The notes under the pieces are model-generated. The model did not search any database and was not told where the DNA came from. It was given only the letters and a program-made list of their open reading frames with translations. Positions 1 to 64,000 of a stretch of DNA of 64,000 nt are shown here, piece after piece (positions within the stretch are counted from its first letter, which is position 1; every line of letters begins with the position of its first letter). Position numbers and translations under genes: made by a program. This DNA comes from Oryzisolibacter sp. LB2S (GTDB taxonomy: Bacteria; Pseudomonadota; Gammaproteobacteria; Burkholderiales; Burkholderiaceae_C): positions 780,501 through 844,500 of the forward strand of contig NZ_CP160388.1 of assembly GCF_040732315.1 (NCBI RefSeq), given 5' to 3'.

Positions 1-1
1 G

Positions 2-577
2 GCTCTGCCCGGACAGTCGTCTGCGGCGGTCTATGAATTCAGGACGCTCTCATCCGAGTGCCGAACCATTGACACGGGAGAGGTGGTAGGGCCTGCCTGC
101 GGGGGGACATTCGGCCTTGACGATGTCAATGGACTGCGCGTGGGGCTGTCGGGTGGTGCGGGGTCTCTCAGCGTCCTGACGCATTGGTATTCACCGTCGG
201 ACTACTGGACCACTTACAGCAATTCCAACCTGTACCACAGCAACTTTGGCCGGGTTGGGACAACGGTGGACATGGATGCCGGGCTGTGCATCGACGGCTC
301 TGCTGGCGCCTTCTGCCGCGTGGATGCGAGCCTGACGTTCGATGGCATTCTGCAGGCGCTGCTCGGCAGCCTGTACATACTGAACGCGCTTGATCAGGTC
401 GACATGCTGTCGAACAGCGCGGGCCTCTGGAGCGGGTTTTATGGCTCGGACAGCATTCCTAGCCATCGGCTTCACTTCACTGGCGAGTGGTTCGAGGTGC
501 CGGAGCCCGGCGCGATGGCCTTGTTGGGCGCGGGCCTGCTGGCATGGCTTGGCGCCCGGCGGCGCAGGGCGCGCTGA
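2..577 (+). CDS. PEP-CTERM sorting-domain protein, 5' end missing
   Basis: The reading frame is open from the left edge of the window to the stop at 575-577, so only the C-terminal 191 residues are present. The body has no family I recognise and is rich in Gly, Ser and Asn, as in exported surface proteins. The end is a textbook PEP-CTERM signal: VPEPGAMALLG, a short hydrophobic helix, then a run of arginines. Proteins with this tail are exported by Sec, processed by exosortase and go to the outer surface or exopolysaccharide matrix. No exosortase gene is in this window. A GTG at 83 is an internal codon rather than a convincing start. Confidence 0.8.
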   Translation, partial: ALPGQSSAAVYEFRTLSSECRTIDTGEVVGPACGGTFGLDDVNGLRVGLSGGAGSLSVLTHWYSPSDYWTTYSNSNLYHSNFGRVGTTVDMDAGLCIDGSAGAFCRVDASLTFDGILQALLGSLYILNALDQVDMLSNSAGLWSGFYGSDSIPSHRLHFTGEWFEVPEPGAMALLGAGLLAWLGARRRRAR

Positions 578-632
578 CACGGCGGGCATGCGGCCGTCCG
601 TGCGATGCCGGGCGGGACGCCGCATGAACATG

Positions 633-668
633 AAAAAAGGCCGCACGTCCTTGCGGGCGTGCGGCCTT
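633..668 (-). terminator. Rho-independent terminator of tRNA-Arg(CCT)
   Basis: An 11-bp perfect stem (637-647 with 658-668) with a 10-base loop. Read on the minus strand it is followed by a run of six T (633-638). It lies 5 bases past the encoded CCA of the tRNA on the same strand. Confidence 0.85.
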
Positions 669-673
669 CCATG

Positions 674-748
674 TGGTCCCTCCGACAGGAATCGAACCTG
701 TATCTAGCGCTTAGGAGGCGCTCGTTCTATCCATTGAACTACGGAGAG
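674..748 (-). tRNA. tRNA-Arg, anticodon CCT
   Basis: Cloverleaf on the minus strand. The 7-bp acceptor stem has one G-U pair, the T arm contains GGTTCGATTCC, and the anticodon loop CTCCTAA is closed by AGCGC/GCGCT. The loop gives anticodon CCT, which reads AGG. The CCA end is encoded (674-676). A terminator follows directly, so it is a single-gene transcript. Confidence 0.95.
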
Positions 749-757
749 GGAGGCCAG

Positions 758-763
758 ATTGTA
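758..763 (-). promoter_or_regulatory. Probable -10 box of the tRNA-Arg(CCT) promoter
   Basis: TACAAT on the minus strand ends 9 bases before the tRNA 5' end, which would place transcription start 2-3 bases upstream of the mature tRNA. The -35 region 17 bases further up (CAAGAA) is weak, so this rests mostly on the -10 match and its position. Confidence 0.4.
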
Positions 764-793
764 AGGGCCTGGCGGCGCCGTTCTTGCGCACGC

Positions 794-841
794 AAATTGA
801 TAGCTGCCTGCGCTTGCTGCGCAAGCGTTGGAGCGCCATTT
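794..841 (+). repeat. Dispersed repeat family A, copy 1
   Basis: A copy of a short repeat with the core GATAGCTGC..GCGCTT and a right half AAGCGTTGGAGC, followed by a T-rich end. The two GCGCTT/AAGCG parts form a small hairpin. It lies between the tRNA promoter and the end of tamB. Other copies are at 4991, 13262, 18377, 30285, 36365, 38321 and 54901. Confidence 0.65.
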
Positions 842-850
842 CCTCTGCAA

Positions 851-3800
851 TCAGTCATAGCGCACGGTGTAGATCAGGTCGAGCGCGCTCTGCAGTCCCG
901 TCTGGCCGCGCAACGTGAGGCGCTTGGTCAGGTCGTAGAAGATGTAGAGCGTGCCCAGCACGCCCGAGAGGCTGCGTTCGTAGGTCACGTACAGGTCCTT
1001 GCTCAGGCGCTTGCCCAGGGTGAGGGCGGTCTCGCTGGCGTCGGCGCCCTCCTGCGGGCCCTTGAGGCCGATCTCGTCCAGGCCCAGCTGCTGCGCGATG
1101 CCGGCCGTCGCGTCGCCGCCGCCGCGGCCCAGAAAGGCCAGCGCCGCCTGCTGCAGCAGCGCGGTCTCGGCACCGCCGGCGCTGGCGCTGCGGCCCAGTA
1201 CCACCCATGAAAGCTTTTCGGCGTCGGGCAGCTCGGGGTCGGCATACAGGCGCACGCGCGGCCTGCGCGCTGTGCCCGTGACCTGCACGCCGGCGGTCAC
1301 GCTGATGTTGGGGCGCAGCGCCAGCACGTCCAGCGCCGGGTTGTCGTAGGGGCCGGAGAAGCGCAGCAGGCCGCTCTTCACATCCAGCGCCTGGCCCCAG
1401 GCGCGGTAGCGGCCCTGCACGGTGTGCAGCTCGCCGGTCACGCGCGGCTGGCCGCCCGTGGCGCTGCTGCTGTGGATGTCGAGCTCGCCCTCCAGGCGCG
1501 TGGTGATGCCATGGCCCTGGAGCGCGAAGTCCTCGCCCAGGTCCAGCGTGACGGCGATGTCGGGGGTGCGCGCGGCCTGTACCCGGCCGCTGGCCTGGTC
1601 CGCCTGTGCGGCCTTGGCGGCGGCGGCGCGGCGCAGGGCGGCCGAGTGCACGACCACGTCGCTGCCCAGCGTGGGCGCGCCCGACTCGGGCAGGATGATG
1701 GTGGCGCGGTCGGTCCTGAGCTTGCCGCGCAGGCTGAACTGCCCGCCCGCGAGCCGCGCCTGCAACTCGCCCGAGACGCTGAGCTGCCGGTCCGCGCGCA
1801 CCAGCAGCTGCAGCGCCTGCGCCCTCGCACGCAGGTCCATGGTGATGCCGGACAGGCCGCCGCCCTGGCCCGCGGCGCCCCAGGCGATGGTGCCGCTGCC
1901 CGTGAGCGTGCCGCCGTCCTGTGGCGCGGCCGTGCGGTTGCCGCTCATGCCGGCGATGCGCGCGCGGCTGCCCTGGCCGCCGTGCAGGCTGAGCTCGGTG
2001 ATCTGGATCTGCTGGCCCTGCAGGCTCGCGCGCAGGCGGCCGTCACGCAGATCCACGCCGTCGAGCAGCGCGCGCACGCCGAACTGGTCGGCCGCGATCT
2101 GCCCGCTCCATTGCGGCGCGGCGCGCGTGCCGGCCAGGCGCACATCGGCGTTCAGGGTACCGCGCACGCGCCAGCCCGGCGGCGCGAGCGTGGACCAGGC
2201 GCCGATGTCGGGCAGCTCGGCGCGCACGGTGGCGGCCAGCGGCGCGTCCTCGGGCCAGGTCCAGGCGCCGTCGCGGCGCGCCAGCCGGGTGTTGCCGTCG
2301 ATGCGCATACGGCCGGCGCGCTCGCTGTCCCAGTCCAGCCGGGCGCGCAGGGCGTCGCCCTCGGCGCTGAGCTGCAACCGCGCCTGCTTCAGGCCGGCGG
2401 GCGTGCTGGCCGCGGCCCGGGGCAGGGCGGCGGCCTGACCCTGGCCGCTGCTGTGCAGCACGGTGGGCGCATCGGCATCGCCCGTGAGCACGGCGAGGTC
2501 GCCGCTCGCGCGCTCGATCACTGCGCTGGCCTGCAGGCGCTCGCCCATGTCCAGGTCCCAGCGCGCGTTGAGCACCAGGTCGCCGCGCAGGCCCAGGCGC
2601 GTGAGGGCGTCCTGGCCGTCGAGCCTCCAGGCACCCGCCCAGGTCAGCGGCAGGCCGATGAGCTCGCCCTGGCTGCGCAGCCGGTCCACACCTTGCCCGC
2701 CCTGGGCGTACTGCAGCGGCTGCCAGCGCAGCTCCACCCGGCCGGGCACGGGGCCGCTGAGCAGGGCCTGGCCGGCCGTGGCCTGCAGCTCGAGCCGGGG
2801 CGACTGGCGCAGGTCCACCGAGACGGGCTGGGCCAGATGCAGCGTCCACGGGCCGGGCTGGCCCGCGGCGCTGGCCTGCAGCTCCAGCGTCTGGACCTGC
2901 GCTTGCCAGCGCCCTGCGCCGCGGCTGCCGGCGTCGGCGCGCAGGCGCAGCTGGGCGCGCAGCTCGGGCTGCTCCCCCCCTTGCGACTGGCGCAGCAGCC
3001 CGTCCCATTGCAGGCTGGCCTGGGCCAGCGTTCCCGACAGGCTGGCGCTCGTGCGCTCCAGCCCCAGGGTGAGCGGCGCCGCGCCGTCGTGCGGCGCCAT
3101 GGTGATCTGCAGGCGCGGGGCGGTCAGCCGGGCCTGCAGCGCAAACCGGCCCTGGGCCGTGCCGGCCGTGCCTGCTTCAGCGGCGGCACCGGCCAGCAGG
3201 CCCGCGGCGCGCAGCTGCTGCTGCAGGCCTTGCCAGCCGCCCTGCCAGTCGGCGCCGAGCTGGGCCTGCCCCTCGAGGCCCCAGGGCGCGACGGCCTGCT
3301 TCATGCCGGGCAGGGCCTGCAGCCAGCGGCGCATGCGCTCTGCGTCCTGCAGGTCCAGGCTCAGGCTGCCCTTGCCCGTGTGCGGCGCGATCTGGCCATT
3401 GAACCGCAGCGCCGCGCCCGGCAGGCTGGCCTGCAGACTGCCCTGCAGCGCGGGTGCGGCGGTGTGCAGGCGCAGATCCTGGCCCTGCAGGTTGGCCTGC
3501 AGCGCGTCGAGCTGCAGGCGAGCGATCTGGAGCTCGCCGTCCAGCCACCGGCCCTGGGCGCTCAGCCGCTCCAGGCGCAATGCGCCGCCTGCTGCTTGCG
3601 CGCGTGCGCGGCCGGCGCTGCGCAGGTCGGCCGTGAACCGCACGGCACCATCGTCCTGGCCGTCGGCGCTGATCTGGCCGCTCAAAGGCGCGGCGTCCAG
3701 CAGGCCGTGCAGGGCCGCGGGGTTGATCGCGCGCAGCTCGGCGCGGCCCTGCAGCTGCTGCGTGGCGGAGCGGTAGCTGCCCTGCAGCGTGGCGCTGCCC

Positions 3801-4915
3801 TGGCCCAGGCGCAGCTCGGCCTCGGGCACGGTCCAGACATCGCCGTCGTAGCGGGCCTGGGCACGCAGCGTGTCGAGCGGCAGGCGCTGCCTGTCCCAGG
3901 GACCCGCGGCGGCGTTGTGCAGCTCGGCCTGCAGGGCCCAGCCCTGCTCCTGCGGCGCGACGCTGGCGCTGCCCGAGAGCCGCGTGCTGGGCGCCTGGGG
4001 CCAGAGCGCGGCCAGGTCCAGGCCCTGGAGCTCGGCCGTGGCCTGCAGCAGGGGTTGCGGGGCCCAGGGGGCGATGTGCGCCTGCAGATCGGCGCTCAGC
4101 GGTGGGTCGGTGTCGGTGGCGGCTTCCGCACTGCCGCGCAGCCGCGCCTTGGCCTCGAGCCGCGCGTCGGCCGTGGCGAGTTGGCCCTGGACCTCGGCAT
4201 TCACCTGGGCCTCGAGCGGCTGGGCGGCACCCGGCACCTCGGTCTGCAGCCGGCCCTCGAGCTTGGCCGACAGCGCCATGGGCGCGTCCCCCTGCAGACG
4301 GGCCTGCAGCGTGTAGCGGCCCTGGGCCAGTGCGACCTGGTCGATGGCGAAGCGGTGCTCGGCGCCGTCATAGCGGTAGCTGCCGGCCAGATCGGCGATG
4401 GTGACGGGGCTGGGGCCGGCCCAGGTGATCTGCTGTACTTGATAGGGCAGCGTGACGCGCAGCGGCAGGGTGAGCCGCTCGAGCGGCCGGGAGGGCTCCT
4501 GGCTGGGCTCACCGGGCGTGAGGGTCAGGCGCGCGATCTCGAGCGCATCGATGCGCAGCTCGCGGCGCAGCAGCGGCGCGAGGCGCCATGCGATCCGGGC
4601 ATCCTCGACCTCCACGGTGAGCTGCGGGCTGGCCCAGCGCAGCCGGCCTATGCGGCCGCCTGCGCGCAGCGAGCCGCTGACATCGTCGGCCTGCAGGCTC
4701 TGGCCTTCGGGCAGAAGGCGCGCGACGCGCGTGAGCGTGCTCGCCAGCGAGCCGCTGCTGCCGGCCCACGACCACAGCGCGGCCAGCAGCGCCAGCGCCA
4801 GCACCAGCAGCCCGGCCGCCATGACCGCCAGCCTGCGCGAGCGGCTTGCGCGCGGCGGGCGTGGCTTGGGCGCGGCGGCCGCGGCATAGGGCTTGGGGTC
4901 GTAGGACGATGTCAT
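851..4915 (-). CDS. tamB: Translocation and assembly module subunit TamB
   Basis: A 1354-residue inner-membrane-anchored protein. A short basic N-terminus is followed by one membrane helix at about residues 28-50. A very long stretch of beta-strand-like repeats rich in Gln, Ala and Leu follows, then a C-terminal DUF490/TamB domain over roughly the last 350 residues. TamB spans the periplasm and works with the Omp85 protein TamA in outer-membrane protein assembly and, by current models, phospholipid transport. Length and layout are normal for the family. tamA lies 106 bp upstream on the same strand, the usual pair, with a family A repeat in between. Confidence 0.93.
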   Translation of the reverse strand: MTSSYDPKPYAAAAAPKPRPPRASRSRRLAVMAAGLLVLALALLAALWSWAGSSGSLASTLTRVARLLPEGQSLQADDVSGSLRAGGRIGRLRWASPQLTVEVEDARIAWRLAPLLRRELRIDALEIARLTLTPGEPSQEPSRPLERLTLPLRVTLPYQVQQITWAGPSPVTIADLAGSYRYDGAEHRFAIDQVALAQGRYTLQARLQGDAPMALSAKLEGRLQTEVPGAAQPLEAQVNAEVQGQLATADARLEAKARLRGSAEAATDTDPPLSADLQAHIAPWAPQPLLQATAELQGLDLAALWPQAPSTRLSGSASVAPQEQGWALQAELHNAAAGPWDRQRLPLDTLRAQARYDGDVWTVPEAELRLGQGSATLQGSYRSATQQLQGRAELRAINPAALHGLLDAAPLSGQISADGQDDGAVRFTADLRSAGRARAQAAGGALRLERLSAQGRWLDGELQIARLQLDALQANLQGQDLRLHTAAPALQGSLQASLPGAALRFNGQIAPHTGKGSLSLDLQDAERMRRWLQALPGMKQAVAPWGLEGQAQLGADWQGGWQGLQQQLRAAGLLAGAAAEAGTAGTAQGRFALQARLTAPRLQITMAPHDGAAPLTLGLERTSASLSGTLAQASLQWDGLLRQSQGGEQPELRAQLRLRADAGSRGAGRWQAQVQTLELQASAAGQPGPWTLHLAQPVSVDLRQSPRLELQATAGQALLSGPVPGRVELRWQPLQYAQGGQGVDRLRSQGELIGLPLTWAGAWRLDGQDALTRLGLRGDLVLNARWDLDMGERLQASAVIERASGDLAVLTGDADAPTVLHSSGQGQAAALPRAAASTPAGLKQARLQLSAEGDALRARLDWDSERAGRMRIDGNTRLARRDGAWTWPEDAPLAATVRAELPDIGAWSTLAPPGWRVRGTLNADVRLAGTRAAPQWSGQIAADQFGVRALLDGVDLRDGRLRASLQGQQIQITELSLHGGQGSRARIAGMSGNRTAAPQDGGTLTGSGTIAWGAAGQGGGLSGITMDLRARAQALQLLVRADRQLSVSGELQARLAGGQFSLRGKLRTDRATIILPESGAPTLGSDVVVHSAALRRAAAAKAAQADQASGRVQAARTPDIAVTLDLGEDFALQGHGITTRLEGELDIHSSSATGGQPRVTGELHTVQGRYRAWGQALDVKSGLLRFSGPYDNPALDVLALRPNISVTAGVQVTGTARRPRVRLYADPELPDAEKLSWVVLGRSASAGGAETALLQQAALAFLGRGGGDATAGIAQQLGLDEIGLKGPQEGADASETALTLGKRLSKDLYVTYERSLSGVLGTLYIFYDLTKRLTLRGQTGLQSALDLIYTVRYD

Positions 4916-4990
4916 GAGTCAAAAAACGATAGCTGCTGTCGGTCGTGGTGATTGAGTTTCAGTGGTGAATGTGTCGCGAATGCTTGTGTG

Positions 4991-5015
4991 GTGGGCGCAA
5001 GCAGCTCACTTTTTT
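4991..5015 (-). repeat. Dispersed repeat family A, copy 2 (partial)
   Basis: On the minus strand this reads AAAAAAGTGAGCTGCTTGCG plus a few bases, matching the left half of the family. It fills part of the tamA-tamB gap. A second related fragment (CGATAGCTGCTG, near 4926-4937) in the opposite orientation lies in the same gap, so two copies may have been inserted here. Confidence 0.5.
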
Positions 5016-5021
5016 GCTGGT

Positions 5022-6902
5022 TCAGAACGTGTAGCCGAGCCGCAGATGCAGGCGCAGCTCGTGCGATTGCAGGCCGTAGCCGAGGTCGGCCTGCAGCGGG
5101 CCCACGGGGCTCCTCCAGCGCAGGCCGGCGCCCACGCCCAGGCGCAGGCTCATTTCGGCGGGCTTGTCGGCGACGGCGCCGGCATCGACGAACACGGCGC
5201 TTTCGAAGTCCGTGCGGTTGCCGCGCACGGTGATGGGGCGCTGCCATTCCACGCTGCCCACGGCCATGTAGCGTCCGCCGTAGGTCTGATCGTTGGCAAT
5301 GCCCGCGCCAATGCTGCGGTAGCCGTAGCCGCGCACGGTGGTGTCGCCGCCGGTCAGGAACATCAGCGTCGCGGGGATGTCGGCGCCCTCGCGTGCCAGC
5401 ACCGCGCCGCCCTCCAGGCGCAGCGACAGGCGGCTCGAGCGGCGCACCTTCTGGCCCAGGTCCACGCGGCCCAGGTTGTGGAAGGCCTGCCAGCGCAGCA
5501 GCGTGCGCACGAAGGGGTCGCGCTCGGGCCGCAGCGTGGTGCCCACGCCGAGCTCGCCCGCCAGGCCCCAGCCGCGCGTGGGCGCGTTGTTGTTGTTGAA
5601 GTAGCGCCCCGTCCAGGCGAGGTTGGCGCTGATGGCGCTGCTCGAGGGCGGCGCGCCCGTGCCGTGGCTGCTGGAGGTGTCGTGCTGCAGGTAGTAGCTG
5701 CGGTCGATATGGTCGCTGCTCTCCGTGCGGCCGGCGCGCAGGCGCGTGCTGTCCACGTCGAAGCTGCCCGTGGCCTCGCGCTGCAGCTGCACGCCGGTGA
5801 ACCAGCGCCAGCCGTTGGCGGCGGGCAGGGCGGTCCAGTCGCTGGCGACGAGGCGCAGGTTGCGGTCCAGGCTGACCTTGCTCACGGCGCGCCAGCCCAG
5901 GCCGGGAAGGCGGTTGTGGATATGGTCCATGGACAGGCGCGGCCCGCTGTCGGTGGAGATGCCGACGCCGAAGACCAGCTTTTGCAGCGGCGCGTCGCGC
6001 ACCTGGGCGATGACGGGCGCGGCCTGGGGGTCGGCGGCATCGGTGTCCAGCGTGAGGAACACCGAGTCGTAGTAGCCGCTCGCCGCCAGGCGCTGCTGGG
6101 TGTCGAGCAGCCGGGCCTCGCTGTAGTCCTCGCCCGTGGGCAGGCGCGCGATGCGCGACAGGCCCACGTCGTCATAGCGCTCGCCGCCACGGATCTGCAG
6201 CGGGCCGAAGCGGTAGGCGGGGCCGCTCTCGTAATGCACCATCAGGTCGGCGCGCGCCAGGTCGGCGTCGATGTCGGCGCGGCTGTCCGCGATGCGCGCC
6301 GTGGGATAGCGGCGCGCCTGCAGGCGGCGCAGGCCGTCGGTCTTGGCGTCGTCCCAGGCGCTTTGAGTGAAGGGCTCGCCCTCGGGCAGGCCCCAGTTGC
6401 GCTTGATCTGTGCCTGGCGTCGGGCCAGGCCTGCGTCATCGGCGCCGCCCGCGTCGCCATTGCCGGTGACGCGCAGGTCCAGGTGGGCGATCTGCGTGCG
6501 CGCGCCGCGCTGCACCGCGATGCGCACGTGGTGCGCGGGCTCGTCCTGTGCAGGCTCGGGCCTGTCCTTGAGCTCGAGCGTGATGTCGGGGCTGAAGTAG
6601 CCCAGCGTCGCGAGCAGGTCGCGCGCATTGGCATCTGCCGCCTGCAGCAGGCGCGTGAGCTCGCTGGCCTGCAGGTCGGGCAGCTTGCGATAGCGCTGCA
6701 GCTCCAGGTGCTGGTTCAGATAGTCGCGCACGTCCTCGTCGTCGGCCTCGATCTCGAGGGTGAAGGCATCGCGCTCGGCGTCCTGCGCGCTGGCCGTGTC
6801 CTGCCCCGGCCGCAGCAGGCTGCAGGCGGGCAGGAGGGTGATGGCGAGGCAGAAAAACAGCAGCGCCGGCCACCGGGCCGGCGCTGTGGGCTTGTGGATC
6901 AT
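5022..6902 (-). CDS. tamA: Outer-membrane Omp85-type assembly protein TamA
   Basis: A 626-residue Omp85/BamA-superfamily protein. POTRA-like repeats fill roughly residues 50-290. A C-terminal 16-strand barrel domain follows with the usual conserved glycine-rich blocks (for example GGDTTVRGY) and ends in aromatic Phe. It pairs with TamB. I chose the ATG at 6900-6902, 5 bp after the stop of the upstream gene, because a signal sequence follows at once; the frame stays open upstream but only overlaps that gene. The N-terminus carries a lipobox-like LLPAC with Cys27, suggesting a lipid-anchored TamA rather than a plain signal peptidase I substrate. Confidence 0.9.
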   Translation of the reverse strand: MIHKPTAPARWPALLFFCLAITLLPACSLLRPGQDTASAQDAERDAFTLEIEADDEDVRDYLNQHLELQRYRKLPDLQASELTRLLQAADANARDLLATLGYFSPDITLELKDRPEPAQDEPAHHVRIAVQRGARTQIAHLDLRVTGNGDAGGADDAGLARRQAQIKRNWGLPEGEPFTQSAWDDAKTDGLRRLQARRYPTARIADSRADIDADLARADLMVHYESGPAYRFGPLQIRGGERYDDVGLSRIARLPTGEDYSEARLLDTQQRLAASGYYDSVFLTLDTDAADPQAAPVIAQVRDAPLQKLVFGVGISTDSGPRLSMDHIHNRLPGLGWRAVSKVSLDRNLRLVASDWTALPAANGWRWFTGVQLQREATGSFDVDSTRLRAGRTESSDHIDRSYYLQHDTSSSHGTGAPPSSSAISANLAWTGRYFNNNNAPTRGWGLAGELGVGTTLRPERDPFVRTLLRWQAFHNLGRVDLGQKVRRSSRLSLRLEGGAVLAREGADIPATLMFLTGGDTTVRGYGYRSIGAGIANDQTYGGRYMAVGSVEWQRPITVRGNRTDFESAVFVDAGAVADKPAEMSLRLGVGAGLRWRSPVGPLQADLGYGLQSHELRLHLRLGYTF

Positions 6903-6907
6903 GCGGG

Positions 6908-8095
6908 CTATTTTGACAAAAGCCGCATGGTGTCCTCGAGGCCCTTGAGCGACAGCGGAAACATGCGTTGCCCCATCAGCTGCTGGATGATGCTGATGCT
7001 CTGGCGGTACTGCCACACGCCCTGGGGCTCGGGGTTGATCCAGGCGTGTTTGGGGAAGGCATGCGTGAGGCGCTGCAGCCATTCGGCGCCGGGCTCCTCG
7101 TTCATGTATTCCACGCTGCCGCCGGGCTGCAGGATCTCGTAGGGGCTCATGGTGGCGTCGCCCACGAAGATCAGCTTGTAGTCCTTGTTGTACCTGCGGA
7201 TGATGTCCCAGGTCGGGAACTTCTCGGCAAAGCGGCGCCGGTTGTTCTTCCACATGAAGTCGTAGACGCAGTTGTGGAAGTAATAGAACTCCAGGTGCTT
7301 GAACTCGCTCTTGACGGCGGAAAAGAGCTCCTCCACGCGCTGGATATGCTCGTCCATGGTGCCGCCCACGTCCATGAGCAGCAGCACCTTCACGTTGTTG
7401 TGGCGCTCGGGCACCATCTTGATGTCCAGATACCCGGCGTTGGCGGCCGTGGCGCGGATGGTGTCGGGCAGGTCGAGCTCGAGCTCATGGCCCTCGCGCG
7501 CGAACTTGCGCAGGCGCCGCAGCGCCACCTTGATGTTGCGCGTGCCCAGCTCCTGGCTGTCGTCGTAGTCGCGATACGCGCGCTGCTCCCAGACCTTGAC
7601 GGCGCTCTTGTTGCGCCCCGGCCCGCCTATGCGCACGCCCTGCGGGTTGTAGCCGCCATGGCCGAACGGGCTGGTGCCGCCCGTGCCTATCCATTTGTTG
7701 CCGCCCTCGTGCCGGCCCTTTTGCTCCTCCAGGCGTTTTTTCAGCGTCTCCATGAGCTCGTCCCAGCCCATCTTCTCGATGGCGGCCTTTTCCTCGGGCG
7801 AGAGCTCGCGCTCGAGCATCTTGCGCAGCCAGTCGGCCGGGATCTCCTTGGTGAAATCGGCCAGCATCTCCACGCCCTTGAAATAGGCGGCGAAGGCGCG
7901 GTCGAACTTGTCGAAATGCTTTTCGTCCTTGACCAGCGCAGTGCGCGCCAGGTAGTAGAAGTCGTCCAGGCTCCAGGCGTCGTCGGAGCGAGGGCCGACC
8001 ACGCCGGCCTGCAGCGCCTCGAGCAGGCCCATGAACTCCTTGACGGATACGGGCAGCCTGGCCGCGCGCAGGGTGTAGAAAAAGTCGATCAGCAT
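6908..8095 (-). CDS. VWA-domain CoxE-like protein
   Basis: A 395-residue protein of the VWA/CoxE-like family. A helical N-terminal part (about 1-180) is followed by a von Willebrand A domain in which the metal-site motif is DVGGT instead of the classical DxSxS. No signal peptide is seen, so it should be cytoplasmic. Family members act with MoxR-type AAA+ ATPases, several in the maturation of metal-containing enzymes. The MoxR partner (8858-9700) is two genes upstream on the same strand, with an acetyltransferase between. The client protein is not evident here. Confidence 0.85.
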   Translation of the reverse strand: MLIDFFYTLRAARLPVSVKEFMGLLEALQAGVVGPRSDDAWSLDDFYYLARTALVKDEKHFDKFDRAFAAYFKGVEMLADFTKEIPADWLRKMLERELSPEEKAAIEKMGWDELMETLKKRLEEQKGRHEGGNKWIGTGGTSPFGHGGYNPQGVRIGGPGRNKSAVKVWEQRAYRDYDDSQELGTRNIKVALRRLRKFAREGHELELDLPDTIRATAANAGYLDIKMVPERHNNVKVLLLMDVGGTMDEHIQRVEELFSAVKSEFKHLEFYYFHNCVYDFMWKNNRRRFAEKFPTWDIIRRYNKDYKLIFVGDATMSPYEILQPGGSVEYMNEEPGAEWLQRLTHAFPKHAWINPEPQGVWQYRQSISIIQQLMGQRMFPLSLKGLEDTMRLLSK

Positions 8096-8098
8096 GAA

Positions 8099-8716
8099 TC
8101 AGCCCCCTGGCACTTGCTGGACGGGCGCGTGCTGCTGCAAAAGATAGAGCAACTGGGCGCGGGCCTCGGGCCATTCACCGGCGCGCATGCTGTACATCAC
8201 GGTGTCGCGTATGGTGCCGTCGCGGCGCAGCGCGTGGCCGCGGATCACGCCGTCCTTTTTGGCGCCCAGGCGCTCTATGGCGCGCTGGCTGGCAAAGTTG
8301 TAGTTGTCCGTGCGCCAGCCGACCACATGGCACTGCAGTGTGTCGAAGGCGTGCCCCATCATGAGCAGCTTGGCCGTGGTGTTCACATGGCTGCGCTGCA
8401 CGCTCTTGGCGTACCAGGTCCAGCCAATCTCCACGCGGCGTACGGCCGGGAGGATGTCGTGGTAGCTGGTGCTGCCGAGCACGCGGCCCGCGGCCTCGTC
8501 CACCACGGCAAAGGCGAAGCGGTTGCCTTCCTCGCGCATCTTCAGCGCGGTCTCGATGTAGGTGCGCGTGTCCTGGGGCTCGGGCACCGAGGTGACGCGC
8601 AGCCTCCACAGCTCCCCATCGGCCGCGGCCGCGGCCAGGCCGGCCTCGTGCGACAGGGCCAGGGGCTCCAGGCGCAGGCCGTTGCTGCGCAGCGTGACGG
8701 GTTCAACAAAGGCCAT
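8099..8716 (-). CDS. GNAT-family N-acetyltransferase (RimJ/RimL-like)
   Basis: A 205-residue acetyltransferase of the RimJ/RimL/YdaF-type GNAT group. The N-terminus has the LRLEPL start common in this group. The central part contains GSTSYHDI and IGWTWYAKSVQRSHVNT, the region that binds acetyl-CoA, followed by ASQRAIERLGAKKDG. The substrate is unknown; many relatives acetylate N-terminal amino groups or small amines. The ATG at 8714-8716 is preferred because the frame upstream runs into a dispersed repeat. The stop is 3 bp before the start of the CoxE-like gene, so the two are probably co-transcribed. Confidence 0.85.
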   Translation of the reverse strand: MAFVEPVTLRSNGLRLEPLALSHEAGLAAAAADGELWRLRVTSVPEPQDTRTYIETALKMREEGNRFAFAVVDEAAGRVLGSTSYHDILPAVRRVEIGWTWYAKSVQRSHVNTTAKLLMMGHAFDTLQCHVVGWRTDNYNFASQRAIERLGAKKDGVIRGHALRRDGTIRDTVMYSMRAGEWPEARAQLLYLLQQHAPVQQVPGG

Positions 8717-8757
8717 TGCAATGATCCTTGACGGTGAAATTGGGCGTGCGCGATACC

Positions 8758-8857
8758 AGCAGACGCCGCGCAAGGGCCGCCCCGCCGCGCTGGCGTCGTC
8801 CCCCTTCCCGGCAACAGCCGAGAGAAGGGGGAAGGAGCGAAGCGACACAGGGGGATG
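8758..8857 (-). repeat. Dispersed repeat family B, copy 1
   Basis: Read on the minus strand this stretch runs CCCCCTGTGTCGC, CTTCCCCCTTCTC, GGGAAGGGGGACG, then GGGGCGGCCCTTGCGCGGCG. The same succession of blocks occurs on the plus strand at 36203-36330. The block CTTCCCCCTT is inverted against AAGGGGGA, so it can fold. It fills the gap between the acetyltransferase and the moxR-like gene, reaching up to the moxR stop codon. Confidence 0.65.
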
Positions 8858-9700
8858 TCACCGATTCCTTTGGTTCATGAAGACGAGCTTTTCAAACAGG
8901 CTCACGTCCTGCTCGTTCTTGAGCAGCGCGCCCACGAGCGGCGGCACGGCGACCTTGTTGTCCTGGCTCTGCAGCGCCTCGAGCGGGATCTCCTCGGCCA
9001 CGAGCAGCTTGAGCCAGTCGATGAGCTCGCTGGTCGAGGGCTTTTTCTTCAGGCCGGGCAGGCCGCGCACGTCGTAGAAGGTCTTCATGGCCACCGTGAG
9101 CAGGTCGGCCTTGAGCGTGGGGAAATGCACGTCGACGATCTTCTTCATCGTCTCGGGCTCGGGGAACTTGATGTAGTGGAAGAAGCAGCGGCGCAGAAAG
9201 GCGTCGGGCAGTTCCTTTTCGTTGTTCGAGGTGATGAAGACCAGCGGGCGGTGCCTGGCGCGCACCATCTCGCGCGTCTCGTAGCAGTAGAACTCCATGC
9301 GGTCGAGCTCGCGCAGCAGGTCGTTGGGAAACTCGATGTCGGCCTTGTCGATCTCGTCGATGAGCAGGGCCACGGGTTGGTCGGCCGTGAAGGCCTGCCA
9401 CAGCACGCCCTTGACGATGTAGTTGTGGATGTCCTTGACGCGCTCGTCGCCCAGCTGCGAATCGCGCAGGCGGCTCACCGCGTCGTATTCGTACAGGCCT
9501 TGCTGGGCCTTGGTGGTCGATTTGATGTGCCACTGCAAGAGCGGCATGTTCAGGGCCTGCGCCACCTCCTCGGCGAGCATGGTTTTGCCCGTGCCGGGTT
9601 CGCCCTTGACGAGCAGCGGACGCTGCAGCTTGATGGCGGCATTGACGGCCAGCATCAGGTCTTGCGTGGCAACGTAATTCTGTGAACCTTGGAATTTCAT
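8858..9700 (-). CDS. MoxR-type AAA+ ATPase
   Basis: A 280-residue AAA+ ATPase of the MoxR class. Walker A is GEPGTGKT at residues 33-40, Walker B is ALLIDEIDKAD near residue 100, and sensor 1 lies near FITSNNEKELPDAFLRR. These ATPases partner with VWA proteins as chaperones for metal-cofactor insertion or complex assembly, and the partner gene is 763 bp downstream on the same strand. The ATG at 9698-9700 gives the usual family N-terminus (MKFQGSQNYVAT). Upstream extension of the frame overlaps the divergent cytochrome promoter and is unlikely to be translated. Confidence 0.88.
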   Translation of the reverse strand: MKFQGSQNYVATQDLMLAVNAAIKLQRPLLVKGEPGTGKTMLAEEVAQALNMPLLQWHIKSTTKAQQGLYEYDAVSRLRDSQLGDERVKDIHNYIVKGVLWQAFTADQPVALLIDEIDKADIEFPNDLLRELDRMEFYCYETREMVRARHRPLVFITSNNEKELPDAFLRRCFFHYIKFPEPETMKKIVDVHFPTLKADLLTVAMKTFYDVRGLPGLKKKPSTSELIDWLKLLVAEEIPLEALQSQDNKVAVPPLVGALLKNEQDVSLFEKLVFMNQRNR

Positions 9701-9750
9701 GGGCCTTGGGATAGGGAAATCGTTGATGAAAAGGCTTGACAGGCGCTGCC

Positions 9751-9756
9751 TATAAT
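9751..9756 (+). promoter_or_regulatory. Probable -10 box for the cytochrome c4 gene
   Basis: A perfect TATAAT 52 bases before the ATG at 9808. A TTGACA at 9736-9741 is only 9 bases away and cannot pair with it as a sigma-70 -35 box. No good -35 stands at 17 bases. The region is shared with the divergent moxR-like gene. Confidence 0.4.
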
Positions 9757-9807
9757 CTTTTTCAATACACAGGCGGAGACAGACAATCGTTTGATTGTGC
9801 GCGCAAA

Positions 9808-10467
9808 ATGAAAAAGACATTCACCACGTTACTGGGGCTGTCCGTCGCCTGCGCGACCGGCCTGCTCCACGCACAGGACACCCAGGGCGACGCCAAGGCC
9901 GGCGCGGGCAAGATCGCCATGTGCATTGGCTGCCACGGCATTCCTGGCTACCAGTCGAGCTTTCCGCAGGTGTACAAGGTGCCCAAGATCGGCGGGCAGG
10001 GCGCCGGCTACATCGCCGCGGCACTCGACGCCTACAAGAAGGGCGAGCGCAAGTTTCCGAGCATGCACGCCATTGCCGACACGCTGACCGCGCAGGACAT
10101 TGCCGACGTGGCCGCCTACTACGCAGAGCATGGCAAGCAGGGCGAGGTGCCGGCCCAGCCCGCGCGCGCGCCCGATGCCCAGGTGGCGCAGCTGTTGCAA
10201 AAGGGCGCCTGCGTGTCCTGCCACGGCGAGAACTTCGCCAAGCCCATCGACCCGACCTATCCCAAGATTGCCGGTCAATACCCCGACTACCTCTTCGCCG
10301 CGCTCAGGCAGTACAAGGACGACCCGACGACCTACGTGGGCCGCAGCAACGCCATCATGGCCGGCATCGCCAAGCAGTTCACGAATGCCGAGCTCAAGGC
10401 CTTGGCGGGCTATGTGGGCTCGCTGCCCGGCGACCTGCAGGTGGTGCCGGAGTCGCGCTTTCGCTGA
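9808..10467 (+). CDS. Di-haem cytochrome c4
   Basis: A 219-residue periplasmic c-type cytochrome with two class I domains. A signal peptide ends near residue 23 (LLHAQ). Haem-binding motifs are CIGCH at 39-43 and CVSCH at about 135-139, and axial Met residues lie in segments such as FPSMHAIAD and SNAIMAGIA. Cytochromes of this type accept electrons from the bc1 complex or dehydrogenases and pass them to terminal oxidases, which fits the cox genes further along. The ATG at 9808 directly precedes MKKTFTTLLG. A strong terminator follows 25 bp after the stop, so it is monocistronic. Confidence 0.9.
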   Translation: MKKTFTTLLGLSVACATGLLHAQDTQGDAKAGAGKIAMCIGCHGIPGYQSSFPQVYKVPKIGGQGAGYIAAALDAYKKGERKFPSMHAIADTLTAQDIADVAAYYAEHGKQGEVPAQPARAPDAQVAQLLQKGACVSCHGENFAKPIDPTYPKIAGQYPDYLFAALRQYKDDPTTYVGRSNAIMAGIAKQFTNAELKALAGYVGSLPGDLQVVPESRFR

Positions 10468-10491
10468 CCTCTGAAACTGCCCCAAGCACAC

Positions 10492-10517
10492 AACCCGCGG
10501 ACCGCCGCGGGTTTTGT
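10492..10517 (+). terminator. Rho-independent terminator after cytochrome c4
   Basis: A 9-bp perfect GC-rich stem (10492-10500 with 10505-10513) and a 4-base loop, followed by TTTTGTTTTG. It ends the cytochrome transcript and lies just before the convergent DUF1841 gene. Confidence 0.85.
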
Positions 10518-10541
10518 TTTGTCCCGGGCCGGCCGACGGGT

Positions 10542-10976
10542 TCAATCCTTGGTGGCGCGCCGCTGCACGCAGGCGACATAGGCGTCGCCATCGGGCGGGC
10601 GGCCCGAGCGCTGTGCCTCCCACAACATCTGCCCCAGGCATTCCATGGCCGCGTGGTGCGCGTCGTGCAGTGAGTCCAGACGGCGGCTGAGCAGTTCCAC
10701 GGCCTGGCGTATGCCGCGCGGCTGGTCGATGCTGCACTGCTCGCTGATGGACAGATGCATGGACAGGTGCAGAAACGGGTTGGTGCGCGTGGGCGTCTCG
10801 TCGTAGTTGCGCGCCAGCGCCGCGTCCACGTCGGCGAGCTCGGCGTGGTATTCGGGGTGCTCGGCGATCCACAGGCCGGCCAGGGTCTCTATGGCCTCCA
10901 TGGGCTGGCCGGCCTGCTGCTTGGCGTGCACGCCGCAGAAAAAGCGGCGTACGTCGGCTTGGGTGGGATTGAACAT
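10542..10976 (-). CDS. DUF1841 family protein
   Basis: A 144-residue soluble protein matching DUF1841, a family found in beta- and gammaproteobacteria with no known function. Conserved-looking parts are the N-terminal FNPTQADVRRFF, the central HPEYHAELAD, and NPFLHLSMHLSISEQ followed by a C-terminal helical part with HDAHHAAMECLG. The many histidines could bind metal, but that is a guess. No signal peptide or membrane helix is seen. It ends 11 bp from the start side of the IclR-type regulator and lies on the same strand, so the two may be read together. Confidence 0.8.
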   Translation of the reverse strand: MFNPTQADVRRFFCGVHAKQQAGQPMEAIETLAGLWIAEHPEYHAELADVDAALARNYDETPTRTNPFLHLSMHLSISEQCSIDQPRGIRQAVELLSRRLDSLHDAHHAAMECLGQMLWEAQRSGRPPDGDAYVACVQRRATKD

Positions 10977-10987
10977 AGGCGCCTAGC

Positions 10988-11785
10988 TTAGCGCGTGCGC
11001 AACAGGCGCGAGATGGTCTGCGCGGTCTCGAGCAGCTCGGGCAGCAGCTCGTCGCGCAGCATGGTGGTGCTGGTGCGGTTGGCCTGGCCGCTGATGTTGA
11101 GTGCCGCCACCACGGCGCCGCTGCGGTTCTTGAGCGGTGCGGCGACCGAGATCAGCCCTTCCTCGAGCTCCTGGTCCACCAGGCTCCAGCCCTGCGTGCG
11201 CGCCTCGGCGATGCGGGCGAGCAGCGTCTCGTCGTCCAGCACCGTGTGGCGCGTGAAGGCCTGGCGTGGCAGGCGGGCCAGGCGTGCGCGCAGCTCGTCC
11301 TCGGGCAGGGCGGCCAGCAGCACGCGGCCCATGGATGTCCAGAACGCCGGCAGGCGCGAGCCCACTGCCAGGTTGGTGCTCATGATCTTGTGCGTGTGCA
11401 CGCGCAGCACATAGACCACGTCCAGCCCGTCGAGAACCGCTGCCGAGCAGGACTCGTGCACGCGGTCGGTCAGCGCCTCCATGAGCGGCTCGGCCAGGTC
11501 CCAGATGGGCATGGAGCTCAGGTAGGCAAACCCCAGGTCCAGGATGCGCGGCGTGAGGCGAAACAGCCGGCCGTCGCTCTCCAGATAGCCCAGGGTCTGC
11601 AGCGTGAGCAGGATGCGCCGGGCGCCGGCGCGCGTGAGGCCGGTGCGCGCGGCCACCTCGCTGAGCGTCTGCTGCGGCGCGCTGGCGCTGAAGGAGCGGA
11701 TCACCTCCAGCCCGCGGGCGAAGGACTGCACATAGCTGTCACCAGGTTTGTGGGAACTACTGATGGGAAGGGGGGTGTCATTCAT
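10988..11785 (-). CDS. IclR-family regulator, PcaR/PcaU type
   Basis: A 265-residue IclR-type transcription factor. A winged helix (about residues 20-85, with TLSEVAARTGLTRAGARRIL as the DNA-reading region) is followed by the IclR effector domain (about 90-260). The sequence and setting are those of PcaR/PcaU/PobR regulators, which respond to beta-ketoadipate or protocatechuate and activate pca genes. It is divergent from pcaI, and the 98-bp gap holds an inverted plus direct repeat that looks like its operator. The effector is inferred from the neighbours, not read from the sequence. Confidence 0.85.
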   Translation of the reverse strand: MNDTPLPISSSHKPGDSYVQSFARGLEVIRSFSASAPQQTLSEVAARTGLTRAGARRILLTLQTLGYLESDGRLFRLTPRILDLGFAYLSSMPIWDLAEPLMEALTDRVHESCSAAVLDGLDVVYVLRVHTHKIMSTNLAVGSRLPAFWTSMGRVLLAALPEDELRARLARLPRQAFTRHTVLDDETLLARIAEARTQGWSLVDQELEEGLISVAAPLKNRSGAVVAALNISGQANRTSTTMLRDELLPELLETAQTISRLLRTR

Positions 11786-11808
11786 GGCGATCTGTCCTAA
11801 AATTCATT

Positions 11809-11837
11809 ATACGAACAGTTGTTCTGTATGCGAACAA
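11809..11837. promoter_or_regulatory. Likely IclR/PcaU-type operator
   Basis: A 21-bp imperfect palindrome (ATACGAACAG, T, TGTTCTGTAT) is followed at once by a third half-site, TGCGAACAA, in the direct orientation. The arrangement of two inverted half-sites plus one direct repeat is what is known for PcaU of Acinetobacter in the pcaU-pcaI gap. It lies midway between the regulator and pcaI. Confidence 0.6.
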
Positions 11838-11883
11838 ATCGGCCCGTAGGCGGCCGGTTTTTCTTCAGGAGACAAGGCAGCGC

Positions 11884-12579
11884 ATGATCAACAAGATTGC
11901 GGACTCGGTGGCCGAGGCCCTCGCGGGCGTGCAGGATGGCGCCACGGTGCTGATTGGTGGCTTTGGCACCTCGGGCAATCCCGTGGAGCTCATCGATGGC
12001 CTGATCGCCCAGGGCGCGCGCGACCTCACCGTGGTCAACAACAACGCCGGCAATGGCGACTCGGGCCTTGCGGCGCTGCTCAGGAGCGGCCAGGTGCGCA
12101 AGATCATCTGCAGCTTTCCGCGCCAGGCCGACAGCTGGGTGTTCGATGAGCTCTACCGCGCCGGCAAGATCGAGCTCGAACTCGTGCCCCAGGGCAATCT
12201 GGCCGAGCGCATGCGCGCCGCCGGCGCCGGCATTGGCGCCTTCTTTTGCCCCACGGGCTACGGCACCGAGCTTTCCAGGGGCAAGGAGACACGCGAGATC
12301 AACGGCCGCCACTATGTGCTGGAGTACCCCATTCACGGCGACGTGGCCCTGGTCAAGGCTGAGCGCGGCGACCGCTGGGGCAATCTGACCTACCGCATGT
12401 CGGCGCGCAACTTCGGCCCCGTGTGCGCCATGGCCGCCAAATACACCGTGGCCACGGTGCATGAGCTCGTCGAGCTCGGCGAGATGGACCCCGAGTCTGT
12501 GGTCACGCCCGGCATCTTCGTGAGCCGCGTGGTGAAGGTGCCGCGCGTTGCCACCCGGGCCGGTGGCATCAGGCAATAA
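11884..12579 (+). CDS. pcaI: 3-oxoadipate CoA-transferase subunit A
   Basis: A 231-residue alpha subunit of a class I (SCOT-type) CoA-transferase, with the glycine-rich GGFGTSGNP near the N-terminus. With subunit B it moves CoA from succinyl-CoA to 3-oxoadipate (beta-ketoadipate). The following thiolase and the divergent PcaR-like regulator point to the beta-ketoadipate pathway rather than acetoacetate use, though the family alone does not decide this. The ATG has GGAG 12 bases upstream. The pcaJ gene starts 27 bp downstream. Confidence 0.88.
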   Translation: MINKIADSVAEALAGVQDGATVLIGGFGTSGNPVELIDGLIAQGARDLTVVNNNAGNGDSGLAALLRSGQVRKIICSFPRQADSWVFDELYRAGKIELELVPQGNLAERMRAAGAGIGAFFCPTGYGTELSRGKETREINGRHYVLEYPIHGDVALVKAERGDRWGNLTYRMSARNFGPVCAMAAKYTVATVHELVELGEMDPESVVTPGIFVSRVVKVPRVATRAGGIRQ

Positions 12580-12606
12580 AACGGCACCAGCACAGGAGAC
12601 ACAAGC

Positions 12607-13251
12607 GTGAGTAGCTATCAGAAACGAAGCAAGACCGAACTGGCCCAGCGCGTGGCCCAGGACATCTTTGACGGTGCCTACGTGAACCTCGGCATAGGCC
12701 AGCCCACCCTGGTGGCCAACCACCTGCCTGCGGGACGCGAGGTGGTGCTGCATTCCGAGAACGGCATCCTGGGCATGGGCCCGGCGCCCGCCGCGGGCCA
12801 GGAGGACTATGACCTGACCAACGCCGGCAAGCAGCCCGTGACACTGCTGCCCGGCGGCAGCTTCTTCCACCATGCCGACAGCTTCGCCATGATGCGCGGC
12901 GGCCATCTGGACATCTGCGTGCTCGGCGCCTTCCAGGTGTCAAGCACCGGCGACCTGGCCAACTGGAGCACGGGCGAGAGCGGCGCCATTCCCGCCGTGG
13001 GCGGTGCCATGGACCTGGCCGTGGGCGCCAAGTCCACCTGGGTGATGATGGACCTGCTCACCAAGACCGGCGAATGCAAGGTGGTCAAGGAATGCAGCTA
13101 CCCGCTCACGGGCCTGGCCTGCGTCAAGCGCATCTACACCGACCTGTGCACGCTCGAGTGCACGAGCGAGGGCCTGCGCCTCGTCGACACCGTGCCGGGC
13201 CTGACCCATGCCGAGCTCGAGCGCATCGTCGGTCTGCCCATTGCACATTAG
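12607..13251 (+). CDS. pcaJ: 3-oxoadipate CoA-transferase subunit B
   Basis: A 214-residue beta subunit of the CoA-transferase. It carries the SENGILGMGP motif whose glutamate forms the covalent CoA thioester in this family. The start is a GTG (12607), with AGGAG about 8 bases upstream and the standard N-terminus KRSKTELAQRVAQDI. It sits between pcaI and pcaF in one operon. The next gene is 78 bp away, a gap filled by a family A repeat. Confidence 0.88.
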   Translation: MSSYQKRSKTELAQRVAQDIFDGAYVNLGIGQPTLVANHLPAGREVVLHSENGILGMGPAPAAGQEDYDLTNAGKQPVTLLPGGSFFHHADSFAMMRGGHLDICVLGAFQVSSTGDLANWSTGESGAIPAVGGAMDLAVGAKSTWVMMDLLTKTGECKVVKECSYPLTGLACVKRIYTDLCTLECTSEGLRLVDTVPGLTHAELERIVGLPIAH

Positions 13252-13261
13252 TTGCCAAATC

Positions 13262-13304
13262 GGGCTCCAGCGCCCATCCAGCAAGCGCGAACAGCTCACT
13301 TTTT
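13262..13304 (-). repeat. Dispersed repeat family A, copy 3
   Basis: On the minus strand it reads AAAAAGTGAGCTGTTCGCGC, then TTGCTGGATGGGCGCTGGAG. It occupies most of the pcaJ-pcaF gap and ends shortly before the pcaF ribosome binding site (AAGGAGA). Confidence 0.7.
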
Positions 13305-13329
13305 CACATCAAACCCGCAAGGAGACATC

Positions 13330-14532
<1,203 letters not shown>

Positions 14533-14576
14533 CCGCGATGGAGCACGGCATCACACAGACACAAGGAGACCATGCA

Positions 14577-15563
14577 ATGACCACATTCATCACCCGCCGC
14601 ACGCTGATCGCCGGCCTGACGGCCGCTGCCGCCGCCGCGCTGCCTCATGCCGCGTTCGCCCAGGGCTATCCCACCAAGCCCGTGACCATCGTCGTGCCGT
14701 TCGCGCCCGGTGGCACCACCGACATCCTGGCGCGCATCGTGGGCCAGGGTCTCTCGGGCGAGCTGGGCCAGCCCTTCATCGTGGACAACCGCGCCGGCGC
14801 TGGCGGCAACATCGGCGCATCGCTCGCCGCCAAGGCACCGGCCGACGGCTACACGCTGTTCATGGGCACGGTGGGCACGCATGCCATCAACCAGGCGCTG
14901 TACAAGAAGATGCCGTTCGACCCGGTGAAGGACTTCGCGCCCATCTCGCGCGTGGCCACCGTGCCCAATCTGCTCGTGGCGCACCCGAGCCAGCCCTACA
15001 AGACCGTCAAGGAGCTGATCGCCTATGCCAAGGCCAATCCGGGCAAGGTGACCTATGGCTCGCCGGGCAGTGGCTCATCGCCCCATGTGTCGGGCGAGCT
15101 GTTCAAGAGCATGACCGGCACCGAACTGCTGCACGTGCCCTACAAGGGCAGCGCACCGGCCATGACGGACCTGCTGGGCGGCCAGATCTCCATCATGTTC
15201 GACAACCTGCCCTCGGCCATCCAGCATGTGCGCTCGGGCAAGCTGCGCCCCATCGCCATCACCACGGCCAAGCGCTCGCCCGAGCTGCCCGACATTCCGA
15301 CCATCGCCGAGGCCGGCGTGCCCGGCTACGAGGCCATGTCCTGGTTCGGCATGTTTGCGCCGGCCGCGACCCCGAAGCCCGTGCTTGACCAGCTCAACGC
15401 GGCCCTGGTCAAGGTGCTGAACCAACCCGACGTGAAGAAGAAGATCGCCGAGCAGGGCGGTGACGTGGTGGCCGAGACGCCCGCGCAGTTCGCCGCCTTC
15501 ATCCAGAGCGAGTCCGTGAAATGGGGCAAGGTGGTCAAGGCCTCGGGCGCCACCGTGGACTGA
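14577..15563 (+). CDS. Bug-family (TTT) substrate-binding protein
   Basis: A 328-residue periplasmic receptor of the Bug / tripartite tricarboxylate family. It has a twin-arginine-like start (TRRTLIAG), a signal cleavage near AFAQ, then the family blocks VPFAPGGTTDILAR, VDNRAGAGGNIGA and a later VPYKGSAPAMTDLLGG. It lies 44 bp behind pcaF in the same direction, so its ligand may be an aromatic or dicarboxylic acid feeding the pca pathway; that is inference. The membrane subunits TctA/TctB are not present, as is common for the many orphan Bug proteins of this order. Confidence 0.88.
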   Translation: MTTFITRRTLIAGLTAAAAAALPHAAFAQGYPTKPVTIVVPFAPGGTTDILARIVGQGLSGELGQPFIVDNRAGAGGNIGASLAAKAPADGYTLFMGTVGTHAINQALYKKMPFDPVKDFAPISRVATVPNLLVAHPSQPYKTVKELIAYAKANPGKVTYGSPGSGSSPHVSGELFKSMTGTELLHVPYKGSAPAMTDLLGGQISIMFDNLPSAIQHVRSGKLRPIAITTAKRSPELPDIPTIAEAGVPGYEAMSWFGMFAPAATPKPVLDQLNAALVKVLNQPDVKKKIAEQGGDVVAETPAQFAAFIQSESVKWGKVVKASGATVD

Positions 15564-15574
15564 GGTCTACCCTT

Positions 15575-15693
15575 CGTCATTCCCCCGAGGGCGGTGATCC
15601 CCTTTGCCGCGTCATCCCCGCGAAGGCGGGGATCCAGGCGCTCCCGCGGCGGGTTCGTCATGGCCGTGGATCCCCGCCTTCGCGGGGATGACG
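15575..15693. repeat. REP-like palindromic element, 27-bp perfect inverted repeat
   Basis: Positions 15610-15636 and 15667-15693 are exact reverse complements over 27 bp with a 30-bp spacer. Each arm has its own inner dyad (CCCCGCGAAGGCGGGG). A decayed third copy, in the same direction as the left arm, is at 15575-15600. The element fills the gap between two convergent genes, where it could act as a two-way terminator or RNA-stabilising hairpin. Confidence 0.8.
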
Positions 15694-15727
15694 GCGGTAT
15701 TTCTCATGGCGTCTCTCATGGTGCGTT

Positions 15728-17593
15728 TCATGGCGCGATGTCCGGCTGCGGCCTGTCCGGCGTCAGGCCCCTGCCGGCCTCGGCCGCGGCCATGCGCTCC
15801 TGGCGCTCCTTGGCCAGCTGCTCCACGAGTTGTGCGCGCCCCTGCTTGGCCGCGGCGATCATGGCCTCGCGGTCGTTGTGCAGCTCATATATGCGTTCGG
15901 ACAGCGCGATGTTGTGGCTGCGAAAGCGATCGGCCAGCCGCTCGGCCTCTGGGGCGGGCAGGCCCGTGAGCTCGAGCACCGTGCGCGCCGTGCGCAGGCT
16001 GGACTCGAACAGCTCGCGCTCCACATGCTCCACGCCCAGGTCGCGCAGGGCATGCCAGTGCGTGAGGTCGCGCGCACGTGCCACCACCTGCAGATGCGGG
16101 AAATGCTTTTTCGCGAGCTGCACGATCTTGAGCGACTGGTCCGGCGCGTCCACCGCCACCACGAGGATGCGCGCCTGCTCGGCGCCCGCCAGGCGCAGCA
16201 GCTTCACGCGCGTGGCGTCGCCATAGAACACGCGGTAGCCGAAGGTGTGTGCCACCTCCAGCATCTCCACGCTGTGGTCGAGCACCGTGGCCGGCACGCC
16301 CTGGGCCAGCATCATGCGCGCCACGATCTGCCCGTAGCGGCCGAAGCCGGCAATGATGATCGGCGCATCCTGCGGCTCGGAGATCTCGGGCTCCTGCGGC
16401 TCGCTCTTGAGCGTGGCATGGCGCGGGGGCAGCACGCGGTCGAGCCACACCAGCAGCAGCGGGCCCAGCAGCATCGACAGTGCCACGGCGGCGATGAGCA
16501 GTGATGCCGTCTCGGCCGGTATGGCGTGGAAGGTCACGCCGGTCTGGAACACCACGAAGGCGAATTCGCCGCCCTGGGCCAGCAGCAGCGTGAACACAGG
16601 CCGCTCTTGATACGGCATGCCGGTCACGCGCGCCAGCAGCCAGATCACCGCGGCCTTGATGGTCAGAAAGCCCAGCACCAGGGCGAGCATGACGAAGGGC
16701 CGGTGCAGCACCACGCCGAAGTCGATGCTCATGCCCACGGCCATGAAGAACAGGCCCAGCAGCAGGCCCTTGAAGGGCTCGATGTCGGTCTCGAGCTCGC
16801 GCCGGTATTCGCTGTCGGCCAGCAGCACGCCGGCCAGAAACGCGCCCAGCGCCATGGACAGATCCACCGCGTGCATCAGCATGGCGATGCCCACGACCAG
16901 AAACAGCGAGGTGGCCGTGAAGATCTCGGGCGTCTTGCTCCTGGCGATCCAGCGCAGCAGCGGGCGCAGCAGCAGGTGGCCGCCGAGCACGATGGCGCCG
17001 ACCACGCCGGCGATCTTCAGGCCCTCCATGAGCAGGTCCTGCGGCGCATGGGCATGGGCCGCGGCCCGCGCCGCCACGCCCAGCAGCGGCAGCAGCGCCA
17101 GGATGGGAATGGCCGCCACGTCCTGGAACAGCAGGATGGAGAAGGCTTTTTGCCCGCTGTCGGTGCGCATCAGGTTGCGCTCGCCCAGCACCTGCAGCGA
17201 GATCGCCGTGGACGACAGCGCCAGGCCCAGCGCGCCCACCAGGGCCACGCGCCACGGCAGGCCCAGGGCCCAGGCGCAGGCCCACAGCAGCAGCGCGCAG
17301 CCCGCCATCTGCGCCATGCCCAGGCCGAGGATGGGGCGGCGCATGCTCCACAGCCGGGCGGGCTGCAGCTCCATGCCCACGAGGAACAGCATGAGCACCA
17401 CGCCGAACTCGGCAAAGTGCAGGATGTCCTGCACGTTGCTCACCAGGGCCAGCCCCCAGGGGCCGATGGTGATGCCCGCCGCCAGGTAGCCGATGATGGC
17501 GCCCAGGCCCAGCGCGCGCGCAATGGGCACGGCGATGACGGCCGCGGCGAGATACGTGAAGCCGTAGGTGAGCCAGAGAGGGGCTTGGTTCAT
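15728..17593 (-). CDS. KefB/KefC-like monovalent cation:proton antiporter
   Basis: A 621-residue CPA2-family transporter. About a dozen membrane helices (residues 5-390) are followed by a cytoplasmic RCK/TrkA-N NAD-binding domain that starts at IIIAGFGRYGQIVARM (about 425-540), then a charged helical tail. It has the layout of KefB/KefC glutathione-gated K+ efflux systems, but no KefF/KefG partner is next to it, so the gating ligand is open. The ATG at 17591-17593 is chosen because the membrane domain begins directly there; the longer frame adds a proline/arginine-rich leader without homology that I can see. Confidence 0.85.
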   Translation of the reverse strand: MNQAPLWLTYGFTYLAAAVIAVPIARALGLGAIIGYLAAGITIGPWGLALVSNVQDILHFAEFGVVLMLFLVGMELQPARLWSMRRPILGLGMAQMAGCALLLWACAWALGLPWRVALVGALGLALSSTAISLQVLGERNLMRTDSGQKAFSILLFQDVAAIPILALLPLLGVAARAAAHAHAPQDLLMEGLKIAGVVGAIVLGGHLLLRPLLRWIARSKTPEIFTATSLFLVVGIAMLMHAVDLSMALGAFLAGVLLADSEYRRELETDIEPFKGLLLGLFFMAVGMSIDFGVVLHRPFVMLALVLGFLTIKAAVIWLLARVTGMPYQERPVFTLLLAQGGEFAFVVFQTGVTFHAIPAETASLLIAAVALSMLLGPLLLVWLDRVLPPRHATLKSEPQEPEISEPQDAPIIIAGFGRYGQIVARMMLAQGVPATVLDHSVEMLEVAHTFGYRVFYGDATRVKLLRLAGAEQARILVVAVDAPDQSLKIVQLAKKHFPHLQVVARARDLTHWHALRDLGVEHVERELFESSLRTARTVLELTGLPAPEAERLADRFRSHNIALSERIYELHNDREAMIAAAKQGRAQLVEQLAKERQERMAAAEAGRGLTPDRPQPDIAP

Positions 17594-17733
17594 GGTGCAG
17601 GACGGGGCGCAGGGCAGGCGGGCAGGCAGGGTGAAATTCTGACACCGCGGCCGCGCGCCCGCAGCCGGTCGCGCTGGCGCCGCCGATAGAATGGCCGCCT
17701 TCTTCTCAAGCGGATTATCCCGACGGGCGCGAT

Positions 17734-18372
17734 ATGGACTGGCATACCTGGATGGCTTTTTTCGTGGCATCATGGGTCATCGCCATCTCGCCGGGCTCGG
17801 GCGCCGTGCTGTCCATGAGCCATGGCCTGTCCTATGGCGTGCGCCAGGCCAATGCGACCATCTTCGGGCTCGAGCTCGGCCTGCTGTTCATCCTCGTCGT
17901 CGCGGGTGCCGGCGTGGGCTCACTGCTCATCGCCTCGGAGCCGGCCTTCGTCGTGGTCAAGGTGCTGGGCGCCTGCTATCTCATCTACCTGGGCCTGTGC
18001 CAGTGGCGCGCGGGTTCTGCGGGCACGCTGGGCGGCGACCTGCTTGCCGCGCCCCTGGCCTGGCGCCGGCGCGTGCTCATGGGCGCGCTCACCAATGCCA
18101 CCAACCCCAAGGGCATTCTGTTCATGGTGGCGGTGCTGCCGCAGTTCATGAGCGAGTCGCGCCCGTTGTGGAGCCAGTTGCTGGTCATGGCGGCGACCCT
18201 GGTGTCGGTGGATCTGATCGTCATGAACGGCTATGCCGCGGGCGCCAGCGCGCTGCGCCGCCTGATGCAGAACGCCGGCGCCATGCGCGCGCAGAACCGC
18301 GTCTTTGGTGGCCTGTTGATGCTGGTGGGCGCGGGCCTGTTCTTCGTCAAGCGGGGTGCACAGCAGGGGTGA
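17734..18372 (+). CDS. LysE/RhtB-family exporter
   Basis: A 212-residue membrane protein with about six helices and the family motif SPGSGAVLSMSHGLSYGVRQ near the N-terminus (GPG in most members, here SPGSG). LysE/RhtB proteins export amino acids such as lysine, threonine or homoserine lactone. The specific substrate cannot be read. The gene is divergent from the antiporter with a 140-bp gap and followed by a family A repeat and an unrelated ParA gene. Confidence 0.88.
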   Translation: MDWHTWMAFFVASWVIAISPGSGAVLSMSHGLSYGVRQANATIFGLELGLLFILVVAGAGVGSLLIASEPAFVVVKVLGACYLIYLGLCQWRAGSAGTLGGDLLAAPLAWRRRVLMGALTNATNPKGILFMVAVLPQFMSESRPLWSQLLVMAATLVSVDLIVMNGYAAGASALRRLMQNAGAMRAQNRVFGGLLMLVGAGLFFVKRGAQQG

Positions 18373-18376
18373 TGCT

Positions 18377-18428
18377 TTCAAAATAATAGCTGCCAGCGCT
18401 TTGTGGAAGCACGCTGGAGCCGGTTTTT
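18377..18428 (+). repeat. Dispersed repeat family A, copy 4
   Basis: Reads AATAATAGCTGCCAGCGCTT, then TGTGGAAGCACGCTGGAGCC and a T run. It sits in the gap between the LysE exporter and the ParA gene. Read in the frame used by copies 5 and 6 it would encode IIAASALWKHAGAGFY, but no gene start uses it here. Confidence 0.75.
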
Positions 18429-18450
18429 ACTTGATATTGGAGAGGGTTGT

Positions 18451-19071
18451 ATGCCAGTCATTGCGGTTGCCAGTCCCAAGGGCGGCGTGGGCAAGTCCAC
18501 GCTGTCCACGAACATTGCAGGCTACTTTGCCAGCCGTGGGCACAGCGTCGTGCTCGGCGATGCGGACCGGCAGCTGTCCGCGCACCTGTGGCTCAAGCAG
18601 CGGCCGCAGACGGCGCGGCCCATAGGCGTCTGGGAGGTCAATGCCGACTGGATCAGCACCCCGCCCAAGCAGGCCACGCATGCCGTGCTGGACACGCCCG
18701 CGGGCCTGGGTGGCTGGCGCCTCAAGGACGCGCTCAACATCGCCGACCGCATCATCGTGCCGCTGCAGCCCAGCCTGTTCGACATCTTTGCCACCGGACA
18801 GTATCTCGATGAGCTGGCCGCCCAGCGCAAGGATGGCCTGGCCCGGGTGGCCATCGTCGGCATGCGCGTCGATCCGCGCACCCTCGTGGCGGAGAAGCTG
18901 CGCAACTTCGTCGACAGCCTGGGCCTGCCCGTGCTCGGCTATCTGCGCAACACGCAGAACTACGTGCAGCTCGCGGCCCAGGGGCAGTCGATCTTCGACG
19001 TCACGGGCTCGCGCGTGGCGCGCGACCTGGAGCAATGGCAGGGCATCTGCGACTGGCTTGACGCCGCCTGA
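18451..19071 (+). CDS. ParA/MinD-family ATPase without a ParB partner
   Basis: A 206-residue P-loop ATPase with the deviant Walker A KGGVGKST (residues 10-17, signature lysine included) and the switch region LDTPAGLGG. ParA-family proteins move or place cargo such as DNA, chemoreceptor clusters or carboxysomes by patterning on the nucleoid. No parB, minE or cargo gene is adjacent: an exporter is upstream and trmL is convergent downstream. The second aspartate-rich motif is DADRQLSAHLW. The ATG at 18451 follows AGAGGG closely. Confidence 0.85.
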   Translation: MPVIAVASPKGGVGKSTLSTNIAGYFASRGHSVVLGDADRQLSAHLWLKQRPQTARPIGVWEVNADWISTPPKQATHAVLDTPAGLGGWRLKDALNIADRIIVPLQPSLFDIFATGQYLDELAAQRKDGLARVAIVGMRVDPRTLVAEKLRNFVDSLGLPVLGYLRNTQNYVQLAAQGQSIFDVTGSRVARDLEQWQGICDWLDAA

Positions 19072-19088
19072 ACGCTGCCTGAATGTGG

Positions 19089-19568
19089 TCAGGCGGGTGG
19101 AGACGGTGGCACAAAGCCGTTCTGTCGCCAGGCCTCGAACACCGTGACGGCCACGGCGTTCGAGAGGTTCAGGCTGCGTTGGCCTGCGAGCATGGGCAGG
19201 CGCAGGCGCTGCGCCGGGGCGAAGCTCTCGCGCAGCGCGGGCGCAAGGCCGCGTGATTCGGCGCCGAAGACGAACCAGTCCCCGGGCAGAAAGACCTGCT
19301 CATGCACCAGGCGCTGGCCATGCGTGGTGAGCGCGAACATGCGCGCAGGGTCGGGCCGCATCGCGTGCCGCAGCGCGGCCCAGTCGCTGTGGCGGCGCAC
19401 CTCGGCGTACTCGTGGTAGTCGAGCCCCGCGCGGCGCATCAGCCGGTCCTCCATCGAGAAGCCCAGGGGCTCGACCAGATGCAGCATGCAGCCGGTGTTG
19501 GCTGCCAGGCGGATCACATTGCCCGTGTTGGGCGGGATTTCGGGTTCGACGAGGACGATGTGGAACAT
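19089..19568 (-). CDS. trmL: tRNA (cytidine(34)-2'-O)-methyltransferase TrmL
   Basis: A 159-residue SPOUT-class methyltransferase. Family signatures are LVEPEIPPNTGNVIRLAANT at the N-terminus, FGAESRGLAP in the middle and LPMLAGQRSLNLSNAVAV in the C-terminal trefoil knot that binds SAM. It methylates the ribose of the wobble base of tRNA-Leu isoacceptors. Size matches the family. It is convergent with the ParA gene (17-bp gap) and lies 30 bp downstream of comF on the same strand. Confidence 0.95.
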   Translation of the reverse strand: MFHIVLVEPEIPPNTGNVIRLAANTGCMLHLVEPLGFSMEDRLMRRAGLDYHEYAEVRRHSDWAALRHAMRPDPARMFALTTHGQRLVHEQVFLPGDWFVFGAESRGLAPALRESFAPAQRLRLPMLAGQRSLNLSNAVAVTVFEAWRQNGFVPPSPPA

Positions 19569-19598
19569 GGCGCTATTGTCTGCCGTCGGCGGCGGGCT

Positions 19599-20327
19599 TC
19601 ACGGCGTGCGCGCCAGCACCAGTGCCGCGACATGGGCCGCGCCCGCCTCGCGCAGCGGCGCGCTGGCCGCATACAGCGTGGCGCCCGTGGTCATCACGTC
19701 GTCGACCAGCAGCACGCGCCGGCCCGCCACCTGCTGGGCCCGCAGCGGCTCGAGCATGAAGGCGCCACGCAGGTTGCGCAGCCGCTCGGCACGCGTGAGG
19801 TGGCTTTGCGCCTCGGCCTCGCGCGTGCGCAGCAGCAGGTGGGTGTGCACGCACCCGGCGGCGAGCTGGCGCGCGAGCAGCAGTGCCTGGTTGTAGCCGC
19901 GCTCGCGCAGCCGCCCTGGCGCCAGCGGCACGGGCAGCACCCAGTCCGCCTGCGCGAGGGCCGCCCGTGCGCCTGGCGCCTCGCGCATGAGCCGGGCCAG
20001 CGCCCCGGCCCAGCTCGGATCGGCATGGAACTTGAACTGCGCCAGCAGGTGCGCCCAGGGATAGCCGTAGTCCACGGCCGCCATGCAGGCGTCGAGCGGC
20101 GGCGGGTGCAGCAGGCATTGCCCGCATTGCACCACGCCCTCGGGCACTGCAAGGGCGCAGGTGGCGCAGCGCGGCCGCTCCGGCGCGAACTGCGCGCGGC
20201 AGGCGCTGCACAGTCGCTCTGCCGGCCAGGCGTGGCATACCGCGCATTGGCTCGGCAGCCGCTGCGTGAAAGAGGCCAGGGCGCGCAGGCCCCGGCGCCA
20301 TATCCCTGCTGGGCGCGTGTCAGGCAT
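19599..20327 (-). CDS. ComF-family phosphoribosyltransferase-like protein
   Basis: A 242-residue ComF/GntX-type protein. An N-terminal double zinc ribbon (CAVC...CSAC, CATC...CGQC, about residues 28-85) is followed by a type I phosphoribosyltransferase fold with the PRPP loop VLLVDDVMTTGATL near residue 205. ComF takes part in DNA uptake in naturally competent bacteria; in others the role is unclear. The ATG at 20325-20327 is 37 bp from the divergent methyltransferase gene, so the promoters overlap. Confidence 0.88.
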   Translation of the reverse strand: MPDTRPAGIWRRGLRALASFTQRLPSQCAVCHAWPAERLCSACRAQFAPERPRCATCALAVPEGVVQCGQCLLHPPPLDACMAAVDYGYPWAHLLAQFKFHADPSWAGALARLMREAPGARAALAQADWVLPVPLAPGRLRERGYNQALLLARQLAAGCVHTHLLLRTREAEAQSHLTRAERLRNLRGAFMLEPLRAQQVAGRRVLLVDDVMTTGATLYAASAPLREAGAAHVAALVLARTP

Positions 20328-20364
20328 GGGCTCAATATACTCGCGGCCATTTGCGGCCCGCCCC

Positions 20365-21273
20365 ATGTCCGAACCACTCCCGCCCACCATCGACCCGACT
20401 GCCGCCGCACGCTGGCATGCCCGGGTGGATGAGGCATCGCCCTGGCTGCACGAGGAGGTGGCCCGGCGCATGCAGGACAGGCTGCAGTGGATCGCCCGCG
20501 CACCTGCCACCTGGTGCGACTGGGATCCGCTGCGTGGCGGCACAGAGGGGCATGCGCTCGTCGGCGAGCGATATGCGCAAGCGAGCTGCCTGATTGCCGA
20601 AACCTCGTCGGCCCAGGGCGAGCGCGTGGCGCGCGAGCGGCTTGCGCCGCGCTGGTGGAGCCCGGCGCGCTGGACATCGGCCACGCCGCGCTTTGGCCTG
20701 CCAGAGCCCGGCAGCCAGCAGATGCTGTGGGCCAACATGGCGCTGCACATGGCGGCGGATCCGCAGGCGCTCATAGGGCAGTGGCACAGGGCGCTGGCCG
20801 TCGATGGCTATCTGATGTTTTCCTGCCTCGGGCCGGACACGCTGCGCGAGCTGCGTGCCCTGTACGCCGAGCTGGGCTGGCCCGCGCCGGGCCACAGCCT
20901 GACGGACATGCATGATTGGGGCGACATGCTGGTGCATGCCGGGTTTGCCGAGCCCGTCATGGACATGGAGCGCATCACGCTCACCTTTGCCACGCCCGCG
21001 CGGCTGCTGCAGGAGCTGCGCGGCCTGGGGCGCAACCTGCATCCGCAGCGCTTTGCGGCCCTGCGCGGCAGGCGCTGGCGGCAAAGACTGGAGCAGGCGC
21101 TGGCCAGCCGCCTGGCCGACCCGCAGCATGACGGGCAGTTGGCACTGACCTTCGAGATCGTCTATGGCCACGCCTTCAAGCCCGCGCCGCGCGTGCGCGT
21201 GGAGGGCAGCAGCGCCGTGTCGCTGCAGGACATGCGCGCCATGCTGCACGCAGGCCGTACCACGGGACGCTGA
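20365..21273 (+). CDS. BioC-like SAM-dependent methyltransferase, weak motif I
   Basis: A 302-residue protein resembling BioC (malonyl-ACP O-methyltransferase). The middle and C-terminal parts match: LWANMALHMAADPQALIGQW, GYLMFSCLGPDTLRELR, DMHDWGDMLVHAGFAEPVMD. The N-terminal SAM-binding loop, normally LDLGCGxG, is here CDWDPLRGGTEGH and lacks the glycine pattern. So it may be a diverged or non-catalytic relative, and I do not assign the symbol. No other bio gene is near. It is divergent from comF. Confidence 0.7.
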   Translation: MSEPLPPTIDPTAAARWHARVDEASPWLHEEVARRMQDRLQWIARAPATWCDWDPLRGGTEGHALVGERYAQASCLIAETSSAQGERVARERLAPRWWSPARWTSATPRFGLPEPGSQQMLWANMALHMAADPQALIGQWHRALAVDGYLMFSCLGPDTLRELRALYAELGWPAPGHSLTDMHDWGDMLVHAGFAEPVMDMERITLTFATPARLLQELRGLGRNLHPQRFAALRGRRWRQRLEQALASRLADPQHDGQLALTFEIVYGHAFKPAPRVRVEGSSAVSLQDMRAMLHAGRTTGR

Positions 21274-21709
21274 GCCTGTAAATGCTGTGATTCACGCGGT
21301 CAATGATCTTTGTCAATGATCGCTAGAATGATCCTCGGCTACGGAATCTGGATTCTCCCGGCGCGGCATGGCCCGGTCATTGTGGGGCCTGCCGTGCACA
21401 TCCTCGGAAGCTGCCGATGAGTGTCCCGACGCCTTCGGTGCTCTGTCTGTGTCGTGCTGCACGATGTTCTTCCCCTGGGACTAACGCGTATTGCCGTTGG
21501 TTGCGGGGCTGGGCATGCTGAATGCGGCCATGAGTGTCCATGCGGGGTGTGCCCCGTGATGCCGTGCCACGGAGACAACAGGCTGCCGGTAGAGCGGTCT
21601 GACTGATTGAACAAGCGATGGCCCCACCGTCGCAAGGCTTTGCGCAGCGCCGGGCGGCCGGCGGGGCCACAAGGGACTGGTCAACTGGAGCTGAGAGACA
21701 AGAGGAACC
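21274..21709 (+). other. Long leader/intergenic region upstream of the cox operon
   Basis: A 436-bp stretch without a convincing gene. GTCAATGATC occurs at 21299-21308 and again at 21312-21321, with a partial third copy AATGATC at 21327-21333, so a repeat of about 13 bp just over one helical turn. A TAGAAT -10-like box overlaps this array at 21324-21329. The rest (about 21335-21700) shows only very short open frames without a ribosome site. The cox ribosome binding site AGAGGAA is at 21700-21706. Confidence 0.5.
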
Positions 21710-22873
21710 ATGACAAGCACTTCCAACAAACTGGCCTCGCTGTTGCTGATAGCGCTCACATCCCTGGGAGGGGCTGCACATGCGGTGCAGGATCTGCCCG
21801 GCGGCCCCGCTGTGCGGCAGCTCAATCTGCACCCTCCAGTCACCCGTATCGCCGATGCACAGCATGACCTGCACTGGATGCTGCTGATCATCTGCACCAT
21901 CATCTTTGTCGGCGTGTTCGGTGTCATGTTCTATTCGATCTGGCATCACCGCAAGTCGCGCGGCGCCAAGGCCGCGCATTTTCATGAATCCACGGCCATC
22001 GAAGTCACCTGGACGGTCGTCCCCTTCCTCATCGTGATCGCCATGGCGGCGCCGGCCACCAAGGTCATCGTGGCGCAAAAGGACACGAGCAACGCCGAGC
22101 TCACCATCAAGGCCACGGGCTACCAGTGGAAGTGGGGCTATGACTACCTGGCCGGCGAGGGCGAGGGCATAGGCTTTCTCTCCACGCTGGACTCCTCGCA
22201 GCGCGCACTCTCTAGCGCCGGCACCCCGCAGGGTGACGACTACCTGCTCAAGGTCGACAACCCGCTGGTCGTGCCCGTGAACAAGAAGATCCGCATCATC
22301 ACCACGGCCAACGATGTCATCCACTCCTGGATGGTGCCCTCGTTCGGCGTCAAGCAGGACGCCATTCCCGGCTTTGTGCGCGACACCTGGTTTCGTGCCG
22401 AAAAGCCCGGCGACTACTACGGGCAGTGCGCAGAGCTGTGCGGCAAGGAGCATGCCTACATGCCCATCCACGTGAAGGTGCTGCCCCAGGCCGAGTACAC
22501 CGCCTGGGTCAATGCGGAGCAGAAGGCAGCCGCAGCCCGGCGCGACGACCCGAACAAGGTCTGGACCCTAGAGGCCCTGCTGCCGCGTGGCGAGAAGGTC
22601 TATGCCGCCAACTGTGCGGCCTGCCATCAGGCCAATGGCAAGGGTGCGGGAGCCATCAAGGCGCTCGATGGTTCGGCCATCGTCAAGGCCGAAGACCATG
22701 CGCAGCAGATCCAGCTGGTGCTCAAGGGAGCGGGCAATGGCGCCATGCCTTCTTGGGCGGCGCTCAGCGACACCGATCTGGCGGCCGTGATCACCTATAC
22801 CAAGAACGCATGGTCCAACAAGACGGGCCAGCTGGTGCAGCCCGCAGAGGTCGTGGCCCAGCGCCGCAAGTGA
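21710..22873 (+). CDS. coxB: Cytochrome c oxidase subunit II with fused cytochrome c domain
   Basis: A 387-residue caa3-type subunit II. It has a signal peptide (to about residue 25), two membrane helices (about 55-77 and 98-118), a periplasmic CuA domain whose ligands lie in [12 protein letters not shown], and a C-terminal cytochrome c domain with CAACH. It takes electrons from soluble or membrane cytochrome c at CuA and passes them to haem a. The haem domain means electrons can enter without a separate cytochrome. It is the first gene of the cox operon; ctaD follows 43 bp later. Confidence 0.95.
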
Positions 22874-22916
22874 AGGCAAGGCACAAGGCCCAACGCAAAC
22901 TATCAAGGATTCGACC

Positions 22917-24539
22917 ATGAGCGCAGTTCTGGACAACCACGGGCATGTCGCCGGCCATGACGATCACCACCATCAGCCCGTCGGCTGGAGGCGCTGGGTG
23001 TTCGCCACCAACCACAAGGACATAGGCACGCTGTACCTGCTGTTTTCGTTCACCATGCTGATGGTGGGCGGGCTGCTTGCCATGCTGATCCGCGCCGAGC
23101 TGTTCCAGCCCGGCCTGCAGATCGTGAACCCGGAGATGTTCAACTCGTTCACCACCATGCATGGGTTGATCATGGTGTTCGGGGCCATCATGCCGGCCTT
23201 CGTGGGCTTTGCGAACTGGATGATTCCGCTGCAGATCGGCGCCTCCGACATGGCGTTCGCGCGCATGAACAACCTGAGCTTCTGGCTGCTGATACCGGCA
23301 GGCATCATGCTCTCGGCCACCTTCTTCATGGATGGCGGCGCGCCCGCGGGCGGCTGGACCTTGTATGCGCCGCTGTCGGCGCAGATGCCCAAGTCGCTCG
23401 ACTTCGCCATCTTCTCTCTGCACATCATGGGCGCCTCGTCCATCATGGGGGCGATCAACATCATCGTCACCATCCTGAACATGCGTGCGCCGGGCATGAC
23501 GCTGATGAAGATGCCCATCTTCTGCTGGGCCTGGCTGATCACCGCCTACCTGCTGATCGCCGTGATGCCGGTGTTCGCCGGTGCCATCACCATGACGCTG
23601 ACCGACCGCCATTTCGGCACCAGCTTCTTCAACCCCGCGGGCGGTGGCGACCCGGTGATGTACCAGCACATCTTCTGGTTCTTCGGCCACCCCGAGGTCT
23701 ACATCATGATCCTGCCGGCCTTCGGCATGATCAGTCAGATCGTGCCCACCTTCGCGCGCAAGAAGCTGTTTGGCTATACCTCCATGGTGTACGCGATTGC
23801 CGCCATTGCCACACTGTCCATGATCGTCTGGGCGCACCACATGTTCACCACGGGCATGCCGGTCACGGGCCAGTTGTTCTTCATGTACGGCACCATGCTG
23901 ATCGCCATACCCACGGGGGTGAAGGTGTTCAACTGGACGGCCACCATGTGGCGCGGCTCCATGAGCTTCGAGACCCCGATGCTCTGGGCCGTGGGCTTCA
24001 TCTTCGTGTTCACCATCGGCGGCTTCACCGGCGTCATCCCGGCCGTCGTGCCAGTGGACACGCAGATCCAGGACACCTACTACATCATTGCCCACTTCCA
24101 CTATGTGCTCGTGGCGGGCTCGCTGTTTGCCATCTATGGCGCGTACTACTACTGGTCGCCCAAGTGGAGCGGCGTCATGTACAGCGAGACGCGCGGCAGG
24201 ATCCACTTCTGGTGGTCGATGATTTCCTTCAACGTGACCTTCTTCCCGATGCACTTCCTGGGTCTTGCCGGCATGCCGCGCCGCTATGCCGACTACCCGA
24301 TGCAGTTTGCCGACTTCAACATGATTGCCTCCATCGGCGGTTTCTTCTTCGGCGCGGCCCAGGTGTATTTCTTCTTCGCTGTGGTCCTGCCCATGCTGCG
24401 CGGCAAGGGCGAGAAGGCGCCGCAGCGCCCGTGGGAAGCTGCCGAGGGCCTGGAATGGGAAGTGCCGTCGCCCGCGCCCTTCCACACCTTCGAAACCCCG
24501 CCCAAGCTCGATGCCACGGCCACGCGGGTGGTGGGTTGA
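22917..24539 (+). CDS. ctaD: Cytochrome c oxidase subunit I
   Basis: A 540-residue subunit I of an aa3-type haem-copper oxidase with twelve predicted membrane helices. The haem a ligand lies in [10 protein letters not shown]. The Cu-B/haem a3 site is [17 protein letters not shown] (histidine-tyrosine crosslink region), [10 protein letters not shown], and the HFHYVLV pair. The K- and D-channel regions are present. It is the catalytic centre that reduces oxygen and pumps protons. Gene order coxB-ctaD-small protein-ctaG is that of Burkholderiales. Confidence 0.97.
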
Positions 24540-24569
24540 GCGCGCGGCCGCGACAGGAGTGATGACCTC

Positions 24570-24686
24570 ATGACGAACAGGGAGCAACGTCGGCGCAACC
24601 TGCGCCTGGGGCTGATGCTGGCGGCCGTGGTGCTGGCACTGTTCGTCGGCTTCATCGTCCAGCGCTACCTGCTGCTGGCGCATTGA
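24570..24686 (+). CDS. 38-residue cytochrome oxidase small assembly protein
   Basis: A small gene between ctaD and ctaG. The product has a basic N-terminus (MTNREQRRRNLRLG), one membrane helix (LMLAAVVLALFVGFIV) and the tail QRYLLLAH. Its position and shape match the short proteins annotated as cytochrome oxidase small assembly protein in beta- and gammaproteobacteria; the exact role is not established. The start is the ATG at 24570. The stop at 24684-24686 is 14 bp before the ctaG ATG. Confidence 0.75.
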   Translation: MTNREQRRRNLRLGLMLAAVVLALFVGFIVQRYLLLAH

Positions 24687-24700
24687 CGGCGGAGGCGGGC

Positions 24701-25321
24701 ATGGCGCGGCGCGGTGACAACCTCAGAATGCTCGGCAAGCTCGTGGTGGTGACGCTGGGCATGTTCTCGTTCGGCTACCTGCTCATCCCTGCCTACAAGG
24801 CCATCTGCGAGGCCACGGGTGTGAACATCCTGTCGCTCACCGAGCGTCAGGTGCCGGGCAATGGCGTGGCCGCGCAGGACGCGCGTGACAGGGTCAAGAA
24901 CACCCAGGTCGACACCAGCCGCACCATCACCGTGGAGTTCGATGCCAATGCACGCGGCCCCTGGCAGTTCCGGCCGGCACGGCGCACCATGCAGGTTCAT
25001 CCCGGTGAGATGGCGACCGTGCTCTACGAGTTCGAGAACGTGCAGGACAGGCGCATGTCCGCCCAGGCGATTCCCAGCTACGCACCGCGCCAGGCTGCGC
25101 CGCATTTCAACAAGCTCGAGTGCTTTTGCTTCAGCGAGTACACGCTGGACCCCGGCGAAAAGCGCGAATGGCCGGTGGTCTTCGTCATCGACCCGCGACT
25201 GCCCCGGGATGTCACGACGATCACGCTGTCCTACACCTTCTTCGAGGTCGGCGGCAAGATCCCTGCTGCGCCACAGTCCACCGTGGGCGTGGTTCCAGGG
25301 GCCGGGGCGGGTGCCTCATGA
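24701..25321 (+). CDS. ctaG: Copper chaperone for Cu-B insertion, CtaG/Cox11
   Basis: A 206-residue CtaG/Cox11 protein. One N-terminal membrane helix (about 16-38) is followed by a periplasmic immunoglobulin-like domain with the copper-binding CFCFSEYTLDPGE, and the usual LSYTFFEV near the end. It delivers copper to the Cu-B site of subunit I. The ATG at 24701 is preferred over an upstream TTG because GGAGG lies 5 bases before it. The stop overlaps the next start by ATGA. Confidence 0.93.
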   Translation: MARRGDNLRMLGKLVVVTLGMFSFGYLLIPAYKAICEATGVNILSLTERQVPGNGVAAQDARDRVKNTQVDTSRTITVEFDANARGPWQFRPARRTMQVHPGEMATVLYEFENVQDRRMSAQAIPSYAPRQAAPHFNKLECFCFSEYTLDPGEKREWPVVFVIDPRLPRDVTTITLSYTFFEVGGKIPAAPQSTVGVVPGAGAGAS

Positions 25322-25533
25322 CCGGCCATGGCGAGCGGCAGCCGGCCGGCGCCGACGCGTCGCTGTGGCGCACCGTGCGCGCCGTGGCCTGGGCCATGCT
25401 CGGCATCCGCAACGGTGACGAATTCCGCAAGGACCAGCACGCGCTGCGGCCCCTGCAGGTGCTGGTCGTCGGGCTGGTGGGGCTGTTTCTGCTGGTACTG
25501 CTGCTCATAGGCGTGGTCCGCTGGGTGGTGTGA
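25318..25533 (+). CDS. DUF2970 small membrane protein
   Basis: A 71-residue protein with a soluble N-terminus (WRTVRAVAWAMLGIRNGDEF) and one C-terminal membrane helix (VLVVGLVGLFLLVLLLIGVV). It matches DUF2970, which is commonly found in cox operons of betaproteobacteria, function unknown. Translation is coupled to ctaG by an ATGA overlap at 25318-25321. ctaE starts 47 bp later. Confidence 0.75.
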   Translation: MTGHGERQPAGADASLWRTVRAVAWAMLGIRNGDEFRKDQHALRPLQVLVVGLVGLFLLVLLLIGVVRWVV

Positions 25534-25580
25534 CAGGCGGGCTACATGGAAAGACATCAACAAGAGATCGAGGAGCTGAC

Positions 25581-26465
25581 ATGAGTACATCGACCCCGGG
25601 CACGGCGCAGCCCCATTACTACGTACCTGCACCGTCGCGCCACCCCGTGATGGCGGCGTTCGGCCTGTTCTTCGTGATCCTGGGGGCGAGCCAGTGGATC
25701 AATGGCGAGCAATGGGGCCAGTACGCCTTCTGGTTCGGCATTGCCTGGTGGCTGGTGGTGCTGTTCCAGTGGTTCCGCGATGCCGCACACGAGAGCGAGT
25801 CGGGTCTGTACGGGCGCAAGATCGACATCTCCTACCGCTGGAGCATGAGCTGGTTCATCTTCTCCGAGGTGATGTTCTTCGGTGCCTTCTTCACCGCACT
25901 GTGGTGGGCCCGGGCGCATTCCGTGCCCGCGCTGGGCAGCCTGGACAATGCCTTGCTGTGGCCCGACTTCAAGGCGGCCTGGCCCAGCGTGGTGGCCGGC
26001 GCCACGGCCTCGCCGGCCAATGTGGTCGAACCTTTCCAGACCGTGGGGCCATTCTGGCTGCCCACCATCAACACGGCATTGTTGCTGTCATCGGGCGTGA
26101 CACTGACCATCGCCCACCACGCGCTGCGCGAGGACCAGCGTGGCAAGGCCATAGGCTTCATGTGGCTCACGGTGCTGCTGGGTTTCACCTTTCTGTGTGT
26201 CCAGGGCTATGAGTACTTCCATCTCTACACCGACCTGAACCTCAAGCTGACATCGGGCGTCTACGGCTCCACCTTTTTCATGCTCACGGGCTTCCATGGC
26301 TTTCACGTCTTCGTGGGCATGCTGATGCTGTTCTTCATCACCCTGCGCCTTCAAAGCGGTCACTTCACGGCCGAGCGGCATTTCGGCTTCGAGGGCGCGG
26401 CCTGGTATTGGCACTTCGTGGACGTGGTCTGGCTTGGGCTGTATATACTCGTCTACTGGATGTGA
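25581..26465 (+). CDS. ctaE: Cytochrome c oxidase subunit III
   Basis: A 294-residue membrane protein with seven predicted helices. Subunit III motifs include SEVMFFGAFFTALWW, ALREDQRGKAIGF and TGFHGFHVFVGMLML, and it ends with HFVDVVWLGLYILVYWM. It stabilises subunit I and supports sustained proton pumping. It is the last gene of the oxidase operon; a terminator follows 20 bp after the stop. Confidence 0.96.
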   Translation: MSTSTPGTAQPHYYVPAPSRHPVMAAFGLFFVILGASQWINGEQWGQYAFWFGIAWWLVVLFQWFRDAAHESESGLYGRKIDISYRWSMSWFIFSEVMFFGAFFTALWWARAHSVPALGSLDNALLWPDFKAAWPSVVAGATASPANVVEPFQTVGPFWLPTINTALLLSSGVTLTIAHHALREDQRGKAIGFMWLTVLLGFTFLCVQGYEYFHLYTDLNLKLTSGVYGSTFFMLTGFHGFHVFVGMLMLFFITLRLQSGHFTAERHFGFEGAAWYWHFVDVVWLGLYILVYWM

Positions 26466-26485
26466 GGGCCTGCGGCCACACAGAC

Positions 26486-26508
26486 AAAGCGCCGCAAGGC
26501 GCTTTTTT
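26486..26508 (+). terminator. Rho-independent terminator of the cox operon
   Basis: An 8-bp stem (26486-26493 with 26498-26505), GCAA tetraloop and a T run to 26508. It separates ctaE from the convergent DUF2909 gene. Confidence 0.85.
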
Positions 26509-26522
26509 GCTGGCGTCGATGG

Positions 26523-26747
26523 TCAGTGTGGGCCGACGGGCAAGCCCGTGGGCTGGATGTAGCCCAGCTTCCACGCCGCCAACAGGCACAGGAACAGCAC
26601 CACCGACAGACCCACGCGCAGCGCCAGGGCGCGCGCCATCTGCCTGCCGCGCTGTCTATCGTTGCCATCGCGGCGCATCATGAAAAACAGCGCTGAACCA
26701 AGGCTTGCGATGATGGCGAGAAACGCCAAGGCCACCAGAATCTTCAT
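26523..26747 (-). CDS. DUF2909-type twin transmembrane protein
   Basis: A 74-residue protein with two membrane helices (about residues 2-22 and 44-66) joined by a basic loop RRDGNDRQRGRQMARAL. It matches the small twin-transmembrane DUF2909 proteins that sit beside surf1 in oxidase clusters of this group; function unknown. An upstream ATG at 26754-26756 would add three residues. It is divergent from surf1, with start sites only about 15-35 bp apart. Confidence 0.7.
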   Translation of the reverse strand: MKILVALAFLAIIASLGSALFFMMRRDGNDRQRGRQMARALALRVGLSVVLFLCLLAAWKLGYIQPTGLPVGPH

Positions 26748-26762
26748 GGGACCCATTATCAG

Positions 26763-27527
26763 GTGAACATTGCACACGCGCGTATGGGCCTGCGCTTCTG
26801 GCTCGTGACCCTGGCTGCCCTGGCGGCTGCCGTGACCACGGGCATGCTGGGAGCGTGGCAGCTGTCGCGGGCCGCAGAGAAGCAGGCCATGCAGGCCGAC
26901 ATCGACGCACGGGCGCAGATGCCGGCGCTGGGCAATGGCGATCTGCTGCAGCTGCAGCCCGGGGACCTGGGTGCGGTCCTGCATCGCAAGGTCGTGTTGC
27001 AGGGGCAATGGCTGCCGGATGCGATGGTGTATCTGGACAATCGCCAGATGCAGGGCAAGCCTGGTTTCTGGGTGCTTGCGCCACTGCGCCTGAGCGGCGG
27101 CCAGGCCGTGGTGCTGGTGCAGCGGGGCTGGGTGCCGCGCGACTTTCAGGAGCGCACGCGTCTGCCGCAGGTGCAGACACCTGCCACCCAGGTGCAGCTG
27201 CAGGGCCGCGTGACCGACCATGTCGTGCGCCTGTACGAGTTTGGCCCGTCGGCAGGCGGTGACCGGGAGGCGCGCATACGGCAAAACCTCGACGTGGCGG
27301 CGTATGCTGCGGAGACCGGACTGCCGCTGCTGCCCATGATGGTCTTGCAGACGGATGACGCCAGCGACGGCCTGCGCCGCGACTGGGCACCCGTGAATAC
27401 CGGAGTGGACAAGCACTATGGTTATGCGTTTCAATGGTTTGGGCTTTGTGCTCTGGTAGTTGTTCTCTATGTCTGGTTCCAGTTCGTCCGACGTTTTTCC
27501 CGCCGTGGTGCAAAGTCCCGGGCCTGA
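26763..27527 (+). CDS. SURF1-family cytochrome oxidase assembly protein
   Basis: A 254-residue SURF1 protein with a membrane helix at each end (about residues 10-30 and 226-245) and a periplasmic domain between. Family blocks seen are LGAWQLSRAAEKQ, GFWVLAPLRL, VLVQRGWVPRDF and [24 protein letters not shown]1 assists haem a insertion into subunit I. The GTG at 26763 gives the longest form; the ATG at 26784 (MGLRFWL) is an equally good start. Its end overlaps the next gene by about 60 bp in another frame. Confidence 0.88.
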   Translation: MNIAHARMGLRFWLVTLAALAAAVTTGMLGAWQLSRAAEKQAMQADIDARAQMPALGNGDLLQLQPGDLGAVLHRKVVLQGQWLPDAMVYLDNRQMQGKPGFWVLAPLRLSGGQAVVLVQRGWVPRDFQERTRLPQVQTPATQVQLQGRVTDHVVRLYEFGPSAGGDREARIRQNLDVAAYAAETGLPLLPMMVLQTDDASDGLRRDWAPVNTGVDKHYGYAFQWFGLCALVVVLYVWFQFVRRFSRRGAKSRA

Positions 27528-28158
27528 GCCGGCAACGCAGCGGCGTCGGCGCGTGGGGCGCTGGCAGTTGCTGGCCCTGCTGTTGGTATGCGCGGCGCCC
27601 GTGATTGCCTCGTATTTCACCTACTACGTGATCCGCCCCGAAGGCCGACGCAACTTCGGTGAGCTCATCGTGCCGCAGCGGCCCATGCCGGCAGACCTGC
27701 ACGTCGCCGCGCCCGATGGACGGCAGCTGGCGCTGGGCGAGCTGCGCGGCCAGTGGCTGCTGGTCAGCGCATCCGGCGGCGCCTGCGCCGACGACTGCCG
27801 CAACAACCTGTACCTGCAGCGTCAGCTGCGCGAGGCCATGGGCCGCGAGAAGGAGCGCGTGGACTGGGTGTGGCTGGTGACGGACGATGTCCAGCCCCCC
27901 GCGGACATCGCGGCGGCACTTGCCCAGGCCACCGTGCTGCGCGTCGATGGCCGGGCGCTCGCGGACTGGCTTGCACCTGCACAGGGGCACGCATTGTCCG
28001 AGCACCTGTACGTCGTCGACCCCATGGGCAACTGGATGATGCGCTTTGCACCGCGGCTGGACAAGGCCGGCGCAGGCCAGGCCAGGCGTGACCTGGACCG
28101 GCTGCTGCGCGCCTCCGCATCCTGGGATCAGGCCGGCCGGCAAGAGGGCGCGCAATGA
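27469..28158 (+). CDS. SCO-like thioredoxin-fold protein of the oxidase assembly cluster
   Basis: A 229-residue protein with one membrane helix (about residues 32-54) and a periplasmic domain. The domain order matches SCO proteins: a beta strand WLLVSASG runs into CADDC (Cys106, Cys110), and much later [17 protein letters not shown] carries His179 at the place of the SCO metal histidine. True SCO proteins have CPxxC; the Pro is absent here. It overlaps surf1 and ctaA at its two ends (4-bp overlap with ctaA), so it is translated with the haem A genes. I infer a copper or thiol-redox role in CuA assembly; otherwise it is unassigned. Confidence 0.7.
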
Positions 28159-29321
28159 ACGGCGCGCAGCCGCTCTACGATCTGGCGCCGCTGCTGGAGA
28201 TCATGGCCCTGGGTGCGGCGATCGCCCTCGGGCCGCTGGCGTGGGTGTGGTGGAGAAGCCGTGGCAGCACACCGGTGCGGCGCCTGCAGGCACTCACGCT
28301 GCTGACGCTGTTCCTGACCTTCGACCTGGTCATGTTCGGTGCGTTCACGCGGCTCACCGACTCGGGCCTGGGCTGCCCCGACTGGCCCGGCTGCTACGGC
28401 AGCGCCAGTCCCATGGGCGCACACACCGAGATCTCGGCCGCGCAGCAGGCCCTGCCCACGGGGCCGGTCACGCATGGCAAGGCGTGGGTGGAGATGATCC
28501 ACCGCTACCTGGCCACGGGCGTGGGCGTGCTCATCATCGCCCTCACCGTGGGGGCATGGCGCGAGCGCGCCGCCCATCGTGTGCTGAGCCCCTGGTGGCC
28601 CACGGCCACGCTGGTCTGGGTCTGCCTGCAGGGGGCGTTCGGCGCGCTCACGGTGACCATGAAGCTGTTCCCGGCCATCGTCACGCTGCACCTGATCGGC
28701 GGGCTGGTGCTGCTGGCCTTGCTGTGTGTGCAGGCCGTGCGCCAGACGCAGCACAGCCGTGGCACGGCGCCCGTGCCGCTGGCCGTGGGACTGCGCCGGC
28801 TGCTCGGGGCGGCGGCGGCTCTGGTGGCTCTGCAATGCGTGCTGGGCGGCTGGGTCAGCACCAACTATGCGGTGCTGGCCTGCACCACCTTTCCCCACTG
28901 CCAGGGCAGCTGGTGGCCCGTGATGGATTTCGCCCAGGGGTTCGAGCTCTGGCGCCCCCTGGGCATGCTGCGCGACGGCAGCCTGATCGGATTTGCCGCC
29001 CTGACAGCCATCCACTACGTGCACCGGCTCGCGGCCTATGGCGTGCTGTTGGTGCTGGCGCTGCTCGTCTGGCGCATGCGGCGTGCGCAGGTGCTGCCCG
29101 ATCAGGCGCGCTGGCTTGCGGCGCTGGCGCTGCTGCAATTGATCACCGGCCTGTCCAACGTGATTCTGGACTGGCCCCTGGTGGCCGCGGTGCTGCACAC
29201 GGGCGGGGCCGCGGCCCTGGTCGTGGTGCTGACCTGGGCGCTGGCAGCCAGCCGCCCCGTTGCCGCCGGCGCGCCCGCTGCCCGGGCGCGCGTGTCTGCA
29301 TCCCATGGAGTGTCCGCATGA
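28155..29321 (+). CDS. ctaA: Haem A synthase (CtaA/Cox15)
   Basis: A 388-residue membrane protein with eight predicted helices. Family marks are [20 protein letters not shown], the glutamate/histidine pair in [20 protein letters not shown], and [13 protein letters not shown]. It oxidises the C8 methyl of haem O to give haem A for the oxidase. It overlaps the previous gene and ctaB by four bases each. Confidence 0.95.
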
Positions 29322-30268
29322 GCGTAGTACCAGCCCCCGCACCCAGCCCTGTGTCTGCCGGTGCGGCATCCTTTGCCATGGGGGGACAGCCGACGCTGCC
29401 CTCGCGCATGGCGCAGTTCTACGCGCTGACCAAGCCGCGGGTGGTGCAGCTCATCGTCTTTTGCGCCTTCATTGGCATGGTGCTGGCCGTGCCGGGTCTG
29501 CCCAGCGCTGCCCAATGGGGCGTGATGGCCTTGGCCAGCCTGGGCATCTGGCTGGTGGCGGGCGCGGCCGCGGCCTTCAACTGCCTGGTCGAACGCCATA
29601 TCGACGCCCGGATGAAGCGCACCGCCTGGCGCCCCACGGCCAAGGGGGAGCTCACGCGCGGGCAGGCACTGGGCTTTTCCGCACTGCTGTGCGTGGTCGG
29701 GTCGGCGCTGCTGTACTGGTGGGTCAACCCGCTCACGATGTGGCTCACCTTCGCCACCTTTGTCGGCTATGCGGTGGTCTACACCGTCATCCTCAAGCCG
29801 CTCACGCCGCAGAACATCGTCATCGGCGGGGCGTCGGGTGCCATGCCGCCGGTACTCGGCTGGGCCGCCATGACGGGCGCCGTGGAGGCGCAGTCGCTGA
29901 TCCTGTGCCTGATTATCTTTCTGTGGACGCCGCCGCATTTCTGGGCCCTGGCGCTCTACCGCGTGGAGGACTATCGCAAGTCCGGCCTGCCCATGCTGCC
30001 CGTCACCCATGGCAACGAGTACACGCGGCTGCAGGTATTCCTGTACACCTTGATCCTGTTTGCCGGCTGCCTCATGCCCTTCATCTGCGGCATGAGTTCG
30101 TGGATCTACCTGGGCGCCGCCGTGCTGCTCAGCGCCACGTTCTGCGTATATGGTTACTGGCTCTGGCGCGACTACTCCGATGTGCTCGCGCGCAAGACCT
30201 TTCGTTTTTCCCTGATCCATCTGAGCCTGCTCTTCGCGGCGCTGCTGGTGGATCACTACGTGCTGTGA
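29318..30268 (+). CDS. ctaB: Protohaem IX farnesyltransferase (haem O synthase)
   Basis: A 316-residue UbiA-family prenyltransferase with nine predicted helices. The N-terminal [16 protein letters not shown] and the first polar motif [15 protein letters not shown] (residues 87-101) are typical; the second polar region is [19 protein letters not shown]. It adds a farnesyl group to haem B to make haem O, the substrate of CtaA. The ATG overlaps the ctaA stop, and the gene's own stop overlaps the sco start (TGATG). Confidence 0.95.
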
Positions 30269-30879
30269 TGTTGAAACGCGATACTCTCAAAAGAATAGCT
30301 GCTTGCGCTTTGTGGATGGGCGCTGCAGGCATTTTTTCTGCATGTTCTCCGCAGGGCCCCAAGTTCCAGGGGGTGGATTTGACCGGCATGGACTACGCGC
30401 GCGACCTGCCGCTGGAGGACCAGTACGGCAAGAATCGCACCCTCAAGGACTTTGCCGGCAAGGTGGTGGTGGTGTTCTTCGGCTACACGCAATGCCCCGA
30501 CGTGTGCCCCACGTCGATGTCCGAGCTCGCCGAGGTCAAGCGCGCGCTGGGCGCCGACGGCGACAGGCTGCAGGGCATCTTCGTCACCGTCGATCCCGAG
30601 CGCGATACGGCAGACATGCTCAAGGCCTACATGGCGAGCTTCGACCCCAGCTTCATCGCCCTGCGTGGCACGCCCGAGCAGCTCGCGGCCGTGGCCAAGG
30701 ATTTCAAGATTTACTACAAGCGCGTGGACGGCCAGACGCCCACGAGCTACACCATGGACCATTCCGCGGGCAGTTACATCTACGACACCCAGGGGCGCCT
30801 GCGCGTGTACCACCGCTACGGCAGCGGGGCGCAGGCCCTGACTGCCGACGTGCGCGCGCTGCTGGCCGAGGCGCGCTGA
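30268..30879 (+). CDS. SCO1/SenC-family copper chaperone, lipoprotein
   Basis: A 203-residue SCO protein. Copper ligands are Cys76 and Cys80 in QCPDVCPTSM and His165 in YTMDHSAGSY. It loads the CuA site of subunit II. The leader ends in a lipobox, IFSAC, so Cys26 is probably lipidated. The leader from about residue 6 to 24 is written by a copy of repeat family A in the same frame as in the M16 gene at 36351. The ATG overlaps the ctaB stop. A palindromic element begins directly at the stop codon. Confidence 0.93.
   Translation: MLKRDTLKRIAACALWMGAAGIFSACSPQGPKFQGVDLTGMDYARDLPLEDQYGKNRTLKDFAGKVVVVFFGYTQCPDVCPTSMSELAEVKRALGADGDRLQGIFVTVDPERDTADMLKAYMASFDPSFIALRGTPEQLAAVAKDFKIYYKRVDGQTPTSYTMDHSAGSYIYDTQGRLRVYHRYGSGAQALTADVRALLAEAR
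30285..30337 (+). repeat. Dispersed repeat family A, copy 5, inside the sco signal sequence
   Basis: Reads AAAAGAATAGCTGCTTGCGC, then TTTGTGGATGGGCGCTGCAG and a T run. It lies fully inside the sco coding region and encodes RIAACALWMGAAGIFSA. Confidence 0.75.
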
Positions 30880-31038
30880 GAGGCTGTGAGTTTTTCCCCT
30901 ATGCCCGCCTTGCACGCCACAACACCCCCGCTCGTCGTTGCAAATACTCGCCATAGCCCGGGCTATGTCTGCGTTTTGCGCCTCGATCGGGTGCGTTGTG
31001 GCGCGCCTTTCGGGCACGAGGGAAATGCTCACAGCCTC
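30880..31038. repeat. 159-bp palindromic element behind sco
   Basis: Its 11-bp ends are exact inverted repeats (GAGGCTGTGAG at 30880-30890, CTCACAGCCTC at 31028-31038). Inner inverted blocks are CGCCACAAC against GTTGTGGCG and, at the centre, a perfect 16-bp palindrome CATAGCCCGGGCTATG (30952-30967). It starts directly after the sco stop and has no gene of its own. The form is that of a non-coding MITE-like or large REP-like element. Confidence 0.75.
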
Positions 31039-31063
31039 TGACACCGGCAACGCGCACAGCCTC

Positions 31064-32074
31064 TCACTCCGCCCGAATGCCCTGTTCGCGGATCACGCGG
31101 CCCATGGTGGCCGTGTCGGCCTGCATGCGCCGGGCCAGCCCCTCGGCCGACGAACCCACGGCCTGCCAGCCCTGCTGGAACAGCTGGCTGCGCACCTCGG
31201 GGCTGCGGGCGATGCCTCCGATCAGCGTGGCCAGCCGCGCGCGCACCGGTGCGGGCATGGCGGCCGGGGCCGCAAAGGCATTCCAGATCTCGAGCTCAAA
31301 GTCGCGCACCCCCGCCTCCGACAGGCTGGGCACATGGGGGGCGAGCGCGCTGCGCCCGGCAGATGTCACGCCGATCAGCTTGAGCTTGCCCGCGCGCTCC
31401 TGCGCCTGCGCAAGCGCCGGCGGCAGCAGCGCCATCTGCAGCTGGCCCCCGAGCATGGCGCTGGCCACCTGCGGGTAGCCGGGGTAGGGCACATGCACCG
31501 GGGCGATGCCGGTGCGCGCCTTGAGCAGCTCCATGCCCAGATGGCCCACGGTGCCCACGCCGGGCGTGCCGTAGTTCCAGCGGTCGCCGGCCTGGCGCGC
31601 GGCCTGCAGAAAGGCGCGGGCGTCGTTGCCCGCGGGCATGCCGGGTTGGCTTGCGGGTGCGGCCAGCACCAGCGGCGACACGCCGATCAGCGACAGCGGT
31701 GCCAGGTCGCGCGCCGGGTCGTAGGGCACCTGAGGGTTGAGCAGCCTGGCGATCGTCAGATTGCCGTTGATGAACAGGCCGATCGTGTGGCCGTCGCGCG
31801 CCTTGGCCACGGCGTCGGCGCCGATGTTGCCGCCCGCGCCCACCTTGTTCTCCACGACGACCGGCTGCCCAAGGGCCTTGGACAGGGGCTCGGCAAAGGT
31901 GCGCGCCGTCAGATCCGGCGAGGAGCCCGGCGGAAAGCCAACGATGATGCGCAGAGGCCTGGTTGGCCAGCCTGGCGTGGCCGACGTGGCGCCTTTGTCG
32001 GCCAGGGCTGCGCCGCAGACCGACGCCAGGCCCAGGGCCAGCAGGTCGCGGCGCGCGCGGAAATGGGAGTGCAT
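31064..32074 (-). CDS. Bug-family (TTT) substrate-binding protein
   Basis: A 336-residue periplasmic receptor of the same family as the one at 14577. A short signal (RRDLLALGLASVCGAALA) is followed by RIIVGFPPGSSPDLTAR, VENKVGAGGNIGADAVA and VPYPGYPQVASAMLGGQ. It lacks genes for membrane subunits or an enzyme cluster nearby, so the ligand is unknown. It stands alone, between the palindromic element and rpoH, whose terminator lies just upstream of its start. Confidence 0.85.
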   Translation of the reverse strand: MHSHFRARRDLLALGLASVCGAALADKGATSATPGWPTRPLRIIVGFPPGSSPDLTARTFAEPLSKALGQPVVVENKVGAGGNIGADAVAKARDGHTIGLFINGNLTIARLLNPQVPYDPARDLAPLSLIGVSPLVLAAPASQPGMPAGNDARAFLQAARQAGDRWNYGTPGVGTVGHLGMELLKARTGIAPVHVPYPGYPQVASAMLGGQLQMALLPPALAQAQERAGKLKLIGVTSAGRSALAPHVPSLSEAGVRDFELEIWNAFAAPAAMPAPVRARLATLIGGIARSPEVRSQLFQQGWQAVGSSAEGLARRMQADTATMGRVIREQGIRAE

Positions 32075-32093
32075 GGGTAAACCTCTGGAAAGA

Positions 32094-32127
32094 AAAAAGG
32101 CGCGCGGCCTGCAAGGGCTGCGCGCCT
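32094..32127 (-). terminator. Rho-independent terminator of rpoH
   Basis: On the minus strand a 10-bp stem (32118-32127 with 32100-32109, one G-T pair) is followed by six T (32094-32099). It lies 57 bp past the rpoH stop and ends about 20 bp before the Bug gene start. Confidence 0.85.
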
Positions 32128-32184
32128 GGGTTGTCTGGCTGCCGGGCCGGGCGCCGAAAGGAGCTCCAAGGAGCTCAAAGACGC

Positions 32185-33120
32185 TCAGGCGTACTCGGCC
32201 AGCGCCTTCTTCATCTTCTTCATCGCCGCCACCTCGATCTGGCGGATGCGCTCGGCGCTCACGCCGTATTCGGCGGCCAGCTCGTGCAGCGTCATGCCGC
32301 CCGAGCCATCGTCGTTCACCTTGAGCCAGCGCTCTTCGACGATGCGGCGGCTGCGCGCGTCCAGGCCGGCCAGCGCCGTGGCAATGCCGTCGGTGGCCAG
32401 CATGTCGCGCTGGCGCGACTCGATCATGGCCGTGGGCTCATGGGCCGCGTCGGCCAGATAGGCGATGGGGCCGAAGGCCTGCTCGCCGTCGTCCGCTGGG
32501 GCCGGGTCAAGCAGCACGTCGCCGCCGGCCAGGCGCGTTTCCATCTCGATGACCTCTTCGCGCTTGACGTTGAGCTGCTCGGCCACGAGGTCGATCTCAT
32601 GCTCGGACAGGGTCTCGCGGTGCGTGTCGGCGTCGATGGCATCGGCCTTGAAGCCTTGCTTCATGGAGCGCAGGTTGAAGAACAGCTTGCGCTGGGCCTT
32701 GGTGGTCGCCACCTTGAACATGCGCCAGTTCTTCAGGATGTATTCGTGGATCTCGGCCTTGATCCAGTGCATGGCATAGCTCACCAGGCGCACGCCCTGG
32801 TCCGGGTCGAAGCGGCGCACGGCCTTCATCAGGCCCACGTTGCCTTCCTGGATCAGGTCGCCATGCGGCAGGCCATAGCCCAGGTACTGGCGCGAGATGG
32901 ACACCACCAGGCGCAGGTGCGACAGCACCAGACGGCCCGCGGCCTCCAGGTCGTTGTCGTTCTTGAGCTGCTGCGCGTATCGCTGCTCCTCCTCCTGCGT
33001 CAGCAGGGGCAGGCGGTTGACGGCCGAGATGTACGCGTCCAGGTTGCCCAGCGGAGGAACCAGGGCCCAGGGGTTGGCGGGCGCCAGCGTCGTCGCGGTG
33101 GAGGCAGTCTGGAGGTTCAT
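32185..33120 (-). CDS. rpoH: Heat-shock sigma factor RpoH (sigma-32)
   Basis: A 311-residue group 3 sigma factor. Region 2 is seen in LVLSHLRLVVSISRQYLG, DLIQEGNVGLMKAVRRFDP and SYAMHWIKAEIHEYI. The RpoH box QRKLFFNLR follows and identifies it as sigma-32, and region 4 with a helix-turn-helix (LHELAAEYGVSAERIRQIE) is at the end. The ATG at 33118-33120 has AAAGGA nearby. Its upstream region carries a perfect CIRCE operator, so HrcA repression is likely. A terminator follows the gene. Confidence 0.96.
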   Translation of the reverse strand: MNLQTASTATTLAPANPWALVPPLGNLDAYISAVNRLPLLTQEEEQRYAQQLKNDNDLEAAGRLVLSHLRLVVSISRQYLGYGLPHGDLIQEGNVGLMKAVRRFDPDQGVRLVSYAMHWIKAEIHEYILKNWRMFKVATTKAQRKLFFNLRSMKQGFKADAIDADTHRETLSEHEIDLVAEQLNVKREEVIEMETRLAGGDVLLDPAPADDGEQAFGPIAYLADAAHEPTAMIESRQRDMLATDGIATALAGLDARSRRIVEERWLKVNDDGSGGMTLHELAAEYGVSAERIRQIEVAAMKKMKKALAEYA

Positions 33121-33152
33121 GTCAGAAATCCTTTCTTCCATACAGGGGCATG

Positions 33153-33179
33153 TTAGCACTCTCTTGGAGGGAGTGCTAA
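33153..33179. promoter_or_regulatory. CIRCE operator (HrcA binding site) upstream of rpoH
   Basis: TTAGCACTC, nine bases, GAGTGCTAA: an exact match to the CIRCE consensus at 33153-33161 and 33171-33179. It is 33 bp upstream of the rpoH start and 55 bp upstream of the divergent cutA start. HrcA binds this element and releases it when GroEL is titrated by unfolded protein. Confidence 0.93.
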
Positions 33180-33233
33180 TCGCAAAGTTCCCCCGAGGGT
33201 GGTAGAACCGCAGCCTTTCTGGGGATTTGCGCC

Positions 33234-33560
33234 ATGCCTGACACCACGCCATCCATCGCCGTCGTGACCACCACCGTCGCCAGTGCCGCCGACGCCAGGC
33301 GCCTGGCCGCGGGCGCCGTGCAGGCGCGGCTGGCCGCCTGCGTGCAGGTGCAGGCGATTGACTCGCACTATGTCTGGCAGGGCGCGCAGCAGGAGGATGC
33401 CGAGTGGCGTCTGGTCTGCAAGACCCTGCCCCAGGCCGCGCCCGCGCTCTGCGCCTGGCTGCGGGGCCAGCACCCCTATGAGGTGCCGCAGCTGCTCACG
33501 CGCACCGAGCAGGCTGAAGCGGACTACGCCGACTGGGTGGTGCAGCAGGTGGATGGATAG
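33234..33560 (+). CDS. cutA: CutA1 divalent-ion tolerance protein
   Basis: A 108-residue CutA1 protein, with VVTTTVASAADARRLA at the start, AACVQVQAIDSHYVWQG in the middle and HPYEVPQLL near the end. CutA1 forms very stable trimers resembling PII proteins; the link to copper tolerance in E. coli is debated. It is divergent from rpoH and shares the gap with the CIRCE site. It is convergent with ftsY (24-bp gap). Confidence 0.92.
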   Translation: MPDTTPSIAVVTTTVASAADARRLAAGAVQARLAACVQVQAIDSHYVWQGAQQEDAEWRLVCKTLPQAAPALCAWLRGQHPYEVPQLLTRTEQAEADYADWVVQQVDG

Positions 33561-33584
33561 GAACCCGCGCTGCCTCAAGGCCTC

Positions 33585-34739
33585 TCAGGCCAGCAGCGCC
33601 TGGGCGAATTCGCGCGCGTTGAAGGTTTCGAGGTCTTCGACCTTCTCGCCCACGCCGATGAAGTAGACCGGCACGGGCCGCTCCTGGGCGATGGCCGCGA
33701 GCACGCCGCCCTTGGCCGTGCCGTCCAATTTGGTGACGATCAGGCCCGTGAGCTGCAGCGCATCGTCGAAGGCGCGCACCTGGGTCAGGGCGTTCTGGCC
33801 GGTGTTGCCGTCGATCACCAGCAGTACCTCGTGCGGGGCGCTGGCCTCGGCCTTGGTGACCACGCGGCGGATTTTTTTCAGCTCCTCCATCAGGTGCAGC
33901 TGCGTGGGCAGGCGGCCGGCCGTGTCCACCAGCACCACGTCCTTGCCGCGCGCGCGCCCGGCGGTGACGGCGTCAAAGCTCACGGCGGCGGGGTCGCCGC
34001 CTTCCTGGCTGATGATCTCCACGGTGTTGCGCGTGGCCCAGACGCCGAGCTGCTCGCGCGCCGCGGCGCGGAAGGTGTCGGCCGCGGCCAGCAGCACGCT
34101 CTCGCCATGGTCGGCCAGATGCTTGGTGAGCTTGCCAATCGACGTGGTCTTGCCCGCGCCGTTCACGCCGGCCACCATGATCACGGTGGGGCTGTGCTCG
34201 CCTATGACCAGCGGCTTTTCCAGCGGGCGCAGCAGGTCGGCCAGGGCGTCGGCCAGCAGCGCCTTGACGGCGGCGGGCTCGGTGGTCTTGGTCTCCTTCA
34301 CGCGGCGCTTGAGGTCGGTGAGCAGATGCTGCGTGGCCTTGACGCCCGTGTCGGCCATGAGCAGCGCGTCCTCGAGCTCCTCGTAGAGCGCGTCGTTGAT
34401 CTGCGTGCCCGTGAACACCGTGGCAATGGAGCTGCCGGTCTTGCGCAGGCCGGACTTCAGGCGCTCCATCCAGCCCTGGCGCGCGCCCTCGGGTTTTGGG
34501 GCAGGCTCGGGCACGGCGGGCGGGGCCGCGTCCGGTGTGGCTGGAGCCTGGGCTGCGGGTGCATCCTGGCCACCCAGGGACTTGCGCAACCAGCCGAGGG
34601 CGCCGCCGCTCTTGGGCGTGTCGGTCGCAGGCGTGTCGGCCTGTGGGGCGGAGACAGGGGTGGCGGGTGCGGCATCGGGCGCCGGCGTCTCGGTGGGCGC
34701 GGCGGGCGAGGGGGATTTTTTCTTGAAGAAACTGAACAT
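33585..34739 (-). CDS. ftsY: Signal recognition particle receptor FtsY
   Basis: A 384-residue SRP GTPase. A variable Ala/Pro-rich N-terminal region (about 1-85) precedes the NG domain. G motifs are GVNGAGKTTSIGKL (G1), DTFRAAAREQL (G2), DTAGRLPTQ (G3) and TKLDGTAKGG (G4/G5). It docks ribosome-nascent chain-SRP complexes at the membrane. The ATG at 34737-34739 is 29 bp from the divergent M16 peptidase gene. Confidence 0.97.
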   Translation of the reverse strand: MFSFFKKKSPSPAAPTETPAPDAAPATPVSAPQADTPATDTPKSGGALGWLRKSLGGQDAPAAQAPATPDAAPPAVPEPAPKPEGARQGWMERLKSGLRKTGSSIATVFTGTQINDALYEELEDALLMADTGVKATQHLLTDLKRRVKETKTTEPAAVKALLADALADLLRPLEKPLVIGEHSPTVIMVAGVNGAGKTTSIGKLTKHLADHGESVLLAAADTFRAAAREQLGVWATRNTVEIISQEGGDPAAVSFDAVTAGRARGKDVVLVDTAGRLPTQLHLMEELKKIRRVVTKAEASAPHEVLLVIDGNTGQNALTQVRAFDDALQLTGLIVTKLDGTAKGGVLAAIAQERPVPVYFIGVGEKVEDLETFNAREFAQALLA

Positions 34740-34768
34740 CGCTGGGTTCTTAGAATCGCAGCCATTCT

Positions 34769-36202
34769 ATGAAACGCGCTATCACCCTTTTGGGCCTGCT
34801 GGCCTGCCTGCATGCGGGGGCACAGTCCGCATCGGCTTTCCCCACCGTTGCGCCGCTCGCCACGAACTCCACGGGGGCGCAGCTGTTCACTTTGAGGAAC
34901 GGCATGCAGCTCATCGTCCAGCCTGACCGGCGTGCGCCCACGGCGGTGCACATGGTCTGGCTGCGTGTGGGCTCCATGGACGAGGTCGACGGCACCTCGG
35001 GCGTGGCCCATGTGCTCGAGCACATGATGTTCAAGGGCTCGAAGAAGCTGCCGCCGGGCGAGTTCTCGCGCCGCGTGGCGGCCCTGGGCGGGCAGGAGAA
35101 CGCCTTCACCAGCCGCGACTACACGGGCTATTACCAGCAGATCCCGGCGAGCCGTCTGGCTGACGTGATGCGGCTCGAGTCCGACCGCTTTGCCCACAAC
35201 CAGTGGCCCGACGCCGAGTTCGCCAAGGAGATCGAGGTCGTCAAGGAGGAGCGCCGCATGCGCACCGAGGACCAGCCGCGCGCCGCGCTCATCGAGCAGC
35301 TCTACGCCTCGACCTTCATCGCCTCGCCTTACCGCCGGCCCGTGGTGGGCTGGATGAGCGACCTCGATGCCATGACGCCCGACGACGTGCGCGAGTTTCA
35401 CCGCCGGTGGTATGTGCCGCAGAACGCCGTCGTGGTGGTGGCCGGCGACGTGGAGCCGGCCCAGGTGCTGGCGCTCGCGCAGAAGACCTATGGCGTCATC
35501 CCCGAGCGCGCGCTGCCCGTGCGCAAGCCGCGCACCGAGCCCGAGCAGCAGGGCCTGCGCCGCATCGCCTTCAAGGCGCCGGCCGAGCAGGCCTATGTGG
35601 CGCTGGCCTTCCATGTGCCGGGCATCAAGCGCATAGCGCCCATGGATGCCGACGACCGCGACGCGCTGGCACTCCTCGTGCTCTCGGCCGTGCTCAGCGG
35701 CTATGACGGCGCGCGCCTGGAGCGCGCCCTCACGCAGGGCGACGACCGCGTGGCCGACAGCGCGAGCAGCCAGGCCTCCATCCTCGGGCGTGGGCCCTCG
35801 CTGTTTCTGATGACCGGCGTGCCCGCCGCGGGCAAGACCGCGGCCCAGGTCGAGCAGGCGCTGCGCGCCGAGCTCGCGCGCGTGGCGCGCGATGGCGTGA
35901 GCGCGGCCGAGCTCGAACGCGTGAAGACGCAGTGGGCGGCATCGACCATTTACGCGCGCGACTCGCTCTACAGCCAGGCGAGCGACCTGGGCAGCAACTG
36001 GGTGCAGGACCTGCCGCTGGACGCGGACGAGCGCCTGCTCCAGCTGCTGCGCGGCGTCACCCCCCAGGAGGTGCAGTCCGTGGCCGCGCGCTACTTTGGC
36101 GACGACCAGCTCACCGTGGCCACGCTGCTGCCCCAGCCCGTGGCACAGGGCGCGAAGAAGCGCGCCGCCCCCGCAACCGACGCCGGTGGGCGCATGCATT
36201 GA
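34769..36202 (+). CDS. M16-family zinc peptidase, catalytic member of a pair
   Basis: A 477-residue periplasmic protein with a signal peptide (to about residue 22). The inverted zinc motif HVLEH is at residues 81-85, and the third ligand glutamate is near residue 161 in EVVKEERRMRTED. The C-terminal half is the second M16 domain. Together with the next gene, which lacks the zinc motif, it should form a two-chain peptidase like mitochondrial processing peptidase. The substrate is unknown. It is divergent from ftsY. TAGAAT at 34751 is a possible -10 box very close to the start. Confidence 0.9.
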   Translation: MKRAITLLGLLACLHAGAQSASAFPTVAPLATNSTGAQLFTLRNGMQLIVQPDRRAPTAVHMVWLRVGSMDEVDGTSGVAHVLEHMMFKGSKKLPPGEFSRRVAALGGQENAFTSRDYTGYYQQIPASRLADVMRLESDRFAHNQWPDAEFAKEIEVVKEERRMRTEDQPRAALIEQLYASTFIASPYRRPVVGWMSDLDAMTPDDVREFHRRWYVPQNAVVVVAGDVEPAQVLALAQKTYGVIPERALPVRKPRTEPEQQGLRRIAFKAPAEQAYVALAFHVPGIKRIAPMDADDRDALALLVLSAVLSGYDGARLERALTQGDDRVADSASSQASILGRGPSLFLMTGVPAAGKTAAQVEQALRAELARVARDGVSAAELERVKTQWAASTIYARDSLYSQASDLGSNWVQDLPLDADERLLQLLRGVTPQEVQSVAARYFGDDQLTVATLLPQPVAQGAKKRAAPATDAGGRMH

Positions 36203-36330
36203 CATGCCACACCCCCCTGTGGCGCTGCGCGCCTTCCCCCCGCACTCGCTTCGCTGCGCTGCGCGGGCAGGGGGACGCCGCCGGTGCCGCGGGGCGGCCC
36301 TTGCACGGCGGCCCCCGCGTGGGGCGTCGT
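36203..36330 (+). repeat. Dispersed repeat family B, copy 2
   Basis: Starts directly after the stop of the first M16 gene. Blocks in order are ACCCCCCTGTGGCGC, CGCCTTCCCCCCGC, GCAGGGGGACGCCG and GGGGCGGCCCTTGCACGGCG. They match, in the same order, the minus strand of 8758-8857. It separates two genes whose products are expected to work together. Confidence 0.65.
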
Positions 36331-36350
36331 GACAGTGAAGGACAACGGAA

Positions 36351-37721
36351 ATGATCAAGATAATTAAATTGATAGCTGCTCGCGCTTTGCTGGTAAGCGC
36401 TGGAGCCGTTTTTTATGCCCAAAGCGCCTGGGCGCTGCTGCCGATAGAGCATTGGACGGAACCGAACGGCGCGCGTGTCTGGCTGGTCGAGAGCCCGGCC
36501 ATCCCCATGGTGGACGTGCAGGTGGACTTCGATGCCGGCGCGCGTCGCGACCCCGCGCCCCAGGCCGGACTGGCCGCGGCCGCCGCGCTCATGAGCTCCA
36601 AGGGCGTGACGGCGGGCGTGACGGTGGGTGGGGTGGACGAGCCCGCGCTCGACGAGAACGACCTCGGCGAGGCCTGGGCCGACCTGGGCGCGAGCTTTGG
36701 CGCCCAGGCCGGGCGCGACAGCTTCCAGTACGCGCTGCGCTCGCTCACCGAGCCCGACCTGCTCGAGCGCGCCGCACGTCTGGCCGCGCGCCAGATCGCC
36801 CAGCCGAGCTTCCCCGAGCCCGTGTGGACCAGCGAGCGCGCGCGCTGGAGCGCGGCCATCAAGGAGTCCTACACCCGCCCCGGCCCGGTGGCGAGCAAGG
36901 CCTTTGCCAGCGCCGTCTACGGCAGCCACCCCTATGGCCAGAAGCCCGACGAGCAGACGCTGGCGCGCATTGACGTGGCCGATCTGAAGGCCTTCCACCA
37001 GCGTGCCGTGAGCGCCTGCGGTGCGCGCGTGAGCATCGTCGGGGCGTTGAACCGGGCCCAGGCTCAGACCCTGGTGCGCCGGCTGCTGTCCCGCCTGCCC
37101 GAGCGCAGCGGCGCCGACTGCGCGCCGCTGGCCCCCGTGCCCGACGCGCAGCCGCTGCAAAAGCCGGTGCAGGAGTCCATCCCCTTCGCCGCCGCGCAGG
37201 CCCAGGTGTTGATCGGCCAGCTGGGCATTGCGCGGCGCGACCCGGACTTCCTCGCGCTGCTCGTGGGCAACCACATTCTGGGTGGCGGGGCCTTCACCTC
37301 GCGCCTGATGACCGAGGTGCGCGAGAAGCGCGGCCTGAGCTACAGCGTGTACAGCGACTTCTCTCCGGGGCTGAACCGGGGCGCCTTCGTCATCGGCCTG
37401 CAGACCCGGCCGGATCAGGCGGCGCAGGCCGTGCAGGTGGCGCATGACACGCTTGCGCGGTTTGTCGCCCAGGGCCCGACCGAGGCCGAGCTGCGCGCCG
37501 CCAAGGACAACCTCATCGGCGGCTTTGCGCTGCGCATAGACAGCAACCGAAAGCTGCTGGCCAATGTGGCCAACATCGCCTGGAACGGTCTGCCGCTCGA
37601 CTACCTCGAGCATTGGACGGACCGCGTGCAGGCCCTCACGGTGGCCGACATCCGCGCGGCCTTTGAGCGCCACCTGCAGCCCGATCGCATGGTGACCGTG
37701 GTCGTCGGGGGCCAGCCTTGA
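36351..37721 (+). CDS. M16-family peptidase-like protein, non-catalytic partner
   Basis: A 456-residue M16 homologue. Where the zinc motif would be, the sequence reads AGLAAAAALMSSKG, so it cannot bind zinc in the usual way. The C-terminal domain keeps the substrate-holding arginine/tyrosine motif in REKRGLSYSVYSDF. This is the pattern of the regulatory subunit in paired M16 peptidases. The N-terminal leader (about residues 5-22, LIAARALLVSAGAVFY) is encoded by a repeat of family A. The ATG is at 36351. rsmD follows with overlapping stop and start. Confidence 0.88.
   Translation: MIKIIKLIAARALLVSAGAVFYAQSAWALLPIEHWTEPNGARVWLVESPAIPMVDVQVDFDAGARRDPAPQAGLAAAAALMSSKGVTAGVTVGGVDEPALDENDLGEAWADLGASFGAQAGRDSFQYALRSLTEPDLLERAARLAARQIAQPSFPEPVWTSERARWSAAIKESYTRPGPVASKAFASAVYGSHPYGQKPDEQTLARIDVADLKAFHQRAVSACGARVSIVGALNRAQAQTLVRRLLSRLPERSGADCAPLAPVPDAQPLQKPVQESIPFAAAQAQVLIGQLGIARRDPDFLALLVGNHILGGGAFTSRLMTEVREKRGLSYSVYSDFSPGLNRGAFVIGLQTRPDQAAQAVQVAHDTLARFVAQGPTEAELRAAKDNLIGGFALRIDSNRKLLANVANIAWNGLPLDYLEHWTDRVQALTVADIRAAFERHLQPDRMVTVVVGGQP
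36365..36414 (+). repeat. Dispersed repeat family A, copy 6, inside an M16 signal sequence
   Basis: Reads TAAATTGATAGCTGCTCGCG, then CTTTGCTGGTAAGCGCTGGA and a GCC plus T run. It lies wholly inside the start of the second M16 gene, in the same frame as copy 5 in sco. Confidence 0.75.
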
Positions 37722-38335
37722 GCCGCCCCGCGCGCAGGCCCGCGCCGGCCAGGGGAGGGCGCGCAGGCGCGGGCGAGGTGCGCATCATCGGCGGCCAGTG
37801 GCGACGCACGCGCCTGCCCGTGGCCGACCGGCCTGGCCTGCGCCCCACGCCGGACCGCGTGCGCGAGACACTCTTCAACTGGCTGGGCCAGGACCTCGCC
37901 GGCTGGCGCTGCCTGGACGCCTTTGCCGGCACGGGCGCCCTGGGGTTCGAGGCCGCCTCACGCGGCGCCGGCGGCGTGCTGCTGGTCGAGAGCGACGCGG
38001 GCCTGGCCGCCCAGCTCGAGACCCTGCGCCAGCGCCTGCAGGCGGCCAGCGTGCGCGTGCAGCGCGGCGACGGCCTGGCCGCGCTGCGCCAATGCGCGCC
38101 CGCCAGCATGGACCTGCTGCTCATCGACCCGCCGTTTGCCGGCGAGCTGTTTGCGCCCGCGCTGCAGGCCGCCGCGCAGGCCGTGGCGCCCGGCGGCTTC
38201 ATCTACCTCGAGGCGCCCGAGGCCTGGGGCGAGGACCGGCTCACCCCCCTGGGCCTGTGCCTGCACCGCCACCTCAAGGCCGGTGCTGTGCATGCCCATC
38301 TGCTGCGCAGGGCGGTGGATGCTACTGATAAGTGA
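37718..38335 (+). CDS. rsmD: 16S rRNA (guanine(966)-N2)-methyltransferase RsmD
   Basis: A 205-residue Rossmann-fold methyltransferase. Motifs are RIIGGQWRRTRLPV, RPTPDRVRETLFNWL, the SAM loop DAFAGTGALGFEAASRGA and the catalytic IDPPF. It methylates G966 of 16S rRNA. The likely start is TTG at 37718, overlapping the previous stop; a GTG at 37778 just before RIIGG is an alternative that would drop a basic Pro/Ala-rich leader. The last codons and stop lie within a family A repeat. Confidence 0.92.
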   Translation: MSRPARRPAPARGGRAGAGEVRIIGGQWRRTRLPVADRPGLRPTPDRVRETLFNWLGQDLAGWRCLDAFAGTGALGFEAASRGAGGVLLVESDAGLAAQLETLRQRLQAASVRVQRGDGLAALRQCAPASMDLLLIDPPFAGELFAPALQAAAQAVAPGGFIYLEAPEAWGEDRLTPLGLCLHRHLKAGAVHAHLLRRAVDATDK

Positions 38336-38376
38336 GCTTTCAGCACTTGATGGCAGGGCGCTGGAGGCCTGTTTTG
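38321..38376 (+). repeat. Dispersed repeat family A, copy 7, at the end of rsmD
   Basis: Reads GCTACTGATAAGTGAGCTTT, then CAGCACTTGATGGCAGGGCG and CTGGAGGCCTGTTTT. The rsmD stop (TGA at 38333-38335) is part of the repeat, so the last few residues of RsmD (DATDK) come from it. Confidence 0.65.
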
Positions 38377-38461
38377 CGTTGAAACTGCGCGGCGGGTGCG
38401 CCGCTGCATAATCCGCCCCTGGGGCCCGCGCCGGGCGCCACAGACCAGGAGACTTGACGCC

Positions 38462-38950
38462 ATGGCGCATGTTGTTGCCGTATATCCCGGAACCTTCGAC
38501 CCCATCACGCTCGGTCATGAGGATCTGCTGCGCCGCGCGGCCCGGCTGTTCGACCGCGTCATCGTCGCCGTGGCCATTGCGCATCACAAGAAGACCTTGT
38601 TCACGCTGGACGAGCGCATGGAGATGGCGCGCGGGGCGCTGGCCGACTGCCCGCAGGTGCGGGTCGAGCCCTTCGAGGGGCTGGTGACCGAGTTTGCGGC
38701 CGCCCATGGCGCCGCGGCCATGGTGCGCGGTCTGCGCTCGGGGACGGACTTCGACTATGAATTCCAGCTCGCCGGCATGAACCGCGCGCTCATGCCGCAG
38801 ATTGAGACCGTGTTCCTGACCCCGAGCAGCCAGTACCAGTTCATCAGCAGCACGTTGGTGCGCGAGATCGCCACGCTCGGCGGCGATGTCGCGCAGTTTG
38901 TCTCGCCCGGCGTGCTCGCGCGCCTGCAGGACAAGGTCGGCAGGCGCTGA
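38462..38950 (+). CDS. coaD: Phosphopantetheine adenylyltransferase
   Basis: A 162-residue nucleotidyltransferase with GTFDPITLGHEDLL (TxGH motif, His18) and the C-terminal SSTLVREI motif. It catalyses the next-to-last step of coenzyme A synthesis, joining AMP to 4'-phosphopantetheine. It follows rsmD in the same direction, a common pair, with a repeat in the 126-bp gap. CATAAT at 38407-38412 could be a -10 box for its own promoter. Confidence 0.96.
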   Translation: MAHVVAVYPGTFDPITLGHEDLLRRAARLFDRVIVAVAIAHHKKTLFTLDERMEMARGALADCPQVRVEPFEGLVTEFAAAHGAAAMVRGLRSGTDFDYEFQLAGMNRALMPQIETVFLTPSSQYQFISSTLVREIATLGGDVAQFVSPGVLARLQDKVGRR

Positions 38951-38976
38951 TACCGGGCGCGCAGGGCCACGGCCTC

Positions 38977-39291
38977 TCAGGGGCGCACGACGATGCTGTT
39001 GCGCACGGCGCGCACGTTCTTGGTGGTGCGCGCGATGGACTCGGCGCGGTCCTTCTCGGCCTGCGACTTGGCAAAGCCCGACAGCTGCACCGTGCCGTTG
39101 AGCGTCTCGACGCTGATGGCGGTGGCGGACACGGTCTTGTCCTCGGCCATCTTGGCCTTGACGGCCGTGGTGATGGCGGTGTCGTCCACATAGGAGCCCA
39201 CGGTCTGCTGGTCACGCGCCACGGAGCAGCCGGTGGAGACGATGGTGACGCCCGTCAGCAGGGCGAAGGCGATGGCACTTGCGTATTTCAT
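38977..39291 (-). CDS. BON-domain lipoprotein (OsmY-like)
   Basis: A 104-residue exported protein. The leader ends in VSTGC, a lipobox with Cys22, and one BON domain follows (AITTAVKAKMAEDKTVSATA, then ETLNGTVQLSGFAKSQ). BON proteins bind phospholipid or envelope surfaces and are often induced by osmotic or envelope stress. Single-BON lipoproteins like this are small. It is convergent with coaD and transcribed away from the sensor kinase. Confidence 0.85.
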   Translation of the reverse strand: MKYASAIAFALLTGVTIVSTGCSVARDQQTVGSYVDDTAITTAVKAKMAEDKTVSATAISVETLNGTVQLSGFAKSQAEKDRAESIARTTKNVRAVRNSIVVRP

Positions 39292-39392
39292 GCTGAAGTC
39301 CTTGGTTGGTGATGAAAGGGCGATGCGGCCGGTCCATGGCGCCGCCTGTGCATTGTTGCACCGCCCCGTCATCCTGTGGCGGCCGCCATGGC

Positions 39393-40739
39393 TCATGCTG
39401 CAACGTGGCGAGGCAGGGTTGCGCTAACCACGGTGCCCTGGCCCGGGGCTGACTGCACGTGAAACTGCCCGCCCGCCGCCTCCACCCGGTGGCGCATGCC
39501 CAGCAGGCCATGGGCGTCGGCCGGGATGCGGGCCATGTCAAAACCCCTGCCGTCGTCGCGCACCTGCACGGCAACATGGTCCGGGTGCTGGTGCACGCAG
39601 ATCAGCACCTTGCGCGCATGGGCGTACTTGCCGATGTTGGTGAGCGACTCCTGCACCAGGCGGTAGACGGTGAGCTGGGCCGCGTCGGACAGTGGCACGT
39701 CCTCCAGGCTGGTGTCCACCTGCAGGTTGCCATGCTGGGCGAAGTCGCGCGCCAGGATCTCCAGCGCCGCGGTCAGCCCGAGGTTGGACAGCGAAGAGGG
39801 CCTGAGGCTCTCGATGATGCGGCGCTTGAGGGCGATGCCGCTGTTGAGCGTGTCCGTCAGGTGTTGTATGCGCTCGGCGTTCTCGGGCTGCTGCATGTCC
39901 ATGCGGGATTTCAGGCGCGCCAGATCGAGCTTGGCGGCCGTGAGCAGCGCGCCCAGCTCGTCGTGCAGCTCGCGCGCCAGATGCGCGCGCTCGTCCTCGC
40001 GCACCTGCTGCAGGTGGTTGGCCAGCTGCGACAGCGTGGCCGTGCGCTCGCGCACCAGTTGCTCCAGCCGGTCACGCTCGCGCGCCAGCGCCGTCTGCGC
40101 GCGCTCATGGGCCGCATGCAGCGCATGGGTCTGGCGCAGATACATGTAGAAGGCCAGCAGGCCGATCAGGGCCACGGCCGCAATGCCCAGGCGCGACAGC
40201 CTGAGCGAGCGCATGATCTCCTGGGCGCTGTCCCGTGCCTGTTGCTCGCTGTGGGCGACGAGGCCTGCGGCGCTGGCGCGGATCGCGTCCAGGCTGTCCT
40301 TGCCGGTGCCCACGGGCAGCGCCGGGTGCCAGGCCGGGTCGGAATGTTCGCGGCGCAGGCGCAGAAGCTGGTCCTGTTCCGCGAGCTTGTGTGCCACCTG
40401 CTCCGACAGCCGGGCAAACTCGTCGCGCTCTTGCGGCTGGTGGAGGTAGGTCTGATGCAGCTCCTCTACATTGGTGTGGATCGACTCCAGCGCCTGGCGG
40501 TAGGGCTGCAGGTAGCGCTCGTCGCCCGTGAGCAGGTAGCCGCGCAGGCCGGTCTCCGCGTTCAGCATGTCGAGCTGCAGCCGATCGAGCGCATTGCGCG
40601 TGGCGTGCGAGCGTGCGAGCGCGGTGACCGCGTCGCGCGAGCCCATGTAGCCGATCTCGTTGATGCCCACGAGCAGCAGCGCCGCCAGCAGGGCCAGAGG
40701 CAGGCTGAATGCCATCTTGCACAGGCGCGACCAGTTCAT
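39393..40739 (-). CDS. NarX/DesK-class sensor histidine kinase with CHASE3 domain
   Basis: A 448-residue membrane kinase. Helices at about 8-27 and 184-202 enclose a CHASE3 sensory domain (LDMLNAETGLRGYLLTGDER). A coiled linker, the HisKA_3 phosphorylation motif ARELHDELGALLTAAK (His259) and an HATPase domain with DDGRGFD follow. The class pairs with LuxR/NarL-type regulators, and such a regulator lies divergently at 40842. The signal is unknown. A start-side gap of about 100 bp separates the two genes. Confidence 0.9.
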   Translation of the reverse strand: MNWSRLCKMAFSLPLALLAALLLVGINEIGYMGSRDAVTALARSHATRNALDRLQLDMLNAETGLRGYLLTGDERYLQPYRQALESIHTNVEELHQTYLHQPQERDEFARLSEQVAHKLAEQDQLLRLRREHSDPAWHPALPVGTGKDSLDAIRASAAGLVAHSEQQARDSAQEIMRSLRLSRLGIAAVALIGLLAFYMYLRQTHALHAAHERAQTALARERDRLEQLVRERTATLSQLANHLQQVREDERAHLARELHDELGALLTAAKLDLARLKSRMDMQQPENAERIQHLTDTLNSGIALKRRIIESLRPSSLSNLGLTAALEILARDFAQHGNLQVDTSLEDVPLSDAAQLTVYRLVQESLTNIGKYAHARKVLICVHQHPDHVAVQVRDDGRGFDMARIPADAHGLLGMRHRVEAAGGQFHVQSAPGQGTVVSATLPRHVAA

Positions 40740-40841
40740 GGGAGGGCTCCTCCGGGGCGATGGGGCAGGGCCGAAACGCCTATGATCGGCCCGTGAGAGC
40801 CATTATGGACATGCTGCTGCGGCGCGCGGGAGGATGGTGGG

Positions 40842-41474
40842 ATGATCAAGATCGGCATTGTGGATGACCACGCAATCGTGCGCTCCGGCCTGCGACAGTT
40901 TCTGTCGGACCATGTGGATCTGCGTGTGGTCGGCGAGGCCGCCAACGGCCGCGAGGCCATCGACCTGGTGCGCGCGCAGGAGATCGACGTGCTCATCATG
41001 GACCTGGCCATGCCGGGCCAAAGCGGGCTGGATGCGCTCGCCATGCTGCGCGCCAAGGCGCCGGACATGGGCATTCTGATCCTGAGCGGCTACCCCGAGG
41101 AGCATTACGCGATCAACCTCATACGCCAGGGCGCGAGCGGCTATCTGAACAAGGAATGCGAGCCGCGCGAGATCGTCGAGGCCGTGCGCACCATCGCCCT
41201 GGGGCGGCGCTACCTGACGCCGGCCGTGGCCGATCTGCTGGCCCAGCAACTGCACCGCAAGGACGGCGCGCCGCCGCACGAGCAGCTGTCCGAGCGCGAG
41301 TTCCAGGTCTTTCTCAAGCTCGCCAGGGGAGAGACGGCCGGCGACATCGCCAAGTCCCTGTCGCTCAGCGTCAAGACCGTGAGCACCTACCGCACGCGGC
41401 TCATGGAGAAGATGGGCCTGTCGTCCAACAGCGACCTGACCTACTACGCGCTCAAGAATCGCCTGATCGACTGA
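40842..41474 (+). CDS. NarL/FixJ-type response regulator
   Basis: A 210-residue regulator. A receiver domain (phospho-acceptor Asp54 in LIMDLAMPG, acid pair Asp8-Asp9, Lys in YLNKE) is followed by a LuxR-type helix-turn-helix (LSEREFQVFLKLARGETAGD ... SVKTVSTYRTRLMEKMGL). It is the evident partner of the divergent HisKA_3 kinase. Targets are not visible. It is convergent with a receiver-only gene, 13 bp away. Confidence 0.92.
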   Translation: MIKIGIVDDHAIVRSGLRQFLSDHVDLRVVGEAANGREAIDLVRAQEIDVLIMDLAMPGQSGLDALAMLRAKAPDMGILILSGYPEEHYAINLIRQGASGYLNKECEPREIVEAVRTIALGRRYLTPAVADLLAQQLHRKDGAPPHEQLSEREFQVFLKLARGETAGDIAKSLSLSVKTVSTYRTRLMEKMGLSSNSDLTYYALKNRLID

Positions 41475-41487
41475 GGCCGATCAAAGC

Positions 41488-41922
41488 CTATGGCGCCGCG
41501 GACGGTGCGCCGGCCGAGGCGCGCCGCGTGCCGTGCACGATGCAGAAGTCGACCAGCGCATCGATCTCGTTGGACTTGTCGAACACCGCGTCCACGCCCA
41601 GTTGCGCGCAGCGCACGCGCACGTCGGGGGTGGCGTAGTTGCTCAGCACCACGAGCTTCTGCTGGCTGGAGCGGCCCGCGCAGGCCGCCAGCACGCCTAG
41701 GCCGCTGCCCTGGCGCAGGAACAGGTCGACGATGGCCAGATCCCACTGCGAGGCATGGGCGGTGAGCCATGTCGTGCCTTCCTCCTCGGTCTCGGCGCTG
41801 CCCACGGTCTGCACGTCGGCGAGTTCCTCCAGGGTGCCGATCAGGTTCTCGCGGATGGTGGCGTTGTCTTCGATGATGTAGGTGCGCAGCTTCACGGCCC
41901 TGTTCCCGTCCGGCCCGCTCAC
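41488..41922 (-). CDS. Stand-alone receiver-domain response regulator
   Basis: A protein of 144 residues (135 if the GTG at 41893-41895 is the start) made only of a receiver domain. Acidic residues are in YIIEDN, the phospho-acceptor is Asp66 in LAIVDLFLRQGSG, the switch is LSNYATPD and the lysine is in VFDKSNEIDAL. There is no DNA-binding or enzyme output. It probably acts by protein contact, for example as a phosphate sink or competitor for the nearby kinase. Both candidate starts are GTG with modest ribosome sites. Confidence 0.8.
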   Translation of the reverse strand: MSGPDGNRAVKLRTYIIEDNATIRENLIGTLEELADVQTVGSAETEEEGTTWLTAHASQWDLAIVDLFLRQGSGLGVLAACAGRSSQQKLVVLSNYATPDVRVRCAQLGVDAVFDKSNEIDALVDFCIVHGTRRASAGAPSAAP

Positions 41923-41999
41923 GGGCCCTGGGCGCTACTGTAGGGGCGAGGGCGTGGCGGCGGTGCCAGCAGTCGCGGGCTGCCGCCGTAGGCTGGTTC

Positions 42000-42767
42000 C
42001 TACTCTTGCCGCATGTGCCGGGCTCCGCACACGGCGCATCCGGGGTCGCGCTGGGTGCGCATCTCGGTCCACTGCATGTCGCGGCCGTCGAGCATCAAGA
42101 GCCGTCCCGCGAGCGACCTGCCCACGCCCGCGATGAGCTTGAGCGCCTCGGCCGCCTGCATGGTGCCGATGATGCCGACCATGGGCGCGAACACGCCCAT
42201 GGTGGAGCAGGCCACCTCCTCGAAGCGTGCGTCGGGCGGGAACAGGCAGGCGTAGCAGGGTGTGTCACGACCGCGCGGGTCATAGACCGAGATCTGACCG
42301 TCGAAGCGGATGGCCGCTCCCGCCACCAGCGGCTTGCCCGCGCGCACGCAGGCGGCGTTGATGGCCTGGCGCGTGCGGTAGTTGTCCGTGCAGTCGAGCA
42401 CCACGTCGGCCTGCGCAACCAGCGCGTCCAGGGCGGGGCCATCCACGCGCTGCGCGATGGCCTCCACCTGAATCTGGGGGTTGATGGCATGCACGGCCTG
42501 CGCCGCGGATGCAACCTTGGTGCAGCCCACGCGCTCGGTGGTGTGGGCAATCTGGCGCTGCAGATTGGTCAGGTCGACCACGTCGTCATCGACCAGCGTG
42601 AGCCGGCCCACGCCGGCCGAGCCCAGGAACAGCGCCGCCGGCGAGCCCAGGCCGCCGGCACCCACGATCAGCGCATGGGCGGCCAGGATGCGCTCCTGGC
42701 CCTCGATGCCGATCTCGTCGAGCAGGATATGGCGCGAGTAGCGCAGCAGCTGGTCGTCGTTCATCAT
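42000..42767 (-). CDS. MoeB/ThiF-family adenylyltransferase
   Basis: A 255-residue E1-like enzyme of the HesA/MoeB/ThiF family. ATP-binding GAGGLGSPAALFLGSAGVG is followed by DDDVVDLTNLQRQ, the DCTDNYRTR motif, and two zinc CxxC pairs (CYAC and CAVC). It adenylates the C-terminal glycine of a small sulphur carrier, MoaD or ThiS. Neither partner is nearby, so the pathway is open. The gene starts only a few bases behind the terminator of ctpA, with no clear ribosome site. Confidence 0.9.
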   Translation of the reverse strand: MMNDDQLLRYSRHILLDEIGIEGQERILAAHALIVGAGGLGSPAALFLGSAGVGRLTLVDDDVVDLTNLQRQIAHTTERVGCTKVASAAQAVHAINPQIQVEAIAQRVDGPALDALVAQADVVLDCTDNYRTRQAINAACVRAGKPLVAGAAIRFDGQISVYDPRGRDTPCYACLFPPDARFEEVACSTMGVFAPMVGIIGTMQAAEALKLIAGVGRSLAGRLLMLDGRDMQWTEMRTQRDPGCAVCGARHMRQE

Positions 42768-42768
42768 G

Positions 42769-42798
42769 AAAAAGGCCGGGCGCCGCGAGGGCCCGGCC
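42769..42798 (-). terminator. Rho-independent terminator after ctpA, abutting the moeB start
   Basis: On the minus strand an 8-bp all-GC stem (42791-42798 with 42774-42781) is followed by five T (42769-42773). The moeB-like ATG is at 42765-42767, directly after the T run. Confidence 0.75.
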
Positions 42799-42819
42799 CG
42801 ATGGCGAGGCGGGTGGGCC

Positions 42820-44259
42820 TCAGTTGTCCTTCTTCTCTTCCTTGCGCTCGGTCAGCGTCTTGCTGGCCACCACGGTCTTGCCCTTGAGCTGGTTCAGTGC
42901 CTGGGTCAGCTGGAAGTCCTTGTCGGAGCCGAACTCGGGCAGCCTGCGCTCGGCCAGCGGCTTCTTGGACTCTTCCTCGAGGCGCTTCATGGCCTCCTCG
43001 CGCGCCTTTTCGCGCGCCGGGTCCTTGGCTTCCTCCTGGCCCTGGCCGTTGCTCAGGTGCTTTTCCAGATCGGCCTCGCGCATGCGCAGCGATGCGTATA
43101 CATCGCCCTCGGCGGTCTCGTCGAGCATGACGTCGGGCACGATGCCCTTGGCCTGGATGGACTTGCCGCTGGGCGTGTAGTAGCGCGCCGTGGTCAGCTT
43201 GATGCCGGTGTCGGGGCCGAGCGGGCGCACCGTCTGCACCGAGCCCTTGCCAAAGGTCTGGCTGCCCATGATGGTGGCGCGCTTGTGGTCCTGCAGCGCG
43301 CCGGCGACGATCTCGCTGGCCGAGGCCGAGCCCTCGTTGACCAGCACCACCAGCGGCACGGTCTTGATGGCCGCGGGCAGGCGCTTGAGCGGGTCACCGC
43401 TGCCGCGGCGCTGGTAGAACTCGGGCGAGGCCTTGAACGTGGCCTTGCTCTCGGCGAGCTGGCCGTCGGTGGAGACCACGGTCACGTTCTCGGGCAGGAA
43501 GGCGGCGGAGACGGCCACGGCGGCGTCGAGCAGCCCGCCCGGGTCGTTGCGCAGATCCAGCACCAGACCCTTGAGGCGCGGGTCCTGCTTGTAGATCTCT
43601 TCGAGCTTGCGCACGAAGTCGTCGACCGTGCGCTCCTGGAACTGCGACAGGCGAATCCAGGCATAGCCCGGCTCGATGACCTTGGCCTTGACCGACTGGG
43701 TCTTGATTTCCTCGCGCGTGATGGTCACGGGGAAGCTGCGGCTTTCGTCCTTGCGCAGAATGGTCAGCGTGACCTTGGTGTTGGGCTCGCCGCGCATGCG
43801 CTTGACGGCCTCGTTGAGCGTCAGGCCCTTGACGGCCGTGTCGTCGATCTTGGTGATCAGGTCGTTGGTCTTGAGCCCCGCGCGGTCTGCGGGCGAGCCC
43901 TCGATGGGCGAGACGATTCTGATCAGGCCGTCTTCCTGGGTGATCTCGATGCCCACGCCGACGAAGCGGCCGGTCGTGCCCTCGCGGAATTCCTTGAAGG
44001 ACTTCTTGTCGAAGTACTGCGAATGCGGGTCCAGCCCGGAGACCATGCCGGCGATGGCATCGGTGATGAGCTTCTTGTCATCGACCGGCTCCACGTAGTC
44101 GGTCTTGATGAGGCCGAAGACGGCGGACAGTTGCTGGATCTCCTCCAGCGGCAGCGGTGTCATGGCGCCGCGCGCCACGGTCTGCAGCGACACCGTGGTC
44201 AGGGCACCGGCCATGACACCGACCGATATCCATCCAGCAACTTTCAGTTTGTGGCCCAT
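42820..44259 (-). CDS. ctpA: S41-family C-terminal processing peptidase
   Basis: A 479-residue periplasmic serine protease. An N-terminal signal anchor is followed by a PDZ domain (FVGVGIEITQEDGLIRIVSP, EGSPADRAGLKTNDLI). The S41 catalytic domain has Ser in NEGSASASEIVAGAL and Lys in GSQTFGKGSVQ. A charged coiled tail rich in Glu and Lys ends the protein. Such proteases trim C-termini of envelope proteins and control cell-wall hydrolases. I prefer the ATG at 44257-44259; a GTG three codons earlier is possible. Confidence 0.92.
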   Translation of the reverse strand: MGHKLKVAGWISVGVMAGALTTVSLQTVARGAMTPLPLEEIQQLSAVFGLIKTDYVEPVDDKKLITDAIAGMVSGLDPHSQYFDKKSFKEFREGTTGRFVGVGIEITQEDGLIRIVSPIEGSPADRAGLKTNDLITKIDDTAVKGLTLNEAVKRMRGEPNTKVTLTILRKDESRSFPVTITREEIKTQSVKAKVIEPGYAWIRLSQFQERTVDDFVRKLEEIYKQDPRLKGLVLDLRNDPGGLLDAAVAVSAAFLPENVTVVSTDGQLAESKATFKASPEFYQRRGSGDPLKRLPAAIKTVPLVVLVNEGSASASEIVAGALQDHKRATIMGSQTFGKGSVQTVRPLGPDTGIKLTTARYYTPSGKSIQAKGIVPDVMLDETAEGDVYASLRMREADLEKHLSNGQGQEEAKDPAREKAREEAMKRLEEESKKPLAERRLPEFGSDKDFQLTQALNQLKGKTVVASKTLTERKEEKKDN

Positions 44260-44355
44260 AAATAACACCTTTACCGCTTCAGACCAATATACACCTTGGA
44301 AGTGCGCGGGCCTGGTCAGTTCCCGCGGTCGTGCCTGTTTGTTCGGCGACGAGGC

Positions 44356-45099
44356 TCAGGCCTTGCCCTGGGCGGCCACGGCGGCGGCTGCCTTGGCGGC
44401 GGCCTCGGCGTCGCCCAGGTAATAGCTGCGCAGGGGCTTGAGGTCGGCATCGAGCTCATAGACGAGCGGAATGCCATTGGGGATGTTCAGCCCCACGATG
44501 TCCTGGTCGGAGATGCCGTCGAGGTACTTGACCAGCGCGCGGATGGAGTTGCCGTGCGCGGCAATCACCACGCGCTTGCCCGAGCGGATGGCCGGCGCCA
44601 CGCTGTCGTTCCAGAAGGGGAGCACCCGCGCCACCGTGTCCTTCAGGCATTCGGTCAGCGGCACCTGCTCGGGCGCGAGGCCCGCGTAGCGCAGGTCGCT
44701 GCGCTCGCAGCGCGGGTCGGTGGGCTCGAGCGCCGGCGGCGGCGTGTCGTAGCTGCGGCGCCAGATCAGCACCTGCTCGTCGCCATATTGCTTGGCCATG
44801 TCGGCCTTGTTCAGGCCCTGCAGGGCGCCGTAGTGGCGTTCGTTCAGGCGCCAGCTGTGCTCCACGGGCAGCCAGGTGCGGTCCATCTCGTCCAGGCAGT
44901 GCCACAGCGTGCGCGTGGCGCGTTTCAGGACGCTGGTGTAGGCCAGATCAAACTCGTAGCCCTCGGCCTTGAGCAGGCGGCCCGCGTTCTTGGCCTGCTC
45001 CACGCCCGTGGGCGTCAGATCCACGTCGGTCCAGCCGGTGAAACGGTTTTCCAGGTTCCACGTGGATTCGCCGTGGCGGATCAGAACGAGCTTGTGCAT
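44356..45099 (-). CDS. gpmA: 2,3-bisphosphoglycerate-dependent phosphoglycerate mutase
   Basis: A 247-residue mutase with the phosphohistidine motif [10 protein letters not shown] (His9) and later [10 protein letters not shown] and [15 protein letters not shown]. It interconverts 3- and 2-phosphoglycerate in glycolysis and gluconeogenesis. Length is standard for the dimeric or tetrameric bacterial enzyme. It lies 97 bp upstream of ctpA on the same strand, and is divergent from the rhodanese gene. Confidence 0.96.
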
Positions 45100-45172
45100 G
45101 GTGTCCCTCGGTGGTCTAAGTCAAAACCCGCCATTTTAGAATCACGCACTTTGCACTCGCCCAAGGATCACC

Positions 45173-45577
45173 GTGAACTTCATCGTCGACAACTGGTATT
45201 TGATATTTCTCGCGCTGGCCTCCGGCGTCATGCTGCTCGTGCCTGCAGTCAAGGGCGCGGGCGGCGGCGTGAGCGCGGCCCAGGCCGTGCAGCTCATCAA
45301 TCGCGAGAAGGCCATGGTCATCGACGTGTGTGAACCTGCGGAGTTCGCCGCCGGCCACGTGGGCGGCGCGCGCAACATTCCGCTGGCGCAGCTGCCCGAG
45401 CGCCTGCCGCAGGTGGCCAAGAACAAGGCCGTGCCCATCATCATGGTCTGCGCCAAGGGCGGACGCGCGGCGCGCGCCGTGGGCATCGCCAGGGGTCTGG
45501 GCTACGACAAGGCGCAGACGCTTGCGGGCGGTCTGGCGGCCTGGCGCGAGGCCAACATGCCGGTCGAGAAATCCTGA
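45173..45577 (+). CDS. Membrane-anchored rhodanese (YibN-like)
   Basis: A 134-residue protein with an N-terminal membrane helix (about 8-26) and one rhodanese domain. The domain has VIDVCEPAEFAAGHVGGARN and the active-site loop CAKGGRAARA with the catalytic cysteine. The start is GTG at 45173. It heads the row rhodanese-grxC-secB-gpsA, the same order as yibN-grxC-secB-gpsA in E. coli. TAGAAT at 45137 may be its -10 box. Role: sulphur transfer or membrane thiol chemistry, not settled. Confidence 0.9.
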   Translation: MNFIVDNWYLIFLALASGVMLLVPAVKGAGGGVSAAQAVQLINREKAMVIDVCEPAEFAAGHVGGARNIPLAQLPERLPQVAKNKAVPIIMVCAKGGRAARAVGIARGLGYDKAQTLAGGLAAWREANMPVEKS

Positions 45578-45617
45578 CTTCCGCCCGTCATTTCCATTGT
45601 TTTCCAGAGGGTTCGCC

Positions 45618-45875
45618 ATGCAAGCCGTGAAGATGTACACCACCGCCGTATGCCCTTACTGCATACGTGCCAAGCAGCTGCTCAAGTCCAAGGGAGTGGA
45701 GCAAATCGAGGAGATTCGCGTCGACACCGACCCGGCCGCGCGCCAGCAGATGATGGAGATCACGGGGCGGCGCACCGTGCCGCAGATCTTCATCGGCGAC
45801 ACCCATGTGGGCGGATTCGACGACCTGGCGGCGCTCGACGGCCGCGGCGCACTCATGCCCCTGCTCGGCGCGTGA
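45618..45875 (+). CDS. grxC: Glutaredoxin 3
   Basis: An 85-residue dithiol glutaredoxin with active site CPYC, the cis-Pro motif RRTVPQIFI and the glutathione-binding GGFDDL. It reduces disulphides and mixed glutathione adducts in the cytoplasm. It lies 40 bp after the rhodanese gene. Its stop region overlaps a possible secB promoter. Confidence 0.95.
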
Positions 45876-45905
45876 CTGCCCCGATCAAGGCTGCATAATG
45901 CAGCC
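45872..45905 (+). promoter_or_regulatory. Possible secB promoter overlapped by a perfect inverted repeat
   Basis: GTGACT (45872-45877) and CATAAT (45894-45899) are 16 bp apart. The -10 box lies inside GGCTGCAT-A-ATGCAGCC (45889-45905), an exact 8-1-8 inverted repeat. The -35 box overlaps the grxC stop. Confidence 0.4.
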
Positions 45906-45969
45906 CCAAGTGGCCCGCTGCGGGAGCGATTCCCGGGCGGGCTTTGTCTTGAACGAAAGAGCGAAAACC

Positions 45970-46425
45970 ATGGCCACCGAAGAAACCCCCGTGTTCCAGA
46001 TTCAGCGCGTGTACCTCAAGGACCTGTCGCTGGAGCAGCCCAACTCCCCCGCCATCCTGCTCGAGCAGGAGCAGCCCAGCGTGGACATCCAGCTCGGTGT
46101 CCAGGCCACCCCCGTCGTCGAGGGCATCTTCGAAGTGGCCGTGACGGCCACCGTGCAGACCAAGATCAAGGACAAGACCGTGTTCCTGGTCGAGGCCAAG
46201 CAGGCCGGCATCTTCGAGATCCGCAACCTGCCCGAGGAGCAGATGGGCGCCGTGGTCGGCATCGCCTGCCCGCAGATCGTCTACCCCTACCTGCGCGCCA
46301 GCGTGGCCGACACCATCACGCGCGCCGGTTTTCCTCCCGTGCACCTGGCCGAAATCAACTTCCAGGCCATGTACGAGCAGCAGCAGGCCGCAGCGGCCGA
46401 GGCTGGCAACGGCGCGACGCAGTAA
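45970..46425 (+). CDS. secB: Protein-export chaperone SecB
   Basis: A 151-residue SecB. Typical segments are [64 protein letters not shown] and [15 protein letters not shown]. It forms a tetramer that keeps preproteins unfolded and hands them to SecA. The ATG is at 45970. It is followed by gpsA, as in many proteobacteria. Confidence 0.97.
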
Positions 46426-46490
46426 GCCGGGGAGGCGGGTTTTAGGGGTGTTTTTGGCCTCTGAGGCCCGTGAATAAAGCGCGAATAGCT

Positions 46491-47483
46491 ATGAAAATAG
46501 TAGTTCTTGGCGCTGGTGCCTGGGGCACGGCCATGGCCATGAGCGGCGCGGCGCACGCCGCGGGCCACCAGGTCGTCCTCTGGGCGCGCGACGCCGCCCA
46601 GGCCGCGGCCATGCAGACGGCGCGCAGCAACCAGCGCTACCTGCCGGGGCTGAGCTTCCCGCCGCGTCTGCAGGTGCAGGCGGGCGACGCGCTGGCGCTG
46701 GCTGCTGGGGCGGATCTCGTCATCATCGGCACACCCATGGCGGCGCTGCGCGGCATGCTGCAGCGACTGCGCGACACGGGTGCGCCGGTCGCCTGGCTGT
46801 GCAAGGGCTTCGAGGCCGACACCGGGCTGATGGCCCACGAGGTCTGCGCCGAGGTCGCCCCGCAACTCGCCAGCGGTGCGCTCAGCGGGCCGAGCTTCGC
46901 CCAGGAGGTGGCGCGCGGCCAACCCACGGCCCTGGTGGCCGCCAGCCGCCATGCCAGCGTGCGTGACGCGCTCGTGGCGGCATTCCACGGCCCGGCGCTG
47001 CGCGTTTACGCGAGCGAAGACATCGCGGGCGTGGAGGTGGGCGGCGCGGTCAAGAACGTGCTGGCCATCGCCACGGGTCTGTGCGACGGCCTGCAACTGG
47101 GCCTGAACGCGCGTGCCGCGCTGATCACGCGCGGCCTGGCCGAAATGACGCGCCTGGGCCTGACCCTGGGCGCGCGGCCCGACACCTTCATGGGGCTGTC
47201 CGGCCTGGGCGACCTGGTGCTCACGGCCACGGGCGATCTGTCGCGCAACCGACGCGTGGGCCTGCTGCTGGCCGAGGGCAAGAGCCTGCAACAGGCCGTC
47301 GATTCGCTCGGCCATGTGGCCGAGGGCGTGTACAGCGCCCGCACGGTGGTGCAGCGCGCGCGCGCGGCCGGCGTGGAAATGCCCATCGCCGAATGCGTGC
47401 TGGCGCTGCTCGAGGGGCGACTGCGCGCGGCGGACGCGGTGGCCACGTTGATGGAGCGCGAGCCCACGGTGGAGCGGCACTGA
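46491..47483 (+). CDS. gpsA: Glycerol-3-phosphate dehydrogenase [NAD(P)+]
   Basis: A 330-residue dehydrogenase. The Rossmann motif [10 protein letters not shown] begins at residue 7, the catalytic-domain motif [12 protein letters not shown] contains the active lysine, and [10 protein letters not shown] and [18 protein letters not shown] follow. It makes sn-glycerol-3-phosphate for phospholipids. The first codons (ATGAAAATAGTAG) and the bases before them are less GC-rich than the rest and resemble a dispersed repeat. The start at 46491 gives the exact family N-terminus. Confidence 0.96.
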
Positions 47484-47546
47484 GCACCCACATCCCAGGG
47501 GTGCATGGAGCGGCTGGTAGACTTCGACCGATATCGCTCCAAGCGC

Positions 47547-48176
47547 ATGTCACCTATGGATTACCCCGGAAATTTGTTTGTAGTCTCCGCCCCCAGTGGG
47601 GCGGGCAAGTCCAGCCTGGTCAAGGCCCTGATGGAACTGGACGCACGCGTGCAGCCCTCCGTGTCGCACACCACGCGCGCCCCGCGTGGCCAGGAAAAAC
47701 ATGGACGCGAGTACTTCTTTGCCTCGGAGCAGGAGTTCGACGCCATGGTGGCGGGCAATGCCTTCGTGGAATGGGCGAACGTCCATGGGCGTCGTTACGG
47801 GACATCGCGCCGTGCCATCGAGGAGCGCGTGACCGTGGGCGCCGACGTGGTGCTGGAGATCGACTTTCAGGGTGCTCTGCAGATCAAGCAGACCTTTGTG
47901 AACGCCGTGCTGATCTTCATCCTGCCTCCGAGCTGGGACGAGTTGCGCGCGCGCCTGGAGCGCCGCGGCGAGGATGCGCCCGACGTGATCGACCTGCGCC
48001 TGAGGAACGCCGCGCTCGAGATGGAGCAGGCCTGCAAATTCGACTTCGTTATAATCAACGAAGTTTTCGAGCGAGCGCTTTTCGACCTGAAAACCATAGT
48101 CCATGCCCAGCGCCTCAAGTATGCCGCACAGCGTCGCGCCCGGGCCGAGACCTTTGCATCGCTCAACATCCCCTGA
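47547..48176 (+). CDS. gmk: Guanylate kinase
   Basis: A protein of 209 residues from this ATG (206 from the next, 47556). It has P-loop [15 protein letters not shown], the GMP-binding [18 protein letters not shown] and the lid region [15 protein letters not shown]. It phosphorylates GMP to GDP. An ATG at 47505 would add 14 residues not seen in the family. rpoZ and spoT follow, the conserved gmk-rpoZ-spoT order. Confidence 0.95.
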
Positions 48177-48196
48177 TTTCCCCTTGGAGAGAACCC

Positions 48197-48400
48197 ATGG
48201 CCCGCATTACCGTGGAAGACTGCCTCGAGCAAGTTCCCAACCGTTTCCAGCTGGTGCTTGCCGCCACCTATCGCGCCCGCATGCTCAGCCAGGGGCATGC
48301 ACCCAAGATCGAGAGCCGCAACAAGCCCGCCGTGACCGCGCTGCGCGAGATCGCCGCCGGCAAGGTGGGTCTGGAGATGCTGAAAAAGGTTCCAGGCTGA
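48197..48400 (+). CDS. rpoZ: RNA polymerase omega subunit
   Basis: A 67-residue omega subunit: [20 protein letters not shown], then [18 protein letters not shown]. It helps fold beta-prime and, with it, forms the main ppGpp site on RNA polymerase. It lies 20 bp after gmk. A strong terminator comes before spoT, so spoT may have its own promoter or depend on read-through. Confidence 0.96.
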
Positions 48401-48433
48401 GTTGACGACAGTCTGATCCCTGGCCGCTATGGC

Positions 48434-48466
48434 AAAAAAGCACCGTTGATACGGTGCTTTTTTTTG
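48434..48466 (+). terminator. Strong rho-independent terminator between rpoZ and spoT
   Basis: Arms AAAAAAGCACCGT and ACGGTGCTTTTTT around a TGAT loop, followed by further T. The A run on the other arm makes it able to act on both strands. Confidence 0.88.
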
Positions 48467-48506
48467 CAGATGCACCATGGGCACCGGTGCACGTTACATT
48501 TACGCT

Positions 48507-50771
48507 ATGAATGGCGGGTTCAACAAGGCAGTTGCAGTCGGCGCGAAGGCCGAGTCTGCTGCGCCCAGCGGCGCATCGGCGGCCGTGGCCAATGCGGCGG
48601 CTGCGAGTTTTGCTGCGCTGCTGGAAAAGCTGGACTACCTCGACGCCGCCGGCATCGAGCAGGTGCGCCAAGCCTATCGCTATGCCGACATGGCCCACCT
48701 GGGCCAGCTGCGCAACAGCGGCGAGCCCTATATCACCCATCCGATCGCCGTCGCCGCGCTGTGTGCGAGCTGGAAGCTGGATGCGCAGGCACTCATGGCC
48801 GCATTGCTGCACGACGCCATGGAGGATTGCGGCATCACCAAGGCAGATCTGATCGAGCGCTTCGGTGCACCCGTCGCGGATCTGGTGGACGGACTGACCA
48901 AGCTCGACAAGCTGCAGTTCAACACGCGCGAGGAAAGCCAGGCCGAGTCCTTTCGCAAGATGTTGCTGGCCATGGCGCGCGACGTGCGCGTCATCCTCAT
49001 CAAGCTGGCCGACCGCACGCACAACATGCGCACGATGTCGGACATGCCGCGCAGCAAATGGGGTCGCATATCTTCCGAGACACTGGAAATCTACGCGCCG
49101 ATCGCACATCGGCTCGGGCTCAATCAGACCTATCGCGAACTGCAGGATCTGGCGTTTCGTCATCTGCATCCCTGGCGCTATGCCACGCTGTCCAAGGCCG
49201 TCAGCAAGTCGCGCAACCGCCGCCGCGACATCGTTCAGAAGGTGCAGGCCGATGTGGCAGCGGCCTTCGCGCGACTGGGCATGCAGGTTCGACTCGCGGG
49301 GCGCGAGAAGACGCTCTATGCCATCTACCAGAAGATGAGCCTGAAGAACCTGAGCTTCGCCCAGGTGAGTGATCTGTACGGCTTTCGCGTCATCGTCCCG
49401 TCGGTGACCGATTGCTACACCGCGCTGGGGGTGCTGCACCAACTCTACAAGCCGGCTCCAGGCAAGTTCAAGGACCACATCGCAATAGCCAAGGCCAATG
49501 GCTATCAGTCGCTGCACACCACGCTCGTGGGCCCGGCGGGCTTGAACGTGGAGTTCCAGATCCGTACCGAGGAAATGCATATCGTGGCCGAGGCCGGCGT
49601 CGCCGCGCATTGGCTCTACAAGGCACAGGATGCAGGCGGCGCCGCAGCCGAGCGCATGGGCACGAAATGGCTGCAGTCGCTGCTCGACATTCAGAACGAG
49701 ACCCGTGACGCCGCGGAATTCTGGGACCATGTCAAGGTCGACCTGTATCCCGATGCGGTCTATGTGTTCACGCCGCGCAGCCAGATCCTGGCGCTGCCGC
49801 GCGGTGCGACGGCGGTCGATTTCGCCTATGCCATCCACAGTGACGTGGGTGACAAAACCACGGGCGTGCGCATCAACGACGAGCAGGTGCCTTTGCGTAC
49901 CGAGCTCAAAAATGGCGACGTGATCGAGGTCATCACCGCCGATGGGGCGCGTCCCAATCCCGCGTGGCTGGCATTTGTGCGCACGGGCAGGGCACGCTCC
50001 AAGATTCGCCACTACCTCAAGACCCTGGCGCAGAGCGAATCGGCGGGCCTGGGTGAGAAGCTGCTGACGCAGGCATTGCGTGCCGAGGGCATGGAGCAAC
50101 TGCCCGACGAGCAGACCCATGCCGCGATCTGGGACAAGCTGCTGCGCTTCACCGGCAACAAGACGCGCGCCGAGCTCATGACCGACATTGGTCTGGGCAA
50201 GCGCATCGCCGGCATCGTGGCCAAGCGTCTCGTGGTGTTGTTGACCGAGGACGGCCAGCGACCCGACGCGCTGCTGCTTACGCGTGAGCGCTTTGGTGCG
50301 CACGAGAAGGTGTCGCAAGGGGGCATCACCCTCGATGGCAGCGAAAGCGCGACCGTGCAATACGCTACCTGTTGCCGCCCCGTGCCGGGCGACCCCATCG
50401 TCGGCTATCTCGGCCGCGGTGAGGGCCTCGTCGTGCACCATGCGCAATGCGCCGTGGCCAACAAGCTGCAGCACAAGGATGGTGAGCGTTTCATCACGGT
50501 GGACTGGTCGGATGAACCCACGCGCAGCTTCGAGACGGGGATTACCGTCACCGTGGCCAACGGCAAGGGCGTGCTCGCGCGCATTGCGTCCGAGTTCGCG
50601 GACTGCGAGGCGGACATCGTGCGCGTGGACATGGATGACGCGATGGATACCTCGGACCTGCGCTTCGTCGTCACCGTGCGCGACCTCGCCCATGTCGAGG
50701 CCGTGCTGCGCGCCTTGCGCCGCACCCATGCAGTCCTGCGCGCGTTCCGTGTGCTGCCACAACCGGGCTGA
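48507..50771 (+). CDS. spoT: Bifunctional (p)ppGpp synthetase/hydrolase (RSH, SpoT type)
   Basis: A 754-residue RelA/SpoT homologue. The HD hydrolase domain is intact (ITHPIAVAALCASW, LLHDAMEDCG, KLADRTHNMRT). The synthetase domain has YGFRVIV and FKDHIAIAKANGYQSLHTTL. A TGS domain (VYVFTPRSQILALPRGATAV), a helical part and a C-terminal ACT domain follow. It sets the stringent-response alarmone level. I take the ATG at 48507; an ATG at 48477 would add ten residues and begins within 15 bp of the terminator stem. The complete HD site indicates hydrolase activity. Confidence 0.95.
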   Translation: MNGGFNKAVAVGAKAESAAPSGASAAVANAAAASFAALLEKLDYLDAAGIEQVRQAYRYADMAHLGQLRNSGEPYITHPIAVAALCASWKLDAQALMAALLHDAMEDCGITKADLIERFGAPVADLVDGLTKLDKLQFNTREESQAESFRKMLLAMARDVRVILIKLADRTHNMRTMSDMPRSKWGRISSETLEIYAPIAHRLGLNQTYRELQDLAFRHLHPWRYATLSKAVSKSRNRRRDIVQKVQADVAAAFARLGMQVRLAGREKTLYAIYQKMSLKNLSFAQVSDLYGFRVIVPSVTDCYTALGVLHQLYKPAPGKFKDHIAIAKANGYQSLHTTLVGPAGLNVEFQIRTEEMHIVAEAGVAAHWLYKAQDAGGAAAERMGTKWLQSLLDIQNETRDAAEFWDHVKVDLYPDAVYVFTPRSQILALPRGATAVDFAYAIHSDVGDKTTGVRINDEQVPLRTELKNGDVIEVITADGARPNPAWLAFVRTGRARSKIRHYLKTLAQSESAGLGEKLLTQALRAEGMEQLPDEQTHAAIWDKLLRFTGNKTRAELMTDIGLGKRIAGIVAKRLVVLLTEDGQRPDALLLTRERFGAHEKVSQGGITLDGSESATVQYATCCRPVPGDPIVGYLGRGEGLVVHHAQCAVANKLQHKDGERFITVDWSDEPTRSFETGITVTVANGKGVLARIASEFADCEADIVRVDMDDAMDTSDLRFVVTVRDLAHVEAVLRALRRTHAVLRAFRVLPQPG

Positions 50772-50777
50772 GCAAGC

Positions 50778-51341
50778 CTATTGCGATTTCTGCGGCTGGG
50801 GGTAGGACACGGCCACAATTTCCAACGTGCGGGTCCCGGCGGGTGTTTGCAACACCACCTCGTCTCCCTCGCGGGCCTTGATCAGGGCCCGCGCCACGGG
50901 CGAGACCCAGCTGACCTGCTGCAGTGCGTTGTCCGCCTCGTCCACGCCCAATATGGTCACCGTGCGCTCCGTGCCCTCATCGTCGGCATAGGTTACGGTG
51001 GCGCCGAAGAACACCTGATCGCTGCCCGCATGCACGGACGGGTCGACCACCTCGGCAATCTCCAGGCGTTTGGTCAGAAAGCGGATGCGGCGGTCTATCT
51101 CGCGCAGCCGCTTCTTGCCGTACAGATAGTCGCCATTTTCCGATCGATCGCCGTTGCTGGCCGCCCAGTGCACGATGTCGACCACCTTTGGGCGCTCTTC
51201 ATCGATCAAGGAAAGCAGCTCGGCGCGCAGCCGTGCATAGCCCTGTGGCGTGATGTAGTTCTTGCCGCCGCCGACGACGCCAGTCTCCGGCATGATGTCG
51301 TCGTCATCGGCATCCGATTCCTTGGTGAAAGCCTTGCTCAT
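50778..51341 (-). CDS. greB: Transcription elongation factor GreB
   Basis: A 187-residue Gre factor. The coiled-coil tip with the acidic pair is in ASNGDRSENGDYLYGKKRLR, and the C-terminal FKBP-like domain has GATVTYADDEGTERTVTI and SPVARALIKAREGDEV. The GKKRLREIDRRIRFL stretch is the GreB form. It rescues backtracked RNA polymerase by stimulating transcript cleavage. An acidic N-terminal extension (ESDADDDDIMPETG) is longer than in E. coli. It is convergent with spoT, 6 bp apart. Confidence 0.94.
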   Translation of the reverse strand: MSKAFTKESDADDDDIMPETGVVGGGKNYITPQGYARLRAELLSLIDEERPKVVDIVHWAASNGDRSENGDYLYGKKRLREIDRRIRFLTKRLEIAEVVDPSVHAGSDQVFFGATVTYADDEGTERTVTILGVDEADNALQQVSWVSPVARALIKAREGDEVVLQTPAGTRTLEIVAVSYPQPQKSQ

Positions 51342-51363
51342 GCGTCAATGATGCACGGAAACG

Positions 51364-51396
51364 AAAAAGCCCTGAGTCCTTTCAGACTCAGGGCTT
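51364..51396 (-). terminator. Rho-independent terminator of tRNA-Arg(ACG)
   Basis: A 12-bp perfect stem (51367-51378 with 51385-51396) and a 6-base loop, followed on the minus strand by five T (51364-51368). It is 7 bases past the tRNA CCA and just upstream of the greB start. Confidence 0.88.
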
Positions 51397-51402
51397 GTCG
51401 TT

Positions 51403-51479
51403 TGGTGCGGCTGGCAGGAATCGAACCCACGACCCCTTGGTTCGTAGCCAAGTACTCTATCCAGCTGAGCTACAGCCGC
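51403..51479 (-). tRNA. tRNA-Arg, anticodon ACG
   Basis: A full cloverleaf on the minus strand: acceptor GCGGCTG/CAGCCGC, D arm GCTCAGCTGGATAGAGT, anticodon arm CTTGG-CTACGAA-CCAAG, T arm GTGGGTTCGATTCCTGC, and an encoded CCA (51403-51405). Anticodon ACG is edited to ICG by TadA and reads CGU, CGC and CGA. Confidence 0.96.
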
Positions 51480-51489
51480 TAAGCTTTGA

Positions 51490-51520
51490 ATTGTAGCATG
51501 AAAATTTCATGCTTCTTCAA
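51490..51520 (-). promoter_or_regulatory. Promoter of tRNA-Arg(ACG) with a palindrome in the spacer
   Basis: On the minus strand TTGAAG (51515-51520) and TACAAT (51490-51495) are 19 bp apart; the -10 box ends 10 bp before the tRNA. The spacer holds GCATGAAA-A-TTTCATGC (51496-51512), a perfect 8-1-8 inverted repeat. Confidence 0.55.
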
Positions 51521-51647
51521 AAAATCGCCGTTTTGGTGAGGTTTGCTTGTGAAGATCATCTGCAGACCCCGCCGCGGTGGCGATGGCGTGATTGTAGCGG
51601 AGTTTTTGACCCGTTCACGCAAAGTCGTGTGCGGGTGCGCATGTTTG

Positions 51648-51929
51648 TCAGCGGCGCGTGTAGCCACGGCAGGCGCCCGCGTTGGGCAGGCCCTGGCATT
51701 CGCGGTACAGGCGGCGATCGCGTTCCGCCGTGCTCTCGCCGGAATGGTTTTGCTGGTGTTTGATCTTCACGGCGCGGGATTTGGCCTTTGGCTGTGTTGA
51801 CTTGCTACTGGCCTGGCGGCTCGAGTCGCCGCTTGTCGCGTGGCAGGGGGTGGCTGTCTGCAGGAGCAGGGCCACGGCGCCCAGGGCCAGCAAAAGGGTG
51901 GGGGTGCGTTGAGCAGGTGGTGTGGTCAT
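51648..51929 (-). CDS. Small secreted protein of unknown function
   Basis: A 93-residue protein. A hydrophobic signal peptide (about residues 11-31, ending near PCHA) is followed by a basic, Ser/Lys-rich linker and a C-terminal motif with two cysteines, [21 protein letters not shown] do not recognise a family. The compact C-terminal cysteine motif looks conserved in design and could form one disulphide in the periplasm. The ATG at 51927-51929 has GGAGAAG just upstream. It lies alone between the tRNA and rpsO on the opposite strand to rpsO. Confidence 0.6.
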
Positions 51930-52052
51930 GGCTTCTCCTTGGCGTCCTCGCGACGCCCCTCGGCTGTCAATGTTGTGGGGTGGAAGATTGAATACTGCCG
52001 CCGGCCATGGGCATTCGGTGCCGTCCGGGTAGGCAAACAAGGGTGCAGGCAT

Positions 52053-52058
52053 TACAAT
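52053..52058 (+). promoter_or_regulatory. Possible -10 box for rpsO
   Basis: TACAAT about 105 bp before the rpsO ATG. The -35 region is poor. A GC-rich hairpin (GCCGGTGG / CCGCCGGC) lies in the resulting leader near 52089-52114. Confidence 0.3.
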
Positions 52059-52163
52059 CAACAGGTTTTGCATGGTGCAGAACGCACGCCGGTGGTCATT
52101 CCAGCCGCCGGCGCAAGTAAAACCAGGGGCGCGTTCCGTGCGGCCCCGCTTCAGGAAAACATC

Positions 52164-52430
52164 ATGATTGCATCTTCCATCAAGGCCGAAGTCGTCAAGG
52201 CCAACCAGCGCGCCGAAAACGACACGGGCAGCCCCGAAGTTCAAGTGGCGCTGCTGACGGCACGCATCAACGAGCTGACGCCCCACTTCAAGCAGCACGC
52301 CAAGGACCACCACGGTCGCCGCGGCTTGCTGCGCATGGTGAGCCGCCGCCGCAAGCTGCTGGACTACCTCAAGGCCAAGGACGCTGACCGCTACACCGCC
52401 CTGATCGCCAAGCTGGGCCTGCGCAAGTAA
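52164..52430 (+). CDS. rpsO: 30S ribosomal protein S15
   Basis: An 88-residue S15: [53 protein letters not shown]. It is a primary 16S rRNA binder needed for platform assembly. As in most bacteria pnp follows; here a terminator and a hairpin leader lie in the 228-bp gap, so pnp can be controlled separately. Confidence 0.97.
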
Positions 52431-52447
52431 GCAGTACCACATGAAAG

Positions 52448-52484
52448 AACGCCTGGGTTAGCGTGCTGACTCAGGCGTTTTTTA
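52448..52484 (+). terminator. Rho-independent terminator after rpsO
   Basis: Arms AACGCCTGGGTTA and TGACTCAGGCGTT pair over about 13 positions (two G-T pairs), followed by TTTTTAC. It should end most rpsO transcripts, with partial read-through into pnp possible. Confidence 0.75.
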
Positions 52485-52524
52485 CTTCACCCTTCCACGG
52501 AGGCTCTTCAAGCAGAGCGAAGCT

Positions 52525-52588
52525 GTGTCATTCCATACCCGTACGTGCTGCGTAATTCGTAGCTGCCCGCGCGTGTATGGAATGGCAT
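52525..52588 (+). promoter_or_regulatory. Long hairpin in the pnp leader
   Basis: CATTCCATAC (52529-52538) pairs perfectly with GTATGGAATG (52575-52584). The stem extends outward by four pairs with two G-T and inward by several more after one mismatch. It lies between the rpsO terminator and the pnp start, where E. coli pnp mRNA has an RNase III-cleaved stem through which PNPase controls its own synthesis. Confidence 0.55.
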
Positions 52589-52658
52589 CGCGGTCTGTTT
52601 GACCTCCAACACCAGGCTGCTACTGCGGTAACAGCTGCATTTTCAGGAGCAAACCGCC

Positions 52659-54869
<2,211 letters not shown>

Positions 54870-54900
54870 ACCGCCGGCAGTCCCCTGGCCTGATGCAGGT

Positions 54901-54956
54901 GATGCTATTGAAATATGAGCTTTAGGCGCTTGCGCAGCAATCGTCTGAGCCATAAA
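54901..54956 (+). repeat. Dispersed repeat family A, copy 8 (diverged)
   Basis: Reads GATGCTATTGAAATATGAGC, then TTTAGGCGCTTGCGCAGCAA. It matches the left half and the GCGCTTGCGC core of the family but has lost most of the right half. It lies between pnp and the quinone oxidoreductase gene. Confidence 0.5.
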
Positions 54957-54972
54957 TTGATCCAAATTGCAC

Positions 54973-55977
54973 ATGAAGACTGTGATGCAAGCGGTGGAGA
55001 TCGCGGCCTTTGGCCCGCCCGAAGGGCTGTGCCTCGTGCAGCGCCCTCTGCCGCAGCCTGGCGCCGGTGAACTGCTGATCCGCGTTGCGGCCAGCGGTGT
55101 GAACCGCCCCGACGTGCTGCAGCGCAAGGGGCATTACGCGCCGCCGCCAGGGGTCTCCGACCTGCCGGGGCTTGAGGTCGCGGGCGTCGTCGAAGGCGGT
55201 GACGCGCAGGCCATGGCGCAGGCGGGCATTGCCGTGGGCGACCATGTCTGCGCGCTGGTCGCGGGCGGCGGCTATGCCGAGTACTGCGTGGCACCCGTGG
55301 CGCAATGCCTGCCGGTGCCGGCGGGCCTGAGCGACGTGGAGGCGGCTGCGCTGCCCGAGACCTTCTTCACCGTGTGGAGCAATGTCTTCGATCGCGCGCA
55401 TCTGCAGGCGGGTGAAACCCTGCTCGTGCAGGGCGGCAGCAGCGGCATAGGCGTGACGGCCATCCAGCTGGCGCGCGCCCGCGGTGCCACGGTCATCGTC
55501 ACCGCGGGCAGCGACGAGAAATGCGCGGCCTGCATGTCGCTGGGCGCGCATCACGCCATCAACTACCGCACGCAGGACTTCGTCGCCGAGGTGCAGCGCA
55601 TCACCGGCGGGCGCGGCGTCGATGTCGTGCTCGACATGGTTGCCGGCCCGTATGTGGCGCGTGAGGTCGAGTGCCTGGCCGAGGATGGGCGCATCGTCAT
55701 CATCGCCGTGCAGGGGGGTGTGCAGGCCGAGCTCAATGCCGCGCTGGTGCTGCGCAAGCGCCTGACCATCACCGGCTCCACGCTGCGCCCGCGGCCCGTG
55801 GCCTTCAAGGCCGCGATCGCCCAGGCGCTGCGCGAGCAGGTGTGGCCGCTGCTGGCGGCGGGCCAGATCAGACCCGTGATCCACAGCGAGTTCGCAGCGG
55901 CGGATGCCGCCCAAGCCCATGCGCTGATGGAGTCGAACCAACATATTGGCAAGATTGTTTTGAGGTGGACGACATGA
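54973..55977 (+). CDS. PIG3-family NAD(P)H quinone oxidoreductase
   Basis: A 334-residue zinc-independent medium-chain dehydrogenase/reductase. The cofactor loop is [18 protein letters not shown], preceded by [13 protein letters not shown], and [14 protein letters not shown] follows. The group reduces quinones one electron at a time with NADPH. I use the ATG at 54973; another ATG four codons on is possible. Its stop overlaps the tpiA start by four bases, and the complex I genes lie downstream. Confidence 0.9.
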
Positions 55978-56735
55978 CACAGAAGCAAAAACTCATCGCC
56001 GGCAACTGGAAGATGAACGGCAGCCTGGAGGCCAACGCCGCACTGCTGCAGGCGCTGCGCGAGGGTGTGGGCCAGCCCGCCTGTGCGGTCGCGGTTGCCG
56101 TGCCCGCGCCGTATCTCGCGCAGGTGCAGTCGCTGGTGGCGGGTTCTCCGATCGCGCTCGGCGCGCAGGATGTCTCGCAACATGCGGCGGGCGCGTTCAC
56201 GGGCGAGATGTCGACGGCCATGCTGCGCGACTTCGGCGTGCGCTATGTGCTCGTCGGTCATTCCGAACGTCGTCAATACCATGGCGAGACCGATGTCGTC
56301 GTGGCCGCCAAGGCCGGGCAGGCGCTGGCGGCGGGCATCACGCCCGTCGTGTGCGTGGGCGAGACCCTCGAAGAGCGTGAGGCCGGCCAGACCGAGGTCG
56401 TGGTCAGGCGCCAGCTTGCGGCGGTGATCGAGGCCAGCGGCGGCGCTGTCGCCGACATGGTGGTCGCCTACGAGCCGGTCTGGGCCATAGGCACGGGCCG
56501 CACGGCCACTCCCGAGCAGGCGCAGGCCGTGCATGCCGTCCTGCGCGCGCAACTGGCGGCGGCGACCGAGCGTGCCGCGCATGTGCCGCTGCTGTACGGC
56601 GGGAGCATGAACGCCGCGAATGCCGCGCAGCTGCTCGCGCAGCCCGATATCGACGGCGGCCTCGTGGGCGGCGCCTCGCTCAAGGCCGCAGATTTTCTAC
56701 AAATTATTGCTGCAACGCAGACTGTGCAGGCGTAG
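55974..56735 (+). CDS. tpiA: Triosephosphate isomerase
   Basis: A 253-residue TIM barrel with the catalytic residues in AGNWKMNG (Lys), VGHSERR (His) and [10 protein letters not shown] (Glu), and the phosphate loop [11 protein letters not shown]. It interconverts dihydroxyacetone phosphate and glyceraldehyde-3-phosphate. It is translated directly after the quinone oxidoreductase (ATGA overlap), and secG follows 29 bp later. Confidence 0.97.
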
Positions 56736-56764
56736 GCGGCTACTGAATTAGGAGTTGATGGAAC

Positions 56765-57127
56765 ATGAACGCAATAGTGAATGTGATTCTGGCGGTGCAG
56801 ATGCTCACCGCGCTGGGCATGATCGGGCTGATCCTGATCCAGCATGGCAAGGGCGCCGACATGGGCGCGGCCTTTGGCAGCGGCAGCGCGGGCAGCCTCT
56901 TCGGCGCCAGCGGCAGCGCCAACTTCCTGTCGCGCACCACGGCGGTGCTGGCGACGGTGTTCTTCGTGGCCACGCTGGCACTGGCCTATTTCGGCAACCA
57001 GCGTCCGGCAAGCACCGGCAGCGTGCTGGAGCAGCCTGCTGCCGTGGTGCCCGCGACCACGGCACCTGCGACGGAGACGCCGGCCGCCGAGCCTGCCACG
57101 GGCGCGGATCAGATTCCCACCAAGTAA
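56765..57127 (+). CDS. secG: Preprotein translocase subunit SecG
   Basis: A 120-residue SecG with two membrane helices (about 4-24 and 57-77) around the family loop QHGKGADMGAAFGSGSAGSL. It has an Ala/Thr/Pro-rich C-terminal tail. It is part of the SecYEG channel and eases SecA cycling. The tpiA-secG-tRNA-Leu-nuo order is common in proteobacteria. Confidence 0.96.
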   Translation: MNAIVNVILAVQMLTALGMIGLILIQHGKGADMGAAFGSGSAGSLFGASGSANFLSRTTAVLATVFFVATLALAYFGNQRPASTGSVLEQPAAVVPATTAPATETPAAEPATGADQIPTK

Positions 57128-57134
57128 GTTCAAC

Positions 57135-57165
57135 GAGGCGTCGCGAAAAAAACGCCTCTTGGTTT
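57135..57165 (+). terminator. Weak hairpin after secG
   Basis: GAGGCGT (57135-57141) pairs with ACGCCTC (57152-57158) around an A-rich loop. The following TTGGTTTG is a poor T run, so termination may be partial. Confidence 0.45.
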
Positions 57166-57191
57166 GTGCCAGGGTTTTTCCGAGGTAGAAT
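57163..57191 (+). promoter_or_regulatory. Possible promoter of tRNA-Leu(GAG) and nuo
   Basis: TTTGTG (57163-57168) and TAGAAT (57186-57191) with a 17-bp spacer. Start would be near 57198, about 58 bp before the tRNA. No clear promoter lies between the tRNA and nuoA. Confidence 0.4.
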
Positions 57192-57255
57192 CCTCTGCTG
57201 TCTGGAAAGCAAAAACCGCATCACTGGTCCTCAAGCCATCCAGATGCACACAGAA

Positions 57256-57340
57256 GCCGTCGTGGTGAAATTGGTAGACACGCTATCTTGAGGGGGTAGT
57301 GGCGAAAGCTGTGCGAGTTCGAGTCTCGCCGACGGCACCA
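57256..57340 (+). tRNA. tRNA-Leu, anticodon GAG
   Basis: A class II tRNA of 85 bases: acceptor GCCGTCG/CGACGGC, D arm with AATTGGTAGACAC, anticodon arm CTATC-TTGAGGG-GGTAG, a long variable arm TGGCGAAAGCT, T arm GCGAGTTCGAGTCTCGC and an encoded CCA. Anticodon GAG reads CUU and CUC. Confidence 0.96.
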
Positions 57341-57344
57341 AAAT

Positions 57345-57392
57345 AAAAAACCGTCTCACGGGTCCGCAATGCGCGACTTGGGGGCGGTTTTT
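57345..57392 (+). terminator. Hairpin with T run between tRNA-Leu and nuoA
   Basis: AAAAACCG (57346-57353) and CGGTTTTT (57385-57392) pair, with further partial pairing inside the 31-base loop. It may end part of the tRNA transcripts or serve as an attenuator, since nuoA starts only 21 bp later. Confidence 0.5.
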
Positions 57393-57413
57393 CAACGGTG
57401 AGAGCGTCGCTAG

Positions 57414-57773
57414 ATGAACCTCGATCAATACCTCCCAGTTCTCCTGTTCATCTTGGTCGGCATCGGCGTCGGTGTCGTGCCTCTCGTGCTGGGTTATGTG
57501 TTGGGGCCCAATCGCCCCGATCCGGCAAAAAACTCCCCCTACGAATGTGGCTTTGAGGCGTTTGATGACGCGCGCATGAAGTTCGATGTGCGCTACTACC
57601 TCGTTGCCATCCTGTTCATTCTGTTCGATCTGGAGATCGCTTTCCTCTTTCCCTGGGCGGTTGCCTTGCAGGATGTCGGGGTGACGGGCTTTGTGGCCGT
57701 CGTGGTGTTCCTCTCCATCCTGGTCATAGGTTTTGCCTACGAGTGGAAGAAGGGCGCCCTGGACTGGGAATGA
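57414..57773 (+). CDS. nuoA: NADH-quinone oxidoreductase subunit A
   Basis: A 119-residue membrane subunit with three helices. The loop between helices 1 and 2 has the conserved [10 protein letters not shown], which sits near the quinone entry and carries the cysteine that reports the active/deactive state in other species. It is the first of the nuo genes; nuoB follows 27 bp later. Confidence 0.97.
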
Positions 57774-57800
57774 GCCGCGTGCAGCACAAGGAATGACGCA

Positions 57801-58280
57801 ATGATTGAAGGTGTGATGAAGGAAGGCTTTGTCACCACCAGCTATGACGCGGTGGTGAACTGGGCCAAGACCGGATCGCTCTGGCCCGTGACCTTTGGTC
57901 TGGCCTGCTGCGCGGTGGAGATGATGCATGCCGCCGCGGCGCGCTACGACCTTGCGCGCTTCGGTGCCGAGGTATTTCGTGCCAGCCCCCGTCAGTCCGA
58001 CCTGATGATCGTGGCGGGCACGCTGTGCAACAAGATGGCGCCCGCGCTGCGCAAGGTCTATGACCAGATGGCCGAGCCGCGCTGGGTGATTTCCATGGGT
58101 TCGTGCGCCAACGGCGGTGGCTACTACCACTACAGCTATTCGGTGGTGCGCGGTTGCGATCGCGTGGTGCCGGTGGATGTGTATGTGCCCGGCTGCCCGC
58201 CCACGGCCGAGGCCTTGATCTACGGCATCATCCAGCTGCAGCAGAAGATTCGCCGTACGCAAACCATTGCGCGCGTTTGA
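57801..58280 (+). CDS. nuoB: NADH-quinone oxidoreductase subunit B
   Basis: A 159-residue subunit that holds the [4Fe-4S] cluster N2, the last before quinone. Ligands are the neighbouring Cys36-Cys37 in [10 protein letters not shown], Cys102 in [11 protein letters not shown] and Cys132 in GCPPTAEAL. It forms the quinone site with NuoD. Confidence 0.97.
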
Positions 58281-58289
58281 GGGGTTTCG

Positions 58290-58898
58290 ATGACCGATAT
58301 TGCCATTCACCCTGAAGCGCTGCGCAGCACCGTGGCCCAAGCGCTCGGCGACAAGATCCGCGACATCACAGTGGCGCTCGGCGAGGTCACGGTGGTCGTT
58401 GCCGCCGCAGACTACCTGGACGTCATGAAGACTCTGCGCGATGCGCCTGGTTGCCGCTTCGAGCAACTCGTGGACCTGTGCGGCGTCGACTATTCCACGT
58501 ACCGCGAGGTCGGAACGGATGGTCCGCGCTATGCGGTGGTCACGCATTTGTTGTCCGTTTCGCTGAACCAGCGCCTGCGCGTGAAGGTGTTCTGCCCCGA
58601 CGACGATTTTCCCGTGATCGCCTCGGTGACCGATATCTGGAGTGGCGCCAACTGGTTCGAGCGCGAGGCCTTCGACCTGTTCGGCATCGTGTTCGATGGT
58701 CACAGCGACCTGCGCCGCATTCTCACGGACTATGGCTTCATCGGTCATCCGTTCCGCAAGGATTTCCCGCTGTCGGGTCATGTCGAGATGCGCTACGACC
58801 CCGAGCTGCGTCGCGTCGTCTACGAGCCCGTGACCATCGAGCCGCGTGAGATCACGCCGCGCATCATCCGTGAAGACAACTATGGAGGCCTGCACTGA
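58290..58898 (+). CDS. nuoC: NADH-quinone oxidoreductase subunit C
   Basis: A 202-residue peripheral-arm subunit (30-kDa family) with the signature [17 protein letters not shown] and the [19 protein letters not shown] stretch. It is separate from NuoD here, unlike the fused NuoCD of E. coli. It has no redox centre and links the B/D part to the rest of the arm. Confidence 0.97.
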
Positions 58899-58925
58899 GG
58901 CGCGGGTTCGCCGGGGTGTCCAATC

Positions 58926-60175
<1,250 letters not shown>

Positions 60176-60179
<4 letters not shown>

Positions 60180-60667
60180 TTACCGAAGCGACCAAGGCGC
60201 GTTTCGCGCGCGAAGTGGCGAAGTACCCGCCCGAGCAAAAGCAGTCCGCCGTGATGGCCTGCCTGTCCATCGTGCAGCAGGAGCAGGGCTGGGTGAGCCA
60301 GGAGAGCGAAGCGGTGATCGCGGAGTACCTGGGCATGCCCGAGATCGCCGTGCACGAGGTCACCACCTTCTACAACATGTACAACCAGCAGCCGGTGGGC
60401 AAATACAAGCTGGCCGTGTGCACCAATCTGCCGTGCCAGCTGCGCGGTGGCAACGAAGCGCTGCATCACCTCGAGTCCAAGCTCGGTATCGCCATGGGCG
60501 AGACCACGGCGGATGGCATGTTCACGCTGCAACAGTGCGAATGTCTGGGCGCCTGCGCCGATGCGCCCGCGATGCTGGTCAATGACCGCAACATGTGCAG
60601 CTTCATGGACAACGACAAGCTCGATCAGCTGGTCGACGGCCTGCGCGCCGCGGAGGGCAAGCAATGA
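60176..60667 (+). CDS. nuoE: NADH-quinone oxidoreductase subunit E
   Basis: A 163-residue subunit with a thioredoxin-like [2Fe-2S] domain (cluster N1a). The four ligands are Cys82, Cys87, Cys123 and Cys127, in [12 protein letters not shown] and [13 protein letters not shown]. It sits beside NuoF in the NADH module. Its stop overlaps the nuoF start (ATGA). Confidence 0.97.
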
Positions 60668-62013
60668 CCACGGCCGCACAAGTTCTGGCGCAGTTCCAGG
60701 CCACGGGCGTACAGACCTGCTTCCACGACCGCCATATCAACCCGCAGATCTATGCCGGCCTCAATGGCAGCAACTGGAGCCTCAAGGACTACGAGGCGCG
60801 CGGTGGCTATGCCGCCCTGCGCAAGATCCTGGGCAAGGATGGCGGCGAGGGTCTGACGCAGGATCAGGTGATCGCCACCGTCAAGGAGTCCGGCCTGCGT
60901 GGCCGCGGCGGTGCGGGCTTTCCCACGGGCCTCAAGTGGAGCTTCATGCCGCGCCAGTTCCCGGGGCAGAAGCACCTGGTCTGCAATTCCGACGAGGGTG
61001 AACCCGGCACCTGCAAGGACCGCGACATCCTGATGTACAACCCGCACATCGTGATCGAGGGCATGATCATTGCCGCGTACGCGATGGGCATCTCGCTGGG
61101 CTACAACTACATCCACGGCGAGATCTTCCAAGTCTACGAGCGCTTCGAGGCCGCCCTCGAGGAGGCGCGCGCCGCCGGCTACCTGGGTGACAACATCATG
61201 GGCAGCGCCTTCAGCTTCCAGCTGCAGGCGCACCATGGCTTCGGCGCCTACATCTGCGGCGAGGAAACCGCGCTGCTCGAATCGCTCGAGGGCAAGAAGG
61301 GTCAGCCGCGCTTCAAGCCGCCGTTCCCGGCCAGCTTCGGCCTGTATGGCAAGCCGACCACCATCAACAACACCGAGACCTTCGCGGCGGTTCCCTGGAT
61401 CATCCGCAACGGCGGCCAGGCCTATCTCGAGTGCGGCAAGCCGAATAACGGTGGCACCAAGATCTTCTCCGTCTCCGGTGACGTGGAGCGCCCGGGCAAC
61501 TACGAGATTCCCCTGGGCACGCCGTTTGCCAAGCTGCTCGAGCTCGCCGGTGGCGTGCGCAACGGTCGGCAGCTCAAGGCCGTGATTCCGGGCGGCTCGT
61601 CGTCTCCGGTGCTGCCGGCCTCCATCATGATGGAGTGCACCATGGACTATGACTCCATCGCCAAGGCTGGCTCCATGCTGGGCTCGGGCGCCGTCATCGT
61701 CATGGATGATTCGCGCGACATGGTGGAGTCGCTGCTGCGCCTGTCCTACTTCTATCAGCACGAGTCCTGCGGGCAGTGCACGCCCTGCCGCGAGGGCACG
61801 GGCTGGCTCTGGCGTGTGGTCGATCGCATACAGCACGGCCAGGGACGCAAGGAAGACATCGAGCTCCTCGATTCCGTGGCGTTCAACATCATGGGCCGCA
61901 CCATCTGCGCGCTCGGTGATGCGGCGGCGATGCCGGTGCGCGCCATGATCAAACATTTCCGCCACGAGTTCGAGGCCAAGATCGAGGCCGCAGCCAAGGC
62001 GTCTGCCGCCTGA
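60664..62013 (+). CDS. nuoF: NADH-quinone oxidoreductase subunit F
   Basis: A 449-residue flavoprotein. FMN and NADH bind around [15 protein letters not shown] and [16 protein letters not shown]. Cluster N3 ligands are in [15 protein letters not shown] plus a later cysteine in [11 protein letters not shown]. It takes electrons from NADH at the tip of complex I. nuoG starts 15 bp downstream. Confidence 0.97.
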
Positions 62014-62028
62014 TCGCGAGAAAAGCAT

Positions 62029-64000
62029 ATGGTTGAAATTGAACTGGACGGTCAGAAGGTGGAGGTCGCCGAGGGCAGCATGGTCATGCATGCAGCCGAG
62101 AAGGCCAACGTCTACATTCCGCACTTCTGCTACCACAAGAAGCTCTCCATCGCGGCCAACTGCCGCATGTGCCTGGTGGACGTGGAAAAGGCACCCAAGC
62201 CCATGCCCGCCTGCGCCACGCCGGTGACGCAGGGCATGATCGTGCGCACCAAGAGCGACAAGGCCCTGAAGGCGCAGCAATCGGTGATGGAGTTCCTGCT
62301 CATCAATCACCCGCTGGATTGCCCCATCTGCGACCAGGGTGGCGAATGCCAGTTGCAGGATCTGGCCGTGGGCTACGGCATGTCGGCATCGCGCTATGGC
62401 GAGGAAAAGCGCGTGGTCCTGCGCAAGGACATTGGGCCCCTGATCTCCACCGAAGAGATGACGCGTTGCATTCATTGCACGCGTTGCGTGCGCTTCGGCC
62501 AGGAAATCGGCGGAGACATGGAGCTCGGCATGGTCAATCGGGGTGAGCATTCCGAGATCACCACGGTCAAGGGCGATACGGTCGACTCCGAGCTCTCGGG
62601 CAACATGATCGACATCTGCCCCGTCGGTGCACTGACCAGCCGGCCCTTCCGCTACAGCGCCCGCACCTGGGAGCTGTCGCGCCGCAAGTCGATCTCCCCG
62701 CATGACTCGACGGGTGCGAATCTCATCGTCCAGGTCAAGAATCACAAGGTGATGCGTGTCGTGCCGATGGAGAACGAAGCCGTCAACGAATGCTGGATTG
62801 CCGACCGTGACCGTTTCTCCTACGAGGCCCTGAACAGCGACGAGCGCCTGCAGCGCCCCATGCTCAAGCAGGGCGGCCAGTGGCAGGAGGTCGACTGGCA
62901 GACGGCCCTGGAATATGTGGCCAATGGCCTCAAGTGCGTGCGCGACAAGCATGGTGCCCGCGCCATTGGTGCCCTGGTCAGTCCGCACAGCACGCTCGAG
63001 GAACTGCATCTGGCCACGACGCTGGTGCGCGGCCTGGGCAGCGACAGCATCGACTATCGCCTGCGCAATGCCGAATTCGTGCAGCCTGAGGGCGTCCGTT
63101 GGCTCGGCATGCCCATTGCGGCGCTGTCCGACCTGCAGGCCGTGCTCGTGCTCGGCTCCAACCTGCGCAAGGACCATCCGCTGTTTGCACAGCGCATCCG
63201 CCAGGCGGCGCGCAAGGGGTGCAAGGTCTTTGCCATCAATGGACGTGCCTATGACTGGGCCTTGCCCGCCGTCCATTCCGTGGTCAACCCTGCCGACTGG
63301 ACGCAGGCGCTCGCGGACGTGGCCGCGGCCGTTGCTCAGGAAAAAGGTGTCAACCCGCCGGCGCAGGCCGGCTCCGCAAATGCAGAGGCGCTGGCCATTG
63401 CCCGCGCGCTGGTCGGCGGCGAGCGCAAGGCCGTGCTCCTCGGCAACGCTGCCGCGCACCATGCGCAGGCAAGCAGCCTGCTGGCCCTGGTGCAATGGAT
63501 CGCCCAGGAAACCGGCGCGGCGTTCGGCTATCTGACCGAGGCGGCGAACACCGTCGGCGCGCAGCTGGTGAGTGCTCAGCCGCGCCAGGACGGCCTGAAT
63601 GCGGCTCAGATGCTCGCCGGTCAGGCGAAGGCGCTGCTGTTGCTGAACACCGAGCCCGAGTTCGACAGCGCGGCCGGTGCCAAGGCGGCGCAGGGACTGG
63701 CGGATGTGGACATGGTTGTCACGCTCAGCCCGTTCAAGACCAACATGGACGTGAGCGATGTCCTGTTGCCCATCGCACCGTTCACCGAGACATCGGGCAG
63801 TTTCGTCAACGCCGAGGGGCGCGTGCAGAGTTTCCACGCCGTCGTGCGACCGCTTGGCGAGACGCGTCCCGCGTGGAAGGTGTTGCGCGTGCTGGCGAAC
63901 ATCATGGGCCTGCAGGGCGTGGACTTCGAATCGTCCCAGGATGTCCTGAACCAGGTGACGGCAGGTGTTGAGCAGTTGTCGGCAGACCAACTGTCCAACA
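62029..64000 (+). CDS. nuoG: NADH-quinone oxidoreductase subunit G, 3' end beyond the window
   Basis: The frame is open from the ATG at 62029 to the right edge, giving 657 residues of a protein usually 680-900 long. An N-terminal [2Fe-2S] domain has Cys34, Cys45, Cys48 and Cys62. Cluster N5 has the unusual His94 with Cys98, Cys101 and Cys107 (HPLDCPICDQGGEC). Cluster N4 has Cys147, Cys150, Cys153 and Cys197 (CIHCTRCVRF, ICPVGAL). A molybdopterin-oxidoreductase-like body follows. No N7 cluster motif (CxxCxxxC after about residue 220) is visible, as in many proteobacterial NuoG. Confidence 0.96.
   Translation, partial: MVEIELDGQKVEVAEGSMVMHAAEKANVYIPHFCYHKKLSIAANCRMCLVDVEKAPKPMPACATPVTQGMIVRTKSDKALKAQQSVMEFLLINHPLDCPICDQGGECQLQDLAVGYGMSASRYGEEKRVVLRKDIGPLISTEEMTRCIHCTRCVRFGQEIGGDMELGMVNRGEHSEITTVKGDTVDSELSGNMIDICPVGALTSRPFRYSARTWELSRRKSISPHDSTGANLIVQVKNHKVMRVVPMENEAVNECWIADRDRFSYEALNSDERLQRPMLKQGGQWQEVDWQTALEYVANGLKCVRDKHGARAIGALVSPHSTLEELHLATTLVRGLGSDSIDYRLRNAEFVQPEGVRWLGMPIAALSDLQAVLVLGSNLRKDHPLFAQRIRQAARKGCKVFAINGRAYDWALPAVHSVVNPADWTQALADVAAAVAQEKGVNPPAQAGSANAEALAIARALVGGERKAVLLGNAAAHHAQASSLLALVQWIAQETGAAFGYLTEAANTVGAQLVSAQPRQDGLNAAQMLAGQAKALLLLNTEPEFDSAAGAKAAQGLADVDMVVTLSPFKTNMDVSDVLLPIAPFTETSGSFVNAEGRVQSFHAVVRPLGETRPAWKVLRVLANIMGLQGVDFESSQDVLNQVTAGVEQLSADQLSN

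Follow-up and report, generated by a model that had tools for sequence, protein, structure and literature searches.

The rpoH gene of Oryzisolibacter sp. LB2S, which encodes the heat-shock sigma factor, is preceded by a perfect CIRCE element that is probably (we put the likelihood at roughly 80%, judging from the sequence) the gene's own HrcA operator, built into its promoter region. Bound there, HrcA would shut both an extended -10 sigma-70 promoter and a sigma-E promoter, and a feed-forward loop through groESL and GroEL would belong to the same circuit.

The rpoH-cutA locus

The window, meaning the whole stretch of 64,000 nucleotides that was analyzed, holds the following features around this site.

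32,185 to 33,120, minus strand: rpoH, heat-shock sigma factor (sigma-32); NCBIfam TIGR02392 (rpoH_proteo), 389.5 bits against a cut-off of 323.1
33,129 to 33,134, minus strand: AAAGGA, likely rpoH ribosome site, judged from its sequence
33,150 to 33,158, minus strand: putative extended -10 box TGCTAACAT, overlapping the CIRCE right arm and reading toward rpoH
33,153 to 33,179, no strand assigned: CIRCE operator (HrcA site), a palindrome with perfect arms and a 9-base loop
CIRCE left arm, minus strand: weak -35 match TTAGCA, at 18-base spacing to the -10
33,164 to 33,168, minus strand: sigma-E-type -10 box TCCAA, within the CIRCE loop and separated from the -35 by 16 bases
33,185 to 33,191, minus strand: sigma-E-type -35 box GGAACTT, by sequence match
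33,234 to 33,560, plus strand: cutA, the divergent neighbor and probably no target; Pfam CutA1, 93.9 bits

The operator reads TTAGCACTC-N9-GAGTGCTAA with 0 mismatches, as the preliminary description had it, and it lies in the promoter region, the overlap with promoter elements being judged by sequence. It is the sole CIRCE match in the 64-kb window at up to 3 mismatches, where shuffled sequence gave a mean of 0.03. At the same threshold, the 3.84 Mb genome (one contig) has two in total, both perfect, one ahead of rpoH and the other ahead of groES (Cpn10).

The rpoH ATG occupies 33,120 to 33,118 on the minus strand, which leaves 32 bases between it and the operator. A longer in-frame rpoH start at 33,252 was rejected because the conserved operator would then presumably fall within the gene and because the AAAGGA precedes the ATG at 33,120. 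On the far side, 54 bases separate the operator from the cutA ATG, in agreement with the figure of about 55 bp given earlier. The assignment of cutA rests on its Pfam match; two NCBIfam CutA models also match the product, below their cut-offs. Elsewhere in the window (34,769 to 37,718), two adjacent M16 peptidase-like genes lie by ftsY, the second of which matches only the Pfam "inactive domain" model.

Conservation of the operator and of hrcA

The order-wide sample is made up of 59 genomes: besides our own, 6 from its genus, 28 from its family and 24 from its order. When up to 2 mismatches were allowed, 57 of the 59 had one CIRCE or more, mostly exactly two, while the control pattern (CIRCE read backwards) occurred once each in two genomes. 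The hrcA gene is present in 58 of the 59 genomes and rpoH was found in 57, for all of which the rpoH upstream region was examined. In genome G006 the rpoH match begins at a contig end, so the region was taken at the CIRCE match, and the rpoH start did lie in that stretch. With no more than 2 mismatches, a site stands ahead of rpoH in 54 of the 57 genomes, our own included. Such retention across the order places the CIRCE before rpoH far beyond chance.

Some individual genomes depart from this pattern. Genome G043 (locus L042) has hrcA and only a 4-mismatch site before rpoH. At L065, which was counted among the three that lack a site within 2 mismatches, just 41 bases of contig precede the match. 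Genome G040, which is 68% complete, contains hrcA and yielded neither a CIRCE nor rpoH. In G053 (L086), the one hrcA-less genome of the 59, a genome-wide search allowing up to 2 mismatches found no CIRCE. This genome may belong to a Neisseria-like lineage. The only sigma-E-like box of G053 (L086/L089) is a 5/7 match, 236 bases upstream of where rpoH is estimated to start.

A second sample of 80 named rpoH loci was drawn as the best 80 of at least 589 matches, and the nearest named RpoH proteins among the matches listed are those of Diaphorobacter aerolatus and Acidovorax, a kinship that points to the Burkholderiales. A CIRCE with at least 14 of 18 letters precedes rpoH in 54 of these best 80 beta- and gammaproteobacterial loci. 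All 38 loci from L094 to L131, mostly betaproteobacterial by their titles, carry the site.

The earlier proposal called for hrcA to be sought in the genome, and a single copy was found, with both the DNA-binding and the C-terminal HrcA domains; the objection that the repressor gene might be lacking therefore fails. Among the named genomes, hrcA was searched for in 48 of the 80, which were picked after the site results were known; the 32 omitted are mostly MAGs among L094 to L131. Within these 48, drawn from the best 80 of at least 589 matches, genomes with the site have hrcA in 23 cases and lack it in 1, and genomes without the site have it in 3 cases and lack it in 21. Fisher's exact test gives 3.6e-9 for this association, a value that overstates the case since related species are not independent. 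The one site kept without hrcA is that of L151, a 1.7 Mb MAG. The three genomes with hrcA and no canonical site are L144 (Xanthomonas pisi), L158 and L169, and in L144 and L158 CAGTC/GACTG variants can be seen by eye at the place where the site is expected. Escherichia coli, included as a control, has rpoH and gave no hrcA match at E 1e-20.

Membership of rpoH in an HrcA/CIRCE regulon is thus indicated by an operator in the promoter region, an hrcA gene with a DNA-binding domain, and loss of the site along with hrcA, to which there are exceptions. Position, conservation and co-occurrence with hrcA strongly support the predicted action of HrcA on rpoH.

Variant arms were observed upstream of rpoH in two Lysobacteraceae-type loci, L171 and L148, and by eye also in L144 and L158. 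They read TTAGCAGTC-N9-GACTGCTAA, with both arms changed in concert; the arms are perfect in L171 and one is imperfect in L148. Searching three genomes for this form at up to 2 mismatches returned one site in each, at rpoH in G079 and G091 and elsewhere in G075, with no second, groES-associated site in any of the three. Shifted HrcA specificity might account for the variant arms; with one site per genome and none at groES, this is only a guess.

A putative extended -10 box on the right arm

The 55 order-wide upstream regions that could be aligned on CIRCE (L065 and L086 were dropped) became 54 once the duplicate L088 was removed. Together with the named loci, from the best 80 of at least 589 matches, they make up 108 unique CIRCE-bearing rpoH upstream regions. 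Toward rpoH, the right arm of the operator extends as TGnTAnnAT in 100 of the 108, and the hexamers are mainly TAATAT (47), TAAAAT (27) and TAACAT (18). We read this continuation as an extended -10 box whose opening letters also belong to the operator, "extended -10" being the label that we take to apply to TGnTAnnAT. In our genome the matching TGnTATAAT-like box is TGCTAACAT. Because CIRCE is a palindrome, its opposite strand provides a built-in control, and there the AT continuation appears in 1 of 108. The same continuation is found in none of 15 groES sites (from 16 groES loci in L001 to L032, with L008 dropped for its short upstream region).

Extended -10 promoters do not need a good -35. 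A plain scan for the two-hexamer sigma-70 consensus (9/12) found nothing between 33,000 and 33,400; the promoter was missed because its -35, TTAGCA at 18-base spacing, is weak. As the two-hexamer consensus is not reached, we describe the promoter as being of the extended -10 type only.

The strand asymmetry also bears on cutA, which had been put forward as a possible shared target of the site. With the cutA ATG so near, HrcA bound at the operator could block an overlapping cutA promoter. However, a CutA homologue was found in only 3 of 137 rpoH loci (our own, L057 and L096; some upstream stretches are short), yet the site is kept without cutA, and cutA was consequently rejected as its conserved partner. 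On the cutA side of the palindrome the -10 continuation is absent in 107 of the 108 loci, including our own, which reads TCG. The idea of cutA as a shared CIRCE target therefore goes unsupported, and control of the divergent gene by this site, either alone or with rpoH, is distinctly improbable, though a promoter of cutA might happen to overlap the operator.

A sigma-E-type promoter across the left arm

On the rpoH strand, a second set of promoter-like boxes reaches into the operator from the other side. The consensus for sigma-E (RpoE, ECF02-type) is, as we take it, GGAACTT followed by a spacer of about 16 and TCNNA. The pattern GGAACTT-N16-TCNNA occurs a single time in the window, at 33,164 to 33,191 on the rpoH strand, against an expectation of 0.03. 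Across the genome it occurs 3 times, compared with 11 for the pattern read backwards, so there is no genome-wide enrichment and it is the place of the pattern, not its number, that speaks. The box pair with its spacer is accompanied in the genome by an rpoE gene and, following it, a gene for an RseA-type anti-sigma factor; the RpoE match, at 237.9 bits, lies just over the cut-off of 236.15.

The same -35 box recurs across the 108 regions. Starting 9 to 22 bases before CIRCE, a GGAACTT match of at least 6/7 is present in 54 of them (shuffle mean 1.9, maximum 8) and one of at least 5/7 in 74 (shuffle mean 18.5, maximum 28). In those 74, the spacer to TCNNA is 16 in 48 cases and 17 in 9, and any other length between 8 and 25 occurs at most 4 times. 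When the offsets were permuted, so as to take account of the fixed TC with which the CIRCE left arm ends, the mean was 21.3 and the maximum 33 in 5000 trials, against the 48 observed at spacer 16. Both boxes, at a spacer of 16 or 17, are found in 58 of the 108 loci and in 30 of 54 among the whole genomes of the order. The sigma-E half of the arrangement is not universal, since a GGAACTT-like box of at least 5/7 is missing from 34 of the 108 loci with CIRCE, and shuffled sequence would itself be expected to give about 18 such boxes.

The boxes take up two main registers relative to the operator. With the -35 near -12, the arrangement in our genome and in many others of the family, the -10 lies at CIRCE positions 12 to 16, in the loop, and TCNAA is found there in 15 of 22 cases compared with 0 of 17 when the -35 is near -16. 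With the -35 near -16, the -10 begins at position 8 and takes in the final two letters of the left arm; an A at position 12 is then found in 12 of 17 cases, compared with 0 of 22. When the -10 was called independently of the -35, the two agreed on the register in 56 of 57 rows (17 of the 74 rows were not callable). On an RpoH tree of the 74 rows, all with frames verified by tblastn and nine of them short (the result is unchanged without these), the register changes about 5 to 6 times. Five independent pairs on supported branches gave a mean of 4.5 concordant and 0 discordant with a median p of 0.0625, and with so few pairs this test cannot reach 0.05. The register shift is partly due to shared ancestry, as the tree suggests.

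An alternative is that HrcA represses rpoH only through the extended -10 promoter, and that GGAACTT and TCCAA form no working promoter here. This would fit the 34 loci that keep CIRCE without a clear GGAACTT-like box, 31 of which keep the -10 continuation, and also the lack of enrichment of the box pair in the genome. Against it stand the preference for a spacer of 16, the joint shift of the two boxes, and the position of the window's sole such pattern at this very site. In Bordetella bronchiseptica, moreover, SigE transcribes the rpoH (fam) promoter region in vitro, according to the part of PMC3490749 available. We regard the alternative as unlikely, and a sigma-E promoter that is gated by the operator as the better reading.

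The groES operator

The second CIRCE of our genome is directly upstream of groES. Like the rpoH site it is perfect, and it is presumably bound by the same repressor. By eye, it is preceded by a sigma-32-like promoter, CTTGAAG-N13-CCTTATTA, the sigma-32 consensus used for the comparison being that printed in PMC545781, as far as that text was available. Unlike the rpoH sites, the groES sites lack both the -10 continuation and the sigma-E-type boxes, with GGAACTT at 6/7 in 0 of 15 and TCNAA at positions 12 to 16 in 0 of 15. In L001 (CIRCE at 1501 to 1527) and 14 more groES loci, the CIRCE mostly follows a CTTGAAA-like sigma-32 promoter that ends right at the operator, again by eye. As groES has a sigma-32-like promoter before its CIRCE, HrcA would repress sigma-32 at its source as well as one of the sigma-32 targets, and the second operator suggests a feed-forward loop.

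Proposed mechanism

HrcA needs GroEL, as is known from work in Bacillus. In the unstressed cell, HrcA aided by free GroEL would bind CIRCE. Occupying 33,153 to 33,179, it would cover the extended -10 sigma-70 promoter from its -35 to its -10 as well as the -10 and start of the sigma-E promoter, so that both are shut. The sigma-E start is predicted some 6 to 7 bases past TCCAA, at 33,157 to 33,158, and the sigma-70 start about 7 bases past TAACAT, near 33,143. Misfolding in the cytoplasm would titrate GroEL and release HrcA, allowing sigma-70 to transcribe rpoH. Should envelope stress occur in addition, sigma-E freed from RseA would be expected to yield more rpoH mRNA. Sigma-32 would then drive groESL, itself directly repressed by HrcA, giving a coherent feed-forward loop closed by GroEL. 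The single cascade of HrcA and sigma-32 outlined in the preliminary description was right as far as it went, and incomplete, as the same stretch also carries the sigma-E-type promoter and the extended -10 box.

An inverted repeat with arms of 9 bases could also form a stem if transcribed, and CIRCE might work as a hairpin in the leader of the rpoH mRNA, affecting stability or thermosensing, in place of a DNA operator. Both predicted starts lie within or past the right arm, however, so the transcript would lack part of the stem, and where hrcA is missing the site is mostly missing too. The hairpin was rejected because of the predicted starts, and we find it scarcely credible beside a DNA operator bound by HrcA.

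Relation to known systems

A 2003 survey of CIRCE in the same group by Permina and Gelfand, which by its title deals with heat-shock regulons of beta-, gamma- and epsilon-proteobacteria, reportedly lists rpoH among CIRCE targets in betaproteobacteria, as is probable. A CIRCE ahead of rpoH has also been predicted in Geobacter sulfurreducens (Rodionov 2004, PMC545781, Table 8). The operator and gene are the same and the distance is similar, the portion available listing the site at -51, compared with 59 bases before the ATG here. That entry, in the same portion, lists the site alone; what is added here is the overlap with the extended -10 and sigma-E-type boxes, the asymmetry between the strands, and the retention of the site across the order and in some Gammaproteobacteria. 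The HrcA-rpoH link is already known as a prediction, and the composite promoter/operator layout may be the new part.

Sigma-E-type promoters before rpoH have precedents in E. coli rpoH P3 and the Bordetella fam promoter (PMC3490749, in part), and the available text of a review (PMC5994319) describes RpoE regulating a heat-inducible rpoH promoter in B. pseudomallei. The words HrcA and CIRCE do not appear in the main text of the Bordetella fam paper (PMC3490749). In our genome the sigma-E-type -10 falls within the loop of CIRCE. The available parts of PMC3989490, PMC10696704, PMC10037100, PMC3224663, PMC11764788 and PMC3135505 contain nothing on a link between HrcA/CIRCE and sigma-E at rpoH; a table in PMC3135505 puts the number of HrcA at 0 in both Neisseria gonorrhoeae and N. 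meningitidis. More broadly, no description of an interleaving of HrcA/CIRCE and sigma-E at rpoH was found among the open-licence papers listed, a literature which was judged mostly by titles, the starts of abstracts and word counts and is weak evidence of absence; PMC2758279, which has the words CIRCE, rpoE and rpoH, fell outside this scope.

Implications for heat-shock control

It seems fairly likely that, in many Burkholderiales and several gammaproteobacterial lineages, the rpoH control region is one composite element, with letters that serve operator and promoter at once, the right arm supplying most of the extended -10 and the left arm or loop the sigma-E -10. HrcA would then gate the supply of sigma-32 from both sigma-E (envelope stress) and sigma-70 (basal), and the sigma-E promoter would have slid by about 4 bases along the operator with its own spacing kept.

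In E. coli, sigma-32 is controlled mainly through translation and stability. If the composite reading is true, a large bacterial group would set its sigma-32 level by transcription, via HrcA-GroEL and sigma-E. It would also offer a compact and testable example in which a single repressor gates two sigma factors and in which promoter and operator evolve within shared letters. A stretch of about 40 bases appears to merge two stress circuits.
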